The notes beneath the pieces are model-generated. The model was not told where the DNA came from and ran no database searches. It saw only the letters and a program-made list of their open reading frames with translations. Below are positions 1 to 64,000 of a stretch of DNA of 64,000 nucleotides, one piece after another. The stretch spans positions 186,001-250,000 of the forward strand of contig NZ_CAMKWA010000002.1 in NCBI RefSeq assembly GCF_946476835.1, given 5' to 3'. Each line of letters opens with the position of its first letter. Position 1 is the first letter of the stretch. Both the position numbers and the translations under genes were made by a program. The stretch comes from an uncultured Neokomagataea sp. (lineage in GTDB: Bacteria > Pseudomonadota > Alphaproteobacteria > Acetobacterales > Acetobacteraceae).

Positions 1-48
1 ACGCCCACACATACAAATCATGCGAACAGACAGCACTGCTTTCAATGA

Positions 49-207
49 CTATCTTGCCGCACGTGCCGCACGGACAGATGCATTTTTTGTCCATGCGGCA
101 CATGGAGTCGCGTTATGTAATGTTCCCATTCCATCACGAGAAATCACAACGCCATAAAACGGGGTCGCCACAGAAAAAGCCGTTTTAAAAATACCATCCA
201 AACTCAT
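49..207 (-). CDS. possible 52-aa hypothetical protein (weak)
   Basis: A short open frame runs leftward from an ATG inside the hairpin downstream of ppx and ends with TAG. It would encode 52 residues, starting MSLDGIFKTAF and ending in an Ala/Arg-rich stretch. I recognise no domain. There is no convincing ribosome binding site, and both its start and its middle lie in inverted repeats, so it may well be non-coding. Confidence 0.15.
   Translation of the reverse strand: MSLDGIFKTAFSVATPFYGVVISRDGMGTLHNATPCAAWTKNASVRAARAAR
63..101. repeat. imperfect 13-bp inverted repeat (hairpin)
   Basis: GTGCCGCA-c-GGACA is followed, after an 11-base loop, by TGTCC-a-TGCGGCAC. The arms pair except for one internal mismatch. 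It lies in the stretch left of ppx where no gene is well supported. No T-run follows directly on either strand, although a T-stretch sits in the loop. Its role is unknown. Confidence 0.35.
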
Positions 208-230
208 GCCATTTCAACAAATGGCATGAG
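203..230 (-). terminator. terminator-like hairpin downstream of ppx
   Basis: CTCATGCCATTT and AAATGGCATGAG form a perfect 12-bp stem around a CAAC loop, starting 13 bases beyond the ppx stop codon in the direction of ppx transcription. The following sequence on the minus strand is only moderately T-rich (TTTGGATGGTATTTTT), so termination efficiency is uncertain. Confidence 0.35.
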
Positions 231-243
231 CGCAATCAACTTC

Positions 244-1722
244 TTATTCTTCCCGCATTTCTGCATTCAGCCCCATAATATGGGCCAGACGCTCTAATCG
301 ACGCCGAACATTGCTGCCCGCTGCCCGGACAGAACGTGCACCGAGGATAAGAACCAGCGTCTCTTCCTCCACAAGAATACGACATTCTTCCAGCAATACC
401 GTCGTACCAGCACACAACGCATAAGCCAGACGCAACACCTGCCCTAAGCGGGTCGCACGTTCAATCTCCGTGCGTGACAGCAAATAGCGAGATGGCTCGA
501 TCAAGGCCGAATCTGTTGCTGCCTCATAACGCACAGCAAGCGTTAAGCCGATAAACGCCCGTGCGCTATGCTCAAACCCAACACCATAACAGTGCATCAC
601 ACGCTGATACGTTTGTTCAGCACGGTACTCCGGATGGTCATACGACCCGATATCCGACAGCGTACACGCCAATGTCCGCAAACGTTTCTGCGCTGGGGTT
701 TCACTGGGGAATAATGCGGCCGTCCACCCCACCAACTCTTGCGACAAAGCAGGGTTACGCGCCAACCGCCCTGCCATTTCATCCGCAAGTGCCGTCATCG
801 GATCATCCGCTGCAACAGATGATGCAACGTGCTTCATATACCAGCCTTCACGCAGGCCATCGATGCTGAATACAACCTTAGATGGACGCACACGCTCCAT
901 CAGGCTCCGCAAAACAGTCGCAGCAAATGGCGCATCCGCCAAACGTTTACGCGGCGTGTTCGGCAATTTTTCAAGTGTGCGCCGTGGTGCATCCACAACC
1001 CAATCCACCATCTCCCGGCATTCGCCTTCGGACAATGTAAAGAGATGAACGAGACTCAATGGATAACGCGTCCGCGCTATCTGCAAGCGTGCCAAAGCAC
1101 GGAAAGCACCACCCACCAGATAAAGAGGCCGCCCGGTCATCCCCGGCAGCCAGTTCACCTCTGCGAGCATTTCATCCGCAATTTCACGCGCACGCTCCAC
1201 ACTACCCTGCGCCCGGTCTTGCAACCGAATAACGCCGAGCTTTGTCGTCACCGCTTCATGATACTGACTATCTGCCACATGGATCAGTTCCAAAGAACCA
1301 CCGCCGATATCCGCTACCAAGCCATTGGCCGTTGGCAGCGAACACAGCACACCACGAGCAGCATAATCTGCCTCCTCAGTGCCTTCGAGAACGCGAATGG
1401 TCACACCCGGCATACGCGCACGAATAGCCGAGACAAAATCCGGACCATTGCTCGCATCACGTACAGCCGCCGTGGCCACCACCTCAAACGGCTCCGCACC
1501 CATAGCCCGCGCCACAGTATGGAACCGCCCAAGTACGTCCATAGCAAGAGCGACGCCCTCTTCATTAAGGCGGCCACTCGCGTCCAGTCCGCGACCAAGC
1601 TTAAGCGTAACTTTCTCGTTGAAAATAGGCAGTGGATTACGCACCACACCTTCAAAAACAACAAGACGAACCGAGTTCGAACCGAGGTCAACAATCGCTG
1701 AACGCTGAGTGAAAGGAGGCAT
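244..1722 (-). CDS. ppx: exopolyphosphatase / Ppx-GppA phosphatase
   Basis: Member of the Ppx/GppA family, which removes terminal phosphate from polyphosphate or hydrolyses pppGpp. The actin-like fold signatures are visible: DLGSNSVRL at residues 12-20 (phosphate 1 motif) and DIGGGSLEL at 138-146 (phosphate 2 motif). The 492-residue length leaves room for the C-terminal HD-like helical domain seen in longer Ppx proteins. It starts 19 bases after the ppk stop on the same strand, so the two are almost certainly co-transcribed and act on the same polymer. Whether it prefers polyphosphate or pppGpp cannot be read from the sequence; the ppk neighbour favours polyphosphate. A hairpin lies just past its stop. 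Confidence 0.93.
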   Translation of the reverse strand: MPPFTQRSAIVDLGSNSVRLVVFEGVVRNPLPIFNEKVTLKLGRGLDASGRLNEEGVALAMDVLGRFHTVARAMGAEPFEVVATAAVRDASNGPDFVSAIRARMPGVTIRVLEGTEEADYAARGVLCSLPTANGLVADIGGGSLELIHVADSQYHEAVTTKLGVIRLQDRAQGSVERAREIADEMLAEVNWLPGMTGRPLYLVGGAFRALARLQIARTRYPLSLVHLFTLSEGECREMVDWVVDAPRRTLEKLPNTPRKRLADAPFAATVLRSLMERVRPSKVVFSIDGLREGWYMKHVASSVAADDPMTALADEMAGRLARNPALSQELVGWTAALFPSETPAQKRLRTLACTLSDIGSYDHPEYRAEQTYQRVMHCYGVGFEHSARAFIGLTLAVRYEAATDSALIEPSRYLLSRTEIERATRLGQVLRLAYALCAGTTVLLEECRILVEEETLVLILGARSVRAAGSNVRRRLERLAHIMGLNAEMREE

Positions 1723-1741
1723 TATCGTCAGTCTTTACAGT

Positions 1742-4057
1742 TCAATCTTCGAGAACACGGTCTTGTCGTTCACGCGGCAAACGGCTTTCTGGCAAAGCCT
1801 TCTCCCGCGCAGCAGAACCACGCCCAGACAATGAGGGGTTATTCATGAAGTAGTCATGCGCAGAGAAAGGCTTACTCCCTGGTGCAACACGATGCCAACT
1901 CCCATCTTTCGACAGGGTCCAGCTTTGCAGCGTGTCCTTCAGATTAACCGTCATAATCTGACCCAAAATCTGCGCATGAACGGTTGTGTTCGTAATGGGC
2001 ACCAGGGTTTCTACGCGCCAGTCCATGTTACGCACCATCCAATCCGCAGATGAGATGTAAACCTTAGCCTGATGCGACGGCATACGATGGCCATTACCGA
2101 ACGCATAGATACGAGAGTGCTCAAGGAAGCGACCAACAATAGACTTGATCTCAATGTTTTCCGACAGACCCGGCACACCCGGCCGCAAACAGCAAATACC
2201 GCGGATAACACCAACAACCTTCACGCCAGCCTGAGATGCTTCATACAGAATGTCGATCAATTCAGCATCAACCAGACTGTTCATCTTCAGCCAAATCTTT
2301 GCCGGGCGCCCTGCTTTCGCATGCTCGATTTCTTCACGAATCAACGATTCCAAAGTTGAGCGTGTCGTCATTGGGGAGAATGCTAGCGCGTCCATCTTCT
2401 CCGGCGTTGCATAGCCTGTCATGTAGTTAAACAAACGCGCAGAGTCAGAAGCCAGCGTACGGTCACATGTAAAGAAGGAAAGGTCCGTGTAAATACGCGC
2501 TGTGATCGGGTGGTAATTACCCGTGCCAAAATGTGCGTAGGAACGCAGGTTATTACCTTCACGACGGACCACCAAGCTCAACTTGGCGTGCGTTTTCAAA
2601 TGTGTGAAGCCGAACACAACCTGTACACCCGCCGCTTCAAGCGCACGAGAGAGGCGGATATTAGCTTCTTCATCAAAACGCGCCCGCAGTTCCACCATTG
2701 CTGTGACGGATTTACCGGATTCTGCGGCCTCAATCAGGGCCTGTACAATCGGGCTATCACGGGATGTACGATATAATGTTTGTTTAATGGACAGAACGTT
2801 CGGGTCCCGCGCTGCCTGACGCAGGAACTGCACCACCACATCAAAGCTCTCAAACGGGTGATGAACAACTATATCTTTCGCACGAATTGCCGCGAAGCAG
2901 TCCCCATCATAATCCAAAATCCGCTCTGGGAAACGCGGCGTATAGGATGGGAACACCAAGTCTGAACGATCGTCCACAATCAATTGCTTCAGGTCAACCA
3001 CCCCGACGAAACCGGGCAGAACCATTACATCTTCATCGCCAACGCCGAGTTCTTCACCCAGTTCACGGCCCAGATCTTCCGGCAAACGACGATCAAGCGC
3101 CAAGTGAATGCCTACACCACGGCGGCGCTGCTTCAGGGCCGTCTCATACGAGCGGACCAAATCTTCGGCTTCATCTTCGAACTCAACATCCGTATCGCGG
3201 ATAATGCGCAATACGCCAGCTTCACCAATGTTCAAACCGGGGAACAAACGGCTCGCAAAAAGACGAATCAAATCTTCCAGAAGAATAAAGCGAATTTCAC
3301 TGGTCGCTTTACCCTCTGCATCAACCTTTGCAGGTAAACGCACCAAACGCGGCAATTGAGTCGGCAGAAGAACCAACCCATCCATCACTGGCGCGCCCGT
3401 GGCCTCATCCTTCAGGCGCAAGACCAATGCCAGCCCCATATTCGGGATAAACGGCAAAGGGTGTGACGGATCAACAGCCAGAGGCGTCAAAACAGGGAAA
3501 ACCCGCTCATCAAAAATCGTTGAAAGCTGCGCGTAATCCGCTTCATCCAACGTATCCGGAGAGAGAATGCTAATCCCCGTTTCTTTTAACTCTGCTTCCA
3601 GAATACCCCAAACCCGTTGCTGCTCCTCCATCAAGAAGCGGGCTTTTTTACGAATCGCCGCCAACTGCTGCGCTGGCGCCAGACCATCAGGGCTGCGTAC
3701 CACCATGCCTTCACGGACTTGCCCCACCAAACCCGCAACACGCACGGAGTAGAACTCGTCCAGATTGCTCGCGCTGATTGACAAAAAGCGTACCCGCTCA
3801 AGCAACGGGTTCTTAAGGCTCTCCGCTTCTTCAATCACGCGTTGGTTAAAGTCTAACCATGACAATTCACGATTCAAAAAGCGTTCTGGAGACGTCCGCA
3901 TTGCAGCATAATCCTGTACAGTCTTAGGGCTAGTCCGCCTCCGGGTCGTCCGCGTTGATGCCCCTCGTGTACGAGACGTCGTTACAGGTTTAGTGCTCGT
4001 TGACGTTGTACGACTGCGCGTACGGCGCGGAGCGGGCTTTTTATCATCTGTCGTCAC
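1742..4057 (-). CDS. ppk: polyphosphate kinase 1 (RNA degradosome-family PPK1)
   Basis: PPK1 reversibly transfers the ATP gamma-phosphate to a growing polyphosphate chain. The N-domain signature [15 protein letters not shown] is clear, as are the two active-site histidines: THAKLSL (about residue 490, equivalent to E. coli H435) and FLEHSRIY (about 647, equivalent to H592). The ORF track extends to a TTG at 4108, but that has no ribosome binding site. I prefer the GTG at 4057, preceded by GGGAAAG, giving 771 residues. Before the PPK core there is a tail of about 50 residues very rich in Arg, Thr and Ser, unlike ordinary PPK1 N-termini. It is first in an operon with ppx; hdaA lies upstream on the same strand. 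Confidence 0.95.
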
Positions 4058-4185
4058 GTTAAAATCTTTCCCGGGACCTAGAGAAACGGCGCTGCAAAAG
4101 CTGCTCAATATATACCGATGTTGTCAAACGTAGGTTTCGTGTCACACAATATTGCCCGCCCTCCAAGCATCAACCCCTTAAATTT

Positions 4186-4887
4186 TTACTCATCGGATTG
4201 CAGAAGATCCGGCAGCACAGACAGCGCCAGTGCCCGCGTAATCGGCACGCCCTTTGCCAGTGCGGCTTCATCCAAGCGTTGCACCGCTTCTACGAGTGCG
4301 TCTCCCGTCCGCGGCAAATGCCGCCACAACCAATCTGTCACTTGCTGGGACACAACCAACTGGCGCCCTGCCAAAAGCGATAATAATAAACGTGCGCGCA
4401 ACTCATCTTCCGGTTCAGATGTCGCCGTTGTCGCCGTCGCGCGCAGACGGCTTGCCAAATCAGGCAATACACACACCGTTCGTGAAGGTGGCAAACGCCC
4501 CACCATCAACACACGGTCACCAAAAGCCAAAGCGTCATTCAACAGATGTAATAATGTGGCCTCATCACCTGCTTGATCAGCGTTATCAATCGCCACATGC
4601 CCAGCCACACGCACCCGCTCATTTTTCGCTTCCGCTATAAAATCACGTGCATTCAAAATTATAGCGGAATGTTGGGCAGCCCACATCGTCAATAAATGCG
4701 TTTTCCCTGTACCCGGTGCCCCCCAAAGCCATAACCGACCATCTGGCCATTTAGGGCGCGCCAACCACGCACGCGCTGCAACATTTGAAGGCGCTGGAAT
4801 AAATCGCTCTGCCGTTAATGCGCTATCACGCGCCAGCGAGAACGCTAACTGCTCGCCCCTCCCATCTGCCTGTCCAGACCTGCTCAC
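4186..4887 (-). CDS. hdaA: HdaA / DnaA-related AAA+ regulator of replication initiation
   Basis: A 233-residue homologue of the DnaA AAA+ core without the DnaA C-terminal DNA-binding domain, as in Hda/HdaA. Walker A is GAPGTGKTH at residues 56-64, and a degenerate Walker B (VAIDNADQ) follows. In Alphaproteobacteria HdaA works with the DNA polymerase clamp to stimulate ATP hydrolysis by DnaA and prevent over-initiation. Position next to ppk and divergent from purMN is a common arrangement in this class. The start is the first ATG after the intergenic region shared with purM. A family member lacking the clamp-binding motif would still look similar; I could not align the extreme N-terminus (QLAFSL resembles a clamp-binding peptide). 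Confidence 0.88.
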   Translation of the reverse strand: MSRSGQADGRGEQLAFSLARDSALTAERFIPAPSNVAARAWLARPKWPDGRLWLWGAPGTGKTHLLTMWAAQHSAIILNARDFIAEAKNERVRVAGHVAIDNADQAGDEATLLHLLNDALAFGDRVLMVGRLPPSRTVCVLPDLASRLRATATTATSEPEDELRARLLLSLLAGRQLVVSQQVTDWLWRHLPRTGDALVEAVQRLDEAALAKGVPITRALALSVLPDLLQSDE

Positions 4888-5048
4888 TCTTGCTCCTTGG
4901 CCCTACAGAATTGTTGCAATTGCACCATCATTTGATGGTCTTAACACCCATTTTGTCGGAAGTGTAATGTCCTCATGCGTGTTGCGCGTTACACCGCCGC
5001 AAAGCAGTGCTAGAAGGACCCCACGTTCTTGACCCTCGGAGTGCTTTC
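4888..5048. promoter_or_regulatory. divergent hdaA / purM promoter region
   Basis: This 161-base gap must hold the promoters for leftward hdaA and rightward purMN. It contains an ACCATC-ATTT-GATGGT inverted repeat (4924-4939) and a longer-range GTGTAA/TTACAC pair (4962-4967 and 4989-4994). I could not pick secure -35/-10 boxes and do not recognise a known purine-responsive element. Confidence 0.35.
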
Positions 5049-6131
5049 ATGACCGACCAGTCCACCGCCAACTCGCCTGAACACACTACCACACAAGGAG
5101 CCAGCTACGCACAAGCTGGGGTGGATATTGCTGCCGGCGATGCTTTTGTTGACGAAATCAAGGCTGATGCAAAAGCGACCAATCGTCCCGGCACAATGGG
5201 TGGCCTTGGTGGTTTTGGCGCTCTGTTCGATCTGAAAGCCGCGGGTTTTAAAGACCCCGTCCTCGTCAGCTGCACTGACGGCGTTGGCACCAAACTAATG
5301 GTCGCCATTGAAACCGGCCAGCATGCAGATGTCGGCGTGGATCTCGTGGCAATGTGCGTGAATGACCTCGTCGTGCAAGGGGCAACGCCGCTCTTCTTCC
5401 TTGATTATCTGGCAACAGGCAAACTGGCCGTGCCAGATGCGGCAACCGTCGTGCGGGGCATTGCCCGTGCCTGCTCAGAATCAGGTTGTGCCCTCGTCGG
5501 CGGTGAAACGGCAGAAATGCCCGGCATGTACGCTCCCGGTCACTATGACCTCGCCGGGTTTAGCGTCGGCGCGGCCGAGCGTAATGCGCTTCTACCCACA
5601 GGTATTCGCGCAGGTGATACGCTGATCGGCCTGCCCTCATCTGGTGTGCACTCAAACGGCTTCTCATTGGTCCGCGAAGTGGTGCGCCTGTCTGGCCTCG
5701 CATGGGATGCACCTGCTCCCTTCGCGGAAGGAAAGACCTTGGCTGAAGCGCTTCTCACACCAACCAAGCTCTATGTCCGTACTGTTCTAGACTTACACGC
5801 TGAAAACCTTCTGCATGGCTGCGCTCACATCACAGGTGGTGGCCTGCCTGGTAACCTACCACGCGTTCTCCCAAAAGGTCTGGGCGTAGAAGTCGATGGC
5901 AGCGCATGGGCCATCCCACCCGTCTTCAAATGGCTAGCACAAACCGGCAAGGTCGCTACTGACGAAATGCTCCGCGTCTTTAACTGTGGCGTAGGCATGG
6001 TCTTGGTCACACCAGAACCTGAAAAAGTCATGGCAAAACTCGCAGAACGCGGCGAAACAGGCTTCATCATGGGCAAAATTGTCGAAAGCGAAACTGAATA
6101 CAGCCTCACGGCACCGGTGTCCTTCGACTGA
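5049..6131 (+). CDS. purM: phosphoribosylformylglycinamidine cyclo-ligase
   Basis: PurM closes the imidazole ring to make AIR, the fifth step of de novo purine synthesis. The protein is clearly full length (360 residues) with hallmark stretches such as [29 protein letters not shown] and [10 protein letters not shown]. The ORF track opens at a GTG (5007), but the ATG at 5049 is preceded by GGAG at a 7-base spacing and its product MTDQ... fits the usual length, so I chose it. Its TGA overlaps the purN ATG by one base, indicating translational coupling. Confidence 0.97.
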
Positions 6132-6706
6132 TGACGGCCAAAACCCCCATTGCCATCTTGATTAGCGGGCGCGGCAGTAACATGCGCGCCCTAATCGAGG
6201 CCTGTGCTCGCCCCGATTTTCCAGCCCGTATCGCGCTTGTTCTCAGCAACCGCCCGGATGCACCGGGGTTACACGTCGCAGCGGAGGCTGGCCTCGAAAC
6301 CCTTGCGATTGATCACAAACCGTTTGGAAAAGATCGTGAAGCGCACGAACGCGCCGTCCATGACGCGCTTCAACAAGCAGGCATCCGCGTCATTTGTCTT
6401 GCGGGCTATATGCGCGTCCTGACACCCTTTTTGGTCACCGCTTGGGAAGGGAAGATGCTCAACATCCACCCTTCTCTTCTGCCAAAATTTCCGGGGCTCC
6501 ACACTCATGAGCGCGCGATTGCCGAAGGTGAATCCGAACATGGATGTACTGTCCACCTTGTCACCGCTGGCGTGGATGAAGGCCCTATCCTTGGCCAAGC
6601 ACGCGTGCCCGTTCTCAAAAATGATACGCCAGACAGCCTAGCTGCCCGCGTACTGGAACAAGAACACACATTATACCCGAACGTCCTCAAAACGTTTTTG
6701 GCATAA
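6131..6706 (+). CDS. purN: phosphoribosylglycinamide formyltransferase
   Basis: PurN transfers the formyl group from 10-formyltetrahydrofolate to GAR in purine synthesis. The glycine-rich ISGRGSNMRALI opens the protein, and the catalytic region NIHPSLLPKFPGLHTHERA followed by HLVTAGVDEGPILGQ supplies the conserved Asn, His and Asp. At 191 residues it has the normal family length. It overlaps purM by one base (TGATG) and is the second gene of a purMN operon. The membrane protein gene that follows starts 27 bases later and could be read through. Confidence 0.97.
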   Translation: MTAKTPIAILISGRGSNMRALIEACARPDFPARIALVLSNRPDAPGLHVAAEAGLETLAIDHKPFGKDREAHERAVHDALQQAGIRVICLAGYMRVLTPFLVTAWEGKMLNIHPSLLPKFPGLHTHERAIAEGESEHGCTVHLVTAGVDEGPILGQARVPVLKNDTPDSLAARVLEQEHTLYPNVLKTFLA

Positions 6707-6733
6707 AAACTCTTAAGAAAGCCGATACCGTCC

Positions 6734-8164
6734 ATGCTTGCAGCACGCCTTGCCCTAGGTCTCTGCCTCATCTTGGCCGGTACGGTCATCGCCCTTCATG
6801 CTTCCGCCCTGCCCTACGCACTCTGGCAGGGCGACGAATATGACTATTTCTATAACCAATCCCACACAGGCAGCAGCTTCTTCTGGCATCGCCTCCTTTT
6901 CTGGAGTCCACGCCCGCTCTCTGAAGCCATCATTGCCCTTTATGGCCTCTGCGTCGCCCGGCTACACGCCCCGCTCATCGGCCCTATGCTGAGCACCATC
7001 TGGGCACTCTGCGCCGCACTCGCTTTTCTGCCGACGATCCTATGCCGCGCCCTTCCACAAAATACACGCTTCTTTTTCATTGCGTTGAGCAGCATTATTG
7101 TTTTCCTTGGCCACCCCATCGCGGATCTGATGTTCTGGCCCATGGCAACTGCCGCCCATCTACCCGTCTTAGCCGCCGCATTCTGCCTGACCTTAAGCAC
7201 CCTCACCCACACTGAACGCCCCTGGCTCACGGCCCTATGCCTTAGCGTTGCGGCAATCTCCAGCGAAGCTGGGTTTTTCTTTTCCGGCGCGTATCTTAGC
7301 CTCACGGCCTTCTTGACCTTGGTGAAACCTACTCACCCCCGACAACCTCTTAAAATGCTCTGGGTTCCCGCGGCCCTGTGCCTCTTTGTACTATGGCGTC
7401 TACTCGCCGGACGCATTGGCCTCCCACACCCGCACAATACCCCCACACAAGGCGCCATCCTTCAGAGCTTACGCAGCAGCCTCCTTCCCTTTGTACATAA
7501 CCTCGCCATGCTTGAACCAATGGACATCAGCGCGGGAGGGCGTAATGGCGGCACAACTCTGCACGGCTTACTGCTCAAAACACTCATCGCATTCAGCAGC
7601 TTCACAGCCCTACGCACTGCCAATATCCGCCCGTCTTTACGCAGCCTGATGGTGCTCAGCGTTTCTTTTCTCGCTTGCAATGCACTGATCATTGCCAGTG
7701 CTTATTACGAGTTTGGCTTCCTCTGCTGCCAGCGCCACGAAACCCTGCGCCTTGATGTCAGCCTGCTACTCGCCATGTTAGCCGGAGGATATGCTGCACG
7801 CACACTGCCCAACATACGCGTCACACAGTCCAAACTCCAACTTATCGCCTGCACCTGCCTGATCATGTTTACTTTAGACACCGCACGTTGGCGCTATGCT
7901 GATATGGCTCTTTTCCTACGCTCCCGCCCACTGGAAACCCAAGCACGCATAGCCACATGGCAGTCTGGCCTAGCTCCCGGCCCTATGATGACCATGTCAC
8001 AAGGCACAAACTCGCCACTCTTTTATTACTGGCCGTGGGAACCCGGCCACTACATGTCTGGCGGAACAGGCTGGGACGTTCAATCCATGATGAAGTTTTT
8101 CAACAAAACACAACTCACCGTTCTACCGCCACACCCCGTAAGCATCCCTACACGCACACATTAA
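6734..8164 (+). CDS. multi-pass membrane protein, GT-C glycosyltransferase-like, unassigned
   Basis: This is a 476-residue protein made almost entirely of hydrophobic helices (about ten or more), with no name I can assign. After the first helix, in what would be the first periplasmic loop, it carries GDEYDYF (residues 33-39). An acidic pair at this place is typical of GT-C enzymes that use polyprenyl-phosphate sugars, so a lipid-linked sugar transferase is a reasonable inference, not a demonstration. It follows purN closely but has no functional link to it. It faces the DUF2142 gene across an AT-rich gap of about 230 bases. Confidence 0.7.
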   Translation: MLAARLALGLCLILAGTVIALHASALPYALWQGDEYDYFYNQSHTGSSFFWHRLLFWSPRPLSEAIIALYGLCVARLHAPLIGPMLSTIWALCAALAFLPTILCRALPQNTRFFFIALSSIIVFLGHPIADLMFWPMATAAHLPVLAAAFCLTLSTLTHTERPWLTALCLSVAAISSEAGFFFSGAYLSLTAFLTLVKPTHPRQPLKMLWVPAALCLFVLWRLLAGRIGLPHPHNTPTQGAILQSLRSSLLPFVHNLAMLEPMDISAGGRNGGTTLHGLLLKTLIAFSSFTALRTANIRPSLRSLMVLSVSFLACNALIIASAYYEFGFLCCQRHETLRLDVSLLLAMLAGGYAARTLPNIRVTQSKLQLIACTCLIMFTLDTARWRYADMALFLRSRPLETQARIATWQSGLAPGPMMTMSQGTNSPLFYYWPWEPGHYMSGGTGWDVQSMMKFFNKTQLTVLPPHPVSIPTRTH

Positions 8165-8396
8165 AACTAAGGGATTGAACACGCCATGACATCCATGCCC
8201 TCATATTAACGGGCACTGCTTTTAAATTCACTACATGCAAGATGACATGCACCCAATATCCACTTCAGGCCTGATCCAGAAATATATCATCCCTCTTATT
8301 TGAAGATAAAACAGAATATATCGAAAAAATTTATAATTTTATTATTTAATAATAATTAAAATGAAACAATATGTACTCCATATATTCAATGCTTAT
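8165..8396. other. AT-rich gap between convergent membrane-protein genes
   Basis: These 232 bases are conspicuously AT-rich on the right side (for example around 8330-8360). I see no open frame with a ribosome binding site, no RNA gene and no clean terminator hairpin. Confidence 0.4.
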
Positions 8397-9797
8397 CTAC
8401 CAGTAACGCAATACCAACGTCTCATAGGTTGCTATAGCGCATACAAAAGGCACGACAACAATCAAAACAGCATCAACTCCACGCCATATCCGTGCACCCC
8501 AATGGCGCGGTATTTCAGGCAATAACAGCGCCAAAAATAACGAAAGACCCAAGTAGTACCGTCCTTGCAGCCCCAAAATCAAAGACTGTCCCACCGGCGT
8601 CCAAATCATATAAAGCGCAAGACTCACACCGCAAAACGTAGCCGCTACAATAGCCAACGCCCCAAAACGCTGCCCCCACGCCCAAATACAAAATCTAAAC
8701 CGTGCCTGTAGGAGAGCTGAGCACACACCCAACCCCCACGCAAAGCCGATAAAACGATAAAACCATTGTGGGGTTGAAGCATCCAACCAACCCAGGATGC
8801 CGATATATTGCTGGTACAACCCCGCACCAAACGCCATCGCAGTCCGCACAACCAACTCAACCGCTACCCATGGGTGATGGAACAGACGTAGAGCTTGGCG
8901 CTTCTCATCAACAGCACCACCACTCACAGCGGTAATGTCCACCGGGTGCATACCCACCGTGCCCCATAACAACATCGTCCCGAATGCGCTCACCGCAACA
9001 GCCAACGCACGCATACGGTGCACCCGATCCGCATATAAAAGCGGCAACAAAGCCATCAACACATAAGGAGGCTTAGACGCCAAAATTCCGGCCAGAAGAC
9101 AGGCCAACACCACCCAATACCAACGGCGCTCCGCCAAAGGCCCCCGTATATGGGTCAATAGCGCCACACACAGCGCACAGCTTGCGATAAACAGTCCATC
9201 TTGTGAGCAAGACGCATAAAGCGACAGCGTCATCGGGAGAGAGAGCACCACAGCCATCAAAACGCGGCCACGCCGCGTTACAGCCAGCGCCAAAGCGGCT
9301 ACAACAACACAATAAAGAACAGACGCTAAGCGCCCTATATAGAACGACACCAGCACTGAACGATGCGTCACACGCCCCACATCAATGCCCACAGCCTGCG
9401 GAATGTAAAAAAACGGAGCGTAAATAACCGTGTTCGGAAACGCCGCCTGCTCGCGCGGTGTATCCCAATGATCGTCTCGCGCGGCCAAAACCCGCGTAAC
9501 CGTTACTTTACGATCATCATGAAAAAAGAGATCATTAAAACGATAAGCAAAATGCACCGCGCCATGTGGCAATGTTCCGCCACTGCTCCACGGGGTCAAA
9601 CGATCCCCCAAGATATGGCCTTCGCCAATCTGCGCAGCACGCAGAAAATGATGCTCTTCATCCGGCACTTGGATCGGCGGTATTAAAAACACCATTCCAA
9701 CCAAAACTGGCCCGATGATCAGCGCCCATAAAAACGCAAAAAACCGCCCAAAGGCGGCCTCATCAGACAAGACCGCAGCCAAAAACCCACGGTACAT
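8397..9797 (-). CDS. DUF2142 family multi-pass membrane protein
   Basis: The N-terminal helix is followed by the family hallmark PPIQVPDEEHHFLRA (residues about 40-55), the acidic first-loop motif of DUF2142 proteins. These are large polytopic proteins often found in polysaccharide loci and thought to be GT-C-type glycosyltransferases. The 466-residue length and a dozen predicted helices fit. GGAGG stands 4 bases before the ATG. It lies 57 bases downstream of ndk on the same strand, separated by a perfect hairpin. The donor and acceptor sugars cannot be predicted. Confidence 0.85.
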   Translation of the reverse strand: MYRGFLAAVLSDEAAFGRFFAFLWALIIGPVLVGMVFLIPPIQVPDEEHHFLRAAQIGEGHILGDRLTPWSSGGTLPHGAVHFAYRFNDLFFHDDRKVTVTRVLAARDDHWDTPREQAAFPNTVIYAPFFYIPQAVGIDVGRVTHRSVLVSFYIGRLASVLYCVVVAALALAVTRRGRVLMAVVLSLPMTLSLYASCSQDGLFIASCALCVALLTHIRGPLAERRWYWVVLACLLAGILASKPPYVLMALLPLLYADRVHRMRALAVAVSAFGTMLLWGTVGMHPVDITAVSGGAVDEKRQALRLFHHPWVAVELVVRTAMAFGAGLYQQYIGILGWLDASTPQWFYRFIGFAWGLGVCSALLQARFRFCIWAWGQRFGALAIVAATFCGVSLALYMIWTPVGQSLILGLQGRYYLGLSLFLALLLPEIPRHWGARIWRGVDAVLIVVVPFVCAIATYETLVLRYW

Positions 9798-9813
9798 AAT
9801 GCCTCCATACAGT

Positions 9814-9839
9814 CCTCGGCTGGTCGAAACCAGCCGAGG
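9814..9839 (-). terminator. strong hairpin between ndk and the DUF2142 gene
   Basis: CCTCGGCTGGT and ACCAGCCGAGG form a perfect 11-bp stem with a CGAA loop, starting 15 bases past the ndk stop codon. There is no T-run after it in the leftward direction, so it may protect the ndk 3' end or attenuate read-through instead of acting as a classical terminator. Confidence 0.5.
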
Positions 9840-9854
9840 TCACCAACCGTGAGA

Positions 9855-10277
9855 TTACGGCAGGATTTCTGTTTCAGCAAAGAAGAATGCGATTTCGTTC
9901 TTCGCATTTTCCAGGCTGTCAGAACCGTGTACGGAGTTTGCTTCGATGCTTTCAGCAAACAACTTACGAACCGTGCCTTCTGCTGCGTCGCTTGGGTTCG
10001 TTGCGCCCATCACTTCACGGTGCTTAGCAACAGCGTTCTCAGCCTGCAGAACCTGAACAACAACTGGCTCAGCAATCATGGAAGCAACCAGGCTGCCGTA
10101 GAACGGACGTTCTTTGTGCACAGCATAGAAAGCGCCAGCTTGCTTTTCGCTCAGCTGAATGCGCTTTTGAGCAACGATACGCAGGCCAGCGTCTTCGAAC
10201 ACAGCATTGATCTTGCCGGTCAGGTTACGCTTCGTTGCGTCGGGCTTAATGATAGAAAGCGTGCGCTCAAGAGCCAT
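9855..10277 (-). CDS. ndk: nucleoside diphosphate kinase
   Basis: Ndk equalises nucleoside triphosphate pools by moving the gamma-phosphate through a phospho-histidine. The protein has the standard 140 residues, begins [11 protein letters not shown], and carries the active-site stretch NSVHGSDS (His about 117). The start is preceded by AGGAG, an excellent ribosome binding site. It is divergent from the ABC-F gene. A strong hairpin follows its stop codon. Confidence 0.98.
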
Positions 10278-10402
10278 TTGTCTTCTCCTAATGAAGCAAA
10301 GGTAAAACTCGTCAGTCCCCTAGAGCAAAATCTGCGTTCCTGATAGGTCTGACATAATTTTTTAGCATAATATCCACTTTCCTCTGCTGCGCGAGTCCTG
10401 CT

Positions 10403-12322
10403 TTGAGCCTTTTGACCATTTCCGATCTGACCCTCCGCATCGCCGGACGTACCCTTCTGGACAATGCGTCCTTGAATGTGGATCCCGGCCGAAAAATTGG
10501 CCTCGTCGGCCGTAATGGTGCCGGAAAATCCACACTCCTCGCCGCAATCGCTGGGGATATAAGCCCCGATGGGGGCACCATCACCCTCGCAAACCGGGCA
10601 ACAATGGGCCGCGTGAAGCAAGAAACCCCTTCCGGGAACACATCCCTGATAGACACCGTGCTGGAAGGGGACCTCGAACGCACACAGCTTTTACACGCAG
10701 CAGAAACCGAAACAGACCCCACACGCATTGCCGATGTGCATGAACGCCTCATCGCCATTGATGCCTACACAGCCCCAGCACGCGCAGGCGCGATTCTTTC
10801 TGGTCTTGGCTTTGACCAAGATGCCCAACTCCGCCCCGTTTCCGACTTCTCTGGCGGTTGGCGTATGCGTGTCTCCCTTGCCACAGCCCTCTTCCTGAGC
10901 CCAGACCTGCTCTTACTCGATGAGCCGACCAACCATTTGGACATTGAAGCCGTATTATGGTTGGAATCATGGCTTGCCAAATTCCCCGGCGCCGCCATCA
11001 TCGTCAGCCATGATCGCTCCTTGCTCGATAACACCGTAGATGCCATCGCGCATCTGGATCGTGGCAATTTGAGCCTCACCCCCGGCGGCTATGACAACTT
11101 CATCCGCATCCGCACCGAGCAAGCTCTACAACAAAACCGTATGGCAGAACGCGTGGCGACCCAACGCGCGCATATGCAAGCCTTTGTGGACCGCTTCCGC
11201 GCACAGGCGACCAAAGCACGCCAAGCACAAGCACGGATCAAAGCTCTCGAAAAACTACCGCAAATTGACTCCGTCGTTGAAGACAGCCCCACACGTTTCA
11301 ACTTCCCAGAACCAGCCCAACTACCTCCGCCGATGCTCACGCTCGACCAAGTCACCGCAGGCTATGGCGATCACATCGTTCTCAGCGGCCTCAATCAGCG
11401 CCTCGATATGGAAGACCGTATTGCACTTCTGGGGCAGAACGGGCGCGGAAAATCCACCTTTGCGAAGATTCTGGCGGGACGACTTGAGCCCTTAAAAGGC
11501 TCCGTCAAACATTCATCAAAACTCCGCATCGGGTATTTTGCACAACATCAATCCGATGAATTAGTGCTGTCTGACACCCCGATTGATCACATGGCCCGCG
11601 CCATGCCTGATGCCACCCCCGTTGCCGTTCGCGCGCAACTAGACCGCTTCGGCCTTGACGCCCTCCGCGCGGAAACGCGCGTGGCCGAACTCTCCGGGGG
11701 CGAAAAAGCACGTCTTCTGCTCGCCCTAGCCACACGTGAAGCACCACATCTTCTACTGCTTGACGAACCAACCAACCACCTTGATCTTGATGCACGTGAC
11801 GCACTGATCCGTGCGCTCGCAGCCTTCCAAGGGGCCGTCATCCTCATCAGCCATGACAGCCACCTAGTCGAATCCGTGGCAGACCGGTTCTGGCTAGTCG
11901 AAGGAGGCACCATTACCCCCTTCGAAGGCGACATGGCTGAGTATAAAGCTTGGCTTATTGAGCGTGCCCGTAAAGCCCGCGCCGAGAATGCGGAACGCGC
12001 TCGTACCCCACAGAATGAAGCCGACACCGCGCAAACACCAACGCCTTCCGCTGCCCAGCGACGCGCGGATCGCAAAGAACTCACCCGCGCGCTCGCCCCC
12101 TTGCGCCGTAAGATTAAAGACGCAGAGACCAAATTGGCCCAAATCGCCAAAGAACTCGCCACCATCGAGGAAAAGCTGGCTGATCCCGACCTCTACCAAT
12201 CAGGAAACCCCGGCGATATTGCCTCTCTCAACGCACACCGTGCGGGATTGGAAGCCAAACAAGCCGAAATCGAGGAAATCTGGCTCGAAGCACAAACAGA
12301 ACTTGAAGAGGCTTCCGCTTAA
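10403..12322 (+). CDS. ABC-F family ATPase (Uup/YheS-like)
   Basis: This is a soluble protein with two ABC ATPase domains in tandem and no membrane segments, the ABC-F arrangement. The first Walker A is GRNGAGKST (36-44) with signature FSGGWRMR; the second is GQNGRGKST with signature LSGGEKARLLLA. Both Walker B motifs read LLLDEPTNHLD. A charged linker lies between the domains, and a C-terminal coiled coil (about residues 560-635) resembles Uup/YheS proteins, which act on ribosomes. The start is a TTG preceded by GCGAG; a second in-frame TTG lies three codons later. A specific antibiotic-resistance role is not indicated. Confidence 0.92.
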   Translation: MSLLTISDLTLRIAGRTLLDNASLNVDPGRKIGLVGRNGAGKSTLLAAIAGDISPDGGTITLANRATMGRVKQETPSGNTSLIDTVLEGDLERTQLLHAAETETDPTRIADVHERLIAIDAYTAPARAGAILSGLGFDQDAQLRPVSDFSGGWRMRVSLATALFLSPDLLLLDEPTNHLDIEAVLWLESWLAKFPGAAIIVSHDRSLLDNTVDAIAHLDRGNLSLTPGGYDNFIRIRTEQALQQNRMAERVATQRAHMQAFVDRFRAQATKARQAQARIKALEKLPQIDSVVEDSPTRFNFPEPAQLPPPMLTLDQVTAGYGDHIVLSGLNQRLDMEDRIALLGQNGRGKSTFAKILAGRLEPLKGSVKHSSKLRIGYFAQHQSDELVLSDTPIDHMARAMPDATPVAVRAQLDRFGLDALRAETRVAELSGGEKARLLLALATREAPHLLLLDEPTNHLDLDARDALIRALAAFQGAVILISHDSHLVESVADRFWLVEGGTITPFEGDMAEYKAWLIERARKARAENAERARTPQNEADTAQTPTPSAAQRRADRKELTRALAPLRRKIKDAETKLAQIAKELATIEEKLADPDLYQSGNPGDIASLNAHRAGLEAKQAEIEEIWLEAQTELEEASA

Positions 12323-12450
12323 AACCCTCGACACACATATCATTCCCAGAGCTTTGTTAGGGCACTGTCACAACATACTCTAGGGGATGATAGTCACGCG
12401 CCGTCATCTGCTTTAACGTAACATTCCCGTTCTCAATCAAGGTGATTACC

Positions 12451-13578
12451 ATGCCGCTGCCCTTCCCTGGTTCCGCCCCACAAGAAAACGAACCACGCGC
12501 ACGGGAATTGCAGCGTATTGCCACGGTTATGCGCGTCACCCTTGCCATTGCCCTAACCATGCTCGCCATCTGGCTCATGGGAGACGTTCTCACCGTCGTC
12601 TTTGCGGCCGCATTGGTCTCTATCGTTTTGCACGGCTTGGCACGCATCCTACGCCGAGGCGTACCGTTCCTCAACTATACCTCTGCCGTCGCCATTGTTG
12701 CACTTATCCTGCTGCTCCTGATTGTTGGTCTCGGCTGGAGCAGCGGCCCTGCAATTGGTGATCAATTCTTGCGCCTCAAACAAGCCTTGATCGTCCAATC
12801 TGGTGGCCTCAAAGCCCAGCTGTCCGATTCAACACTCGGCCGTATGATCCTCGACTACCTCCCTACGTCTTTAGGCGGCAATGCCAATAGTTCTGGTGGC
12901 CTCAGCAGCTTTGGCACCGGTATTGCAGGGTCTGTCACAGGGTTACTCAGCAGCGCTTTTGGCGTTTTAGGAACACTCGCCGTTGTCCTGATTGCTGGCT
13001 TGTACTTTGCCCTCTCACCTTCCCAATATATTGATGGCGTATTACGGCTCATTCCCCCCGCACAACGTAGCACCGTCCGCAGCCTCATGCTCACCGCAGG
13101 TGCAACCTTATGGGCGTGGACCGCAGGCCAAGCCCTCGACATGCTCGTCGTTGGGCTTTTATCCGGTATCGGCCTCTATTTTATTGGTGTTCCACTTGCG
13201 TTAGCGCTCGGTGTCATCGCGGGTTTATGTAACTTTATTCCCTATATCGGCGCGATTATGGGGGCCGTTCCTGCCATTTTACTCGCACTATCCATGGGAC
13301 GAAAAGAAGCCCTTTTGGTCATCATTCTCTATAGCGTCATTCAGTTCTTTGAAGGCAATGTCATGGCCCCGATGATCCAACGGCGCGCCGTACATATGCC
13401 ACCTGCCATCGCCATTCTTTCCCAAACTGTTTTCAGTTCTATTCTTGGTATTCCTGGCCTGATTATCGCATCTCCACTCACGGCAGCACTCCTCGCCGTG
13501 ATGGATAAAGCAACCCCTCCGCTCGAAGAGAACGTGCAAACCCGCCATGAACTTGAGGACGAAAACAGCTCATCCTAA
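12451..13578 (+). CDS. AI-2E family transporter / PerM-type permease
   Basis: A 375-residue polytopic protein of the AI-2E exporter-like (UPF0118) family. It has clustered helices at the N-terminus, a soluble-looking middle (about 110-150) and a C-terminal block containing the family stretch GLCNFIPYIGAIMGAVPA followed by FFEGNVMAPMIQ. The family includes sodium/proton antiporters and putative AI-2 exporters, so the substrate is undetermined. The ORF track uses GTG at 12442; I prefer the ATG at 12451 because AAGGTG sits 6 bases before it. The nearest genes give no functional clue. Confidence 0.88.
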   Translation: MPLPFPGSAPQENEPRARELQRIATVMRVTLAIALTMLAIWLMGDVLTVVFAAALVSIVLHGLARILRRGVPFLNYTSAVAIVALILLLLIVGLGWSSGPAIGDQFLRLKQALIVQSGGLKAQLSDSTLGRMILDYLPTSLGGNANSSGGLSSFGTGIAGSVTGLLSSAFGVLGTLAVVLIAGLYFALSPSQYIDGVLRLIPPAQRSTVRSLMLTAGATLWAWTAGQALDMLVVGLLSGIGLYFIGVPLALALGVIAGLCNFIPYIGAIMGAVPAILLALSMGRKEALLVIILYSVIQFFEGNVMAPMIQRRAVHMPPAIAILSQTVFSSILGIPGLIIASPLTAALLAVMDKATPPLEENVQTRHELEDENSSS

Positions 13579-13612
13579 AAAATACACATAGCCTAATTTT
13601 TTCGCTTGCTCC

Positions 13613-13625
13613 TGACGTAACGTCA
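13613..13625. promoter_or_regulatory. candidate MerR operator
   Basis: TGACGT-A-ACGTCA is a perfect 6-1-6 palindrome 30 bases before the regulator's ATG. A further ACGTCA half-site follows at 13639-13644, touching the AGGAGGA ribosome binding site. Binding here would fit autoregulation, but the palindrome has not been tied to a particular MerR consensus. Confidence 0.4.
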
Positions 13626-13654
13626 TCAAACACTCTCTACGTCAGGAGGATATT

Positions 13655-14447
13655 ATGCAGACACAAAACCCCTTACTGACCATCGGTGAATTTGCTAAAG
13701 CGGCTAACACCACCCCACGCACATTGCGTCATTTTGAAGCCTTGGGCCTTCTCCGTTCCAAGCGCGCGAAGAATGGACGCCGCTTCTATGATGAGCAGTC
13801 AATCACAGCATTTTTGCACATTATAACACTGAAAAGTGCTGGCTTTTCTCTGCGAGAAATTCATGATTTTCTTGAGCATCCCCTCAATCTGGATAGCGTC
13901 CTCAAAACCCAGATTACCCTTTTGGAAAACAAGCAAAAAGAAACCGAGCAAGCCCTCAACACACTCAAGAGTTTACACAATAACTACAACCAGCCTCCGG
14001 ATAGGGCAGCCATTACCATCCAAGAATTTTGTCAATTACTACGCCAAACCACACATAAACTGGACAAAAAAGCTTTAGAGCCCCTTATCAACAAACATTT
14101 CACTCAAACAGAAAAACAACAATGGGAAGCTACAGCCGATAAACACTTTCCGAACGACAATCGGGATTTTTATGATCTAAAATGGAAAAATCTTATCAAA
14201 CGCATTGATCAGGCTCGCCTCTGCGGAACGCACCCCCGAAGCCGCTGCTTTTGTGAAAGAGTGGCGTACCCTGCAAGAGCCCCTACAAGCCGCTTTAGGC
14301 CACGATTTATGGAGCAAAACCGCAGCCCTCTGCCAAGAGCTTCATAACTCTCCCCAAGCGCAAAAAGCTCCATTTTCCGCAGAAACTTTAAGCTTTATTC
14401 AGGCGGCTTCGGACCATCTGAAGGCAGCGGAACATCCTGCGGGATAA
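13655..14447 (+). pseudogene. MerR/TipAS-type regulator interrupted by a frameshift
   Basis: The first frame (13655 to about 14215) starts with a good AGGAGGA ribosome binding site and encodes a MerR winged-helix domain (LLTIGEFAKAANTTPRTLRHFEALGLL), a coiled dimerisation helix and the start of a TipAS-like effector domain (WKNLIKRIDQA). The frame then drifts into unrelated Arg-rich sequence ending at 14347. The expected continuation, PEAAAFVKEWRTLQEPL, is found one base out of register and runs to 14447. Removing one base near 14215-14218 (GCTCGCC to GCTGCC) would join them cleanly. Either the gene is inactivated or there is a sequencing error; the DNA-binding half stays intact. The intact product would be about 263 residues. 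Its 3' end overlaps the convergent small membrane-protein gene by about 50 bases. Confidence 0.75.
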
Positions 14448-14841
14448 TCCCTTTCAGGACGTCCTCAGGAAAACTGTTCATCCGGTACGGACCGTGCTCT
14501 TGAGTCTGGATGCCAACATCATCCGGCGTATGTGGGTGCCGCCAGACAGACACCCACAGAGAACGCCCCTGCGGCGCATCCAAATGAAAGACAACATCTC
14601 CAACATGAGGCGGAACCTCCCCTACCGGTCCCCACCCTGTACGATGCGCTTGCACCCACTGATCCAACATCTGCACCTCAGACGCTGTCAAAACACGCAA
14701 ATGAGGAACCTCTAACTGCCCCCCAACAACATGCGGCAAATCCCAAGGGCGCAACAGCGGCCAGCATACTGTCCAGATCACAACGACCGGCACACCCACC
14801 ACGGCAATAAAGGCGAGTAAGAGCTTCTTCTCGCGGGTCAT
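14395..14841 (-). CDS. hypothetical single-pass membrane-anchored protein
   Basis: A 148-residue protein whose positively charged start MTREKK is followed by a single hydrophobic helix (about 7-28), leaving a soluble domain that is probably periplasmic. I recognise no family. Its ATG overlaps the aminotransferase TGA (ATGA), so it is the last gene of the operon running dehydratase, aminotransferase, small protein, and may be linked to glycan assembly. Its C-terminal codons overlap the end of the frameshifted MerR gene on the other strand. Confidence 0.7.
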   Translation of the reverse strand: MTREKKLLLAFIAVVGVPVVVIWTVCWPLLRPWDLPHVVGGQLEVPHLRVLTASEVQMLDQWVQAHRTGWGPVGEVPPHVGDVVFHLDAPQGRSLWVSVWRHPHTPDDVGIQTQEHGPYRMNSFPEDVLKGIIPQDVPLPSDGPKPPE

Positions 14842-15983
14842 GACCCCACCTTTGCCATACCGGATTGGAGTGCTGTCACAACATGTGCCACTTCTTCATC
14901 CGTCAATTCAGGATGGATAGGCAATGCCAGAACACGCCCGCCCAACCCTTCTGAAACAGGTAAAGACACACCGTCATGAGCCGCAGCATAAGCAGGCTGA
15001 TGATGCAGCGGCTTCGGATAATACACCGCTGTTGGTACACCTTCTTCCTTCAAGTGCTCTTGTAGTGCATCACGCTGCGCAGCATCGACCAACAGCACAC
15101 AATAAACAGCCCACGCGCTCTCACTGTCAGCCACACGCACCGGTGCTTCGATTCCATTCGGCATACCCTGATCATATGCACATGCAATGGCATCACGACG
15201 CGCCAGCTCTTCAGGGAATGCATCCAGTTTCGCGAGCAATACAGCCGCCTGTATCGTGTCCAAGCGTGCATTCAGGCCAATACGCTCCACCGCATAGCGC
15301 GTCTTACCTTCACCATGCGAACGCAAAGACCGATACAAAGCTGCCCGCTCCGGATCATCTGTCAAAATGGCCCCACCATCCCCATAACCGCCCAATGGCT
15401 TAGACGGGAAGAAAGACAACGTCGTGGCCAACGCTTCATGCCCTAAACGACGCCCCTTATAGGAAGCCCCAAAAGACTGTGCACAATCCGCAAAGAGCAA
15501 AAGATTTTCCGCCTTTGCATACGCATTCAACTCATCCCACGGCGCTGGCTGCCCAAACAAATCCACACCGATCACAGCCCGCGGGGTCAAATCTCCAGAA
15601 CAACGTACCGCCTCAACACGCTGCGCTAATGACGCCAAATCAATTTGAAACGTATCCGGCGTGACATCCACAAAGACCGGTACCGCCCCCAGCAAAAGCA
15701 CAACCTCTGCCGTCGCTGTATAGGTAAACGCAGGTAGGAAAACAGCATCGCCCGGCCCAATGTTTTCCGCCATCAAGATCATCAACAGCGCATCCGTACC
15801 GGAGGAAACGCCGATAGCCTCCTTGGCCCCACCAAACGCTGCGAGCTTCTCCTCAAGCTCTGCCACTTCCGGCCCCATCACAAAACGACAATGCTGAAAG
15901 ACAGCATCCACACGCTGCTTCAACGCCGCGCCCAAACGCGCTTGCTGACGTGGGAGATCAAGAAAAGCGATTGATTTATTCAT
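14838..15983 (-). CDS. DegT/DnrJ/EryC1/StrS PLP-dependent sugar aminotransferase
   Basis: A 381-residue member of the DegT/DnrJ/EryC1/StrS family, which transaminates keto-sugars bound to a nucleotide. The PLP lysine lies in SFFPSKPLGGYGDGG (K195), preceded by the FADCAQSFGA stretch. Family members that act on UDP-4-keto-6-deoxy-GlcNAc (PglE-like) are usually encoded beside the matching 4,6-dehydratase, as here. I chose the ATG at 15983, which overlaps the dehydratase stop by 8 bases; the track's ATG at 15998 lacks a ribosome binding site. Predicted role: making UDP-4-amino-4,6-dideoxy sugar for a surface glycan. Confidence 0.88.
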   Translation of the reverse strand: MNKSIAFLDLPRQQARLGAALKQRVDAVFQHCRFVMGPEVAELEEKLAAFGGAKEAIGVSSGTDALLMILMAENIGPGDAVFLPAFTYTATAEVVLLLGAVPVFVDVTPDTFQIDLASLAQRVEAVRCSGDLTPRAVIGVDLFGQPAPWDELNAYAKAENLLLFADCAQSFGASYKGRRLGHEALATTLSFFPSKPLGGYGDGGAILTDDPERAALYRSLRSHGEGKTRYAVERIGLNARLDTIQAAVLLAKLDAFPEELARRDAIACAYDQGMPNGIEAPVRVADSESAWAVYCVLLVDAAQRDALQEHLKEEGVPTAVYYPKPLHHQPAYAAAHDGVSLPVSEGLGGRVLALPIHPELTDEEVAHVVTALQSGMAKVGS

Positions 15984-17988
15984 GGGGAGAAGTCCCATCT
16001 GTCACGGGTTCGAAGGCCAGAGCCCCCGTATTATGCCTGAATTCCGGCACTAAATCCTGAAGAATACGCATAACCGCCACCAAGTCACCCCGATGGCATG
16101 CGGCATCCAAAGAATCCAAAGCCTGACGTACAAGCTCGAAATCAACAGTGCGCGGCGTTGCAATCCGCAAGCCAGCCGCATCTGTCGGCACAGGTGCTTC
16201 TCGGCCATGGAACAGCTCTTCAAATAGCTTTTCCCCCGGCCGTAGCCCTGTAATCTTAATCTCAATATCGTCATGTGGGCGCAAACGTGCCAAGCGGATC
16301 ATCTGGCACGCCAGATCCATAATTTGGACTGGCTCCCCCATATCCAACACAAAGATACCACCCTCACGCAGACGCTGCTCCGTCGCGGCCTCTCCGTCAC
16401 GGTCACATGTGCCACGGGCTGCCGCTTGTAAGACAAGCCCTACCGCCTCTGGGATGGTCATGAAATACCGCGTCATTTTCGGATGCGTGACCGTCAGCGG
16501 GCCACCTTGCTGCAACTGACGGCGGAATAACGGCACAACAGACCCAGTAGAGCCCAAAACATTACCAAAACGCACAGTCACACAGCGCATTGAGCCTTCA
16601 TCATTACGGGCACGCATATCCAAAGCCTGCCCATAAATCTCAGCACAACGTTTGCTCGCCCCCATCAAGCTTGATGGATTAACCGCCTTATCCGTTGAGA
16701 CCAAAACAGTTGCACGCGCACCGGCAGCTTGCGCAGTATCCAAAACAACCCGGGTGCCCAGCACATTCGTACGCACACCTTCAATCGGGTTATTTTCCAC
16801 CAAAGGAACATGCTTCAAAGCCGCAGCATGGAACACAATCTCCGGCGGATACTGCTGAAACACCTCCGCCATCCGCTCCCGATCCCGCACGTCTGCGATG
16901 ACCTGCACACACGACAAATTCGGGAAACGCTCCGATAGGTCCAAATGAATTTGCCACAGCGCATATTCACTTTGTTCAATCAGCAGCAACGTCGTCGGTT
17001 GATACGCCGCAATCTGCCGCACCAACTCAGAGCCAATACTGCCGCCGGCACCGGTAACAGCCACCACACGGCCAGCCAGCAAATGCTGTATTCCCCGCCC
17101 GTCCAAGGCTACGGGTGCACGGTTCAGCAAATCTTCAATGGCAATCGGCTGTAACTCAATATGTGCTGCGGGCTGCAAAGCCGTAAGGGACGGCGTCCGC
17201 AACACATCAACCCCGAAGAGGCGCGCCGTGTCCAACACTTGTGACAACGCCGCACCGCGCAAATCCGGTGATGTCACAACAATTTTTCCAGGCTGCCGTC
17301 CCGAAACCACCAATCGCCGCAACAACTCGGAAAATTCGTCCAAAGCGCCCAAGATAGGCGCACTATGAATACGCCGCCCCGCTTGCTGTTCACTCAGCGT
17401 GACGACACCCACAACTTTTTGACTGCTAACGCGGTCACGCTCCATCGCACGGATAAAAAGATCGGCTTCAAAATCTGCGCCTATAAGGAGCACACGTTCA
17501 CGTGGTAGTCCCCAAGGCTGACGCCGCGTACAAATCCGCCAGAACATACGGATTGCACCCAACAACACTAAAAGCACCAAAGCATGAATAAGCGGGAAAG
17601 TCGGCGTTGGTAGACCAAAACCAAACAACAGTAATAATGCCATAAACAAACCTGCGCTCACCACAGATGCGCAGGCGATCCCGATTAAATCACTCAGCCC
17701 CGAAAACCGCCAATATTGCTGCGGCATACGAAAGGGCAAACCCGAAACAAGAAGTGTAATACCACCACCCGCCACAAACCATAATGGATGCAGCATGCCG
17801 CCTTCAGGGGCCGCCAGCCACCGTGCCAAAGGTGCCGCTATGGCTGAAACCATACCGTCCAAAAGGACATTTAATGCAATCCGGCGGGAGCGTGTCATAA
17901 GGAACCATCCCCCCCGACGCGATGCCAGATCGGCCATAGGGGCATTGTCCTCAACAGAGGGGGCAGCAGGTGCTTCAGAATGCGTCAT
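15976..17988 (-). CDS. membrane-bound nucleotide-sugar 4,6-dehydratase (CapD/FlaA1/PglF family)
   Basis: The protein has about four N-terminal membrane helices (residues 30-140), a CoA-binding-like Rossmann domain (VLLIGADFEADLFIRA), and a C-terminal extended SDR domain with VTGAGGSIGSELVRQ. The usual catalytic YxxxK is MxxxK here (LMGASKRCAE), the replacement known from PglF, FlaA1 and WbpM, so dehydration of UDP-GlcNAc to the 4-keto-6-deoxy sugar is the best prediction. The 670-residue length is normal for the membrane-bound type. ATG at 17988 is preferred over GTG at 17997. The gene heads an operon with the aminotransferase and is divergent from the WecA-like gene. Confidence 0.9.
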   Translation of the reverse strand: MTHSEAPAAPSVEDNAPMADLASRRGGWFLMTRSRRIALNVLLDGMVSAIAAPLARWLAAPEGGMLHPLWFVAGGGITLLVSGLPFRMPQQYWRFSGLSDLIGIACASVVSAGLFMALLLLFGFGLPTPTFPLIHALVLLVLLGAIRMFWRICTRRQPWGLPRERVLLIGADFEADLFIRAMERDRVSSQKVVGVVTLSEQQAGRRIHSAPILGALDEFSELLRRLVVSGRQPGKIVVTSPDLRGAALSQVLDTARLFGVDVLRTPSLTALQPAAHIELQPIAIEDLLNRAPVALDGRGIQHLLAGRVVAVTGAGGSIGSELVRQIAAYQPTTLLLIEQSEYALWQIHLDLSERFPNLSCVQVIADVRDRERMAEVFQQYPPEIVFHAAALKHVPLVENNPIEGVRTNVLGTRVVLDTAQAAGARATVLVSTDKAVNPSSLMGASKRCAEIYGQALDMRARNDEGSMRCVTVRFGNVLGSTGSVVPLFRRQLQQGGPLTVTHPKMTRYFMTIPEAVGLVLQAAARGTCDRDGEAATEQRLREGGIFVLDMGEPVQIMDLACQMIRLARLRPHDDIEIKITGLRPGEKLFEELFHGREAPVPTDAAGLRIATPRTVDFELVRQALDSLDAACHRGDLVAVMRILQDLVPEFRHNTGALAFEPVTDGTSPHE

Positions 17989-18031
17989 ACTCGTCACATC
18001 CTGCTTATAGCGCTAAAATACACAATACCCT

Positions 18032-19009
18032 ATGGTCTGCATTATGCTGTTTTCTGTTACATCACTGTTTTCGGGCCTTACCCTTGCATGTTGTGCAGTG
18101 CCGGTCCTGTGCGCCACCTTAATACTTATCATGATCCGGATTGGCGTATTAGATCACCCCGTTGCGCGGAGTGCTCACACGCGTCCTATCCCCAAAGGCG
18201 GCGGTATCGGCATTATAGGCAGCTTTTTGGTCACAATCCCTGCCGCACTCTATCTTCACCCGCATATACATGCGGTCCCGATTGCCGGCCTTATGACAGG
18301 CGTTTTCTTTCTCGCCATCGTCTCATGGGCGGATGATATATATTCTTTTAAAGCTTGGTATAAACTCGCGGCACAGTGCCTTGCAGCGTTTCTCGTAGCA
18401 CTTCCCGTCACGTCGAGTCCCCTCACTCTCGGAGCCGATGTGTGCCTTGCCGTCTTTATGACCAATGCGCTTAATTTTATTGATGGCATCAACGGCTTAG
18501 CAGCTGGAAGCATGGCCATCGCCGCTCTGCTCCTCGCCGCTACTGGCTTACACCCTGAAATTCTTCTTCTTCTCGCACTCGCGCTGCTCACCTTTTTGCC
18601 CTTTAATTTTCCTAAAGCGCGTATTTTCATGGGTGATGTTGGTAGCCAATCCGCAGCACTCGTCATGGCATGGTGCGCCATCCAACCAATCAATGCCGAG
18701 CCCACATTAGTACTCGCACTCTTTGCCGGTATTCTATGGGACGTACTCTTTACTCTGATCCGTCGCTTATGCGCGGGCAATCACCTCATGCAGGCCCATC
18801 GTGGGCATCTTTACCAATTAGCCACACGCTCCGGCCTCTCGGCACCATTCATTACACTTCTTTACTGGGCTTTTGTCGTTTGGGGCGCAGTCATCTGGGG
18901 AACAATCTCCCATCCGTCCATAGCCCTTCTACTCATTCTCGCACCACAATGCGGCTGGACCGCCTTTATCTGCTACCGAGCCCGGAAACATATCTCCTGC
19001 GCGTGGTGA
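18032..19009 (+). CDS. WecA/WbpL-like undecaprenyl-phosphate sugar-1-phosphate transferase
   Basis: A polytopic protein of 325 residues from the MraY/WecA (PNPT) family. It carries the diagnostic motifs in order: HTRPIPKGGGIG, WADDIYSFK (the magnesium-binding DD), NALNFIDGINGLA and FMGDVGSQ. These enzymes load N-acetylhexosamine-1-phosphate onto undecaprenyl phosphate and so start O-antigen or exopolysaccharide repeat units. The divergent 4,6-dehydratase and aminotransferase would supply the modified UDP-sugar, as in the Pseudomonas WbpL/WbpM pairing. ATG at 18032 and ATG at 18044 are both possible; neither has a clear ribosome binding site. A bidirectional terminator follows. Confidence 0.9.
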   Translation: MVCIMLFSVTSLFSGLTLACCAVPVLCATLILIMIRIGVLDHPVARSAHTRPIPKGGGIGIIGSFLVTIPAALYLHPHIHAVPIAGLMTGVFFLAIVSWADDIYSFKAWYKLAAQCLAAFLVALPVTSSPLTLGADVCLAVFMTNALNFIDGINGLAAGSMAIAALLLAATGLHPEILLLLALALLTFLPFNFPKARIFMGDVGSQSAALVMAWCAIQPINAEPTLVLALFAGILWDVLFTLIRRLCAGNHLMQAHRGHLYQLATRSGLSAPFITLLYWAFVVWGAVIWGTISHPSIALLLILAPQCGWTAFICYRARKHISCAW

Positions 19010-19015
19010 AAGCAT

Positions 19016-19050
19016 AAAAAAACCGCCATGGCATCCCACGGCGGCTTTTT
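19016..19050. terminator. bidirectional rho-independent terminator
   Basis: CCGCC-ATGG-...-CCACGGCGG makes a GC-rich hairpin (19023-19044) flanked by seven A on the left and CTTTTT on the right. It ends the WecA-like transcript rightward and the marR-type transcript leftward. Confidence 0.8.
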
Positions 19051-19086
19051 CATCAGTACTTTACAGCAGAGGAAAAGCGTTGACGC

Positions 19087-19488
19087 TTAGCCCGCGCGAC
19101 GTACGCTCAAACGCTCGACCTGACCAATAGCACGGTCATCACGATCCGCTTGTGAGCCAGAAGCTTCGGCCATAATTGCACGCATCTCCCGCAGGAACGC
19201 TTGTCCCTTCGGTGTATGGCGTACCAATACAGAACGACGATCCAATGGATCTGGCTTACGCTCTGCCAGACCCAGAACGCGCAACCGATCCAACGCACGC
19301 GTAATGGCAGGCTTGGACACATTCAATGCCGCCGCCAAACCACGAACCGTATGCGCACCATCATTCAAATAGCACGTCAAGAAAACAGCCAACTGACGTG
19401 CCGAAAGATCCGGCCCATCACGACGAACCAGCGTTACAACCGTACCGCAGAGAAGATTTAACATCTGATCATTCTTAGCCTGCGACAT
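19087..19488 (-). CDS. MarR-family winged-helix transcriptional regulator
   Basis: A 133-residue DNA-binding regulator with a winged helix-turn-helix: LSARQLAVFLTCY, RGLAAALNVSKPAITRALDRL and the wing region ERKPDPLDRRSVLVRHT. The track extends it to 19788, but that extra part is not protein-like; AGGAG stands 7 bases before the ATG at 19488, which I chose. The C-terminal helix usual in MarR dimers is short. A 7-3-7 inverted repeat lies about 75 bases upstream and is a candidate autoregulatory site. The controlled ligand and targets are unknown; pepA is transcribed in the same direction but ends in its own terminator upstream. Confidence 0.88.
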   Translation of the reverse strand: MSQAKNDQMLNLLCGTVVTLVRRDGPDLSARQLAVFLTCYLNDGAHTVRGLAAALNVSKPAITRALDRLRVLGLAERKPDPLDRRSVLVRHTPKGQAFLREMRAIMAEASGSQADRDDRAIGQVERLSVRRAG

Positions 19489-19755
19489 AACTGCACTCCT
19501 TACGTTTCTTGCTCTCTCCGCAGACCCAACCGGGCTTTGCATCACCGACAACAATATTGAATCCGAAACGTTCCGTTTCGCTATGAGTTTAGACCTTCCC
19601 CTACAACCCATCATCACATTTGCCAGAACACTCTCCGAAGACAGCATCAAGGAAAACATCTCTAGGCAGAAAAGAAAGCCATTTAGTAAACGGAGGAATA
19701 AGCCGAAACGCCTTCGAAAAGACACCCCCTCCTCAAAGACAATTATGTTACGATA
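19489..19755. other. intergenic region upstream of the MarR gene
   Basis: Together with the pepA terminator this gap is about 310 bases. It holds the MarR promoter and the CGAAACG-TTC-CGTTTCG inverted repeat. The small rightward frames in the track (19583 and 19620) have no ribosome binding site and highly basic, unstructured products, so I do not call them genes. Confidence 0.45.
19564..19580. promoter_or_regulatory. candidate MarR operator
   Basis: CGAAACG-TTC-CGTTTCG is a perfect 7-3-7 inverted repeat, 76 to 92 bases upstream of the MarR-family ATG. Size and place suit a MarR dimer site used for autoregulation. Confidence 0.4.
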
Positions 19756-19784
19756 CAAAAAAGAGGGGGCGCCAACCCCCTCTT
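19756..19784 (-). terminator. rho-independent terminator of pepA
   Basis: AAGAGGGGG and CCCCCTCTT form a 9-bp stem with a 6-base loop, followed leftward by a T-run, 15 bases beyond the pepA stop codon. Confidence 0.85.
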
Positions 19785-19798
19785 CCACTTCTCTTTTT

Positions 19799-21169
19799 CT
19801 AACAAAGTTTTGCTATGGCACCGACAATTGCACGTAAGCCCAGCGTCTCCCCACCCTCTGGGCGGCCCGGCGCAGAAGCATCATTCCAGCCATAAGTGTC
19901 GATATGGCACCATTTTTGGCCCTCTGGAACGAAACGCTGAAGATACAATGCGGCCGTAATCGCACCGGCCATTGGCTTAGCGGTTATATTGCCCATGTCT
20001 GCAATCTTACTATCGAGCCATGCGTCATAACCATGCCAGAGTGGCATTCTCCACAGGGGATCAGCGCTCGTTTTTGCTGATTCGCAAAAGATTTCAGCAA
20101 CGTTATCATCATTCGCAAATAACGCTGGCAAATCCGGCCCCAGTGCAACGCGCGCCGCACCCGTCAATGTTGCCATATCCAACAACCAAACAGGCGCCTG
20201 TTCAGACGCTTCCGTGAGCAAGTCACACATGACCAAGCGGCCTTCTGCATCCGTGTTGCCCACTTCAACAGTTTTACCGCTGCGCGTCATGAGAACATCA
20301 CCTGGGCGCATCGCATGCCCAGAAACACTATTCTCAACACAGCCCAAACGGACTTCTAAAGAGACATCCAGCCCTAATTCAATCACGGCACAAGCTACAG
20401 CCAGCGCCAACGCAGCGCCGCCCATGTCCTTCTTCATCCGCAACATGCCTGCAGGCGGCTTGAGATCATAGCCCCCCGTATCGAAGCACACACCTTTCCC
20501 CACCAAAGAAACGAGAGGTGCACCTTCACGCTTCTGCCAACGTCCAAGTACCACTTGGGACGGGCGATCAGACCCCGCGCCTACTGCCGCCAAACACGGA
20601 TAAGCCTCGCGCAGCGCATCACCCTGCACAATTTCAACAGTAGCCCCACGCGCCACCAAAGCCCCACGTGCCTGCTCTGCCAATTCAACCGGCCCCAGCA
20701 AATTCGCAGGCGTATTAATCAGGTCACGCCCTAAACGGTTCGCCTCTGCGAAAGCTACAGCACCAGCATCGCGCTCATCTACCACCAATCGCGCAGAAAA
20801 TTCGTCACGGCCACGCACATGGTAACGATACGCCCCCATTGCAAAACCCAGCACCACAGCAGAACGGGCTTCTTCTGTTACCCCATCAAACGCTATGCGC
20901 CAGTCTCCGGCATCCAATGCTGTACCGAGCACACCATAGACGGACGGATCCTCAGCTTTCTCTGGTGCCACAACAAAAAGAGCGCCTTCTGGCAGTCGCG
21001 CATACTGTCCAGCTTTCGCCTGAAATGCTTGCGCCTTCAGCCACGTCTCATAGCGTCCTTCAAACGCGTCACACTGAGACGGAGCTACAATATGCAGCGT
21101 TTTCACGCTTCCATCTTCTGCATTCAGAGCAGAGGCCGCAATGAAAGGAAGTGTTTGCACAGAAATCAT
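19799..21169 (-). CDS. pepA: leucyl aminopeptidase, M17 family
   Basis: M17 cytosolic aminopeptidase, which removes N-terminal residues using two metal ions in a hexamer. The signature NTDAEGRLVMCD is present, with upstream metal ligands in KGVCFDTGGYDLKP and MKKDMGGAA. The C-terminal catalytic domain is complete; the N-terminal domain is shorter than in E. coli PepA, giving 456 residues, closer to the PepB-like subgroup common in Alphaproteobacteria. The track's start (21244) runs into the divergent helicase gene. I prefer the ATG at 21169, with another possible ATG at 21199. A clear terminator follows. Confidence 0.93.
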   Translation of the reverse strand: MISVQTLPFIAASALNAEDGSVKTLHIVAPSQCDAFEGRYETWLKAQAFQAKAGQYARLPEGALFVVAPEKAEDPSVYGVLGTALDAGDWRIAFDGVTEEARSAVVLGFAMGAYRYHVRGRDEFSARLVVDERDAGAVAFAEANRLGRDLINTPANLLGPVELAEQARGALVARGATVEIVQGDALREAYPCLAAVGAGSDRPSQVVLGRWQKREGAPLVSLVGKGVCFDTGGYDLKPPAGMLRMKKDMGGAALALAVACAVIELGLDVSLEVRLGCVENSVSGHAMRPGDVLMTRSGKTVEVGNTDAEGRLVMCDLLTEASEQAPVWLLDMATLTGAARVALGPDLPALFANDDNVAEIFCESAKTSADPLWRMPLWHGYDAWLDSKIADMGNITAKPMAGAITAALYLQRFVPEGQKWCHIDTYGWNDASAPGRPEGGETLGLRAIVGAIAKLC

Positions 21170-21246
21170 CCATCTTATTCCAAAATTAAACAGGTTCATT
21201 GTATCAGGTGCTTGCTTTTGTCGCGCACAAACCCGACCATTCACCT

Positions 21247-23844
21247 ATGCCCAGCGCAGTTCAAAGAACCTTCTCGACCGCTCATACCATGCCAAGCGCC
21301 GTTCGTGCCGCCCTTGGTCCCACGAATACGGGGAAAACCCATTATGCGCTCACCCGCATGATGGCCCATGCCACCGGCATTATTGGCTTCCCTCTGCGCC
21401 TTCTCGCACGTGAGAACTATGAGCGTCTCGTCAAAGCCAAAGGCGCACGCTTTGTTGCCCTCATTACAGGCGAAGAGAAAATCGTGCCACATGGCGCAAA
21501 ATGGTTTTCCTGTACCGTCGAGGCCATGCCGCTGGACCGTAAGGTCGAATTCATCGCGGTGGATGAAATTCAGCTCGCCGCAGACCCCGACCGCGGCCAC
21601 GTCTTCACAGACCGCCTCCTCAATGCCCGTGGCACAGTCGAAACACTCTTTCTCGGGGCTGAAACCATCCGCCCCCTCATCAAACGCCTGATCCCAAACA
21701 TCGAAATCGACACACGACACCGCCTGTCCAACCTTGTTTATACTGGCGCAACCAAGCTCTCAAAACTCCCACCACGCTCCGCCATCGTCGCATTCTCTAT
21801 GGCCGAAGTGTACACACTCGCTGAAGTCGTCCGGCGGCGGCGTGGTGGCTGCGCCGTTATCATGGGTCAACTCAGCCCCCGCACCCGTAATGCTCAAATC
21901 GAACTCTACCAAAACCGCGAAGTCGATTATCTCGTCGCAACCGATGCCATCGGCATGGGCCTCAATATGGATGTGGACCATGTGGCCCTCGCCCAATTAA
22001 GCAAATTTGACGGCACCACCCCGCGCCCCCTTTACCCGCAAGAAATCGCTCAAATTGCAGGCCGTGCTGGGCGTGGTATGCGCGACGGCACCTTTGGCAC
22101 CACAGCAGATGCTCCCGCACTGTCGGAAACACTGGCCGAAACGATCGAACAGCATCGCTTCGAACCGATTAAACGCCTCTCTTGGCGCAATAGCCGCTTG
22201 GATTTCACCAACCCCCGCGCCCTCTTAACAAGCCTCACAATATCGCCCCCCCAAAAAGGCCTCGTCCCCGGCCGCATCGCCTCAGATGTGACCACACTGG
22301 AAAGCTTACTTCTCGACCCAGACATCCAAAAAACAGCACGAGGACGAGAAGCAACAGCGCTGCTCTGGGATGTCTGTCAAATCCCCGATTTCCGTAAATT
22401 AGGAGACGATAGCCACGCCCGCCTGTGCAGCAATCTGTACATGCACTTACTAAAAGACGGGACCATTCCGCCCAACTGGATGGACAGCCATCTGCGCGGC
22501 CTCGATAAACCCGAAGGCGATATCGACACCCTGATGCAACGCCTCACCGGCATCCGCGTCTGTGCCTATATCGCCTCCCGCAATGAATGGAGTCGCCACG
22601 CAAATACATGGCAAAAACGCACGCGTGAGGTTGAGGAGCGCTTGTCAGATGCTCTGCACGACCGCCTCACCGCACGTTTTGTCGATCGTCGCGCCGCCAC
22701 ACTGTTACGTCGCCTTGATGACACGCAGGATCAACCACTCCTCTCCGCCGTCACACAGGACGGCACTGTGGTTGTCGAAGGCCATGAGATCGGGAAAATT
22801 GAAGGCTTCTCCCTCAATCTGGGGCCCATAGAAGACTCGGAACGCGCCTTAGTGCTCCGCGCAGGACGGCGCGCACTCCAGCAAGAAATACCTCGCCGGA
22901 TCCATCAATTCACCCACGCTCCTGATACCGATTTAGCACTAGACACCGAAACCGCCATCCTATCATGGAACAGAGTTCCTCTCGGCCGTCTAAGTGCGGG
23001 GAAAACCGTCCTCCAGCCGCATATACGCCTCTTCCATGATGACTTTGCCGATACACAGCAACGCACACAGGTCGAAAAACGCCTCCTCACCTTTGTGCAA
23101 TCTCTCATTCAAAAAGACTTTAGCGTCCTCTTTGCTCTACAACACGCAGCCGAGACACAACCTGCATTACGTGGCGTCGTACACCGCCTTGTAGAAGATG
23201 GCGGCATCACCCCCCCTCTCCCGGCAGATTATACACTCTCACACAACGACCGACGCCTGCTGAAAAAGCACGGGATTATCATCGGGCACTTCGCGCTCTT
23301 TATGCCTGCGCTCATGCGCCCCCATGCCCTACATATGCGCGCCCTGCTCTCCCATATCCATGCTGGCCACTCTAGCCCTCTTGCCCCACCACCACCGGGC
23401 CGTATTTCCTACCCACTCACCGCCGTCTCTGGGCGGCCGGGCTGGGTAGCCGCGGGGGATGTCGGAGTACGCCTCGATATTGTTGAGCGCCGCCTATATG
23501 ATCTCAAGCGCCTCATAGCCCGCGCCCCTTGCGCAGCCCCCAAAGACTTACCGTCATGGTTTGGTATCCGTGCCACTCAACTGACACATACACTCACAAG
23601 CTTAGGCATACGCCACCAACCACCCTCAACATTGGATGACCATATTTTCGGTCCGGCTGCACCACTCTTGCTCCTGCCACCACGCGCACAACCGCATAAA
23701 CGGCGCACATCCATGCAAACTGACCGCACGAGACCTATCCATAATGCAGATAGTCCTTTTGCCGCGCTCGCCGCCTTGCGCCCCTCACCGCCCCAACACC
23801 CGAAAAAACGCAGACCTCACCCAAAACGCAAACGCTCTTCATAA
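21247..23844 (+). CDS. SUV3-like DExH RNA helicase
   Basis: A superfamily 2 helicase related to mitochondrial SUV3, an RNA helicase of the degradosome. The N-terminus has the characteristic Walker A GPTNTGKTHYAL (about residues 24-35). DEIQLAADPDRG serves as motif II, and the C-terminal helicase half carries ATDAIGMGLNMDVDHV and QIAGRAGRG. The ORF continues well beyond the helicase core with a poorly conserved middle and an Arg/Lys-rich tail (KKRRPHPKRKRSS). The start is uncertain: TTG 21199, ATG 21247 or ATG 21289. It is followed after 12 bases by an S4 RNA-binding protein gene, as in many Alphaproteobacteria, suggesting joint action on structured RNA. Confidence 0.9.
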   Translation: MPSAVQRTFSTAHTMPSAVRAALGPTNTGKTHYALTRMMAHATGIIGFPLRLLARENYERLVKAKGARFVALITGEEKIVPHGAKWFSCTVEAMPLDRKVEFIAVDEIQLAADPDRGHVFTDRLLNARGTVETLFLGAETIRPLIKRLIPNIEIDTRHRLSNLVYTGATKLSKLPPRSAIVAFSMAEVYTLAEVVRRRRGGCAVIMGQLSPRTRNAQIELYQNREVDYLVATDAIGMGLNMDVDHVALAQLSKFDGTTPRPLYPQEIAQIAGRAGRGMRDGTFGTTADAPALSETLAETIEQHRFEPIKRLSWRNSRLDFTNPRALLTSLTISPPQKGLVPGRIASDVTTLESLLLDPDIQKTARGREATALLWDVCQIPDFRKLGDDSHARLCSNLYMHLLKDGTIPPNWMDSHLRGLDKPEGDIDTLMQRLTGIRVCAYIASRNEWSRHANTWQKRTREVEERLSDALHDRLTARFVDRRAATLLRRLDDTQDQPLLSAVTQDGTVVVEGHEIGKIEGFSLNLGPIEDSERALVLRAGRRALQQEIPRRIHQFTHAPDTDLALDTETAILSWNRVPLGRLSAGKTVLQPHIRLFHDDFADTQQRTQVEKRLLTFVQSLIQKDFSVLFALQHAAETQPALRGVVHRLVEDGGITPPLPADYTLSHNDRRLLKKHGIIIGHFALFMPALMRPHALHMRALLSHIHAGHSSPLAPPPPGRISYPLTAVSGRPGWVAAGDVGVRLDIVERRLYDLKRLIARAPCAAPKDLPSWFGIRATQLTHTLTSLGIRHQPPSTLDDHIFGPAAPLLLLPPRAQPHKRRTSMQTDRTRPIHNADSPFAALAALRPSPPQHPKKRRPHPKRKRSS

Positions 23845-23856
23845 GTCCCGCCCCCT

Positions 23857-24153
23857 ATGTCGACAGATTTCCAACGCTTTGACCTTTGGCTTTATTATGC
23901 GCGCTTCGCAAAAAGCCGCAGCATGAGTTCTGCCTATATTACACGTGGATTTGCTCGTATTAATGGTCAACCGACCAATAAACCTCACGCCAAAATACGC
24001 GTTGGCGATACCGTAACCCTGTCCCCACGGCACTCTAAAGATGATGTGCATGTGTGGACTATTCGCGCCCTCGGTACACGGCGTGGCCCTGCTTCAGAAG
24101 CCACACTGCTTTATGAGAACGTCACAACACACAGTGAAGACGCTTGCGTCTGA
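23857..24153 (+). CDS. S4-domain RNA-binding protein (Hsp15-like)
   Basis: A 98-residue protein consisting of a single S4 domain: MSTDFQRFDLWLYYARFAKSR leads into the loop ARINGQPTNKPHAKIRVGDTVTL. Hsp15 in E. coli binds 50S subunits that carry stalled nascent chains. It lies directly downstream of the SUV3-like helicase and is probably co-transcribed. The basic C-terminal extension typical of E. coli Hsp15 is short here. Confidence 0.88.
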   Translation: MSTDFQRFDLWLYYARFAKSRSMSSAYITRGFARINGQPTNKPHAKIRVGDTVTLSPRHSKDDVHVWTIRALGTRRGPASEATLLYENVTTHSEDACV

Positions 24154-24232
24154 CCAAAAACACTCGCATATCATCCGTCATCAATGAAAGACCGGTGCTA
24201 AACCAAGCCACCAAGACAGATTGGAGACATCT

Positions 24233-24565
24233 ATGGCCTATGTGGTCACCGAGAACTGCATCCGCTGCAAGTTCATGGATTGCGTCGAAGTTTGCCCCGT
24301 AGACTGTTTCTATGCCGGCGAAAACTTCCTCGTGATTAATCCTGATGAATGCATTGACTGCGGCGTCTGTGAACCAGAATGCCCTGCAGAAGCCATCTTC
24401 CCAGATAGTGATGGCCGCGCTGAAGCATGGATCGAAACAAACTCACGCCTTGCGGCACAATGGCCCAACATCACTCGCAAAGGCGAACAACCAGCCGATG
24501 CGGAAGAATGGAAAGATAAGCCAGACAAAGCTGGCCTTCTCTCCGAAGCGCCGCACAAAGACTAA
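24233..24565 (+). CDS. fdxA: 7Fe ferredoxin FdxA
   Basis: A 110-residue ferredoxin of the Azotobacter 7Fe type that carries one [3Fe-4S] and one [4Fe-4S] cluster. The cysteine pattern is visible: C9, C12, C17, C21 ([14 protein letters not shown]) and C40, C43, C46, C50 ([12 protein letters not shown]). The track starts at a TTG; I use the ATG at 24233 because GGAG lies 6 bases before it. These ferredoxins are a general low-potential electron carrier in Alphaproteobacteria. It is monocistronic, with a strong terminator. Confidence 0.95.
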
Positions 24566-24590
24566 TCCGCGCTCTCCTGCGCAGATCACG

Positions 24591-24627
24591 AAAAAGCCCG
24601 ACACATCTTCGTGTCGGGCTTTTTTTA
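24591..24627 (+). terminator. rho-independent terminator of fdxA
   Basis: GCCCGACAC-ATCTTC-GTGTCGGGC is a 9-bp stem followed by seven T; an A-run before it could also let it act leftward. Confidence 0.93.
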
Positions 24628-24643
24628 TACGTTTTCATCATCA

Positions 24644-24676
24644 TAAAAAAAGCCGGTGAGAAAAACCCCACCGGCT
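24644..24676 (-). terminator. rho-independent terminator of the cyo operon
   Basis: AGCCGGTG and CACCGGCT form an 8-bp stem with a 10-base loop, followed by a run of seven T in the leftward direction, 28 bases beyond the cyoD stop. It stands back to back with the fdxA terminator. Confidence 0.92.
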
Positions 24677-24703
24677 CAACACACTCAACGCTTCAAGAAA
24701 CGT

Positions 24704-25039
24704 TTAGCGTGACATCATGTTCATGGCCGTATCGTGCATAATGAACAGCGTACCACCAATAACGATGACCACCGTCGCTACTGCGACCAAGAAGCACAAC
24801 AGGTTCCAATACTGCTCAGAACTACCGTTCATATGCAGGAAGAAAACCAAGTGTACGAAAATCTGAACAACAGCCAAAACCGACAGAACCGCAATCGCCA
24901 TGCCCGGGGACAAAGCGTGGGTCATGACAGCAGCGAAAGACGCTACTGTCAGAATGACGGCCAGTACAAAACCGATCAGATATGCGGAGTAAGATCCGTG
25001 ACTATTGCTTGCCCCGGATGAGTGAGAAGCTTGGGCCAT
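24704..25039 (-). CDS. cyoD: cytochrome o ubiquinol oxidase subunit IV
   Basis: A small membrane protein of 111 residues with three helices, the usual CyoD form, including the family stretch AVVQIFVHLVFFLHMN. CyoD assists assembly and copper site formation in the heme-copper quinol oxidase. The track extends upstream to 25204, but that region is cyoC in another frame; the ATG at 25039 overlaps the cyoC TAA by one base (TAATG). It is the last gene of the operon; no cyoE heme O synthase follows. Confidence 0.95.
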   Translation of the reverse strand: MAQASHSSGASNSHGSYSAYLIGFVLAVILTVASFAAVMTHALSPGMAIAVLSVLAVVQIFVHLVFFLHMNGSSEQYWNLLCFLVAVATVVIVIGGTLFIMHDTAMNMMSR

Positions 25040-25659
25040 TAGAGCGTACTCGCAAGATAGACAAAGGAGAAAACGCAGATCCAAACGATGTCCAGAAAGT
25101 GCCAGAAAAGGCTGAGGCAAGCGAGCTTGTCCATCATCCGTGGCTTCAGCCCTTGTCGGCCAAGCATCTGCACCATCAGAACAACCATCCAAATCAAACC
25201 ACACGTTACGTGCAGACCGTGCGTACCAACCAGCGTAAAGAACGCTGACAAGAACGCTGAACGGTCAGGGCCATTGCCCTCCGCAATCATGTGGTGAAAC
25301 TCGTTGACCTCAAGTCCTACGAAGGACGCGCCGAGAAGAAACGTCACGGCGAGCCACAGGAGAACTGCACCCTTCTTCTGCGCATGCGCATTGATGGATG
25401 CAAAGCCGTAGGTGATGGATGAGAACAACAGAATTGCTGTCTCAATACCAACATTTTGAAGGTCAAACAGTTCTTTACCCGTCGGACCACCTGCAAACTG
25501 GTTCCGCATCACTGCGAACACAGCAAAGATGGTGCCGAACAGGACGCAGTCTGTCATCAGGTACACCCAGAAGCCAAACACGTTGGGGGTCTCGTGATGA
25601 TGTTCCCCATCGTGATGGTCTGCATGTGCCGCAGGCGACATTGTTGCTTCGTGAGCCAT
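25039..25659 (-). CDS. cyoC: cytochrome o ubiquinol oxidase subunit III
   Basis: A five-helix subunit III of the quinol oxidase, 206 residues. The histidine-rich N-terminus (HADHHDGEHHHE) precedes the first helix NVFGFWVYLMTDCVLFGTIFA. FVGLEVNEFHHM and GTHGLHVTCGLIWM are typical subunit III segments. It sits between cyoB (18-base gap) and cyoD (one-base overlap). Confidence 0.96.
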   Translation of the reverse strand: MAHEATMSPAAHADHHDGEHHHETPNVFGFWVYLMTDCVLFGTIFAVFAVMRNQFAGGPTGKELFDLQNVGIETAILLFSSITYGFASINAHAQKKGAVLLWLAVTFLLGASFVGLEVNEFHHMIAEGNGPDRSAFLSAFFTLVGTHGLHVTCGLIWMVVLMVQMLGRQGLKPRMMDKLACLSLFWHFLDIVWICVFSFVYLASTL

Positions 25660-25677
25660 AGTCAGCTTACGCCCCCC

Positions 25678-27669
25678 TTATTCCGCAGCCTGTGCAGCTG
25701 CAAGACGACGGGAATAAACTTCCTCGTCATGTTCCACTTCGCTGACAGGGACATAGTAATCAATGTCCTCATTCGCGCTACGCAGGATCCAAGTCACCAG
25801 GATACCCAACAGACCCAAGCCTGCCAGCCACCAGATGTACCATACCGCTGCAAAGCCGAAGATGAATGTGAACGCGCCAATAAACACACCAGCAGACGTG
25901 TTCTTTGGCATATGGATCGGCGCAAGAGCCTGACCATGTGCCGGACGGCCCATTTCTTTCTCGATATGGAACGTGTCCAGACCGTACACCTTAGGAATAA
26001 CAGCAAAGTTATAAGCAGGCGGCGGTGAAGAAATAGCCCATTCCAACGTACGACCCGTACCCCATGCATCACCCGTCAAGTCACGGTTTTCAGGCAAGTT
26101 ACGGTCACGGATGGAGACATAAATCTGCATCACCTGACAGACAACACCAAGCGCGATGATGGCAGCACCACCAGCAGCAATCAGCTCCCACGGGTACCAA
26201 TCTGGGTTGTCATAGTGGTTCATACGACGCGTCATACCCTCGAGGCCGAGGACATACAGCGGAATAAAGGCCACATAGAAGCCGACGAACCAGCACCAGA
26301 ACGAACGCTTGCCCCATGCTTCATTCAGCTTGAAGCCAAATGCTTTCGGGAACCAGTAGTTCAGACCTGCAATGTAACCAAAGTACACACCACCGATAAT
26401 CACGTTGTGGAAGTGAGCAATCAGGAACAAGGAGTTATGCACGATCCAGTCTGCTGCTGGCATAGCCATCATCACACCGGTCATACCACCGATAGAGAAC
26501 GTCACCATGAAACCAACGGTCCAGTACATAGGAGACGTGAATTCAATCCGTCCCTTATACATGGTGAACAACCAGTTAAAGATCTTCACACCCGTCGGCA
26601 CAGCAATCACCATTGTGGCGATACCGAAGAATGTATTAACGTCTGCACCCGCGCCCATCGTGAAGAAGTGATGGACCCACACAACCATTGCCAGCACCAT
26701 GATTGAACATGTTGCATATACCATGGTGCTGTAGCCAAAGAGTGGCTTGCGCGAGAATGTCGCTGTAACCTCAGAGAAAACACCGAATGCTGGAATAACC
26801 AGAATGTAAACTTCTGGATGGCCCCAAGCCCAAATCAGGTTCAGGTACAGCATGACGTTACCGCCGGCATCATTCGTAAAGAAGTGCATGCCAAGGTAAC
26901 GGTCCAAGCTCAACATCCCCAGCGTCACCGTCAGGATCGGGAAGGACATGAGGATCAGAACGGTGGTGCAAAGCGCTGTCCACGTAAAGACAGGCAGCTT
27001 CATCCAGGTCATACCCGGAGCGCGCATCTTAACGATGGTCGTAAAGAAGTTCACACCCGTCAGCAGCGTACCAACGCCCGAAATCTGTACAGCCCAGATG
27101 TAGTAATCCACACCAACACCAGGGCTAAACTGCATTTCAGACAATGGCGGGTAAACCAGCCAACCCGTCTGCGCAAACTCACCAATAAACAGTGAGATGT
27201 TAATCAGCAGCGCACCAATCAGCGTCATATAGAAACTGAAAGAGTTCAGGAATGGGAACGCAACGTCACGCGCGCCAATTTGCAGCGGCACGACAAGGTT
27301 CAACAGCCCTGTCATAAACGCCATCGCCATGAAGAAGATCATGATCGTACCATGCGCGGTAAAAATCTGATCGTAATGGTGTGGCGGCAAATAACCGGGG
27401 TTACCGTTATACGCAATGGCAAGCTGGCTACGCATCATGACCGCATCCGCAAACCCGCGGAACAGCATCACAATGGCCAGAATAATGTACATGACGGCAA
27501 GACGTTTATGATCGACAGTCGTCAACCATTCACGCCAGAGATAACCCCATTTGCCGAAATAGGTCACTGCTGCAAGCACAACAAGACCAATGATGGCCAC
27601 ACCGGCAAATGTCCCGACGAGAATCGGCACATCGACGGGAATGGCAGAGAGCGAAAGCTTTCCGAGCAT
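25678..27669 (-). CDS. cyoB: cytochrome o ubiquinol oxidase subunit I
   Basis: The catalytic subunit of the heme-copper quinol oxidase, 663 residues with about 15 helices. The copper-B and crosslinked tyrosine region is clear in [17 protein letters not shown], as are HHFFTMG and the heme-ligand helices (HGTIMIFF and [12 protein letters not shown]). It pumps protons while reducing oxygen with ubiquinol. In acetic acid bacteria this oxidase accepts electrons from the periplasmic alcohol and sugar dehydrogenases through ubiquinone. Some Acetobacter put heme A in a homologous apoprotein (cytochrome a1/ba), so the heme type cannot be fixed from sequence. Confidence 0.97.
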
Positions 27670-27674
27670 CCGTC

Positions 27675-28610
27675 TTATTCCTTCATATTCATGTCAGACA
27701 TGCTACCTGCGCCAGCAGCCGGCATGTGCATGACCTTACCGGTCGTTTTTTCAACCATCATGCCATTATTGTACTTAGCCACGATCCCGTCGAAGAGTTC
27801 AGGCTGGACATGAGAGAAATAATGAACCGGTGCTGCTTCTTGCGGAGCGGCATAGCTAGGATAAGAGGCGGTATCCAACCCATCTGGGCTCGACTTCACC
27901 TTCTCAACCCACGCATCGAAGCTAGGCTTATCCATTGCCAACGTACGGAAATTCATATCCGAGAAACCGCGACCACTGTAGTGAGACGCCTCGCCCAAAT
28001 AATTACCCGCTACACTTGCCAGAAGATGCAACTGCGTTTGCTGACCCGGCATGACGTAAATCATGGAACCAAGACGCGGAATAAAGAACGATGTCATGAC
28101 TGTATCAGACGTCATTTCAAAGTTCAGAGGCGTATTGGTTGGGACAGCCAATTGGTTGATGGTTGCAATCCCTTGATCTGGATAAATAAACAGCCACTTC
28201 CAGTCGAGAGAAACAACCTGAACGTTCAAAGGTTTAACGTTCCCAGTCGTTTGTAATGGGCGATATGGGTCATACGCATGCGTACTCCACCAAGAGATCG
28301 CACCCAAAACAAGAATAATAATAGCTGGAATACCCCATACAAAGATTTCAATCTTCGTGGAATGATCCCATGTTGGCAGGTATTCTGCTTGTTTATTGGA
28401 AGCACGATACTTCCAAGCAAAAACCAGTGTCGCAATAATAGTTGGAATCACGATCAACAGCATGATCACGAACTCAAGGATCATGACCTTACTGTCCATT
28501 TCTGCAATCGGACCAGCAGGTTGAAGCAGATCAACCGTACAGCCCGAAAGCATCAGCGCTGGCAACGCTGGGAGATATCGCCAGGATTTCTTCATCGGTC
28601 CTGCTTTCAT
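27675..28610 (-). CDS. cyoA: cytochrome o ubiquinol oxidase subunit II (lipoprotein)
   Basis: Subunit II of the quinol oxidase: a lipoprotein signal (lipobox LMLSGC), two membrane helices, then the periplasmic cupredoxin fold ([26 protein letters not shown]). As expected for a quinol oxidase, the CuA-binding cysteines are absent. The track starts at 28682 without support; ATG 28610 ([10 protein letters not shown]) or 28595 (MKKSW) are both reasonable. It is first in the cyoABCD operon and 5 bases before cyoB. Confidence 0.95.
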
Positions 28611-29001
28611 CTTCCGTTCCGGCAGTGAGCAAAGAATAGAAAGAGCGATGGCGTATAGGGTGCCCCAAGAACACGCGAACACTCCAACACCTTGGCTACC
28701 CCCTTCTCAAAATTAGCATCAGGCCCCGATCTATCGGTTCCCGCATAACAAACAACAGAGGCACACAGGTCTCTCGTCTCCGTTTATTTCCGCCTGAATT
28801 GGCTGAAACACAAGGTTTTTTGCACCCTCCACCAATGAGAACCAGAGCGGTACTTTTGAAAAACATCGCCTTATAAATGGCAGTTTTTAGCCACATTCAG
28901 TGAAATACTCTCACAACTTCGTATTTTTACATTACAATTTTTTAATGTGTACTAAACTTGATCTAATTAAATATTTAAGACCATTTTAGTCCATGATACA
29001 C
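28611..29001. promoter_or_regulatory. upstream region of the cyo operon
   Basis: This gap of nearly 400 bases must contain the cyo promoter. The distal part (28900-29000) is AT-rich. TTGAT-CTAA-TTAAA at 28958-28971 matches an FNR box in one half only. The leftward frame at 28696-28896 looks non-coding. No secure promoter boxes were found. Confidence 0.4.
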
Positions 29002-29032
29002 AAAAAAAAGCGACCTATTCAGGCCGCTTTTG
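29002..29032 (-). terminator. rho-independent terminator of the Bax-inhibitor-1 gene
   Basis: AGCGACC-TATTCA-GGCCGCT pairs over 7 bases (one G-U in the leftward RNA) and is followed by eight T leftward. Confidence 0.78.
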
Positions 29033-29061
29033 ATAGAAATCAATTATTCGTGAAATTTTTA

Positions 29062-29832
29062 TTAGTCGTTATTTCCTGAACGAACTCCAAAGAACTGAAG
29101 CATATACTGGAATAGATTAATAAAATTCAGATACATAGACAGAGCATCATAAATGCTGAGCCGCGCAACGGTCTCCGCATCATAATTAAAAGCCATGTTT
29201 TGATAACTAACCTTAATACGCTGCGTGTCATAAGCGGCCAATAACGTGAATACGCCAACCCCCACAACAGACGACAACATGCTAACAGCCGAACTATGCA
29301 AGAAAATATTCACTAAAGACGCCACTAGCAGGCCAATCAGCCCCATCAGCAAAAACGACCCCAGACGCGCCAAGCTTGTACGCGTGGTGTAACCCCACAA
29401 CGCCATCGCAGCGAACATGGTTGCGCTAATGAAAAAGGCCCGTGCAACCGAAACGCCAGTATAGCTCAACAAAATATTCGCGAGACTCGCACCCATTGTT
29501 GCACTGAACACAAGAAAAAGCGCCTGCACTGCCGGTCGGGACAGACGATTAATCCCAAATGACAACACAAACACAAAAACCATCGGCGCAAAAATGGCGA
29601 GATCACCGAGCAATGTTGGGCGTTGCACCACCATTCCATTGGGTAGAACAACACCATGGAAAAACAATGCATGCAGCGCCGTCTCTGCAACGGCATACGC
29701 AACAGCACCCGTTATAACGAGGCCGAGAGCCATCCAGTTAAACACGCGGCACATATACGCACGCAGACCATCATCAAGATTGCCGACCCCGGCTTGAACG
29801 CCAGCTCTGCCGAAATTGGTATTAAACGCCAT
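29062..29832 (-). CDS. Bax inhibitor-1/YccA family membrane protein
   Basis: A 256-residue protein with seven hydrophobic helices, the TMBIM/BI-1 layout. It begins with LRAYMCRVFNWMALGLVITGAVAYAVA, a typical first-helix region, and ends with the conserved DALSMYLNFINLFQYMLQFFG. Bacterial family members such as YetJ conduct calcium in a pH-dependent way; YccA restrains FtsH. The start has AAGG 4 bases upstream. It is divergent from thpR and has its own terminator. Confidence 0.92.
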   Translation of the reverse strand: MAFNTNFGRAGVQAGVGNLDDGLRAYMCRVFNWMALGLVITGAVAYAVAETALHALFFHGVVLPNGMVVQRPTLLGDLAIFAPMVFVFVLSFGINRLSRPAVQALFLVFSATMGASLANILLSYTGVSVARAFFISATMFAAMALWGYTTRTSLARLGSFLLMGLIGLLVASLVNIFLHSSAVSMLSSVVGVGVFTLLAAYDTQRIKVSYQNMAFNYDAETVARLSIYDALSMYLNFINLFQYMLQFFGVRSGNND

Positions 29833-29998
29833 GACACCTTATTTTCCAGTTGGGCCCTATCGTAACACAAGGGCGCTTGACGAACCCTGCTGGCTCGCCG
29901 GTACACTCTATGAATGTGGGGTTTTTCTGATCATCGTCAAGAAATCCTGCATCCATAAACCGTCTTTTTGCGGTTATAGCCTTTCAGGGAGCGCCACT

Positions 29999-30565
29999 GT
30001 GAGACTTTTCGTCGCCCTCGACCTTTCCGACGCCCTGCGTGAGGAACTCGCCCTCCTCCGTGGATCACTCCCCAATGTTCAGTGGATTCCCAAAGATAAT
30101 TACCACCTCACCTTACGCTTCATTGGAGAAGTCTCTGCCCGCGCAGATCAAGACGATATAGACCTCGCCCTCTCCCGCTTATCATGGGAGCCATTTGACC
30201 TTTCCCTTCTTGGTGCTGGACTGCGCGAAAATACAACCAACGATACGCTCACAATTCATGTTGAACGCAGCGAGGCACTGACCAACCTTCAAGCCAACAT
30301 TGAAAAGCACCTTCGCCGCGCAGGATGCACAACCCTACGTAAACGCTTTCACCCCGAGATTGCCCTTGGTCACCTCAGCTCTTCACGCCGCGAAGAAGCA
30401 GCCCGCTGGGTCCAAGCGCATAACCTCTTCCGCAGCGCCCCCATGAATGTGCAGCACGTCACACTCTTTGAGAGCCTCAAAGGCTTTGGACAGCACACCT
30501 ACGTTCCACAAGCCGAATATGCTTGGTGCCCGGATATGCCACTCGTCCCAGAATACGAGGACTAA
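29999..30565 (+). CDS. thpR: ThpR-like 2H phosphoesterase (RNA 2',3'-cyclic phosphodiesterase family)
   Basis: A 188-residue protein of the 2H family, formerly called 2'-5' RNA ligase. The first catalytic motif, HLTL, is intact at 36-39 (YHLTLRFIGE). The second, expected as PHITL, reads PEIAL at 119-123, so both the histidine and threonine are replaced. The overall fold signatures (ALDLSDALREEL, VQHVTLFES) stay. The track begins at 29816, overlapping the divergent gene; GTG at 29999 with AGGGAG 7 bases before it is far better. It may retain RNA binding without normal catalysis. Confidence 0.85.
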   Translation: MRLFVALDLSDALREELALLRGSLPNVQWIPKDNYHLTLRFIGEVSARADQDDIDLALSRLSWEPFDLSLLGAGLRENTTNDTLTIHVERSEALTNLQANIEKHLRRAGCTTLRKRFHPEIALGHLSSSRREEAARWVQAHNLFRSAPMNVQHVTLFESLKGFGQHTYVPQAEYAWCPDMPLVPEYED

Positions 30566-30584
30566 AACACCTAAACGTCAGGCG

Positions 30585-31283
30585 TTAATGCAGCGCCTGA
30601 CGCACCGCTGCGGTGACAAATCCTGAAACCCCAGACGCTAAAATCTGCACACCAATCGCCAGCAAGATCAAAGCCGCCAAACGGCTCACAATACGCGCAC
30701 CTGTCACACCTAAGAACGACACAACGCGCTCAGCATAAGAATACAAAACTGCAATCAATAGCGCCATTGCCGTTGCCGCCACAGAAATACCAATGAGATA
30801 ATGCATCTCAGGCATGGCATCCGGCCGCGATGTACTCAGCGCAATCGCAACGGAAATACTCCCCGGCCCCACCGTAAAAGGCATCGCCAATGGGAAAAAA
30901 GCGTGTTCCTGCAAATCCAACGCTGACGCCGTCCGTCCGCCTTGCAAGGCCTGGCGTTCTTTGCGTTCTTCATTCACTTTAGGCTGCTGCAACATCACCC
31001 ACGCACGCGCTACAACGACCAAACCGCCCGTTACACGTAGAGCATCCATGCTGATACCAAAAAAGTGGAGGATCCAGCGCCCTCCCCATAATGATACCAA
31101 CAAAATAATAAGCGAGTTGAGGGCAACCGAGCGGGCTAAAACCAGCACATCCCGCCGCTCTCGGCCTTCTGTCGCCTGCGCGAAGATCATAGACGCCCCA
31201 AAAGGGTTAATGATCGAAAACAACGCAGGAAATGCAATGAGCCAAGCTGTTACGGCATCTGCAAAACTAGAAGACAAAGTCAC
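30585..31283 (-). CDS. MarC family (UPF0056) membrane protein
   Basis: A 232-residue six-helix protein with the family signature FSIINPFGASMIF near the N-terminus and PLAMPFTVGPGSISVAIAL in the middle. MarC proteins have no established function; an early link with multiple antibiotic resistance was not upheld. The start is a GTG that overlaps the MprF-like TGA (GTGA), so it is translationally coupled to the flippase gene. Confidence 0.92.
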   Translation of the reverse strand: MTLSSSFADAVTAWLIAFPALFSIINPFGASMIFAQATEGRERRDVLVLARSVALNSLIILLVSLWGGRWILHFFGISMDALRVTGGLVVVARAWVMLQQPKVNEERKERQALQGGRTASALDLQEHAFFPLAMPFTVGPGSISVAIALSTSRPDAMPEMHYLIGISVAATAMALLIAVLYSYAERVVSFLGVTGARIVSRLAALILLAIGVQILASGVSGFVTAAVRQALH

Positions 31284-33388
31284 GATTGAACCGCGCGCGC
31301 AAAATCATCCGACCGAGCGGCTCGACGGCGTGCCAAACGCTCTTCTCCCATAAGAAAAGCTTTAACACGGCGGTAGTCCTCAGTAAGGCAACATATAGCA
31401 CCGCGTTCACCCGCGGGGCAAACCGTCAAACCCAAATCATTATAAACAGCCATCAAAGACGGACCGACCTGCACAAAGGCCAAGTGCTTGCCTTCTTGCA
31501 GCGCAAAATCCCGCAAGCGCCAGATGGCGGCAATCGCATTCCGCTCTGCACCAGCAGGGTCCCCCAAACCAATAATAAATTGACCTGCGCGCAAGAAAGG
31601 AATGGCTGCTTTCCCCGCTTCATCCAATAATAAACCATTAGGACGACGCGGCGTGAACTCCTGCAAGGCACGTGGCAAATTCCGATAAAGAGCCTCGTTA
31701 TCTTGCGTCCAGTCTTCGAAACGTATCCGCGCACGGCGCATCCCAACCCGCAGTGCCACCAAGCCGCACACCGCAGACAGTGCCAGAAACCAACGCCCAA
31801 CAGCCGTATGGGCGTCATAAATCATGGCACGCCACCAGATTGGCCCCAAATGACGCTCCATCGCCACCCATGCGACCCCCACAAGACCCAACACCCACAA
31901 TGTGACCGGCGCGAGCATAAAAGGCGTCAATGGCGCAGAGAGCAAATGAGCTCGTCGGTAATAACAATTTCGGAACGGCAGCAGCAGAACCAACGCCATA
32001 ATTGGCCCCAGCACAGCCAATACAGGCGCACCACGTAGCAGCAACAGCACAATAGAGGCCAACAAAACGCCTGTGGACACTTTCCACGCCAAGGCCACAC
32101 GTTGCTGCAGCCCCAAAGCCAACCCTACAAGTGCAACACCCATCACCGTTAACGACAGGCCCGACAATTGGACGATAGCCGCCCAAAACACCCCGTGCAA
32201 CGGCGGCAGCCGCGCCCATAAGGTATAAACAACCAACACGACACCAATGGTCGCTTGCACCCCAGAAGCAACCGCTACCGAGAAATCGGCCTCAGATTCC
32301 AAGAGCACCTGACTAGGCCGCATCCGTTGGCGAATTTGCCCTGCTGAAACAAGCGCTTGCTCACCCCGCAAGAACAACTCATGCCCGGCAAACATCAAAC
32401 CTGCCATCACGAGCGGAATGATGTAGTAAAATAATCGGAACACCAAAATGGCGCCCATAATCTCTGCAACGGGCAAATAAGGCCGCAGCGCAAAAATCAT
32501 CGCACCATCAAAAACGCCCAAACCACCCGGTACATTCGCCATCAGCCCCGCTGTGTACGAGGCGATATAAATGGCCAAAAATGTCCCAAAGCCAAAATGA
32601 GCTTGCGGCGGAAGATGTGGCAAAACCGCATACGCTATCAGCGCAGTCGCGGCCATATCCGCAGCACTCACAACAATCTGAGAAAAGGCAATGCGCGTAC
32701 GCGGCACTTCAATCACATGTCCGCGGATAGTCACGGCCCGGCCCAAACGGGACAACACCAAATACACGCCCAAAACCAACCAGCACCCCACACCAATAGC
32801 CTGCAAAACAGGCGTAGGCATATGAATAAAGGAGGGCACAGCATGCGGCTCAAGTAAGAAAATTGAGCCAATCAGCGCGCATGTACCAAGCAAATACGTC
32901 GCTGAACAAAAACCTATAATCTGTGCAATCTGTCCCGGCGCGACACCCCAACTCCGATAAAGCCGAAAGCGCACAGCCGCCCCAGAAATCGCGGCACAAC
33001 CTAAATTATGGGACAGAACATAAGAACAAAAGGCAGCAAAAGCTGACCGCCGATAAGACACATCAGCCCGCACATGCACGCAGGCCAAATAATCGTAAAA
33101 TGATAAAACAAAATACGACAGAAACGTCGCAGCGGCCCCTGCCACAAGGGCATGGTGCGGTATTCCCGCAAGGCTATGGCCAATATCCTTCAGCGATAAG
33201 TGCTTTAACTCACGCCAAATGACCGTCACGGCCGCGATAAGCAGCACCACACCAACCAATGCCGGAGCCCGCGCCAAAAGGCGCCGCCACCGAGGGGGAG
33301 CAACACATTCCTCCCCCTCACACGCCAAGTCCGGTTCCTCTGGTGCTGCCGGCGTCACCGACCACTCCTCGTCAGCGGACTTGCTCAT
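31280..33388 (-). CDS. MprF-like flippase with truncated synthetase domain
   Basis: A 702-residue relative of MprF/LpiA, the bifunctional enzyme that makes lysyl-phosphatidylglycerol and moves it across the membrane. The N-terminal flippase is complete, with hallmark stretches such as SHNLGCAAISGAAVRFRLY and ANVPGGLGVFDG, followed by further helices to about residue 560. The cytoplasmic synthetase then begins normally (NGLLLDEAGKAAIPF, FIIGLGDPAG, LAFVQVGPSLMAVYNDLGL) but stops about 135 residues in, after KAFLMGEERL. The second GNAT half that contains the catalytic site is missing and is not found in another frame downstream, where marC starts. It sits 6 bases from lysyl-tRNA synthetase, the source of its presumed substrate. 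Confidence 0.88.
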   Translation of the reverse strand: MSKSADEEWSVTPAAPEEPDLACEGEECVAPPRWRRLLARAPALVGVVLLIAAVTVIWRELKHLSLKDIGHSLAGIPHHALVAGAAATFLSYFVLSFYDYLACVHVRADVSYRRSAFAAFCSYVLSHNLGCAAISGAAVRFRLYRSWGVAPGQIAQIIGFCSATYLLGTCALIGSIFLLEPHAVPSFIHMPTPVLQAIGVGCWLVLGVYLVLSRLGRAVTIRGHVIEVPRTRIAFSQIVVSAADMAATALIAYAVLPHLPPQAHFGFGTFLAIYIASYTAGLMANVPGGLGVFDGAMIFALRPYLPVAEIMGAILVFRLFYYIIPLVMAGLMFAGHELFLRGEQALVSAGQIRQRMRPSQVLLESEADFSVAVASGVQATIGVVLVVYTLWARLPPLHGVFWAAIVQLSGLSLTVMGVALVGLALGLQQRVALAWKVSTGVLLASIVLLLLRGAPVLAVLGPIMALVLLLPFRNCYYRRAHLLSAPLTPFMLAPVTLWVLGLVGVAWVAMERHLGPIWWRAMIYDAHTAVGRWFLALSAVCGLVALRVGMRRARIRFEDWTQDNEALYRNLPRALQEFTPRRPNGLLLDEAGKAAIPFLRAGQFIIGLGDPAGAERNAIAAIWRLRDFALQEGKHLAFVQVGPSLMAVYNDLGLTVCPAGERGAICCLTEDYRRVKAFLMGEERLARRRAARSDDFARAVQS

Positions 33389-33393
33389 AGGCC

Positions 33394-35013
33394 TTAACCC
33401 TGCTCACCCTCGCTGGACGGACGCGCCAGCGCAGTACGGATCAACTCAACCGTTTCTTTTAAGCCGAACAAAGAGGCGAAAATACCAAAACGTGGCCCTT
33501 CGCTCTGGCCCAAAAGCACCTCGTAAAGGCAGCCAAACCACGACCGCAACTCAGATTTTTCGAAGTAGCGCTTACCCACTTCAAAGACGACATCTTGCAC
33601 GGCTACTGGCAGAGTAGAAACGTCCAGCTTGTCCAGTTCTACGGCCAAGTCTTCAAGGCCACGACGCTCACGGTCCGTCGGTTCACGATACGTCTTATTC
33701 GGTGACACTTGTTCAGTGAAATACGTTAACGCACAGCCAACCAACCGATCCACATAAGGATGTGTCTCAGGCGACAAGGTCGGATCATAACGGCGCAGGA
33801 ACTTCCACAACGTCTCCGTATCACGCGCATTCGCCACATTCGCGAGGTTCAACAGCGCCGTGTAGGAGACGGGGCTAGTATCTTCCGGGCGAATAGTCCC
33901 ACCATGAATGGACCAAACCGGGTTCGCCTTGAGGTCATCGCCCTCTTGCTGCCCTGCCTTACCCACTAAGGTCAGATAATCATCTGTCGCACGCGGAATC
34001 ACATCAAAGAACAGACGCTTCGCACGGGTCGGCTGTTGGAACATATACTGTGCCAAGCTTTCCGGCGTACCGTAACGCAGCCACTCCTCAACGGACAAAC
34101 CATTGCCCTTAGACTTACTAATCTTCTGCCCTTGCGCATCCAAGAACAGTTCATAAGTCAAACCCGCTGGCGGCTCTTTACCCAAAATACGGCAAATTTT
34201 GGAGGACAGACGCACACTGTCGATCAAATCCTTACCAGACATTTCGTAATCAACGCCCAGCGCATACCAGCGCATAGCCCAGTCCGCTTTCCACTGCATC
34301 TTGGCCTGACCACCAAGCACAGAGGTCTCAAAACGCTTACCGTTTTCATCGTCCCACACCACAGTCCCCGCATCCGGGTCGACCTTAATGATGGGCACTT
34401 GCATGACCTGACCCGTTTCCGGGTGGATCGGTAAAACAGGAGAGTACGTCGCCCGGCGGTCTGGGCCTAGGGTTGGGATAATAGTTGCAACGACTTCATC
34501 ATGCACTTCCAGCATACGACGCAGCGCCGCATCGAAGGTGCCATTCGTGTAGTAATCTGTGGCAGACGCAAATTCGTATTGGAAACCAAAGCTGTCGAGG
34601 AACTGGCGCAAACGCGCATTATTATGCGCGGCAAAACTATCATACTCGCCAAATGGGTCCGGAATCCGCGTCAACGGCAAACCAAGATGCTTCGCCAACA
34701 TCTCTTGCTGCGGCACATTGGTTGGTACCTTACGCAAGGCATCCATATCATCCGAGAATGCCAAAAGACGCGTCGAACGACCTGTCAGCGCTTCATAGGC
34801 CTTACGCACCCACGTCGTACGGGCGACTTCGCCAAACGTACCAATATGCGGCAGACCAGAGGGGCCATAGCCCGTCTCCAGCAATGCAGGTTTATCCGCA
34901 TCACGTTTGCCAACATGCTCGGCAATCTTGCGGGCCTCCTCAAAAGGCCATGCTTTCGGGAGCGGCGCGGACGCAGCGGGGCGGGGGGTTGTAGAAGAGT
35001 TCTGCTTTTCCAT
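33394..35013 (-). CDS. lysS: lysyl-tRNA synthetase, class I
   Basis: Class I LysRS (539 residues), the form used by Alphaproteobacteria, archaea and spirochaetes in place of class II. The class I signatures are present: HIGTF (56-60) and KISKSKGNG (from 297). It charges tRNA(Lys) with lysine. The N-terminal 20 residues are a Pro/Ala/Ser-rich extension. Six bases separate its stop from the MprF-like start, so charging of tRNA and use of charged tRNA for lipid modification are encoded side by side. Confidence 0.96.
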   Translation of the reverse strand: MEKQNSSTTPRPAASAPLPKAWPFEEARKIAEHVGKRDADKPALLETGYGPSGLPHIGTFGEVARTTWVRKAYEALTGRSTRLLAFSDDMDALRKVPTNVPQQEMLAKHLGLPLTRIPDPFGEYDSFAAHNNARLRQFLDSFGFQYEFASATDYYTNGTFDAALRRMLEVHDEVVATIIPTLGPDRRATYSPVLPIHPETGQVMQVPIIKVDPDAGTVVWDDENGKRFETSVLGGQAKMQWKADWAMRWYALGVDYEMSGKDLIDSVRLSSKICRILGKEPPAGLTYELFLDAQGQKISKSKGNGLSVEEWLRYGTPESLAQYMFQQPTRAKRLFFDVIPRATDDYLTLVGKAGQQEGDDLKANPVWSIHGGTIRPEDTSPVSYTALLNLANVANARDTETLWKFLRRYDPTLSPETHPYVDRLVGCALTYFTEQVSPNKTYREPTDRERRGLEDLAVELDKLDVSTLPVAVQDVVFEVGKRYFEKSELRSWFGCLYEVLLGQSEGPRFGIFASLFGLKETVELIRTALARPSSEGEQG

Positions 35014-35191
35014 GATTACCCCAAAAGGTAGGCAGCCACGTTTCTCCGGTCAAGCAATACGCAGAGTAACACAGCATTTAGTTCCCTTTCTAAGGTATCA
35101 AAACGCGTCATTTTTCTCAAATCGTACCATTTTCACGATCCGTTCTGCTTTTCCCTCGCAGTGTTCTGCCCCTCAGGGTAAACTCCCAACA

Positions 35192-38134
35192 ATGTCCACG
35201 CCCGTCTCCCATACTCCCCCCGCTCATCTCTCACCGTTCGATGCCCCTGCCCTCATCGCACGGCGTGGCCATTCTTCATTGCTCACCCCAGATGGAGAAC
35301 TCCTCTCCCTCACCGTTACCGAGACGCGCGCCCACCTCCTCAGTCTCTCACCACCACTGCTCATCCACGGCCCTAGCGCCATGCGCGCCCTCGGCCTCCC
35401 CCCCCACGCACAGCCCGTCCCGTGGTTTGACCTGCTTGAATTATTTCTATTCGTGCACCCCGCACGCACCGTCGCCCCAACACCACGCGGCATGGCCCTA
35501 GCGTTAAAGATTGAGCCCCCCGCCACCATTGGGGCCGACTTCTTACCGCGCCTGTGCGAAATCTTACTCGACCAACTCCACGCAAAAGCCCAAACACAAG
35601 AAGGCCACACATTACGCGCCCTCCTTGCCCCCCTCACACGCTCAGGCTGGGTCTGGAGCCATGAAGTCAGCCATGTTCTGGGCGCCGCCAATCATGCTTC
35701 CGGCAACCCTCATGACGCGATTCGTATTTGGCGCCGCCTCCCCAAATGGGAAGATGAAGCCCAACGCCCTCCACCAAGCGCACACCCTGTTGATCCTCTC
35801 GCCGCGCGTGAACGCCTCCGCGATATCTTAGGCACTCACGCCGAAATCCGGCCCGGACAAGCCGATTTTTCCTCCGTTGCCACCGCCGCCTTTGAACCCC
35901 GTGAGGCTGTTGGCACACCTAATGTCGTACTTGCTGAAGCAGGAACAGGCACCGGAAAAACCCTCGGCTATATTGCCCCTGCCAGCCTCTGGGCCGAACG
36001 AAATGACGGCGCTGTCTGGCTCAGCACTTATACCCGGCACCTTCAAAAGCAGTTGGAAAAAGAACTCCACCGCCTCTACCCGGACAAAGCCACACGCCGA
36101 AACAAAGTCGTGGTGCGTAAAGGGCGCGAAAACTACCTCTGCCTACTGAATATGGAGGATATGCTCAACGCCACCACCGCACGTGCTGCCTCTTCCCCCG
36201 ATGGTGGTAAAAACCTTCTTCCCCTTGCCCTCATCGCCCGTTGGGCTGAAGCCAGCCAAGACGGAGACCTCATGGGCGGAGACCTACCCGGATGGTTCGG
36301 GGAAGTCTTCGGGCAAGGCATCCTGCACAGCATCGCAGACCGGCGCGGTGAGTGCATCCATGCCTCCTGCCCGCATTACCAAACCTGCTTTGTCGAGCAT
36401 GGCATTCGCCGCGCAAAACACGCAGACCTCGTTGTCGCCAATCACGCCCTTATCATGGCACAGGCCTCATGGAACGCCGCCACCCCCGAAGGCATCCCCG
36501 ATGAAGACAATACGCCATCACGTTATGTCTTCGACGAAGGGCATCACGTTCCAGATGCCGCTGATAGTGCGTTTTCAACCGTGCTTTGCGGCCTTGAAGC
36601 CGCCGAACTCCGCCGCTGGCTCCTCGGCGCTGAAGGCAGCCGCTCCCGCGCGCGGGGATTACTGCGCCGTATTGAAGATTTATTAGAACGCGTCCCCACC
36701 CTTGATGGCCCCGTGCACGCTGTTCTCGCGGCCGCACACGCCCTGCCCGCACCAGGCTGGAGCGAACGCCTCAACCCTTCCAGCGCAAACGAGCCTGCCG
36801 CTGATCCCGAACAAGATGATCTTCTCAGCGGCATCCTACCCGCCACCCCGCATGAGAATAATCCATCTGAAGCGTTCCTCCGCGCCCTCAACGCACAACT
36901 CCGCAACCGCCGCCAAACACAAGAACGCGTCAATACCCCTTACCCGCCCTCAGAATGTGACCTGTTCCCCGCAGAACCCGGCATTCTCGACACCGCTCAA
37001 ACCCTCTCCGCCGCGCTACACACCCTCAAACGCCCACTCCAACATCTCAGCAATCAACTCGCCGCCCAACTCGATGATGACCCTGAAATGGATTCCGGCA
37101 CGCGCCAACGCATTGAAGCGATGATCCGCAGCCTCTACCGCCGCGCCACACTGCGCGTCAGCGGATGGATCGGCATGCTCGATGCCGTCTGCCACCCACC
37201 AGAACCCAACACACACGCCCCCCAATATGTGGACTTCATCCGCACCGAACCCTTGCCGCGCAACCGCTCCGGCGGCGGCACACATGATGTCGGGCTACAC
37301 AGGCATTGGTTAGACCCGACCATTCCTTTTGCCTCAGCCATACAAACAGCCGCACACGGTCTGCTCCTCACCTCCGCAACACTCCGCGATCAAAGCGGCA
37401 CGGCCTTTGATCAAAACGGCACACGTGACTGGCAAGCAGCAGAGCTGCGCCTTGGGGCCACGCATTTCATCAAGCCCCCCATTCGTGCCTCCGTGCTCAG
37501 CCCGTTTGATTACGCGAACCAAACCCGCGCCTATGTCGTGACAGATGTCTCAACCGAACCCGCATCTCTCGCATGGGCTTTCCAAGCCCTGTTCGAAGCC
37601 TCAGGCGGCGGCGCGCTTGGTCTTTTCACCGCGATTAAACGCCTGCGTGATGTCCACCAGCGCATTCATGAACGCCTCGAAGAGCAAGGAATCCCACTCT
37701 ACGCACAACATGTAGATGCGATGGATAACGCCACATTGGTGGATATTTTCCGCACGGAAATCCATTCCTGCCTGCTCGGTACCGATGCCATGCGCGATGG
37801 TGTGGATGTTCCCGGTGAAGCACTTCGCATGGTCGTATTCGAGAAAACCCCGTGGCCTCGCCCCGATATTCTCCACCGCGAACGCCGCCGTGTTTTGGCC
37901 GATGGCCACCCTAGTGATTACGATGACCGCCTCACCCGCATGAAACTCCGCCAAGCCTTCGGTCGCTTAATACGACATGGCACAGATCGCGGCGTCTTCG
38001 TGATCTTAGATCGACGCATGCCATCACGCCTTTTAACGGCTTTTCCCGCAGGTGTGACCGTGCATCGCCTGAGCCTTGCCGATACATTGACTGATATTCA
38101 GACATTTTTCAGCCCGTCGCCCAACGCTTCTTAA
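35192..38134 (+). CDS. DinG/XPD-type ATP-dependent DNA helicase
   Basis: An SF2 helicase of the iron-sulphur XPD/DinG group, 980 residues. Walker A is AGTGTGKT (250-257) and the DEGH box is at 448-451. Between them four cysteines (C317, C388, C393, C399; CIHASCPHYQTC) make the expected Fe-S cluster. The C-terminal motifs include TDAMRDGVDVPGEALRMVVFEK. An N-terminal domain of about 200 residues precedes the helicase core. The track starts far upstream inside lysS; ATG 35192 is the sensible start. It probably resolves unusual DNA structures in repair. The MscS gene follows after 18 bases. Confidence 0.92.
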   Translation: MSTPVSHTPPAHLSPFDAPALIARRGHSSLLTPDGELLSLTVTETRAHLLSLSPPLLIHGPSAMRALGLPPHAQPVPWFDLLELFLFVHPARTVAPTPRGMALALKIEPPATIGADFLPRLCEILLDQLHAKAQTQEGHTLRALLAPLTRSGWVWSHEVSHVLGAANHASGNPHDAIRIWRRLPKWEDEAQRPPPSAHPVDPLAARERLRDILGTHAEIRPGQADFSSVATAAFEPREAVGTPNVVLAEAGTGTGKTLGYIAPASLWAERNDGAVWLSTYTRHLQKQLEKELHRLYPDKATRRNKVVVRKGRENYLCLLNMEDMLNATTARAASSPDGGKNLLPLALIARWAEASQDGDLMGGDLPGWFGEVFGQGILHSIADRRGECIHASCPHYQTCFVEHGIRRAKHADLVVANHALIMAQASWNAATPEGIPDEDNTPSRYVFDEGHHVPDAADSAFSTVLCGLEAAELRRWLLGAEGSRSRARGLLRRIEDLLERVPTLDGPVHAVLAAAHALPAPGWSERLNPSSANEPAADPEQDDLLSGILPATPHENNPSEAFLRALNAQLRNRRQTQERVNTPYPPSECDLFPAEPGILDTAQTLSAALHTLKRPLQHLSNQLAAQLDDDPEMDSGTRQRIEAMIRSLYRRATLRVSGWIGMLDAVCHPPEPNTHAPQYVDFIRTEPLPRNRSGGGTHDVGLHRHWLDPTIPFASAIQTAAHGLLLTSATLRDQSGTAFDQNGTRDWQAAELRLGATHFIKPPIRASVLSPFDYANQTRAYVVTDVSTEPASLAWAFQALFEASGGGALGLFTAIKRLRDVHQRIHERLEEQGIPLYAQHVDAMDNATLVDIFRTEIHSCLLGTDAMRDGVDVPGEALRMVVFEKTPWPRPDILHRERRRVLADGHPSDYDDRLTRMKLRQAFGRLIRHGTDRGVFVILDRRMPSRLLTAFPAGVTVHRLSLADTLTDIQTFFSPSPNAS

Positions 38135-38151
38135 CGCAGGACACAACACCA

Positions 38152-40482
38152 ATGCCGCTCCCTCGACAATACACCCTCTTCCCTCGGCGCGTATTACCGT
38201 TGTGCCTTTTCGTCATCATCACGCTCTGCGCATCCATTTCCAACTTGAAGGCAGCCTCAAACCTTACCATTGTCGGGCAAGACTGGCGCAATATCTCAAC
38301 GTCCATCCTTCATGACCTGGATGACGGCGCACATGACCTGCAAAGTATCAATAACAGCCTCAACCAAACCAGCGCCAACCCCGACAACACCACCTTAGAT
38401 ACGCTGATCCACCAAGCGCAAACCACACAACAAACCATGCGCGGCACGATTGACCAGCTTCAATCCTTTGATGACATTACCCAGTCCTATCTCAAGATCC
38501 TCGGCCCTAAAGCCGCAGACCATGAAGACAGCGCGATCACATCCCAGCGCGCCGCCCTCCTCAACAACGCCCAAGCCGTGCAAACATCCCTAATGCGCGC
38601 CAAGCTGTACGCACTCCAAGCCCAACAGCTCATCGCCACACTGAACGCGCGCCGTATGCGCCTACACCATGCCACCTTGTGGGAGCCTGTTCCATCTCCC
38701 CTCAACCCCCATTTTTGGGCGAACCTCGCATCTGAAAATGCTGAAAATCACGGCTCTTTCCATAAAGGCGGTACATTAGAATATTGGGGAACACTGCTTG
38801 GCAGCCTTCTCGCTACATTTATCATCACCCCGCTCATTATCCCCGCCATCCTGCGTATTGCTTTACGCAAACCAGCCATCTCAGAAGACGAAGAAACCCC
38901 AACGATTGGAACATCCCTCCGTGGTGGCATTTTCGTAACCTTCCTCGGTGGTCTCATCGGCGCTATCGTAGCAGGCCTCCTCTGGGCCATAATTATTGCC
39001 CTGCTGCCAAGTGGCCCCGCACTAGATGGTAATATCTTCGCTCTGACACTTGCACAGACATTACCTTTCTGCGGCTTTATTATCGGCACAGGCCACGCCC
39101 TCACCGGGCGTCATAGCCCACTCGCGCAACACCACCCGGACCTCGCCTCACTCCTACGCAAGGTCGATGGTGCACTCGCCGTCGCAATCATAACGCTCAA
39201 CATCCTGCGCACAGCCCTTGAACAAGATGTCTTTGGGCCAACACTACTCATTGTCCTCGAAATTCTGTTTGTATTGAGCGTCAACATCACCGCGATCCTG
39301 ATCTTCCGTAAACTCCGCTCAATCGAGGGCACAAACAGCTTCGCACCATCCTTACTCGGCCTTATGGTGCTCACCTTTATCCTCAGCAGTGCGGCCATTC
39401 TTCTGCGCCATACACCAACCGCATTTTTCCTCATCGGCTGGCTGCTCACACTTGGCACTGCCCTCCTCACCACCGGACTACTCGCTCTCTTCTGGCGACA
39501 TGCGCTCGAGCAACTGTTAGACCCAGAAGGCCGCATTGGCCGACATCTCAGCGGGCTTGGCTTACCAGAACGACGCCTCCAGCAACTCACCGTTCTCCTC
39601 TCCGGGCTCGGCAATCTTTTTCTCTTTTTTGTCCTCGTCTCCACCGCACAAACCAGCGGCAGCGCAAACCCCGGCGATGTCGGTGAACGCCTGCGCCTCC
39701 TCTTTGTCGGCAATACGATTGGCGGGGTGCATGTCTCCCTCGGCACAATCCTCACCATCATCCTCATTTTCTTCGCGGCCTCTTACCTGATCCAGCAAGT
39801 CCGCCAATGGATCCGAGATCGCTTCCTTCCCACAACACGCCTCGATATCGGCGCACGCAACTCAATCACCTCCATTTTTACCTATTGCTCATGGATTTTA
39901 GTGGGGCTGTTTGAACTCAGCCTAGCCGGCCTGTCTGTCCAAAACCTAACATGGGTGGTCAGCGCCCTCTCAGTCGGTATCGGTTTTGGCCTTCAATCCA
40001 TCGTCCAAAACTTCGTCTCCGGCATTATTCTGCTCGCAGAGCGCCCGGTACGCATTGGTGACGTGGTTGAGATTTCCGGCAATCGTGGCGATGTCAAACG
40101 CATCAGCATTCGTGCCACAGAACTCAACCTCAGCGACGGCTCAACGGTGATCGTTCCGAACTCACAATTCATCACGTCCAGCGTGAAAAACGCCACTTTC
40201 TCCGGCGCCACCAGCGCCTTGTCCATGACCTTCAACGTCCCAACATCCTGTGACCTTGATGCCGTGCGCGCAAAACTCATCGAGATTGCTGCTGAGCGTG
40301 ACGAAGTCTTGGCAGACCCCGCCCCAACGGTCCGCATCAATGCGTTGGGCGATGCCGCCGTCACCATGGTCATGACCGTCCGCCTCAGCACCCCTAAAGA
40401 TGCCAGCAAGGTTCAAGATGCCGTGCTGTTCGGTATCTTCCGCCGCTTCCGTGAGGAATATGTTAAACTGACAACGGTCTAA
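38152..40482 (+). CDS. large mechanosensitive channel, MscS family with DUF3772
   Basis: A 776-residue MscS-type channel. A signal peptide (about 1-35) is followed by a periplasmic helical region (DUF3772-like, about 40-190), a set of extra membrane helices, and a C-terminal MscS core. The pore-lining helix reads SALSVGIGFGLQSIVQNFVSGI, followed by ERPVRIGDVVEI and VIVPNSQFI. Larger MscS relatives like this (MscK/YbdG-like) release solutes on hypo-osmotic shock. It may be co-transcribed with the helicase. Two hairpins lie beyond its stop. Confidence 0.93.
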   Translation: MPLPRQYTLFPRRVLPLCLFVIITLCASISNLKAASNLTIVGQDWRNISTSILHDLDDGAHDLQSINNSLNQTSANPDNTTLDTLIHQAQTTQQTMRGTIDQLQSFDDITQSYLKILGPKAADHEDSAITSQRAALLNNAQAVQTSLMRAKLYALQAQQLIATLNARRMRLHHATLWEPVPSPLNPHFWANLASENAENHGSFHKGGTLEYWGTLLGSLLATFIITPLIIPAILRIALRKPAISEDEETPTIGTSLRGGIFVTFLGGLIGAIVAGLLWAIIIALLPSGPALDGNIFALTLAQTLPFCGFIIGTGHALTGRHSPLAQHHPDLASLLRKVDGALAVAIITLNILRTALEQDVFGPTLLIVLEILFVLSVNITAILIFRKLRSIEGTNSFAPSLLGLMVLTFILSSAAILLRHTPTAFFLIGWLLTLGTALLTTGLLALFWRHALEQLLDPEGRIGRHLSGLGLPERRLQQLTVLLSGLGNLFLFFVLVSTAQTSGSANPGDVGERLRLLFVGNTIGGVHVSLGTILTIILIFFAASYLIQQVRQWIRDRFLPTTRLDIGARNSITSIFTYCSWILVGLFELSLAGLSVQNLTWVVSALSVGIGFGLQSIVQNFVSGIILLAERPVRIGDVVEISGNRGDVKRISIRATELNLSDGSTVIVPNSQFITSSVKNATFSGATSALSMTFNVPTSCDLDAVRAKLIEIAAERDEVLADPAPTVRINALGDAAVTMVMTVRLSTPKDASKVQDAVLFGIFRRFREEYVKLTTV

Positions 40483-40486
40483 GAAT

Positions 40487-40516
40487 GTTTTATTGCTGTT
40501 TAAACAGCAATAAAAC
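40487..40516. terminator. perfect 30-bp palindrome after the MscS gene
   Basis: GTTTTATTGCTGTTT is followed immediately by its exact reverse complement. A hairpin with a TTTAAA loop could form on either strand and probably serves as part of a bidirectional terminator between the convergent MscS and AraC genes. It could also be a protein-binding site. Confidence 0.55.
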
Positions 40517-40526
40517 TATGAGAAAC

Positions 40527-40564
40527 TACAATGAGAGGCTCTTTTAAACACGCTTCTCATTGTA
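40527..40564. terminator. second hairpin in the MscS/AraC convergent gap
   Basis: TACAATGAGAGGC pairs with GCTTCTCATTGTA over 13 bases (one G-T wobble) around a 12-base loop. It lies 10 bases after the 30-bp palindrome. No T-run follows directly, so its strength is uncertain. Confidence 0.45.
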
Positions 40565-40654
40565 AATGACCGTCCAAAAACATCACAATCACAGAGCTCC
40601 AACCACGTTTTTCTACACTTGATTTATCGAAGCGCCTCATTAGCTATCAAATTT

Positions 40655-41461
40655 TTATAGACTTTGATGTCGAAAGCGCCCCGGACGCACTCCAGTCAAA
40701 GCCGTAAAAGCTTTTGCAAATGCACTGAGCGATGCATATCCCACTTCAACCGACACATCGGTCACTCGCCCTCCTTCGGCAAGGAGGGTTGCCGCATGAA
40801 ATAATCTCGCTTGGGTAATCCACTCCTGCCAAGTCATTCCAGTCTCTTTTATGAAATAACGGCGGAAACTACGTTCTGACATACCCGCATGCGCCAGCGC
40901 GCATGACTGGCTGGTTTGCCCCAGATCGTTCAGCGCTCCATCCATGGCCCTCTGAAGCGCAGGGTGCATCGCCCGTGGTAAAATAAAAGGACACCTTGCG
41001 GTATTTTCTATCTGCTCCTTACAAAGGAGGACAAATGTCTGAAAAAAACTTTGTACCACAATGCTACTGTCACTGGCGCCATCAGACAAATGTAATGCGT
41101 GCAAAAACATCTCACGCAACAACGACGTTACTACAAATGTTCTGATCTCTGAATACACACCCGGAAATTCTATCGGGTTAAAGAAAAGGGAAATACCATC
41201 TAAATTGCGGATCATTGTTCGGTGGCGCGTATGGGGTGGAATCCATATTGCATGGCCAGCAGGCAGAAGGTGCCGCCCTTCTGGACCTTCCACTTGAGTA
41301 GTACCTTTTCTAGCATACGTTATCTGGTGGTAAGGGTGTGTATGCCAATCATAGAAAATAGCTTCTGTTGACTTCTTAATTGCAAAACTATTCGCCTGCA
41401 CACGATCCAAACCATTCTCTGCCAAAACAGTTTGCGTTTCCGCAACAGTCAGGATTTTCAT
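40655..41461 (-). CDS. AraC-family transcriptional regulator with cupin sensor
   Basis: A 268-residue regulator. The N-terminal half is a cupin-type sensor (FYDWHTHPYHQITYARKG, IPPHTRHR) and the C-terminal half is a double helix-turn-helix (MSERSFRRYFIKETGMTWQEW, VTDVSVEVGYASLSAFAKAF). Divergent to a methyltransferase gene, which is the most likely target. An 8-12-8 inverted repeat lies between them. The base composition of the pair is noticeably more AT-rich than the flanks, suggesting recent acquisition. The ligand is unknown. Confidence 0.9.
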   Translation of the reverse strand: MKILTVAETQTVLAENGLDRVQANSFAIKKSTEAIFYDWHTHPYHQITYARKGTTQVEGPEGRHLLPAGHAIWIPPHTRHRTMIRNLDGISLFFNPIEFPGVYSEIRTFVVTSLLREMFLHALHLSDGASDSSIVVQSFFQTFVLLCKEQIENTARCPFILPRAMHPALQRAMDGALNDLGQTSQSCALAHAGMSERSFRRYFIKETGMTWQEWITQARLFHAATLLAEGGRVTDVSVEVGYASLSAFAKAFTALTGVRPGRFRHQSL

Positions 41462-41481
41462 TTGGCCGGTATCCGTTGTTT

Positions 41482-41509
41482 TATGACCGAAAATCGTCAG
41501 ACGGTCATA
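41482..41509. promoter_or_regulatory. inverted repeat between araC-type gene and methyltransferase
   Basis: TATGACCG and CGGTCATA form an 8-bp inverted repeat with a 12-base spacer in the 89-base divergent region. It is a plausible site for the AraC-family regulator. Confidence 0.4.
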
Positions 41510-41550
41510 TCACTTTTCCATATACCTAAACGGTACAGAAAGGAATGAAG

Positions 41551-42327
41551 ATGCCTGCCTCTTACACACCACATGACCAAAAAATTATCGACCAATTTAC
41601 ACGTTGGGCAAAGCCATTTGCAGAACTACCCATCCACGCGGAGGCGGACAGTCTTCGTGAAGTAATAACAGCCTGTAACATAACAGAAGCTTCAACCGTT
41701 CTGGACGTTGCCTGTGGACCGGGCATTGTGGCCTGTGCGCTCGCGCAAGAAGGAGCATGTGTCACCGGCATTGACTTGACCCCCCGCATGATTGCCCAAG
41801 CGCATGATCGTGCGGTCAAAAACAATGTAACCGTCAATTTTCAGGTCGGAGACGCTCGCAGTCTACCGTTCAAAGACTCCTCTTTTGATCGGGTTGTAAC
41901 ACGTTACAGCTTTCATCATATGGAAAACCCTCGTGAGGTTCTGGCAGAAATGATACGTGTCTGCCGCCCCAATGGACGCCTTATTGTTATTGATGCAACG
42001 CCTGCACCCGCAGCACAGCAAGGATACGATCAGGCCGAAAAACTACGTGATGCATCCCACACAAGTGCCCTGACCCTTACACAATTACTATCACTCGGAA
42101 ATGATGCAGGATTATCTCATATCTTAACCAATCAATATCGCCTTGAATCCCGGCTAGAGGATCAAGTCGCCCCGGAAGACTGGAGCGCTTTAAAGGCAAT
42201 ATTTTTAGAAGATATTCGCTGTGGTCTAGACCGCCTTGGTATGGGCGCGTGGCAAGCAGAAGACGGAATCCGTTTTCATTTTCCAATCTCAATTGTTTCG
42301 TGGTCAAAACCATCCAACATGTATTAA
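41551..42327 (+). CDS. SAM-dependent class I methyltransferase (UbiE-like)
   Basis: A 258-residue methyltransferase with the SAM-binding motif VLDVACGPG (50-58), the acidic end of strand 2 (VTGIDLTPRMI) and the post-motif stretch GDARSLPFKDSSFDRV. The acceptor cannot be predicted; UbiE-like small molecule methyltransferases are the nearest group. ATG 41551 has AAGGA 6 bases upstream; the track's ATG 41545 is too close. It is divergent to an AraC regulator and lies in a more AT-rich islet. Confidence 0.88.
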   Translation: MPASYTPHDQKIIDQFTRWAKPFAELPIHAEADSLREVITACNITEASTVLDVACGPGIVACALAQEGACVTGIDLTPRMIAQAHDRAVKNNVTVNFQVGDARSLPFKDSSFDRVVTRYSFHHMENPREVLAEMIRVCRPNGRLIVIDATPAPAAQQGYDQAEKLRDASHTSALTLTQLLSLGNDAGLSHILTNQYRLESRLEDQVAPEDWSALKAIFLEDIRCGLDRLGMGAWQAEDGIRFHFPISIVSWSKPSNMY

Positions 42328-42365
42328 GATACAATACTCATCTTTATTTTCTAATTATAATGAGA

Positions 42366-42413
42366 CTGACTGCTATCTTATTCCGAGTATTTTTTCAGAA
42401 AGATAACAGTCAG
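42366..42413. terminator. hairpin between methyltransferase and convergent glycosyltransferase
   Basis: CTGACTGCTATCTT pairs with AAGATAACAGTCAG over 14 positions with one mismatch, which becomes a G-U pair in the leftward RNA. The loop is 20 bases. It lies between the ends of convergent genes but has no T-run after either arm. Confidence 0.4.
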
Positions 42414-42461
42414 CTCGTTAAGGGCGTTTCGTTATGAGCGCAAATTCACTCTCAACATCAC

Positions 42462-43502
42462 TCAAAAAAACGGATGCAGCGCGTTTTCAAACAAATCCGT
42501 GCAGGCTTCCCACGTGAAGCGCTCGGCATGTTTCCGGCATTCTGCCCGATCAGCCTTCAGCGCCGCCAAACACGCAGCCTTCAGGTCAGGCCCAACAGAA
42601 CCAATACGCCCATCCGTCCCGGCAAGAATATCGCGTGGCCCCGTCACATCATATGCGGCGCACGGCGTGCCACTGGCCAATGCCTCCAACAACACAAGGC
42701 CAAACGTATCCGTCACACTTGGGAACACGAAAACGTCTCCCCCGGCATAAGCTGCGGACAGTTCACCCTCGTCCAAACGGCCCGTAAAAAAAGCCTGAGG
42801 AAATTTCTGCTCCAAAGCCGGGCGCTGTGGCCCATCACCTACAACCACTTTCGTTCCAGGAAGGTCGAGCGACAAAAACGCCTCAATATTCTTTTCAACT
42901 GCAACGCGCCCAACATAAATAAAAATCGGCCCCGGCACTCCAAGGCGTGCTTGCCAGTCACAACGTGGCTCCGGCGCGAAACGCTCCAAATTAACCCCAC
43001 GCGTCCATGGGCTTAAACGCGTAAAGCCACGGCCTTCCAGATCTTTCCGCAAGCTTGCCGTGGCAACCAACGTCGCCGAGGCCGCATTATGAAAATGCCG
43101 TAGCAAACGATAAGACAGGTTCAGACCAAACTTAATCCGCGCCTGCACATATTCCGGGAAACGTGTGTGATAGGACGTCGTAAACGGCACACCCTTCTTA
43201 CGCGCCCAACGCCAAGCGGCCCAGCCAATGGGGCCTTCTGTAACGATGTGCAAAACCTCAGGGCGAAACTCCCGCATAATCTGCGCGAACTTCCCACCCG
43301 GCCGCGTCGCCAAGCGAATTTCTGGATAGGTCGGGCACGGCACCGTGTGGAACTGATCTGGCCCCACAACACGCACCTCATGGCCGCGCTTGCGCAGTTC
43401 TTCTACCACGATGGACATTGTCCGCACAACGCCATTGACCTGAGGGTGCCACGCATCCGTAGCAATCAAAATACGTCGTAAAACGCGAGGTGTCTCTGTC
43501 AC
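42462..43502 (-). CDS. agt: GT4 glycosyltransferase (glycosyltransferase family 1 annotation), Agt-like lipid glycosyltransferase
   Basis: A 346-residue GT-B glycosyltransferase. The N-terminal acceptor half opens with ILIATDAWHPQVNGVVRT and contains HIVTEGPIGWAA; the donor half has PIFIYVGRVAVEKNIEAFL and FGLVLLEALASGTPCAAYD, the nucleotide-sugar binding region. Relatives include mannosyl and glucosyl/glucuronosyl transferases that act on diacylglycerol. Its GTG start overlaps the phosphoesterase TGA (GTGA), so it is coupled to a PlcP-like protein. In other Alphaproteobacteria this pair (PlcP, Agt) replaces phospholipids by glycolipids during phosphate shortage. The symbol is therefore an inference from context. 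Confidence 0.8.
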   Translation of the reverse strand: MTETPRVLRRILIATDAWHPQVNGVVRTMSIVVEELRKRGHEVRVVGPDQFHTVPCPTYPEIRLATRPGGKFAQIMREFRPEVLHIVTEGPIGWAAWRWARKKGVPFTTSYHTRFPEYVQARIKFGLNLSYRLLRHFHNAASATLVATASLRKDLEGRGFTRLSPWTRGVNLERFAPEPRCDWQARLGVPGPIFIYVGRVAVEKNIEAFLSLDLPGTKVVVGDGPQRPALEQKFPQAFFTGRLDEGELSAAYAGGDVFVFPSVTDTFGLVLLEALASGTPCAAYDVTGPRDILAGTDGRIGSVGPDLKAACLAALKADRAECRKHAERFTWEACTDLFENALHPFF

Positions 43503-44407
43503 GCTGTTTGCTTTGCTTCAATCGTGGTCTCAGATGCCATACCCTGCTGCATCATCTGCGCTAGTACAGGCTTCAAATCATCCCCAAGCGCACCAGCAGG
43601 CTTGTTGATTTCAGAGAGAGTGGTTTTCCATGCCTCATGCATCCGCGCGGTCCAGTCCACGAGTTCAAACTGGCCATCCCATTTTTCCACCAGAGCCGTG
43701 CAGCTTTCGACCCAATCCCCTGTGTTCATATAGGTCACACCGCCAATATCGCGGATTTCAGCCGTATGAATATGCCCACAAATCACACCATCTGCGCCAA
43801 TCTGCTTCGCTTCACGCGCCAGAGCCATCTCAAAACGATCAATCGCTTTAACCGCACTTTTCACGCGCTTTTTGGCCCATGCAGAGAACGAGCGATACGG
43901 CAAACCTAACTTACGACGCGCGACGTTAATCCAACGATTAAGGAAAAGCGCCGCCGTATAGGCATGATCACCCAACACAGCCAAGAGCGGATAACAGCGG
44001 ACGATGCTATCAAACTCATCGCCATGAATAACCAAATATTTACGCCCATCCGCAGCAACATGCTCAGCCTTTGGCACCAAGCGGATAGACGCAATTTTCA
44101 ATTCCATCGAAAGCCAGTTGCGCAGCATTTCGTCATGGTTACCGGGGATGTAAATAACTTCCGTGCCATTGCGCGCCAACCGCAGAATAAGACGCAAGAA
44201 TTCATCATGCGCTTCATCCCAATACCACGCCCGCCGAAGTCTCCACCCGTCAATAATATCACCAACAAGGTAGAGGCGTTCACACGTAATAGTACGCAAG
44301 AAATCAGTCGTCAGAGCAACACGACTTCCTCGTGTACCCATATGAATGTCCGAAATAAAAACCGATCGGTAAGACGTCGGCTCGGAACTTTCCACTGTGA
44401 AACGCAT
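43499..44407 (-). CDS. plcP: PlcP-like phospholipase C / UDP-2,3-diacylglucosamine diphosphatase-family metallophosphoesterase
   Basis: A calcineurin-type metallophosphoesterase of the LpxH-like (COG2908) group, 302 residues. The metal ligands are clear: SDIHMG, GDIIDGW, GNHDEM, VIHGDEFD and CGHIHTAE. Automated annotation will call it UDP-2,3-diacylglucosamine diphosphatase. Alphaproteobacteria typically use LpxI for lipid A, and members of this group paired with an Agt glycosyltransferase act as phospholipase C (PlcP), freeing diacylglycerol from phospholipid. Overlap with the glycosyltransferase and a candidate Pho box upstream support that reading. The divergent lipid kinase strengthens the lipid theme. 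Confidence 0.82.
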   Translation of the reverse strand: MRFTVESSEPTSYRSVFISDIHMGTRGSRVALTTDFLRTITCERLYLVGDIIDGWRLRRAWYWDEAHDEFLRLILRLARNGTEVIYIPGNHDEMLRNWLSMELKIASIRLVPKAEHVAADGRKYLVIHGDEFDSIVRCYPLLAVLGDHAYTAALFLNRWINVARRKLGLPYRSFSAWAKKRVKSAVKAIDRFEMALAREAKQIGADGVICGHIHTAEIRDIGGVTYMNTGDWVESCTALVEKWDGQFELVDWTARMHEAWKTTLSEINKPAGALGDDLKPVLAQMMQQGMASETTIEAKQTA

Positions 44408-44476
44408 GGGACCCGCCCCCTCGCTATTACAGTCCTAGGACGTATTCTGTCTTAAACGATTCCTCCTCTGTGCCAC

Positions 44477-44494
44477 GTGACAGTTTCATGATTT
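44477..44494 (-). promoter_or_regulatory. candidate Pho box upstream of plcP
   Basis: On the minus strand AAATCAT-GAAA-CTGTCAC resembles the PhoB consensus CTGTCAT-AWAW-CTGTMAY: the second half fits fully, the spacer fits in three of four positions and the first half in four of seven. It lies about 70 bases upstream of the plcP start and within the divergent promoter region of the lipid kinase. Confidence 0.4.
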
Positions 44495-44589
44495 CGCTTC
44501 CGTGCCGATAGTCAGAACCCCAAGAATAGCGTTCAAATCATTCCATAGAGGCTTAACCTTATTATGCGGTTTCGACAGGAGACGGCACC

Positions 44590-45495
44590 ATGTACGTGAT
44601 CCACAATCCCACAGCGGGCCGCCGCAACACACGCAAACTCTGGGCCGTTCTCGACTGCCTTCTTGCGCATGGCATTTCCGTTAAAATCATGGAGACCCGT
44701 TACGGTGGGCACGCCTCAAGCCTTGCCCGAGAAGCCGCTGAGGCTGGCGCACGCATCATCATTGCCGCAGGCGGCGATGGCACCATTGCAGAAACTGTCG
44801 CCGGTATGATCGGCAGTTCAGCCCGCCTAGGGATTATCCCTCTCGGCACGGCCAATGTTCTCGCCCATGAATATGACATCCCCTTCCATACCAAAGACCT
44901 CGCCGCCACTCTGACATCCCCACACAGCACCCCTCTCTGGCCAGGCATGATGCAAACCAATCATCAAACCAAACTTTTTGTTCAGATGGTTGGTGCCGGT
45001 TTTGACGCCCATGTCGTGCATGCCATCAACCTACGCCTCAAACGCGCTGTCGGGCGGAATGCCTATATCATTCAAACACTGACAGAACTGCCCAAATACC
45101 CCTTCCCAGACCTAACCGTCACCGTCGATGGCAGCACCTATACCGCCGCCAGTGCCATTATCAGCAAAGGCCGCCTCTATGGTGGACCTTACACACTCGA
45201 CCCAACCGCGCGCCCAGATCGCCCAGGATTTTCCATTACTTTATTCCGCCATGGCGGTGTTTTTTCTGCCCTACGCGCAGGAATGGCGCTCCCACAAAGC
45301 CGCATGAGCCGCCTACCGGGGGTTATCTCCCTCAAGGGGGCACACGTGACAATCTCTCACCCCGATGGCGTCCCCCTTCAAGCTGATGGAGACGCCGCCG
45401 GTCATACGGCGGTTACCCTCAAAGATGCAGCACAACCTGTGCAACTCGCCACACCTGCCAAAAACCCGTTTATCGACTCACGACTCTTCACCTGA
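44590..45495 (+). CDS. diacylglycerol kinase family lipid kinase
   Basis: A 301-residue soluble lipid kinase (DAGK catalytic / YegS-like). The phosphate-binding start HNPTAGRR, the ATP-binding GGDGTIAETVAG and GTANVLAHE are present. AGGAG stands 8 bases before the ATG. It would phosphorylate diacylglycerol or a related lipid, which suits its position divergent from the plcP-agt pair. Its last 18 bases overlap the convergent mgtC gene. Confidence 0.88.
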   Translation: MYVIHNPTAGRRNTRKLWAVLDCLLAHGISVKIMETRYGGHASSLAREAAEAGARIIIAAGGDGTIAETVAGMIGSSARLGIIPLGTANVLAHEYDIPFHTKDLAATLTSPHSTPLWPGMMQTNHQTKLFVQMVGAGFDAHVVHAINLRLKRAVGRNAYIIQTLTELPKYPFPDLTVTVDGSTYTAASAIISKGRLYGGPYTLDPTARPDRPGFSITLFRHGGVFSALRAGMALPQSRMSRLPGVISLKGAHVTISHPDGVPLQADGDAAGHTAVTLKDAAQPVQLATPAKNPFIDSRLFT

Positions 45496-46206
45496 GTTCC
45501 AAAACGCCTGCCGAACACCTTCCATATCTTCAACACGCTCCATCGCAATATCCAGCTCTTCCACTTGCACGGCTGTTGCGTAGAGCGTGAAGGACAACTC
45601 CACCTCGTCATCACCAAATGGATGGTCCTCAATCTGCCGGACGGGATAGCTGGCCAACTCCAAAATCTCCGCAACGGCATCACGCAGATCAGACCGCACC
45701 CAACGTTCACAAATCACATAAACCACATAAGTGGCCTCACCGCTTTCCTCACGGAACGGCAAACGATTGATGTGATTAACAAGCGGCCTCAGCAGCGTGT
45801 TTGATGCCAAGACGAAAAACGCCGCTAAAAACGCTTCATCCAAAATCCCGGCACCAGCACATGCCCCCACCGCGCCGGAGCCCCACACGGTCGCCGCGGT
45901 GTTCAGGCCAGACACACTAGCCCCTTCTTTCATAATCGCCCCGGCCCCCAAAAAGCCGATACCCGACACGACATAGGCCACAATCGTAATCGCCGTCTGA
46001 GAGCCACCCTGCAACTCATGCAGACGCGTCCCCAGAGACACAAAAATCGCAGCCCCAACAGCAACCAGCGTATTCGTACGCAACCCCGCCGTACGCTGCC
46101 GCACCTGCCGTTCAATGCCGATGATCCCGCCCAGCACAAACGCGCAAAGCAGATTCACCAGAGTTTCACCCGTTTCACTTAAGGTCGCAAAATGCCAGCC
46201 GCTCAT
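45478..46206 (-). CDS. mgtC: MgtC/SapB family membrane protein
   Basis: A 242-residue protein with an N-terminal MgtC-type membrane domain of about five helices (LLCAFVLGGIIGIERQVRQRTAGLRTN is the family signature) and a soluble ACT-like C-terminal domain (about 160-240). MgtC restrains the F-type ATPase and supports growth in low magnesium in Salmonella. The gene follows mgtA by 29 bases on the same strand, so it is probably co-transcribed with the magnesium pump. Confidence 0.92.
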   Translation of the reverse strand: MSGWHFATLSETGETLVNLLCAFVLGGIIGIERQVRQRTAGLRTNTLVAVGAAIFVSLGTRLHELQGGSQTAITIVAYVVSGIGFLGAGAIMKEGASVSGLNTAATVWGSGAVGACAGAGILDEAFLAAFFVLASNTLLRPLVNHINRLPFREESGEATYVVYVICERWVRSDLRDAVAEILELASYPVRQIEDHPFGDDEVELSFTLYATAVQVEELDIAMERVEDMEGVRQAFWNSGEES

Positions 46207-46235
46207 GAAGCCTCTTTATTTGTCTGATCGTGCAC

Positions 46236-49022
46236 TCACACCCACCCGAAGCGGCGCGCATAAAATCTCTTCATGACTGTCGTCAGCACAGCATAACCCA
46301 GCACAATCAGCATAAGCCATGGGTAAAACGTGCCCGGAAGTGCCTCAAACCCAAAATACCCCGCCAAAGGGCTCATCGGCAAAAAGATCCCTAGCGCGAT
46401 AATCAGCACCGTCGTCACGATCAGCGGAAAAGATGCCGTGCTTTGCAAAAATGGCAACTTGGGAGAGCGGATCATGTGCACAATCAATGTCTGGGTCAAA
46501 AGACCTTCCACAAACCACCCTGACTGAAACAAGGCTTGATGCGCAATATCATCAGCGCCGAACACCCACCACAACAGCATATACGTCGCGATATCAAACA
46601 CCGAACTCAATGGACCGAAAAAGAGCATGAAGCGCCCAACATCCTTTGGGTTCCACTTCAAAGGCTTTGCCACCAAATCACGGTCCACATTGTCAAAAGG
46701 CAGCGCAATTTGCGAGATATCGTACAGCAAATTTTGCACCAGAAGCTGTAACGGCAGCATCGGCAAAAAGGGTAAAAATGCACTGCCAATCAACACCGAG
46801 AACACATTCCCGAAATTAGAACTCGCCGTCATACGAATATATTTGAGCATATTCACAAAGGTCCGGCGCCCTTCCAAAACGCCCTGCTCCAACACCATCA
46901 AACTCTTTTCTAGTAAGATAATATCTGCCGCCTCCTTCGCGATATCGACGCCCGTATCAACCGAGATACCCACATCAGCCGCACGCAAAGCCGGGGCATC
47001 ATTAATCCCATCCCCCATAAAGCCCACAACATGCCCATTGGCACGCAAAGCACCGACAATCCGGTCTTTATGCGCTGGGGTCAGGCGCGCAAACAACTGG
47101 TGCCGCTCAACCGCATGCGCCAGCGTCTCATCATTCATCTTCTCAATCTGAACGCCCAGCAAATAGCGGCAATGCTCCAACCCCACTTGGCGGCAGACCT
47201 GCAAGGCCACAAGCTCCGTATCCCCAGTCAGAACCTTTACCGCCACACCGTGCGATGCCAAAGCCTTCAACGCTGGGGCCGTGCTTTCCTTCGGCGGATC
47301 CAAAAAGGCCATATACCCTAGCAGCGTTAGCCCAGCTTCATCCGGCACACCAAAAACCGATTGCTCACCCAAATCCTCACGAATGGCCACGGCAACCACG
47401 CGCAAGCCCTGCCGATTCAAATCAGCCGCTACCGCCCGAACACGCTCCAACATTTCTTGGTCCAGAGCGGTGCTTTCAGCCTGCTTACTCAAACGCACAT
47501 GCGTACAGGCCGACAGAATTTCCTCCAGCGCACCTTTACAAATTAACGTCCGTTCACCGCTTCCACCTTCCACGATGACCGACATACGCTTGCGCTCAAA
47601 ATCAAACGGAACCTCGTCAACCTTGGTGTAACCCTGCGCATTCACCAACTCATGCTGTAACTCCACATGCTGCAAAACGGCATGATCCAGAAGGTTTTTT
47701 AGCCCCGTCTGATACGCACTATTCAAATACGCATAACGCAACACATCATCTGAAGAGTCACCCAGCACATCGGTATGACGCTCCAGCGCAATCCGATCCT
47801 GCGTTAACGTCCCCGTCTTATCGGTACAAAGAACATCCATCGCTCCAAAATTCTGGATTGCGTCCAGATGCTTCACGATAACCTTCTTGCGGGACAGTGC
47901 CACCGCGCCCTTCGCCAAGGTTGACGTCACAATCATCGGCAACATTTCAGGCGTCAGCCCCACCGCTACCGATAATGCAAATACCGAAGCCTCGACCCAG
48001 CTTCCTTTCGTGAACCCATTAATCAAGAGCACTACTGGCGCCATAATCAGCGCAAAACGGATCAAGAGCCAGCTAACACCATTCACCCCAGCTTGAAACG
48101 CCGTCGTGCTCCGGTCCTGCATGCCCAAACGTTCAGACAATGTCCCAAAATACGTCTGACGCCCCGTCGCCACCACCAGTGCGACGGCCGAACCCGAAAC
48201 GACATTTGTGCCCATGAACACCAAATTCGCGGCATCAAACACCGTCTCAAAGGGCTGATCCAATGCCGAAAACTTTTCAACGGGCAATGCTTCCCCCGTC
48301 ATGGCAGCTTGGGAGACAAACAAATCTTTAGCCGTTAGCAAACGGCAATCCGCCGGGATCATATCCCCGGCCGAGAGAACCACATGATCACCCGGTACCA
48401 ACTCACTGATCGGTACTTCGACATGCCGAGTATCACTATCCAAATGCAGGTTCACGCCAAAATATTTGCGCCCAATCCCGACAATTTCATCATTCATAGA
48501 CGGACGGCGGAGCACGGAGGCTGTGGTGCTCACCATATTTTTCAAGCGTTCCGCCGCTTGATTGGACCGTCCCTCCTGCACGAACCGAATCAGCGTGCTC
48601 AGCAGCACCATCGTGCCAATAACAATGGTGGCCCGCAGATCATGCGTCAGCCCTGATAGCAGAGCCAAAATACTCAAAAGAACATTAAACGGGTTCCGAT
48701 AGCACTGCCACAAATGCCGCCACCACGGCATAGCAGCTTCATAGTCAACCGTATTCGGACCAAAACGCTTGCGGTATTTTTCAACCTCAAGCTCCGTCAA
48801 ACCCTCTTCATGCGAAGACAAACGCGCAATAGCTTCCAGCACATCATCTTGCGCCACACGCCGCATCGCCCGAGAAACATACCGAAAAGCCCGGTCATGC
48901 TTAGGGTTCGCAGAAGAACGAAACGTCTCCAAAATCGCTCTTCGTCGTAAATGCCGAGCCGTCTTGTGGCGCGTGAAAAACACACCAAACAAGGCCTGAA
49001 ACAAACGATCAAAATGGCTCAT
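46236..49022 (-). CDS. mgtA: magnesium-translocating P-type ATPase
   Basis: A P3B-type ATPase of 928 residues with the phosphorylation site CTDKTGTLTQDR, the TGEALP actuator loop, GDGINDAPALRAADVG and ten membrane helices. It imports magnesium. The track's start at 49082 adds a hydrophobic run; ATG 49022 (MSHFDRLFQ) has GGGA 6 bases upstream and is preferred. An inverted repeat ends right at that ribosome binding site. It forms an operon with mgtC, as in Salmonella mgtCB in reverse order. Confidence 0.94.
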   Translation of the reverse strand: MSHFDRLFQALFGVFFTRHKTARHLRRRAILETFRSSANPKHDRAFRYVSRAMRRVAQDDVLEAIARLSSHEEGLTELEVEKYRKRFGPNTVDYEAAMPWWRHLWQCYRNPFNVLLSILALLSGLTHDLRATIVIGTMVLLSTLIRFVQEGRSNQAAERLKNMVSTTASVLRRPSMNDEIVGIGRKYFGVNLHLDSDTRHVEVPISELVPGDHVVLSAGDMIPADCRLLTAKDLFVSQAAMTGEALPVEKFSALDQPFETVFDAANLVFMGTNVVSGSAVALVVATGRQTYFGTLSERLGMQDRSTTAFQAGVNGVSWLLIRFALIMAPVVLLINGFTKGSWVEASVFALSVAVGLTPEMLPMIVTSTLAKGAVALSRKKVIVKHLDAIQNFGAMDVLCTDKTGTLTQDRIALERHTDVLGDSSDDVLRYAYLNSAYQTGLKNLLDHAVLQHVELQHELVNAQGYTKVDEVPFDFERKRMSVIVEGGSGERTLICKGALEEILSACTHVRLSKQAESTALDQEMLERVRAVAADLNRQGLRVVAVAIREDLGEQSVFGVPDEAGLTLLGYMAFLDPPKESTAPALKALASHGVAVKVLTGDTELVALQVCRQVGLEHCRYLLGVQIEKMNDETLAHAVERHQLFARLTPAHKDRIVGALRANGHVVGFMGDGINDAPALRAADVGISVDTGVDIAKEAADIILLEKSLMVLEQGVLEGRRTFVNMLKYIRMTASSNFGNVFSVLIGSAFLPFLPMLPLQLLVQNLLYDISQIALPFDNVDRDLVAKPLKWNPKDVGRFMLFFGPLSSVFDIATYMLLWWVFGADDIAHQALFQSGWFVEGLLTQTLIVHMIRSPKLPFLQSTASFPLIVTTVLIIALGIFLPMSPLAGYFGFEALPGTFYPWLMLIVLGYAVLTTVMKRFYARRFGWV

Positions 49023-49030
49023 AAACATTC

Positions 49031-49047
49031 CCGGTTTTAAAAACCGG
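49031..49047 (-). promoter_or_regulatory. inverted repeat overlapping the mgtA ribosome binding site
   Basis: CCGGTTTT-A-AAAACCGG forms an 8-1-8 inverted repeat whose last bases run into the GGGA ribosome binding site of mgtA. A loop of one base means the inner pairs must open, but a stem would still tie up part of the binding site. Confidence 0.35.
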
Positions 49048-49199
49048 CCCCTATGCAGGAGAAATACCGACAAACGCAGCATGGAGTGAGGCGGGTTCTA
49101 ATCTCAGAACAGCACCGCCCTCAGTTGCGGGGGCAATGTGCACACCCTCTCACAACAGAGCAATCCAATATGAATATATATGAGAATACTTAAAGTTTA

Positions 49200-49227
49200 T
49201 GGGAGATATACTAAAGTATACCTCCCA
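49200..49227 (-). terminator. terminator-like hairpin after the outer-membrane factor gene
   Basis: GGGAGATATAC-TAAA-GTATACCTCCC is an 11-bp stem with one wobble pair and a 4-base loop, 8 bases beyond the outer-membrane factor stop. It is followed leftward by an A/T-rich but not T-pure stretch. Confidence 0.5.
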
Positions 49228-49234
49228 CTACACA

Positions 49235-50761
49235 TCACCACGGAACGAGTGATTTACCCAATTTTTTCTGCTCTTTCGGTGTCATGCCCAAATCATTGCG
49301 ATGCCACCAGCCACCGCCAAGCGCTTGGAACAACGCAACACTATCCGAAAAACGTGCGCCCTGCGCCTGAACCAAAGCCACGCGTGCCTGCGCCTGAGCT
49401 TGCTGTGCTTGAAGAAGGGTCGACACGCTAACATCCCCCAAACGCAGCTGGGCTTGAGCAATCTTCAAACTCTTTGTCGCCGCTTCAAAGTTCTTTTGGT
49501 TAGCCTGCAAAGCAGCCGCATCTGCCTGAAGAGCCGAGAGCGTATCCGCTACATTCTGCACGGCGCTCAACACGGTTGCTTTGTACAACTCATTCGCCTG
49601 CAATAAATTATCCCGCGCTTCACGCTCCGCATGCAGCAGTGAACCGCCTTGGAAAATTGGCTGCGTCAACGTCGCGCCGATGAACCAGTTACTAAAGCTC
49701 GGCGTAAAGAATTGCGTAAACTTACCAACAACCTGCCCCGGCAAGGCACTCAGCTGTAAGTTCGGCAGGCGGTTCGCAATCGCCACACCAACACGCGCCG
49801 CAGCACCATCAATCTGCGCTTGTGCAGCACGAATATCCGGTCGCTGATTTAACAAATCAGACGGCACTGTAAGCGGCAACTGCGCCGGTAACGTAAACTT
49901 ATCCAACGTAAACACTGGCAACGGCGCATCGGGAGATTGCCCAACCAAAACAGCAATCTGATGGCGCGTCTGCTCCAATTGCTGCTGCAGTGGTGGCAAA
50001 CTTGCTTCCAACTGCGCAACAGAAGCTGTCTGAGCCGCAATATCCTGTTGCGACATATCACCAAGGCGATTTTGCGCTGAGATAATCGTCAGCGTATGAC
50101 GCTGCGTCTCAATCTGAATGGTCGTCGCATCAATCTGCGCCCGCAAGGACGCTTCCTGCAAAGCGGACTCCACCAGATTGGTGATCATCGTCAACGCTGT
50201 TGCTTCCACTTGGAAGCGCTGTACATCCGCATCTGCACCAGAGGCCTGAATGGCCCGACGGTTACCACCCCACAGATCCGGCACATACCCAATGTTCAAT
50301 TGCAGCGTATGCAGATTGTACAACCATTCATTAGCAAACGGCACGTTAGACAGCGCATAAGACGTCTTATTACGGGTCACCATCATCTGCCCAGAGACAG
50401 ACGGATATAACGATGCCCCTTCAACGCGACGCTGCTCCCAAGCCGCTTTCAGCGCATCCTGCATACCATGCAACGTCTGGTTATTATCCAGCGCTTGCAG
50501 CACCAGTGCATTCAGCTGAGCATTGCCAAAGATTTCCCACCACGTGCCAGACACATCGCTGCCCTGAGCAAAGTGCTGCGCCGCGTTAAGACCGCTGCCT
50601 GCCGCCCCAGCCGTATCTTTGACCGATTGTGCTTGGTAACCAATCTTATCCGCCATAACCGGCGGCTTAGAATCCGGCCCCACCGCACAAGCCGCCACGC
50701 ACACCGTCGCGCATAATACGGATGTCAGACGCAAGGCCCGCTTCATCACTGCGTGTCTCAT
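49235..50761 (-). CDS. outer membrane efflux lipoprotein (NodT/OprM family)
   Basis: A TolC-type channel of 508 residues with a lipoprotein signal (lipobox VAAC about residue 25) and two repeats of long coiled helices typical of the NodT/OprM family (LLNQRPDIRAAQAQIDGAAARVGVA is a characteristic segment). It forms the outer-membrane exit of the tripartite pump encoded just upstream. The ATG at 50761 overlaps the pump TGA (ATGA); an internal ATG at 50746 (MKRALRL) is also possible. The last gene of the operon. Confidence 0.9.
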   Translation of the reverse strand: MRHAVMKRALRLTSVLCATVCVAACAVGPDSKPPVMADKIGYQAQSVKDTAGAAGSGLNAAQHFAQGSDVSGTWWEIFGNAQLNALVLQALDNNQTLHGMQDALKAAWEQRRVEGASLYPSVSGQMMVTRNKTSYALSNVPFANEWLYNLHTLQLNIGYVPDLWGGNRRAIQASGADADVQRFQVEATALTMITNLVESALQEASLRAQIDATTIQIETQRHTLTIISAQNRLGDMSQQDIAAQTASVAQLEASLPPLQQQLEQTRHQIAVLVGQSPDAPLPVFTLDKFTLPAQLPLTVPSDLLNQRPDIRAAQAQIDGAAARVGVAIANRLPNLQLSALPGQVVGKFTQFFTPSFSNWFIGATLTQPIFQGGSLLHAEREARDNLLQANELYKATVLSAVQNVADTLSALQADAAALQANQKNFEAATKSLKIAQAQLRLGDVSVSTLLQAQQAQAQARVALVQAQGARFSDSVALFQALGGGWWHRNDLGMTPKEQKKLGKSLVPW

Positions 50762-53700
50762 GAGCGTACCTCGCCTTCATCATCCCGACGTTTCGGGCGG
50801 CGCGCCTCGCGGTTTTCAATCCAGATCTCAAGCTCACTGAAATAAACCGGCAGCACAAATAACGTCAGTAACGTCGCAATACCCAAGCCACCAACAACAA
50901 CCGTTGCAAGGCCACGCTGCACGTCCGTACCAATACCCGTCGCCATCGCCGCTGGTAACATCCCCGCACTCGCCACCGTCGCCGTCATCAGTACCGGACG
51001 GAAACGCTCGCCAGCCCCTGCAATGGTTGCATCTCGCACAGACATACCCTCTGCACGATGTCGGTTAATGCTAGAAATCATGATGATGCCGTTCTGCACC
51101 GCCACACCAAACAGAGCAATAAAGCCAACAGCCGTTGCAATATTCAGCGTTTCGCCACGCAGATGCAGCGCAATCAACCCACCCAACGTTGCCAAAGGCA
51201 CCACACTCAAAATCAACAGCGCATGGCGCAACTGACCAAAGCCGATGTACAACAGCACCAACATCGCCGCGAACATCACGGCCAGCGCCACAGTCAAACG
51301 CTTTTGAGCCCGTTGCTGCTGCTGGAAAGACCCCGCCCATTCAAGCGAATACTGCTTCGGATCATAACGCACAGCCTGATCAATCCGCGCCTGTGCATCC
51401 GCCAAATACTGAGACAGCGGACGATCGCCATTATCCACACGAATGGTAATCTGGCGGTGGCTCATCTCATGGGCAATATTACTTTCACCCATATGCAAGC
51501 CAACCGATGCCACTTGTGACAGCGGCACATACGCACCCGAACCATCCAGCAATGGCAACTGCTTCAGATATTCCAGATCGTGCGTTTGATCATGCGGCAC
51601 ATGCAGCGTCGCGTTATAAAAACGTGCATTGCTATATACCGTCGTGAGCGGTGCATCACCGATCGCACCAGAGACCATATCCGCAATATCAGAAACATTA
51701 ATCCCATAACGCGCCGCCGCTAGACGATCTGCCTGCACCGCAATTTGCGGGATACGTGGTTCCTGGAAGATCGACGCCTCTGCCGTGCCTGGCACCTGAT
51801 GCAGGATATCCACAACCTGCTGTCCGATACGGCGCAGTTCTTGGAAATCGTCACCATAAATACGCAGCACCAACGGACTATGCGCACCGCCCACCAGATC
51901 GCTCATCTGATCCTGAATCGGCTGACTAATACCGAAATCAATTCCCGGCAAACGAGACAAACGTGAGCGCAAACGTGCAATAAACTGCGCCTTTGTTTCG
52001 CCCGCAGGCCATTGATCATACGGCTTCAAGCCAACAGGCATCTCAATATGCGATGGCGTCCACGGATCTGTACCATCATCCGAACGGCCCATTTGGGTAA
52101 TCGCGTAGGACGTTTCCGGAAATTCACGAATAACATTACGAATTTCATTCGCATATTGTTCGCCTTTTTCCATGGAAATAGCGGTCGGCATCTGCACCTG
52201 AAGCCAGAGCGCCCCTTCATCCAGATCTGGCAAAAACTCACGCCCAATGGACACACCCAACACCAATACAGCGACCAATGCTGCCGCACCACCAGCAAAC
52301 GCCACGAACGGCTTATCAATGAAGTGACCCAGCGTACGCGTATAACGCTCATGCAGCCATTCCAAGGGACGATTATGCCAAATTTTGCTTGGCTTACGCA
52401 GTGCCAGATAGCTGAGAGACGGGATTAATGTCAGCGCACACAGCAACGCACCAATGAGCGCAAAACTCACCGTATAGGCCATGGGGCGGAACAACTTCCC
52501 CTCACTACCTTCAAACGCAAAGAGCGGGCTGTACGCTAGAATAATCACCAATGTTGCCGAGAAGATTGCATGCCCTGCACGCTTCGCCACAACCAACACG
52601 TCAGAACTACTCAAACGCTCATTCGGCTTGTCTTCACGCAGACGCAAAATCGTCTCCGTAACGACGATAGCGCCATCCACGATGACACCAAAGTCAATCG
52701 CCCCGAGCGAGAAGAGATTGGCCGACATGCCCAATACATGCATCACGCCAAACACAACCGCCAAAGCCATAGGGATCGTCACAGCCGTTACGATTGCACT
52801 ACGCGGGCTGCCAAGGAACAGGGTCAAAATGACCCCAACCAGCAAGATACCCTCAATCATGGTTTCGGTGACTTTATGCGTCGTCGCCTGAACCAGATTG
52901 TCACGGTCAATATACGGCACAATGCGGACATGCTGCGGTGCAAGGCGCTTTTGCAAAGCATCCACTTGCGCGTGCAGGTTTTGCAGAACCAAAGACGGGT
53001 TTTCACCCGTCAACATATCCACCACGCCCTCAATCGTATCCGGGTTATGATCTTTACCCAAGATACCTTCACGCACCTGATGGCCGAACTGTACCGTACC
53101 CAGATCATGCACAAAAATCGGGAGACCATTACGCTGCGTAACAACGATATTGCCCATATCCTCCAAGGAGTGGATCATACCCACACCACGAACAATATAA
53201 GACTGCTCACCACGCGTAATACGGCCACCACCAGCATTCGCGTTGTTATTACGGATGGCGCTCTCAACATCTCCCAGCGCAATACCATAACGCATCAGTG
53301 CCGCAGGGTTCAGCACTAGCTGATACTCTCTGGTGAAACCACCAAAGTTATCAATATTCACAACACCCGGAACATGCATCAACGCAGGTATCACAACCCA
53401 TCGCTGAAGGTCTGACAGTTCCATCAGGTTTTTGTCATCAGACTCTAGCGTATAGCGATAGATCTCACCCGTAGTGCCAGAAATCGGCCCCAATGTTGGC
53501 TGAGCACCATTCGCAAGAGGGTTGTTCGCAATAACCGTCTCAACCTGCTGCCGTGCCCAATAAACATCCGTCCCTTCTTTGAAGATCAACGTAATCAAAG
53601 AGAGGCCAAACGTACTGGTCGAGCGGCTATCCGTCACCCGAGGGACGCTCGCAAGCGTCCGCTCCAGAGGGATGGTCACCTGCTGTTCCATTTCTTCAGC

Positions 53701-53871
53701 AGCCAAACCCGGCTGCTGCGTCGTGACAACAACATTAACCGCACCCAAATCTGGGTATGCCTCAACAGGGAGAACCTGATACGCAATTCCACCCGCAATC
53801 GCCAAAAGCACAGCGACGGTGAAAACAACACTTCGGTGCCCGAAACACCAACCGATGAAACGTTCAATCAT
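50758..53871 (-). CDS. CzcA/CusA-type heavy-metal RND efflux pump
   Basis: An inner-membrane RND transporter of 1037 residues and twelve helices, of the heavy-metal (HME) subgroup. The proton-relay motif in helix 4 is DFGVIVDGAIVVTE, with D393, D399 and E406 matching the D-D-E triad of CzcA, which favours divalent cations such as Zn, Co, Cd or Ni over Cu/Ag. It forms a complex with the adaptor and outer-membrane factor on either side of it. No metal-sensing regulator is found in the neighbourhood. Confidence 0.94.
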   Translation of the reverse strand: MIERFIGWCFGHRSVVFTVAVLLAIAGGIAYQVLPVEAYPDLGAVNVVVTTQQPGLAAEEMEQQVTIPLERTLASVPRVTDSRSTSTFGLSLITLIFKEGTDVYWARQQVETVIANNPLANGAQPTLGPISGTTGEIYRYTLESDDKNLMELSDLQRWVVIPALMHVPGVVNIDNFGGFTREYQLVLNPAALMRYGIALGDVESAIRNNNANAGGGRITRGEQSYIVRGVGMIHSLEDMGNIVVTQRNGLPIFVHDLGTVQFGHQVREGILGKDHNPDTIEGVVDMLTGENPSLVLQNLHAQVDALQKRLAPQHVRIVPYIDRDNLVQATTHKVTETMIEGILLVGVILTLFLGSPRSAIVTAVTIPMALAVVFGVMHVLGMSANLFSLGAIDFGVIVDGAIVVTETILRLREDKPNERLSSSDVLVVAKRAGHAIFSATLVIILAYSPLFAFEGSEGKLFRPMAYTVSFALIGALLCALTLIPSLSYLALRKPSKIWHNRPLEWLHERYTRTLGHFIDKPFVAFAGGAAALVAVLVLGVSIGREFLPDLDEGALWLQVQMPTAISMEKGEQYANEIRNVIREFPETSYAITQMGRSDDGTDPWTPSHIEMPVGLKPYDQWPAGETKAQFIARLRSRLSRLPGIDFGISQPIQDQMSDLVGGAHSPLVLRIYGDDFQELRRIGQQVVDILHQVPGTAEASIFQEPRIPQIAVQADRLAAARYGINVSDIADMVSGAIGDAPLTTVYSNARFYNATLHVPHDQTHDLEYLKQLPLLDGSGAYVPLSQVASVGLHMGESNIAHEMSHRQITIRVDNGDRPLSQYLADAQARIDQAVRYDPKQYSLEWAGSFQQQQRAQKRLTVALAVMFAAMLVLLYIGFGQLRHALLILSVVPLATLGGLIALHLRGETLNIATAVGFIALFGVAVQNGIIMISSINRHRAEGMSVRDATIAGAGERFRPVLMTATVASAGMLPAAMATGIGTDVQRGLATVVVGGLGIATLLTLFVLPVYFSELEIWIENREARRPKRRDDEGEVRS

Positions 53872-53889
53872 AGTCTTGAAACTATCCGA

Positions 53890-55032
53890 TCAGTCGTCGT
53901 TCAGAAGAATGGCACCGCTGCTTACAATATGTTCGCCAGCAGAGAGACCAGAAAGAACCCGCACGTTATCGCCCTCATCATAAGCGATATCCAAATAGCG
54001 ACGGCGGAACGTGTCAGGGGCCGTTTCCACGAAAACAGACACCTGATCATTATTCATCAGCAATGCTGTTTTCGGAACCATCAACGCCCCGGCTTCTTGC
54101 ACAGCAATCTGCGCATTCGCAAACATACCCGGACGCAACAGACCATCTGCATTGGCGCACGCAACATAAAGGTTCAAACGCCGAGTATCTGGCATCAGCG
54201 CCGGATCACGCGTCAGCACTTCACCATCACAGTGGCGCCCTGGTAGGGCTGGGAAATCTGCGGCCACATGCACACCGGCCGTTAATGCGTTCAAATGATC
54301 TTCCGGCGCGGATGCCGCAACCCACACTGTGGACAAATCGACCAACGTCATCTGCACAGCGGTCGCATCCGTCACGTTTTGACCTGGTGCCATTTTAGTC
54401 GATGCAACAAAGCCATCAACCGGGGCAACCAGTGCCATCAGACCTTTAGCCGCATAATCCGGGCGGCTCGTCATTGTCTGTAAACGCTGCGAAGCACGCT
54501 CAGCTTCCGCTTCCGCCTGCTCCAAATCATTACGTGCAGACTGCAGATCCTTCACAGCATTACCGCCAACGGCTTGCACACCACGTGCACGGTCATAAGC
54601 ACGGCGGGTAAAATCCAAAGCCGCTTTAGCACGACGATCATCGGCCCATGCTTGCGCAAGGTCACCGGCGGCAATCGTTGCCAAAACTTGGCCACGCGTC
54701 ACATGCTGCCCCAACTGCACCTGCACCTGCGTAATCAGGCCAGTTGCAGGGGAAAGAACATTCACCTGCCGATCAGGGGGCGCCATAACTTGGCCAGGCA
54801 CAACCAAATGAGACGTACCATCAGCCCGCGCCACTGGCGTCACCATCAAGCGTTTCCGCAGGGGACTTTGTGAACGCACCACGAGAGCACCATGGTCAAC
54901 CGTAAACATAGCCGGTTCCATATCCGTCTTATAACTCGGCGATACCGAGCGATGACCGATGAAATAACCAACAATCAAGATAGCCAGACACAGAAGGACC
55001 TTCGCCAACGTGCCGACGCGTGAACCGCGCAT
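53890..55032 (-). CDS. RND efflux periplasmic adaptor (CzcB-like)
   Basis: A 380-residue membrane fusion protein with one N-terminal helix (LAKVLLCLAILIVGYFIG), a barrel-sandwich lipoyl domain (LITQVQVQLGQHVTRGQVLATI), an alpha-hairpin and a beta-barrel half (TVWVAASAPEDHL). It links the RND pump to the outer-membrane factor. I take ATG 55032 (MRGSRVGTL) in place of the track's 55101. It is the first gene of the efflux operon. No His-rich metal-binding N-terminus of the CzcB kind is seen. Confidence 0.9.
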   Translation of the reverse strand: MRGSRVGTLAKVLLCLAILIVGYFIGHRSVSPSYKTDMEPAMFTVDHGALVVRSQSPLRKRLMVTPVARADGTSHLVVPGQVMAPPDRQVNVLSPATGLITQVQVQLGQHVTRGQVLATIAAGDLAQAWADDRRAKAALDFTRRAYDRARGVQAVGGNAVKDLQSARNDLEQAEAEAERASQRLQTMTSRPDYAAKGLMALVAPVDGFVASTKMAPGQNVTDATAVQMTLVDLSTVWVAASAPEDHLNALTAGVHVAADFPALPGRHCDGEVLTRDPALMPDTRRLNLYVACANADGLLRPGMFANAQIAVQEAGALMVPKTALLMNNDQVSVFVETAPDTFRRRYLDIAYDEGDNVRVLSGLSAGEHIVSSGAILLNDD

Positions 55033-55245
55033 ATTTACAGATAACCCCCGCTCATAGTGTGAGCCCGCATCGGATAACACGGCCCCTAAATGTCGGTGCA
55101 AAACACCTCAGGCACATCGTACCGTCAATTCGGACAAACCCGTTGAGCCGCCCATGTCATATATTGGTGACTGGCGCATATGGGGACAGCTTGGCAAGAC
55201 CTTGATGTTACATGTTGCAAAAAATTCATCTGCCAGACACGCTAT

Positions 55246-55280
55246 GAAAAAAGCCTTCCCCGCACCTGCAAGGAAGGCCT
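55246..55280 (-). terminator. rho-independent terminator of ompW
   Basis: GCCTTCC and GGAAGGC form a stem with an 18-22 base loop, followed leftward by six T, 27 bases beyond the ompW stop. Confidence 0.78.
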
Positions 55281-55306
55281 TTCTTTACAAACTGTAACCG
55301 ACGAAA

Positions 55307-56071
55307 TTAAAAACGGTACTCAATACCCGCCGCAACCGTGGTCGGATTTAAACTGTCACGCGCATGAATAAAGGGGCCAGCACCACCTCCGCGCTCATTA
55401 ATATATGCTGGCACACTCAGGAACATTTGCTTCGCGTCCACATTCACGAACCAGTTCCCCGCAACTTGATAATCGAAACCAATATTCGCGGCTGGACCAA
55501 CCGTAGTCCGCAGATCGAGCTTCTGCACCGCCCCCCCAGCAGGATTGATATTATAGAAAAAAGCCAATGTCATACCCGCCCCAATATACGGATTAAAGCG
55601 GTGATGTGGGCGGAAGTGCCATGCGGCCGTAATTGTTGGAGGTAAAACCCACGTGCTGCCCAGATCGACTTTGCCAAGCGCAGAATTCTGAACAGCCAAT
55701 TCATGACGCGTACTCGCCGCAATTAAATCAACCGAAATATGATCCGTCAGAAAATACTCAAACGTCAGTTCCGGCATCACCTGATTCGTCGCAGAGACGT
55801 GCCCACCAATAACGCCAACGCGTGAATAGGTATTTTCTGGCAAAACACCCAATGCTGAGACACGCACTAAAAAATCGCCCTTACCAAGGCCCTGCTTGGT
55901 GTTCGCGCAGGTTTCAAAAAGACCGCACTTTTCCTGCACTTTCGGCGCATTCAACGTCACCATAGGCGCCGTCGTATAAGCCGTTGATTGTGCTGACGCT
56001 ACAACCGGCGCCACAGCCATTAATGCTGTAGAAACACCCAAGATACGCATAAACATTGACGAGATTTTCAT
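55307..56071 (-). CDS. ompW: OmpW family outer membrane protein
   Basis: A 254-residue outer-membrane beta-barrel. A signal peptide ends about VASAQS, the barrel carries family stretches such as LPENTYSRVGVIGGHVSATNQVMPELTFEYFLTDHISVDLIAAST, and the chain ends in phenylalanine (EYRF), as expected for BAM recognition. OmpW forms a small hydrophobic channel and in enteric bacteria responds to FNR. Here an FNR box lies 61 to 74 bases upstream of its start. GGA stands 9 bases before ATG 56071, which I prefer over 56080. Confidence 0.92.
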   Translation of the reverse strand: MKISSMFMRILGVSTALMAVAPVVASAQSTAYTTAPMVTLNAPKVQEKCGLFETCANTKQGLGKGDFLVRVSALGVLPENTYSRVGVIGGHVSATNQVMPELTFEYFLTDHISVDLIAASTRHELAVQNSALGKVDLGSTWVLPPTITAAWHFRPHHRFNPYIGAGMTLAFFYNINPAGGAVQKLDLRTTVGPAANIGFDYQVAGNWFVNVDAKQMFLSVPAYINERGGGAGPFIHARDSLNPTTVAAGIEYRF

Positions 56072-56131
56072 GAGACACATTCCAATAACTCTTTGATGCG
56101 CTCACAAAACTCCTCTCCACATCACCAGACC

Positions 56132-56145
56132 TTGACCTAGATCAA
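56132..56145. promoter_or_regulatory. FNR box between ompW and the fnr gene
   Basis: TTGAC-CTAG-ATCAA matches the FNR consensus TTGAT-N4-ATCAA in nine of ten positions and is symmetrical except for that base. It lies between the divergent ompW and FNR-type genes, 61 bases from the ompW start codon and 67 from the fnr start codon, a fitting distance for control of both. Confidence 0.75.
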
Positions 56146-56211
56146 GTCCAATAAGTTTTGTAGACATACCTCATAGGCCTCTGAACAACAGATGCTCGGA
56201 TAACACGTATT

Positions 56212-57027
56212 ATGGCTTTGCTGTGCACCTTCCCCACAAATGCCAAAAGCATATCCGCAGGGGCCCATTGCGCTACAGAAGGATTTTGCGCGCCCATGCC
56301 CATGCCCTCCGGCCACGAAGAACCCGCAGACCGCTGCATTCATTGCGCAGGCCGACAGTTCAGTATTTGTGACGCCATTGACGAAGCCGATCTCGGCATT
56401 CTCTCTCGCGAATCTTCCAAAATGACCGTCCCAACCGGGCGCGGCTTCATTGAAGAAGGCGAGGAAGCTCGTGATTTCTTTGTCGTAACTGACGGTACAA
56501 TTCGGTTATTTACCTTACTCCCCGATGGACGACGTCAGGTCACCGGCTTTGCTGAACGCGGCTCCTTCCTCGGCCTCGCGGCTGAAGATCGATATGCCTT
56601 TGGCGCAGAAGCCCTCACTCCCACGCATCTCTGCCGCTTTCCCCATGTCGCGATGGAACGCCTCACAGAGCGTTTTCCCCACTTGGAAAACCGCCTCCGC
56701 CGTGAAGCCTCCCGGGAACTCGCCCGCAGCCAAGCACGCATGACGCTCCTAGGCCGTAAGAGCGCACAAGAGCGCCTCGCCAGTTTTATTATTGAGCGCA
56801 TTGGCTGCCACCACCGTGTTACCGGGTCCGACAACACTACAGACCTCTCGCTGACGCTCCCTATGCCGCGCAGCGATATTGCCGATTACCTCGGCCTGAC
56901 CATTGAAACCGTCAGTCGTGCCTTTAGCCTGTTCAAGCGCGAAGGTCTGATCAACATTCACGGCATCACACATATTGACGTTCTACGTCCTGAGCGCCTC
57001 CTACGCATTGCAGAAGGCAGCGTCTAA
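56212..57027 (+). CDS. fnr: FNR-type Crp/Fnr regulator with [4Fe-4S] cluster motif
   Basis: A 271-residue oxygen-responsive regulator. Three N-terminal cysteines C42, C45 and C53 (CIHCAGRQFSIC) and one central cysteine C141 (THLCRFP) match the four ligands of the FNR [4Fe-4S] cluster. The cyclic-nucleotide-like sensor fold (FIEEGEEARDFFVVTDG) and the helix-turn-helix SDIADYLGLTIETVSRAFS follow, with E232, S235 and R236 for the TTGAT half-site. An FNR box stands in its own promoter region. In aerobic acetic acid bacteria it is expected to adjust respiration to low oxygen. No ribosome binding site is clear for ATG 56212. Confidence 0.92.
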   Translation: MALLCTFPTNAKSISAGAHCATEGFCAPMPMPSGHEEPADRCIHCAGRQFSICDAIDEADLGILSRESSKMTVPTGRGFIEEGEEARDFFVVTDGTIRLFTLLPDGRRQVTGFAERGSFLGLAAEDRYAFGAEALTPTHLCRFPHVAMERLTERFPHLENRLRREASRELARSQARMTLLGRKSAQERLASFIIERIGCHHRVTGSDNTTDLSLTLPMPRSDIADYLGLTIETVSRAFSLFKREGLINIHGITHIDVLRPERLLRIAEGSV

Positions 57028-57037
57028 AACCTACCAA

Positions 57038-57061
57038 TAAAAAGGGAGGCCAAAGCCTCCC
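57038..57061 (-). terminator. rho-independent terminator of the TonB-receptor gene
   Basis: GGGAGGC-CAAA-GCCTCCC is a 7-bp stem followed leftward by five T; rightward the T-run is only two bases, so it suits the leftward transcript better but can aid the convergent fnr. Confidence 0.78.
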
Positions 57062-57091
57062 TTCCATAATCATTGGCATAAGCAATGACGC

Positions 57092-60000
57092 TTAGAAATG
57101 CGCGCCAATATTCAACTGGAACGAACGCCCAATAATCGCATCATAGTAACGCGTCATGCTCACCGTGCCCGGGTATTTTGGCAAAGCACCGGTGATGTTG
57201 TTGATCATGAAGTTCGCATCGAAATTCTTCGTGATCTGGTAGCCGAAAGTCGTATTGAAATACGCAAAATCCGGCCGCTTATTGTGCTCATACGTCGTAC
57301 TGGCAACCTGCACCGCATATTGTGACGCGCCATAATAAATCGTCTGCCACTGCATAAAGAATGGGCCGCGATAATAATTCAAGTTGAGCGTCGCCAAATC
57401 TTTTGGGCTCGATGTCGTACCAACACCTTGATACGTTGAACCCAGATAGGTCGTGTTGTTCTTGATGTAGTGCGTATAATCACCTGTCAATTCAACATCG
57501 CCAAACGATTCACTCAAACCAACACGCGTAAGCGGAAGATAGTAGCTCAAATGCGCCTGCATCGCTTGAAGGTGCTGGTTGGCAATATTGAAATACCCTT
57601 CAGTGAAGTTCGTAACCTGATGGTTCGAATCTCGGGTAAAGGTATTGCAATACGCATTTGGAAATGAACTCGAATCATAACAAGCATTCATCAGATCACC
57701 AACACTCAAAGAGGTAATCTCATTATTGACCTTAATATCAACAAAAGATGCTGTCATATCAAAGCCACGCATGAAATGCGGATGAATATCTAAAGTACCT
57801 GTATAACTTTTTGACGTTTCATTCTGAAGATGTTGATTACCACCCGACTTACCCGGAATAGTATAGTAGTTGATATTGGATGAGAAACCACCAGCAGGCA
57901 CGCCTTGGCTTTTGCAATTTGCTGCACGAATTGCTGGGTTTGGGCCACTATTGATATATTCAATCGAACACGGATCTGACGCCGTTTCATACGACGTGCT
58001 TTGCGGAGAGAACAATTCCGTTACTGACGGGTTACGCACAGATTGGCTGTAGTTTCCTGAGAAACCGAAATCACGTGTCGGCCACCATGCACCACCGAAC
58101 ATATACGTCCAGTAATTACCGGTCATGCTGTTATTCGTAAAACGACCATTTGTCGTAGCTGAAAGGTTATAAATACCCGGAACATGCATATTGGGTGACA
58201 CCAATGGCACATCCAACTCACCAAACGCTTCATGCGTATGATAAGCACCAGCCGTGGGCGGCAATGCTGTTGCATTACCATATTGCTTATACGTTCCGTC
58301 AGCCTGCTTTTCACCAGCGAAGAACGCACCTGGGTTAAAGTCATAGCCCTCGCGGCGATGCTCATACCCAAGATCCCACGCAACATCACCAGCAGGGAGA
58401 CGCACAATCGTGCTATGAATTTCGGCTTGAAGATCACGCTGCACGTTATGATTCTTGGAATGTGCATCCGAAATCACATAGTCACGTGCTGCTGGCGTCA
58501 GCTGATTGAAACCAAACGGATTCAACGGTGCACAGGTGGAACTACGCGTCACAGCCGTCGAGTTCGTGTACGGTGCGCAAACAATATTTCCAGAAGCATC
58601 TGTCGTCGCATTCAACGCATTCGTCAGGTTTTGCGTAACGATGGAAGGCTGTACCGTATCGTTGATGTACTTGCTGTACTCACCCTTTACAGACCAGCCA
58701 AAATTACGCCCAAGCGCATTGAAATCACCATTCAGTCCACCTTGGAAGCGGAACATCGTCAAGTTTGTCTGGTACAAACCCGCATCCAAATCTTGATTCA
58801 AACGCGCCAGGTAGAATGTATCGGTCGGCAAGCCAGCTTTACCAAGCGCATTCTTAATCGTAGTGCGTTCCGCAGATGTCAGGAACGGGTTATTCGTGCT
58901 CAACTGATACGCACCATTCACAACGCCGTCTTGCTGATAGCTCTGCAAGCTCAATGGATCTGCAAATTGCGGCGTATTCCACGTCCCCTGCCCAACAAGC
59001 TGGGACGCACTGCCTTGCGCGTACCAACCCTGCCATGTCGCATGCAGATGATCAGTAATATCGTAATGCCCAAGCGTCGTTAGGTTCAACTTGCTTGAAG
59101 GTGCATAAAGCTGACTGTAATTTTGCAGTGCTAAGCCATTACCTCCACTACCACGCAAGCCATCACGGAGCACAGAATTCGCGGTAAGAGGCACCAAAGA
59201 TTTACCGTCAGCACTAAACATTAATGCCTGACCGGCAGCATTCCCCACACCGTAGGGGCTCGCCAAACCACGACGCACTGGCAGTGAACCATCCGGCGCC
59301 TGAAGCATCGGCATACCCGTCACGGAATTCTGTAAGAAACGTACTTGTGGAGTCAAAACACGTGCATAGGGTGTCGTGACACCATAAGCGGGACGCGCAT
59401 AAGTCGTTGCCTGCGAGCCCGTCAAATACGGGCGGTCATTCGCGAGCATACCGCCTGCACCACGGTACTCTAAGTCAAAGACCACGCCGCCTTTATCATG
59501 ATCAAAAGACGTACCGGCTTTGAATGTGATTTTTTCTTGTGGCGCATCCAACTTCTGGGACCAATTTCCCTGCGCTGTCAGGTCAACACCCTTAAAATGA
59601 TCATCCAACTCGTAGTTGATCACGCCTGCAACAGCATCCGCACCATACGCGGCACCTGCGCCGCCCAACTTGGTTTCAATGCGCTTCACCAAAGATGTCG
59701 GGATTGTTGCTACATCAACCTGTGAACCGGACCCACCGCCATACAGAGAGGCCGTTTCACCACCGACCATCCGCATGCCATTAATCAAAGTCAGCGTACG
59801 CTGAGACCCCAATCCCAACAGCGAAGAGAAGCTTTGCCCTGCCCCGAAAGAGTTTTGCCCACCGATTGGGGACGCATCACCCAAAGAAAACGCGGTGTTC
59901 TCACGTAACATGGCAAGAGACAAATCCGTATAGCCACGTGCCCGCAATTGCGCACCGTCAACCGTCGTACCAGCCATAACGTTATTTAAGCGGCTCTTGG

Positions 60001-60373
60001 CCAAACGTGTGCCGGTAACACTCACAAATTCTTGTGACTGTGCCGGTGCAATCACAGCAGCTTGGGCAGCAGGCGCAACCGCTGCGACGCCACGCGGCGC
60101 TACATGCGACACTGCGCGTGGCTGTGTCGTTGCAACAGGTGTCGTGGTTGAAGCCTGCTTTTGTTGATGAGCAACATGCACAGCCTTACGCAACACTTTA
60201 TGATGCGCTTTGGCTGCATTTACTACTGCCGGAGCAGATTGAGCCTGCGCTTCACAAGCCACAAAACTTGCTGAGGAAATTCCAGCAAAAAGCAATACTT
60301 TCAAAAGAGAGCGCGACACCATCAACGGTCGCAACGTTGTTCCAGCACCTACCGAACACGATACTCTTTCCAC
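57092..60373 (-). CDS. TonB-dependent outer membrane receptor, unusually large
   Basis: An outer-membrane receptor of about 1093 residues. A signal peptide (about 18-45, ending near CEAQAQS) is followed by an Ala/His/Val/Thr-rich stretch (about 50-110), a plug domain (SRLNNVMAGTTVDGAQLRARGYTDLSLAML, GAAYGADAVAGVINYEL) and the 22-strand barrel ending in GAHF. No clear TonB box consensus was identified. The substrate is unknown; neighbours do not hint at a siderophore. GTG 60373 with GAGGA 6 bases upstream is preferred to ATG 60379. A 9-13-9 inverted repeat lies upstream. Confidence 0.9.
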   Translation of the reverse strand: MERVSCSVGAGTTLRPLMVSRSLLKVLLFAGISSASFVACEAQAQSAPAVVNAAKAHHKVLRKAVHVAHQQKQASTTTPVATTQPRAVSHVAPRGVAAVAPAAQAAVIAPAQSQEFVSVTGTRLAKSRLNNVMAGTTVDGAQLRARGYTDLSLAMLRENTAFSLGDASPIGGQNSFGAGQSFSSLLGLGSQRTLTLINGMRMVGGETASLYGGGSGSQVDVATIPTSLVKRIETKLGGAGAAYGADAVAGVINYELDDHFKGVDLTAQGNWSQKLDAPQEKITFKAGTSFDHDKGGVVFDLEYRGAGGMLANDRPYLTGSQATTYARPAYGVTTPYARVLTPQVRFLQNSVTGMPMLQAPDGSLPVRRGLASPYGVGNAAGQALMFSADGKSLVPLTANSVLRDGLRGSGGNGLALQNYSQLYAPSSKLNLTTLGHYDITDHLHATWQGWYAQGSASQLVGQGTWNTPQFADPLSLQSYQQDGVVNGAYQLSTNNPFLTSAERTTIKNALGKAGLPTDTFYLARLNQDLDAGLYQTNLTMFRFQGGLNGDFNALGRNFGWSVKGEYSKYINDTVQPSIVTQNLTNALNATTDASGNIVCAPYTNSTAVTRSSTCAPLNPFGFNQLTPAARDYVISDAHSKNHNVQRDLQAEIHSTIVRLPAGDVAWDLGYEHRREGYDFNPGAFFAGEKQADGTYKQYGNATALPPTAGAYHTHEAFGELDVPLVSPNMHVPGIYNLSATTNGRFTNNSMTGNYWTYMFGGAWWPTRDFGFSGNYSQSVRNPSVTELFSPQSTSYETASDPCSIEYINSGPNPAIRAANCKSQGVPAGGFSSNINYYTIPGKSGGNQHLQNETSKSYTGTLDIHPHFMRGFDMTASFVDIKVNNEITSLSVGDLMNACYDSSSFPNAYCNTFTRDSNHQVTNFTEGYFNIANQHLQAMQAHLSYYLPLTRVGLSESFGDVELTGDYTHYIKNNTTYLGSTYQGVGTTSSPKDLATLNLNYYRGPFFMQWQTIYYGASQYAVQVASTTYEHNKRPDFAYFNTTFGYQITKNFDANFMINNITGALPKYPGTVSMTRYYDAIIGRSFQLNIGAHF

Positions 60374-60457
60374 AGACATTCCTCACTTTGTAACCAAGAT
60401 TTAAAATCCGATTCAAAAAGTGAGGATTTTTATGTCGATTTGGCAATGTAAATTACA

Positions 60458-60488
60458 ACACATTATGAAACTGTATTTTATAATGTGT
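60458..60488. promoter_or_regulatory. inverted repeat between hpnN and the TonB-receptor gene
   Basis: ACACATTAT and ATAATGTGT form a perfect 9-bp inverted repeat with a 13-base spacer, about 85 to 115 bases before the receptor start. It could be an operator of the receptor gene or part of the end of the hpnN transcript. It does not match a Fur box well. Confidence 0.4.
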
Positions 60489-60525
60489 CTTAATTATCAC
60501 ATTCAGTTTAGTCTATGATATTGCT

Positions 60526-63111
60526 TCACACAGAATCTTCTGACCGTTTGGGCAGCAAGGCTGGCACCAGCACCAGCGTACACGCCAAAGTGCACCCCAG
60601 AGACATCAGCAATAATCGCCCCATGCTCGCAGTGCCCGGATGGGCCGATGCTGCCAAAGACCCAAAGGCCGTGGCCGTTGTCAGTGCAGAAAACAAAACT
60701 GCACGTGCTGTTGGCGAGGATAAAGGCCGCTTCAGACCCTGCCGCCAGTTCATCACAAAATAAATATTGAACGACACCCCCACACCCAACAACAAAGGCA
60801 AAGCGATGATATTCGCATAGTTCAATGTCTCAGGCACGGTAACGATCATAATCACCGTCAATAGGGCAGACATCAGCAACGGTGCCATCACAAGTGCCGT
60901 ATCCACAATGCGCCGCAACACCACCAGCAAAATTGCCGCGATCATCACCAAAGCCGAGATTGCTGCCACGATAAAAGCCGTCACAATCGTTTGTGCGCTG
61001 CCCATAATGGCAATAGCTGGCCCTGCCAAATTTGGCGTGATAGTTTCCAGTTGCGCCACGAAACGATGGAGCACTGGCGTTTCAGACATATGCCCATTAG
61101 GATGAATGGTCAGACGGGTACGGCCATCTGGCAGTGTATAATCACGCCGAATATCTGCCGGGATTGATGCCAGCGTCACAACAGAAGGACGCAAAACAGT
61201 CTTCAGTGTATCCAACTGATCCGGCAGAAAACGCGTCAGCGCGTGACTCGTCCGCAGCACCACATCATCCGGAGCTTTCGCCAACACTTGCAAAGCTTGG
61301 CGAATACGCTCCAAAGGCGGAGACAGCTTTTCTTTCACAGCATCCAACTGCGCTGCCGCTTTCGCTGCGGCATCACGTAGCGCTGCAGCATCCGGTGCGG
61401 GCGCAGGCGTGACTTCTAAAGTGGGCAATAAGATCGAAGCTGTATCCTCAATCATCGCGCGCTTTGTATCCTGACCTTCCGGCACCAAAGACCCAAGCCA
61501 CAATACATCATGCACACTCGGCAACTTTGAAAATGCCTCAGCCATATGGGCTGCTTGCGTCATATTGGGGGCCAGTGCCTGCGCACTATAAGGCGTCGTC
61601 AGTGGATTGGCTTCCAAGACATGAAGCGCGCGCATCCCTTCCGTATTCGGGTTTTTGGTATGCAACGGGTCCGCGTCGAACTTAAGCAACGGCATCAGCG
61701 CCACGCCCACAATGCCCAAAAGCCCAAACACCCGCATCACGCGCACACGCTTATGGCGCAAAAACGCATCGGCTGAGCGCAGCGATACAATGCCGGGCTC
61801 CCCTGCCCCCAAACGCGCACGAAATAAACTTAACAAAGCAGGTAGCAACGTCATGGTACACACAAAGGCTATAATCATGCCAATCCCGGCAATGAGCCCT
61901 AATTGCGCCACACCAATAAAATGCGTTGGGGTAAATGCTAAGAAACCCGCAGCCGTAGCCAGAGCCGCCACAAGAATTTGAGCGCCACTTTCACGCCCAG
62001 TCAGCGTGATGGCGTCTAATAATGGCAAAGCATTCCCGACAGCATCACGCTGCCCGCGCAAACGCACACTGTATTGGATCGCAAAATCTACAGCGATTCC
62101 AACGAACAGCACCGCAAACGCAACGGAAATCATGTTCAACTCACCAACCGCCAGAGCCGCAAGCCCCGTCGTCATCAGCAAGCCCGTAATCAACGTCAAC
62201 AAAATCGCCGCAATATATCGAGGAGAACGCACGGCCAGAACCAGCCATAAAGCGACCAAAACCAGCGAAATGACCAGTCCAGTGATCATGCCATGCGCGA
62301 CTGTCGAGAACTCCTCATCACCCAGCTTCACTTCCCCTGTAATCAAACCGCTGACCTGCCCCGCCTTCACCAAAGACAAACTATCAATGGCCTGACGCAT
62401 CGCCTGCGTAGCGGCAGCTCCGGGTTCAAAATCATTATAATCCAACACAGGTTGAGTGACGACGAACTCATGCCCCGTCCCCATGCTGGAAAGCTGCCCC
62501 AACAAAAGGTTTTGCCATGACAAATCAGCCGGATGCCCCTGCGAACCTTGCTCCAAGGCGATCGCAAAACCATTCAACGCTCCATTAAACCCAGCTGGAA
62601 CACCCTGCCCGGAACGCAACCCTTCCCCCACCAAGCCAAGCGCACCAAACAGGCCACGTGCCGACGGGTCCGCTGCGAGCGTCCCTAAAAAAGGCTGTGC
62701 TGAAACAATAGAGTCCAGCAAAGGCTCCAAATCTTTCTGATCAAAAAACAACAAACCATTCTGACGATAAAACGCATTGTCGTCCGGCAATGTCACCGTA
62801 CGAAAATGGACATGGTCTTTGCTCAGAATCTGCCCCAACTGGCGCGCCGCTTCACGCCCCGCTTCAGGCGTACGACTATCTAAAATCGCCACAAGCTGAT
62901 CCGCATCTTGCGGGAACAGACGATCCATCTCTGTCACACGCTGCTTCCATGGCAGCGAGTCCGCAAACATTTTCCCCGTATCCGTCGTCACACTCAAACG
63001 CAGAGCACTCAGCCCAACACTGCCAGCAATCAGCAGTACGAACAGAGCAACGACCTTTACGGCATGGCGGGCGCAGGCAGCGTTAAGCCGCCCAATCAGA
63101 TCGGAAAACAT
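60526..63111 (-). CDS. hpnN: hopanoid biosynthesis-associated RND transporter HpnN
   Basis: An MMPL/RND-family transporter of 861 residues with two six-helix groups separated by periplasmic domains (about 40-250 and 440-690). The sequence fits HpnN, which moves hopanoids from the inner to the outer membrane, with the helix-4 stretch LFVGIAVDFAIQYSVR and the loop SLPWKQRVTEMDRLFP near the N-terminus. Hopanoids are abundant in acetic acid bacteria and support acid and ethanol tolerance. ATG 63111 is the fitting start; the track's extension overlaps yigZ. The rest of the hpn cluster is not in this window. Confidence 0.9.
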   Translation of the reverse strand: MFSDLIGRLNAACARHAVKVVALFVLLIAGSVGLSALRLSVTTDTGKMFADSLPWKQRVTEMDRLFPQDADQLVAILDSRTPEAGREAARQLGQILSKDHVHFRTVTLPDDNAFYRQNGLLFFDQKDLEPLLDSIVSAQPFLGTLAADPSARGLFGALGLVGEGLRSGQGVPAGFNGALNGFAIALEQGSQGHPADLSWQNLLLGQLSSMGTGHEFVVTQPVLDYNDFEPGAAATQAMRQAIDSLSLVKAGQVSGLITGEVKLGDEEFSTVAHGMITGLVISLVLVALWLVLAVRSPRYIAAILLTLITGLLMTTGLAALAVGELNMISVAFAVLFVGIAVDFAIQYSVRLRGQRDAVGNALPLLDAITLTGRESGAQILVAALATAAGFLAFTPTHFIGVAQLGLIAGIGMIIAFVCTMTLLPALLSLFRARLGAGEPGIVSLRSADAFLRHKRVRVMRVFGLLGIVGVALMPLLKFDADPLHTKNPNTEGMRALHVLEANPLTTPYSAQALAPNMTQAAHMAEAFSKLPSVHDVLWLGSLVPEGQDTKRAMIEDTASILLPTLEVTPAPAPDAAALRDAAAKAAAQLDAVKEKLSPPLERIRQALQVLAKAPDDVVLRTSHALTRFLPDQLDTLKTVLRPSVVTLASIPADIRRDYTLPDGRTRLTIHPNGHMSETPVLHRFVAQLETITPNLAGPAIAIMGSAQTIVTAFIVAAISALVMIAAILLVVLRRIVDTALVMAPLLMSALLTVIMIVTVPETLNYANIIALPLLLGVGVSFNIYFVMNWRQGLKRPLSSPTARAVLFSALTTATAFGSLAASAHPGTASMGRLLLMSLGCTLACTLVLVPALLPKRSEDSV

Positions 63112-63198
63112 GCCCACTATATAGCAGATTTCTACCAATCCCCCTACCCCCCGTTCCCGGCACCTGACATCACGGCACAGATCAGGCACAATCCCCCC

Positions 63199-63789
63199 AT
63201 GATCTGGACCCTTGATGCCCCTACCGAACATCACTCCGTGGTGCGCAATAGCGTTTTTCACACACATGCTGCCCCCGTGACTGACGAAGCTGAAGCAATG
63301 GCGTTCCTACACACAGTTGCGGTCCCAGACGCCACCCATAATTGTTGGGCCTTTCGCACCGGCCAACGCTTTCGCTCAAGCGATGATGGCGAACCCTCCG
63401 GCACGGCTGGACGCCCTATCCTTGCCGCGATTGACGGACAAAGCTTTGATAATGTGATGGTCGTGGTGATCCGCTGGTTTGGTGGCGTCAAACTCGGAGC
63501 GGGCGGCCTTGTACGCGCTTATGGCGGGGCTGCAGCAGCCTGCTTACGTGAAGCGCCCAAATCCGAACGGATCGAAACGCGCATGCTCCACTTCCACTGC
63601 CCCTTCTCCCTTTTTGCTCGCCTAGAAGCACGCTGCGCCACATGGGGGGCACAAAAAACAGATACGCAATTCGATTCTAATGGCGTTCAACTCGCCCTTG
63701 CTGTGCCTCTCAGCATTTTAGAAAACGTCACAACGGAGCTCCGCGACATGACACGCGGACAAATTCACATTCAATGCGACGATGAATAA
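63199..63789 (+). CDS. YigZ/IMPACT family protein
   Basis: A 196-residue member of UPF0029/IMPACT. The family signature RWFGGVKLGAGGLVRAYGGAA is intact (about 95-115), preceded by DATHNCWAFR and DDGEPSGTAGRPIL. Members of the family may act on peptides (proline dipeptidase-like activity has been proposed) or in translation control; the role in bacteria is unsettled. The track's upstream extension overlaps hpnN; ATG 63199 gives the usual family length. Confidence 0.9.
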   Translation: MIWTLDAPTEHHSVVRNSVFHTHAAPVTDEAEAMAFLHTVAVPDATHNCWAFRTGQRFRSSDDGEPSGTAGRPILAAIDGQSFDNVMVVVIRWFGGVKLGAGGLVRAYGGAAAACLREAPKSERIETRMLHFHCPFSLFARLEARCATWGAQKTDTQFDSNGVQLALAVPLSILENVTTELRDMTRGQIHIQCDDE

Positions 63790-63907
63790 CACCCAAAAAT
63801 CGTTATATATAGAAAACATTCTATCCTCGTATTGATTGTAGAAAAACAATCAAAAATCGTCTTACTATACTTCCTAAAGAGATATACCGAACAGAGAAAG
63901 CAATTCC

Positions 63908-64000
63908 ATGCCCCCTTCACGGTCACTGAAGATACGCGCAGCCCCCCCATCACACGCCTTCAGTGCCTGCCTATTTTTCGTGACGGTCATCAGCATACCC
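63908..64000 (+). CDS. start of a secreted or membrane protein, cut off by the window edge
   Basis: A frame beginning MPPSRSLKIRAAPP and continuing into a hydrophobic run (AFSACLFFVTVIS) is open to the end of the window. The basic start with a hydrophobic core suits a signal peptide or first membrane helix. An AGAGAAAG stretch lies upstream. Only 31 residues are visible, so nothing more can be said. Confidence 0.45.
   Translation, partial: MPPSRSLKIRAAPPSHAFSACLFFVTVISIP

Follow-up and report, generated by a model that had tools for sequence, protein, structure and literature searches.

Does the small divergent locus at positions 42462–45495 of the window (the whole 64,000-nucleotide stretch of DNA analyzed, from a 2.44-Mb genome of an uncultured Neokomagataea sp.) encode a phosphate-controlled exchange of membrane phospholipid for glycolipid, or a lipid A enzyme that happens to lie beside an envelope sugar transferase? 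The first-pass annotation, made from the sequence alone, had claimed the former, describing a phosphoesterase and a glycosyltransferase gene that overlap by 4 bases and a lipid kinase gene divergent from both. All of this layout was reproduced from the ORF coordinates, with the overlap at 43499–43502, and the features are as follows.

42462–43502, minus strand: agt, 346 aa with a GTG start; GT4 glycosyltransferase with Pfam GT4 domains, predicted diacylglycerol glycosyltransferase
43499–44407, minus strand: plcP, 302 aa; COG2908-type (calcineurin-like) metallophosphoesterase, predicted cytoplasmic phospholipase C
44408–44589: divergent promoter region between plcP and the lipid kinase gene, 182 bp
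44475–44494, minus strand: candidate Pho box upstream of plcP, core ATCATGAAACTGTCACGT, conserved in family promoters and also found before pstS; the form given in the first-pass annotation, AAATCATGAAACTGTCAC (AAATCAT-GAAA-CTGTCAC), occupies 44477–44494
44590–45495, plus strand: lipid kinase gene, 301 aa; YegS/DgkB-type, predicted diacylglycerol (DAG) kinase, divergent from plcP-agt

Beyond these features, mgtC-like and P-type ATPase (mgtA-like) genes at 45478–49082 run convergent to the lipid kinase gene and overlap its end by 18 bases; such genes adjoin the cassette in the Neokomagataea loci and not in the Acetobacter loci examined.

The identity of the phosphoesterase was examined against references of both kinds. 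The PlcP references were a Sinorhizobium meliloti gene located near genes for a LuxR regulator and an acyl-homoserine-lactone synthase, which we take to be SMc00171 beside sinR/sinI, and a Pseudomonas aeruginosa gene upstream of a transferase gene that adjoins a cyclase gene, presumably the PA3219-PA3218 pair beside cyaB; E. coli LpxH and LpxH chains from the PDB served as the LpxH references. The window protein is 45% identical to the product of the S. meliloti PlcP locus and 49% to that of the PA3219 locus, compared with 20–27% to LpxH proteins, and it contains the motifs GNHD and CGHIH at the positions where the alignment shows GNRD and HGHTH in LpxH. In the maximum-likelihood tree, LpxH was separated at 100/100, a split that, across the long branches between the groups, is independent of the placement inside either side, and the window protein fell on the PlcP side among Acetobacter and other Acetobacteraceae. 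The best NCBIfam and PDB matches of the protein are LpxH models and structures, with scores against the two NCBIfam LpxH models (56 and 53 bits) that miss both cut-offs (134 and 190). Lying outside the LpxH clade and below the LpxH model cut-offs, and having no GNRD, the protein does not classify as LpxH, and this identity was rejected given the 100/100 split and the grouping with the PlcP loci. Tree, identities, and motifs thus agree with the earlier assignment, and the protein is very probably PlcP, a predicted phospholipase C by analogy with its relatives; enzymes of this class cleave phospholipid (PE, PG, or PC) to DAG in a Mn-dependent manner. The first-pass annotation had also foreseen that automated annotation would mislabel the gene as a lipid A enzyme, and this is what the plasmid-borne homologues show: wherever the gene under the match is annotated, it is called “UDP-2,3-diacylglucosamine diphosphatase.” It had further looked to an lpxI gene elsewhere in the genome; the search detected one, at 155.7 bits against a cut-off of 25, with both LpxI domains and adjoining an lpxA-like gene, so that a lipid A role for the phosphoesterase is not needed. 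Of the outcomes that the first-pass annotation had named as refuting it, neither a grouping with true LpxH nor a lack of lpxI was thus observed.

The overlapping gene encodes, as proposed, an Agt-like transferase. Its motifs GRVAVEKN and FPSVTDTFG fit the patterns GRVAXEKN and FPSXTDTFG, the UDP-sugar motifs reported for GTcp of SAR11 and homologous enzymes (PMC8231724). The His of the dyad is located within SYHTRFPEY and its Asp within SVTDTFG, and the protein is 47% identical to the product of the P. aeruginosa Agt1 locus (PA3218). The gene lies directly downstream of plcP in 25 of the 27 Acetobacteraceae loci and in 30 of the 33 class loci, the latter coming from other alphaproteobacterial families. 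A UDP-glucose dehydrogenase-like gene is located two genes from pstS in this genome; a supply of UDP-glucuronate is therefore probable, and the predicted Agt could form a glucuronosyl lipid.

Phosphate control of the pair was examined at the Pho-like site upstream of plcP. Compared with CTGTCATN4CTGTCAT, this site has 10 matches out of 14, its first half-site, AAATCAT, being a poor match to CTGTCAT, and a second 10/14 site is located nearer plcP. Consensus-only scoring was dropped because about 7% of the shuffles of the intergenic region equal this value, and phylogenetic footprinting was used instead. Unsupervised motif search of 21 non-redundant plcP/kinase intergenic regions from Acetobacteraceae returned gTCATGnAAnCgTCACGT, a lengthened version of the site originally noticed, with a score of 509 compared with 276 ± 5 for the shuffles (maximum, 287). 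When nine sequences were aligned, 12 columns were invariant and 10 of these lay inside the Pho box; the conserved site is oriented to plcP, not to the kinase gene, in 21 of 22 promoters. With the plcP-derived matrix, the plcP site is the top match in the 64-kb window (25.2 vs 13.0 for the runner-up), and the genome contains a single exact match to the extended pattern. Given that related sequences inflate the motif score, an independent test was made in which the matrix, trained on plcP promoters only, was applied to the promoters of the PstS genes of the family: scores above 5 were obtained for 20 of 22 pstS promoters and for none of 66 control stretches (strand and gene-body controls). The PstS gene of this genome itself has GTCATGAAACTATCATGG, nearly the plcP site, 40 bp upstream of its start. 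The candidate Pho box, weak on consensus, is thus backed by conservation and by the occurrence of the same motif before pstS, and the matrix is usable for Acetobacteraceae. Further Pho-like matches to this matrix were observed at 1842–1859 of the window (13.0 bits) and at 1751–1768 of locus L059 (17.4 bits).

The corresponding regulatory genes are present in the genome as a pstCAB-phoU-phoB-phoR operon. PstC, PstA, PstB, and PhoU score above the NCBIfam cut-offs; PhoB is just short of its cut-off (289 vs 296.2) and PhoR is short of its own; these two were named by context. The true PstS (TIGR00975, 373 bits) is encoded away from this operon, and no convincing Pho box was found before pstC of the operon in this genome. 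PstS candidates on contig C17 were rejected as paralogues without a Pho site; on this contig, locus L101 (7133–9147) encodes two tandem PstS-like binding proteins beside TonB receptor-like genes and with no Pho box, possibly representing another uptake system. In locus L099 (6417–9922, contig C9), the pstS Pho box has tandem 11-bp repeats; on its other side come a divergent gene for a secreted or outer-membrane-like protein without a Pfam match, with weaker Pho-like sites before it, and then the UDP-glucose dehydrogenase gene.

The kinase has a DAGK_cat domain (PF00781) with GGDGT and a YegS C-terminal domain, exceeds the cut-off of TIGR00147 (128.5 vs 118.65 bits), and has DgkB as its best solved relative; the kinases of Neokomagataea thailandica and N. 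anthophila are 98% identical to it. It is the only strong DAGK_cat match in the genome, which encodes just one other, weak DAGK-domain protein, and no DgkA-type kinase was found there. A second divergent pair, in which a YegS-like kinase gene (weak DAGK_cat match of 34 bits) faces away from one for a calcineurin-like phosphoesterase, was observed in locus L065 of contig C4 of the same genome (910–1857, minus strand, and 2064–3011, plus strand). The window's kinase gene has its counterpart divergent from plcP in 21 of the 27 loci from the family and in 15 of the 33 from the class, fractions that describe the best-scoring loci and are not unbiased estimates. In the genus set, all 5 genomes with plcP have it, as opposed to none of the 22 without plcP; across the family, a good homologue is present in 16 of 22 plcP-positive compared with 3 of 18 plcP-negative genomes (p = 0.0005, kinship ignored). 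The linkage and co-occurrence, together with the absence of DgkA, make a part in the same system likely, and the kinase probably belongs to the PlcP-Agt system; most likely, it is a DAG kinase forming phosphatidic acid, its substrate and timing being the least certain points of the scheme. It may return DAG to phospholipid when phosphate is supplied again, in line with the reversible module of the first-pass annotation, or it may limit DAG while phosphate is scarce. In Pseudomonas, DagK is reported as one of the PHO-dependent proteins of phosphate starvation (PMC5082522), which favors an action of the kinase during starvation.

Taken together, we are confident, though not certain, that the locus specifies PhoB-controlled membrane lipid remodelling by PlcP and Agt, with phospholipid replaced by glycolipid. 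This reading is based on gene content, family placement, the detection of both lpxI and a pst-pho operon, conservation of the Pho box and its sharing with pstS, and linkage; the activities of PlcP and Agt and the binding of PhoB are predicted from relatives. At low phosphate, PhoR-PhoB would act at the Pho box to bring about transcription of plcP-agt, and PlcP would cleave inner-membrane phospholipids to DAG and a phosphoalcohol, freeing phosphate. Agt would then add a sugar from UDP-glucose or UDP-glucuronate to the DAG, yielding a phosphorus-free glycolipid, and the divergent kinase would most likely phosphorylate DAG to phosphatidic acid, limiting a surplus or feeding phospholipid synthesis. 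A broader proposal, which we rate as likely as not, is that the kinase forms a standing third part of plcP-agt systems in many Alphaproteobacteria. It would serve there as a valve from DAG to phosphatidic acid, restraining or undoing the exchange of lipids, and its gain and loss would follow those of the exchange.

Two alternatives concern the pair itself. If the phosphoesterase were LpxH and its neighbor an envelope sugar transferase, the LpxH hits at the top of the NCBIfam and PDB searches and the lipid A label on the homologues would be readily explained; the NCBIfam scores are, however, far under the model cut-offs, and the phylogenetic split, the grouping with the PlcP loci of S. meliloti and P. 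aeruginosa, GNHD in place of GNRD, and the lpxI gene all oppose this explanation, as does the absence of the gene from 21 genomes of the same genus, which would be forbidden for an essential lipid A step without a replacement. We therefore consider it extremely improbable. Somewhat less remote, although still improbable, is a PlcP-Agt pair that works constitutively or under another signal (acid, ethanol, or Mg), with the Pho box as a relic. The departure of the first half of the box from the classical consensus and the convergent mgtC/mgtA-like genes that follow the kinase gene immediately in Neokomagataea would fit this view. Against it, no other stretch between the two genes is as conserved as the box, the same motif recurs before pstS, and the examined Acetobacter loci have no mgtC/mgtA adjoining the cassette.

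A more substantial alternative, which we nonetheless find doubtful, accepts remodelling by PlcP-Agt as proposed and treats the kinase as a neighbor that acts outside this process on ceramide, phosphatidylglycerol, or some other lipid. The YegS family varies in substrate: phosphatidylglycerol is the substrate described for YegS, and CpgB of Caulobacter is described as phosphorylating ceramide and, in vitro, DAG as well (PMC10331486). The direction of the conserved site toward plcP in nearly all promoters and the retention of a homologue in three plcP-negative genomes point the same way. Against this stand the divergent linkage across the family and the class, the co-occurrence in the genus and family sets (the latter, again, with kinship ignored), and the same three annotations found together in SAR11 HTCC7211 and in the HIMB59 phosphate islands (PMC3686209, PMC10734472).

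PlcP was detected in 218 of 300 genomes from Acetobacteraceae and, at the level of the class, in 124 of 290; being widespread in Alphaproteobacteria, the cassette is not new in kind. The first-pass annotation had presented it as not known in acetic acid bacteria, and literature searches on the cassette in acetic acid bacteria, and on Acetobacteraceae together with PlcP and phospholipid, found no paper, but in genomes the cassette is common across Acetobacteraceae. Among acetic acid bacteria, its distribution is patchy: four Neokomagataea-like genomes have plcP and 21 others of the same GTDB genus are without it, and Acetobacter sicerae has the cassette. Across the family, 6 of the 22 plcP-positive genomes have no good kinase homologue. 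The mgtC homologues of plcP-negative relatives are ~40–60% identical and not clearly orthologous, so mgtC does not mark an empty site in these relatives. Several plasmid records were observed alongside. In a Roseomonas mucosa plasmid (locus L050, 3974–5548), plcP is followed by a methyltransferase-domain gene, not agt, which hints at another non-phosphorus lipid; a P. aeruginosa plasmid record (locus L049, 3989–5853) contains an apparently chromosomal PA3219-PA3218 (plcP-agt1) segment; and Pannonibacter and Fuscovulum plasmids (loci L052 and L053) encode distant PlcP-like proteins (~32–37%) paired with “ceramide glucosyltransferase” genes.

Sparing phosphate in the membrane is a strategy documented mostly in rhizobia, marine bacteria, and Pseudomonas; these findings would extend it to acetic acid bacteria and to Acetobacteraceae as a family. 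They also flag a recurring annotation, in which PlcP is called a lipid A enzyme and which reappears where phosphate islands have been interpreted in print, and they open the part played by the linked DAG kinase to direct testing, with Neokomagataea and the plcP-negative members of the GTDB genus that were searched providing natural comparison pairs.

Among known systems, LpxH resembles the window protein in its calcineurin-like phosphoesterase family and metal motifs and differs from it in the low identity (20–27%), in GNRD/HGHTH as opposed to GNHD/CGHIH, and in its separate clade. S. meliloti PlcP (SMc00171), 45% identical, shares the metal-binding blocks but, unlike the window, plcP has neither agt nor the kinase gene in the locus examined. 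For the trio, parallels are found in marine bacteria: the HTCC7211-only gene list of SAR11 includes a DAG kinase, a metallophosphoesterase/“LpxH,” and a glycosyltransferase together (PMC3686209), and the phosphate islands of HIMB59 combine DGK, “LpxH,” and a glycosyltransferase, the authors reading the phosphoesterase as LpxH for lipid A (PMC10734472); the likeness to the window is one of three annotations in phosphate-related contexts of marine Alphaproteobacteria. In the phosphate-starvation proteome of Pseudomonas putida BIRD-1, DagK is counted with PlcP as lipid renovation, is PHO-dependent, and acts during starvation, not only on recovery; no statement on divergent linkage of its gene was found in the text of that study (PMC5082522). 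The word “kinase” was not found in the texts, as checked, of two surveys of plcP neighborhoods (PMC4796936, PMC9239053). Characterized plcP-agt loci match the gene adjacency of the window (PMC4796936, PMC9239053, PMC8528852), and those of Methylosinus trichosporium OB3b, “Ca. Pelagibacter” HTCC7211, Erythrobacter, and P. aeruginosa (PA3219-PA3218) share with it the two genes, their order, the family placement, the Agt motifs and, in reported cases, an upstream Pho box. The locus described here differs from them in its acetic acid bacterium host, in the divergent lipid kinase gene, and in the family's own form of the Pho box, TCATNNAANNNTCAYG.
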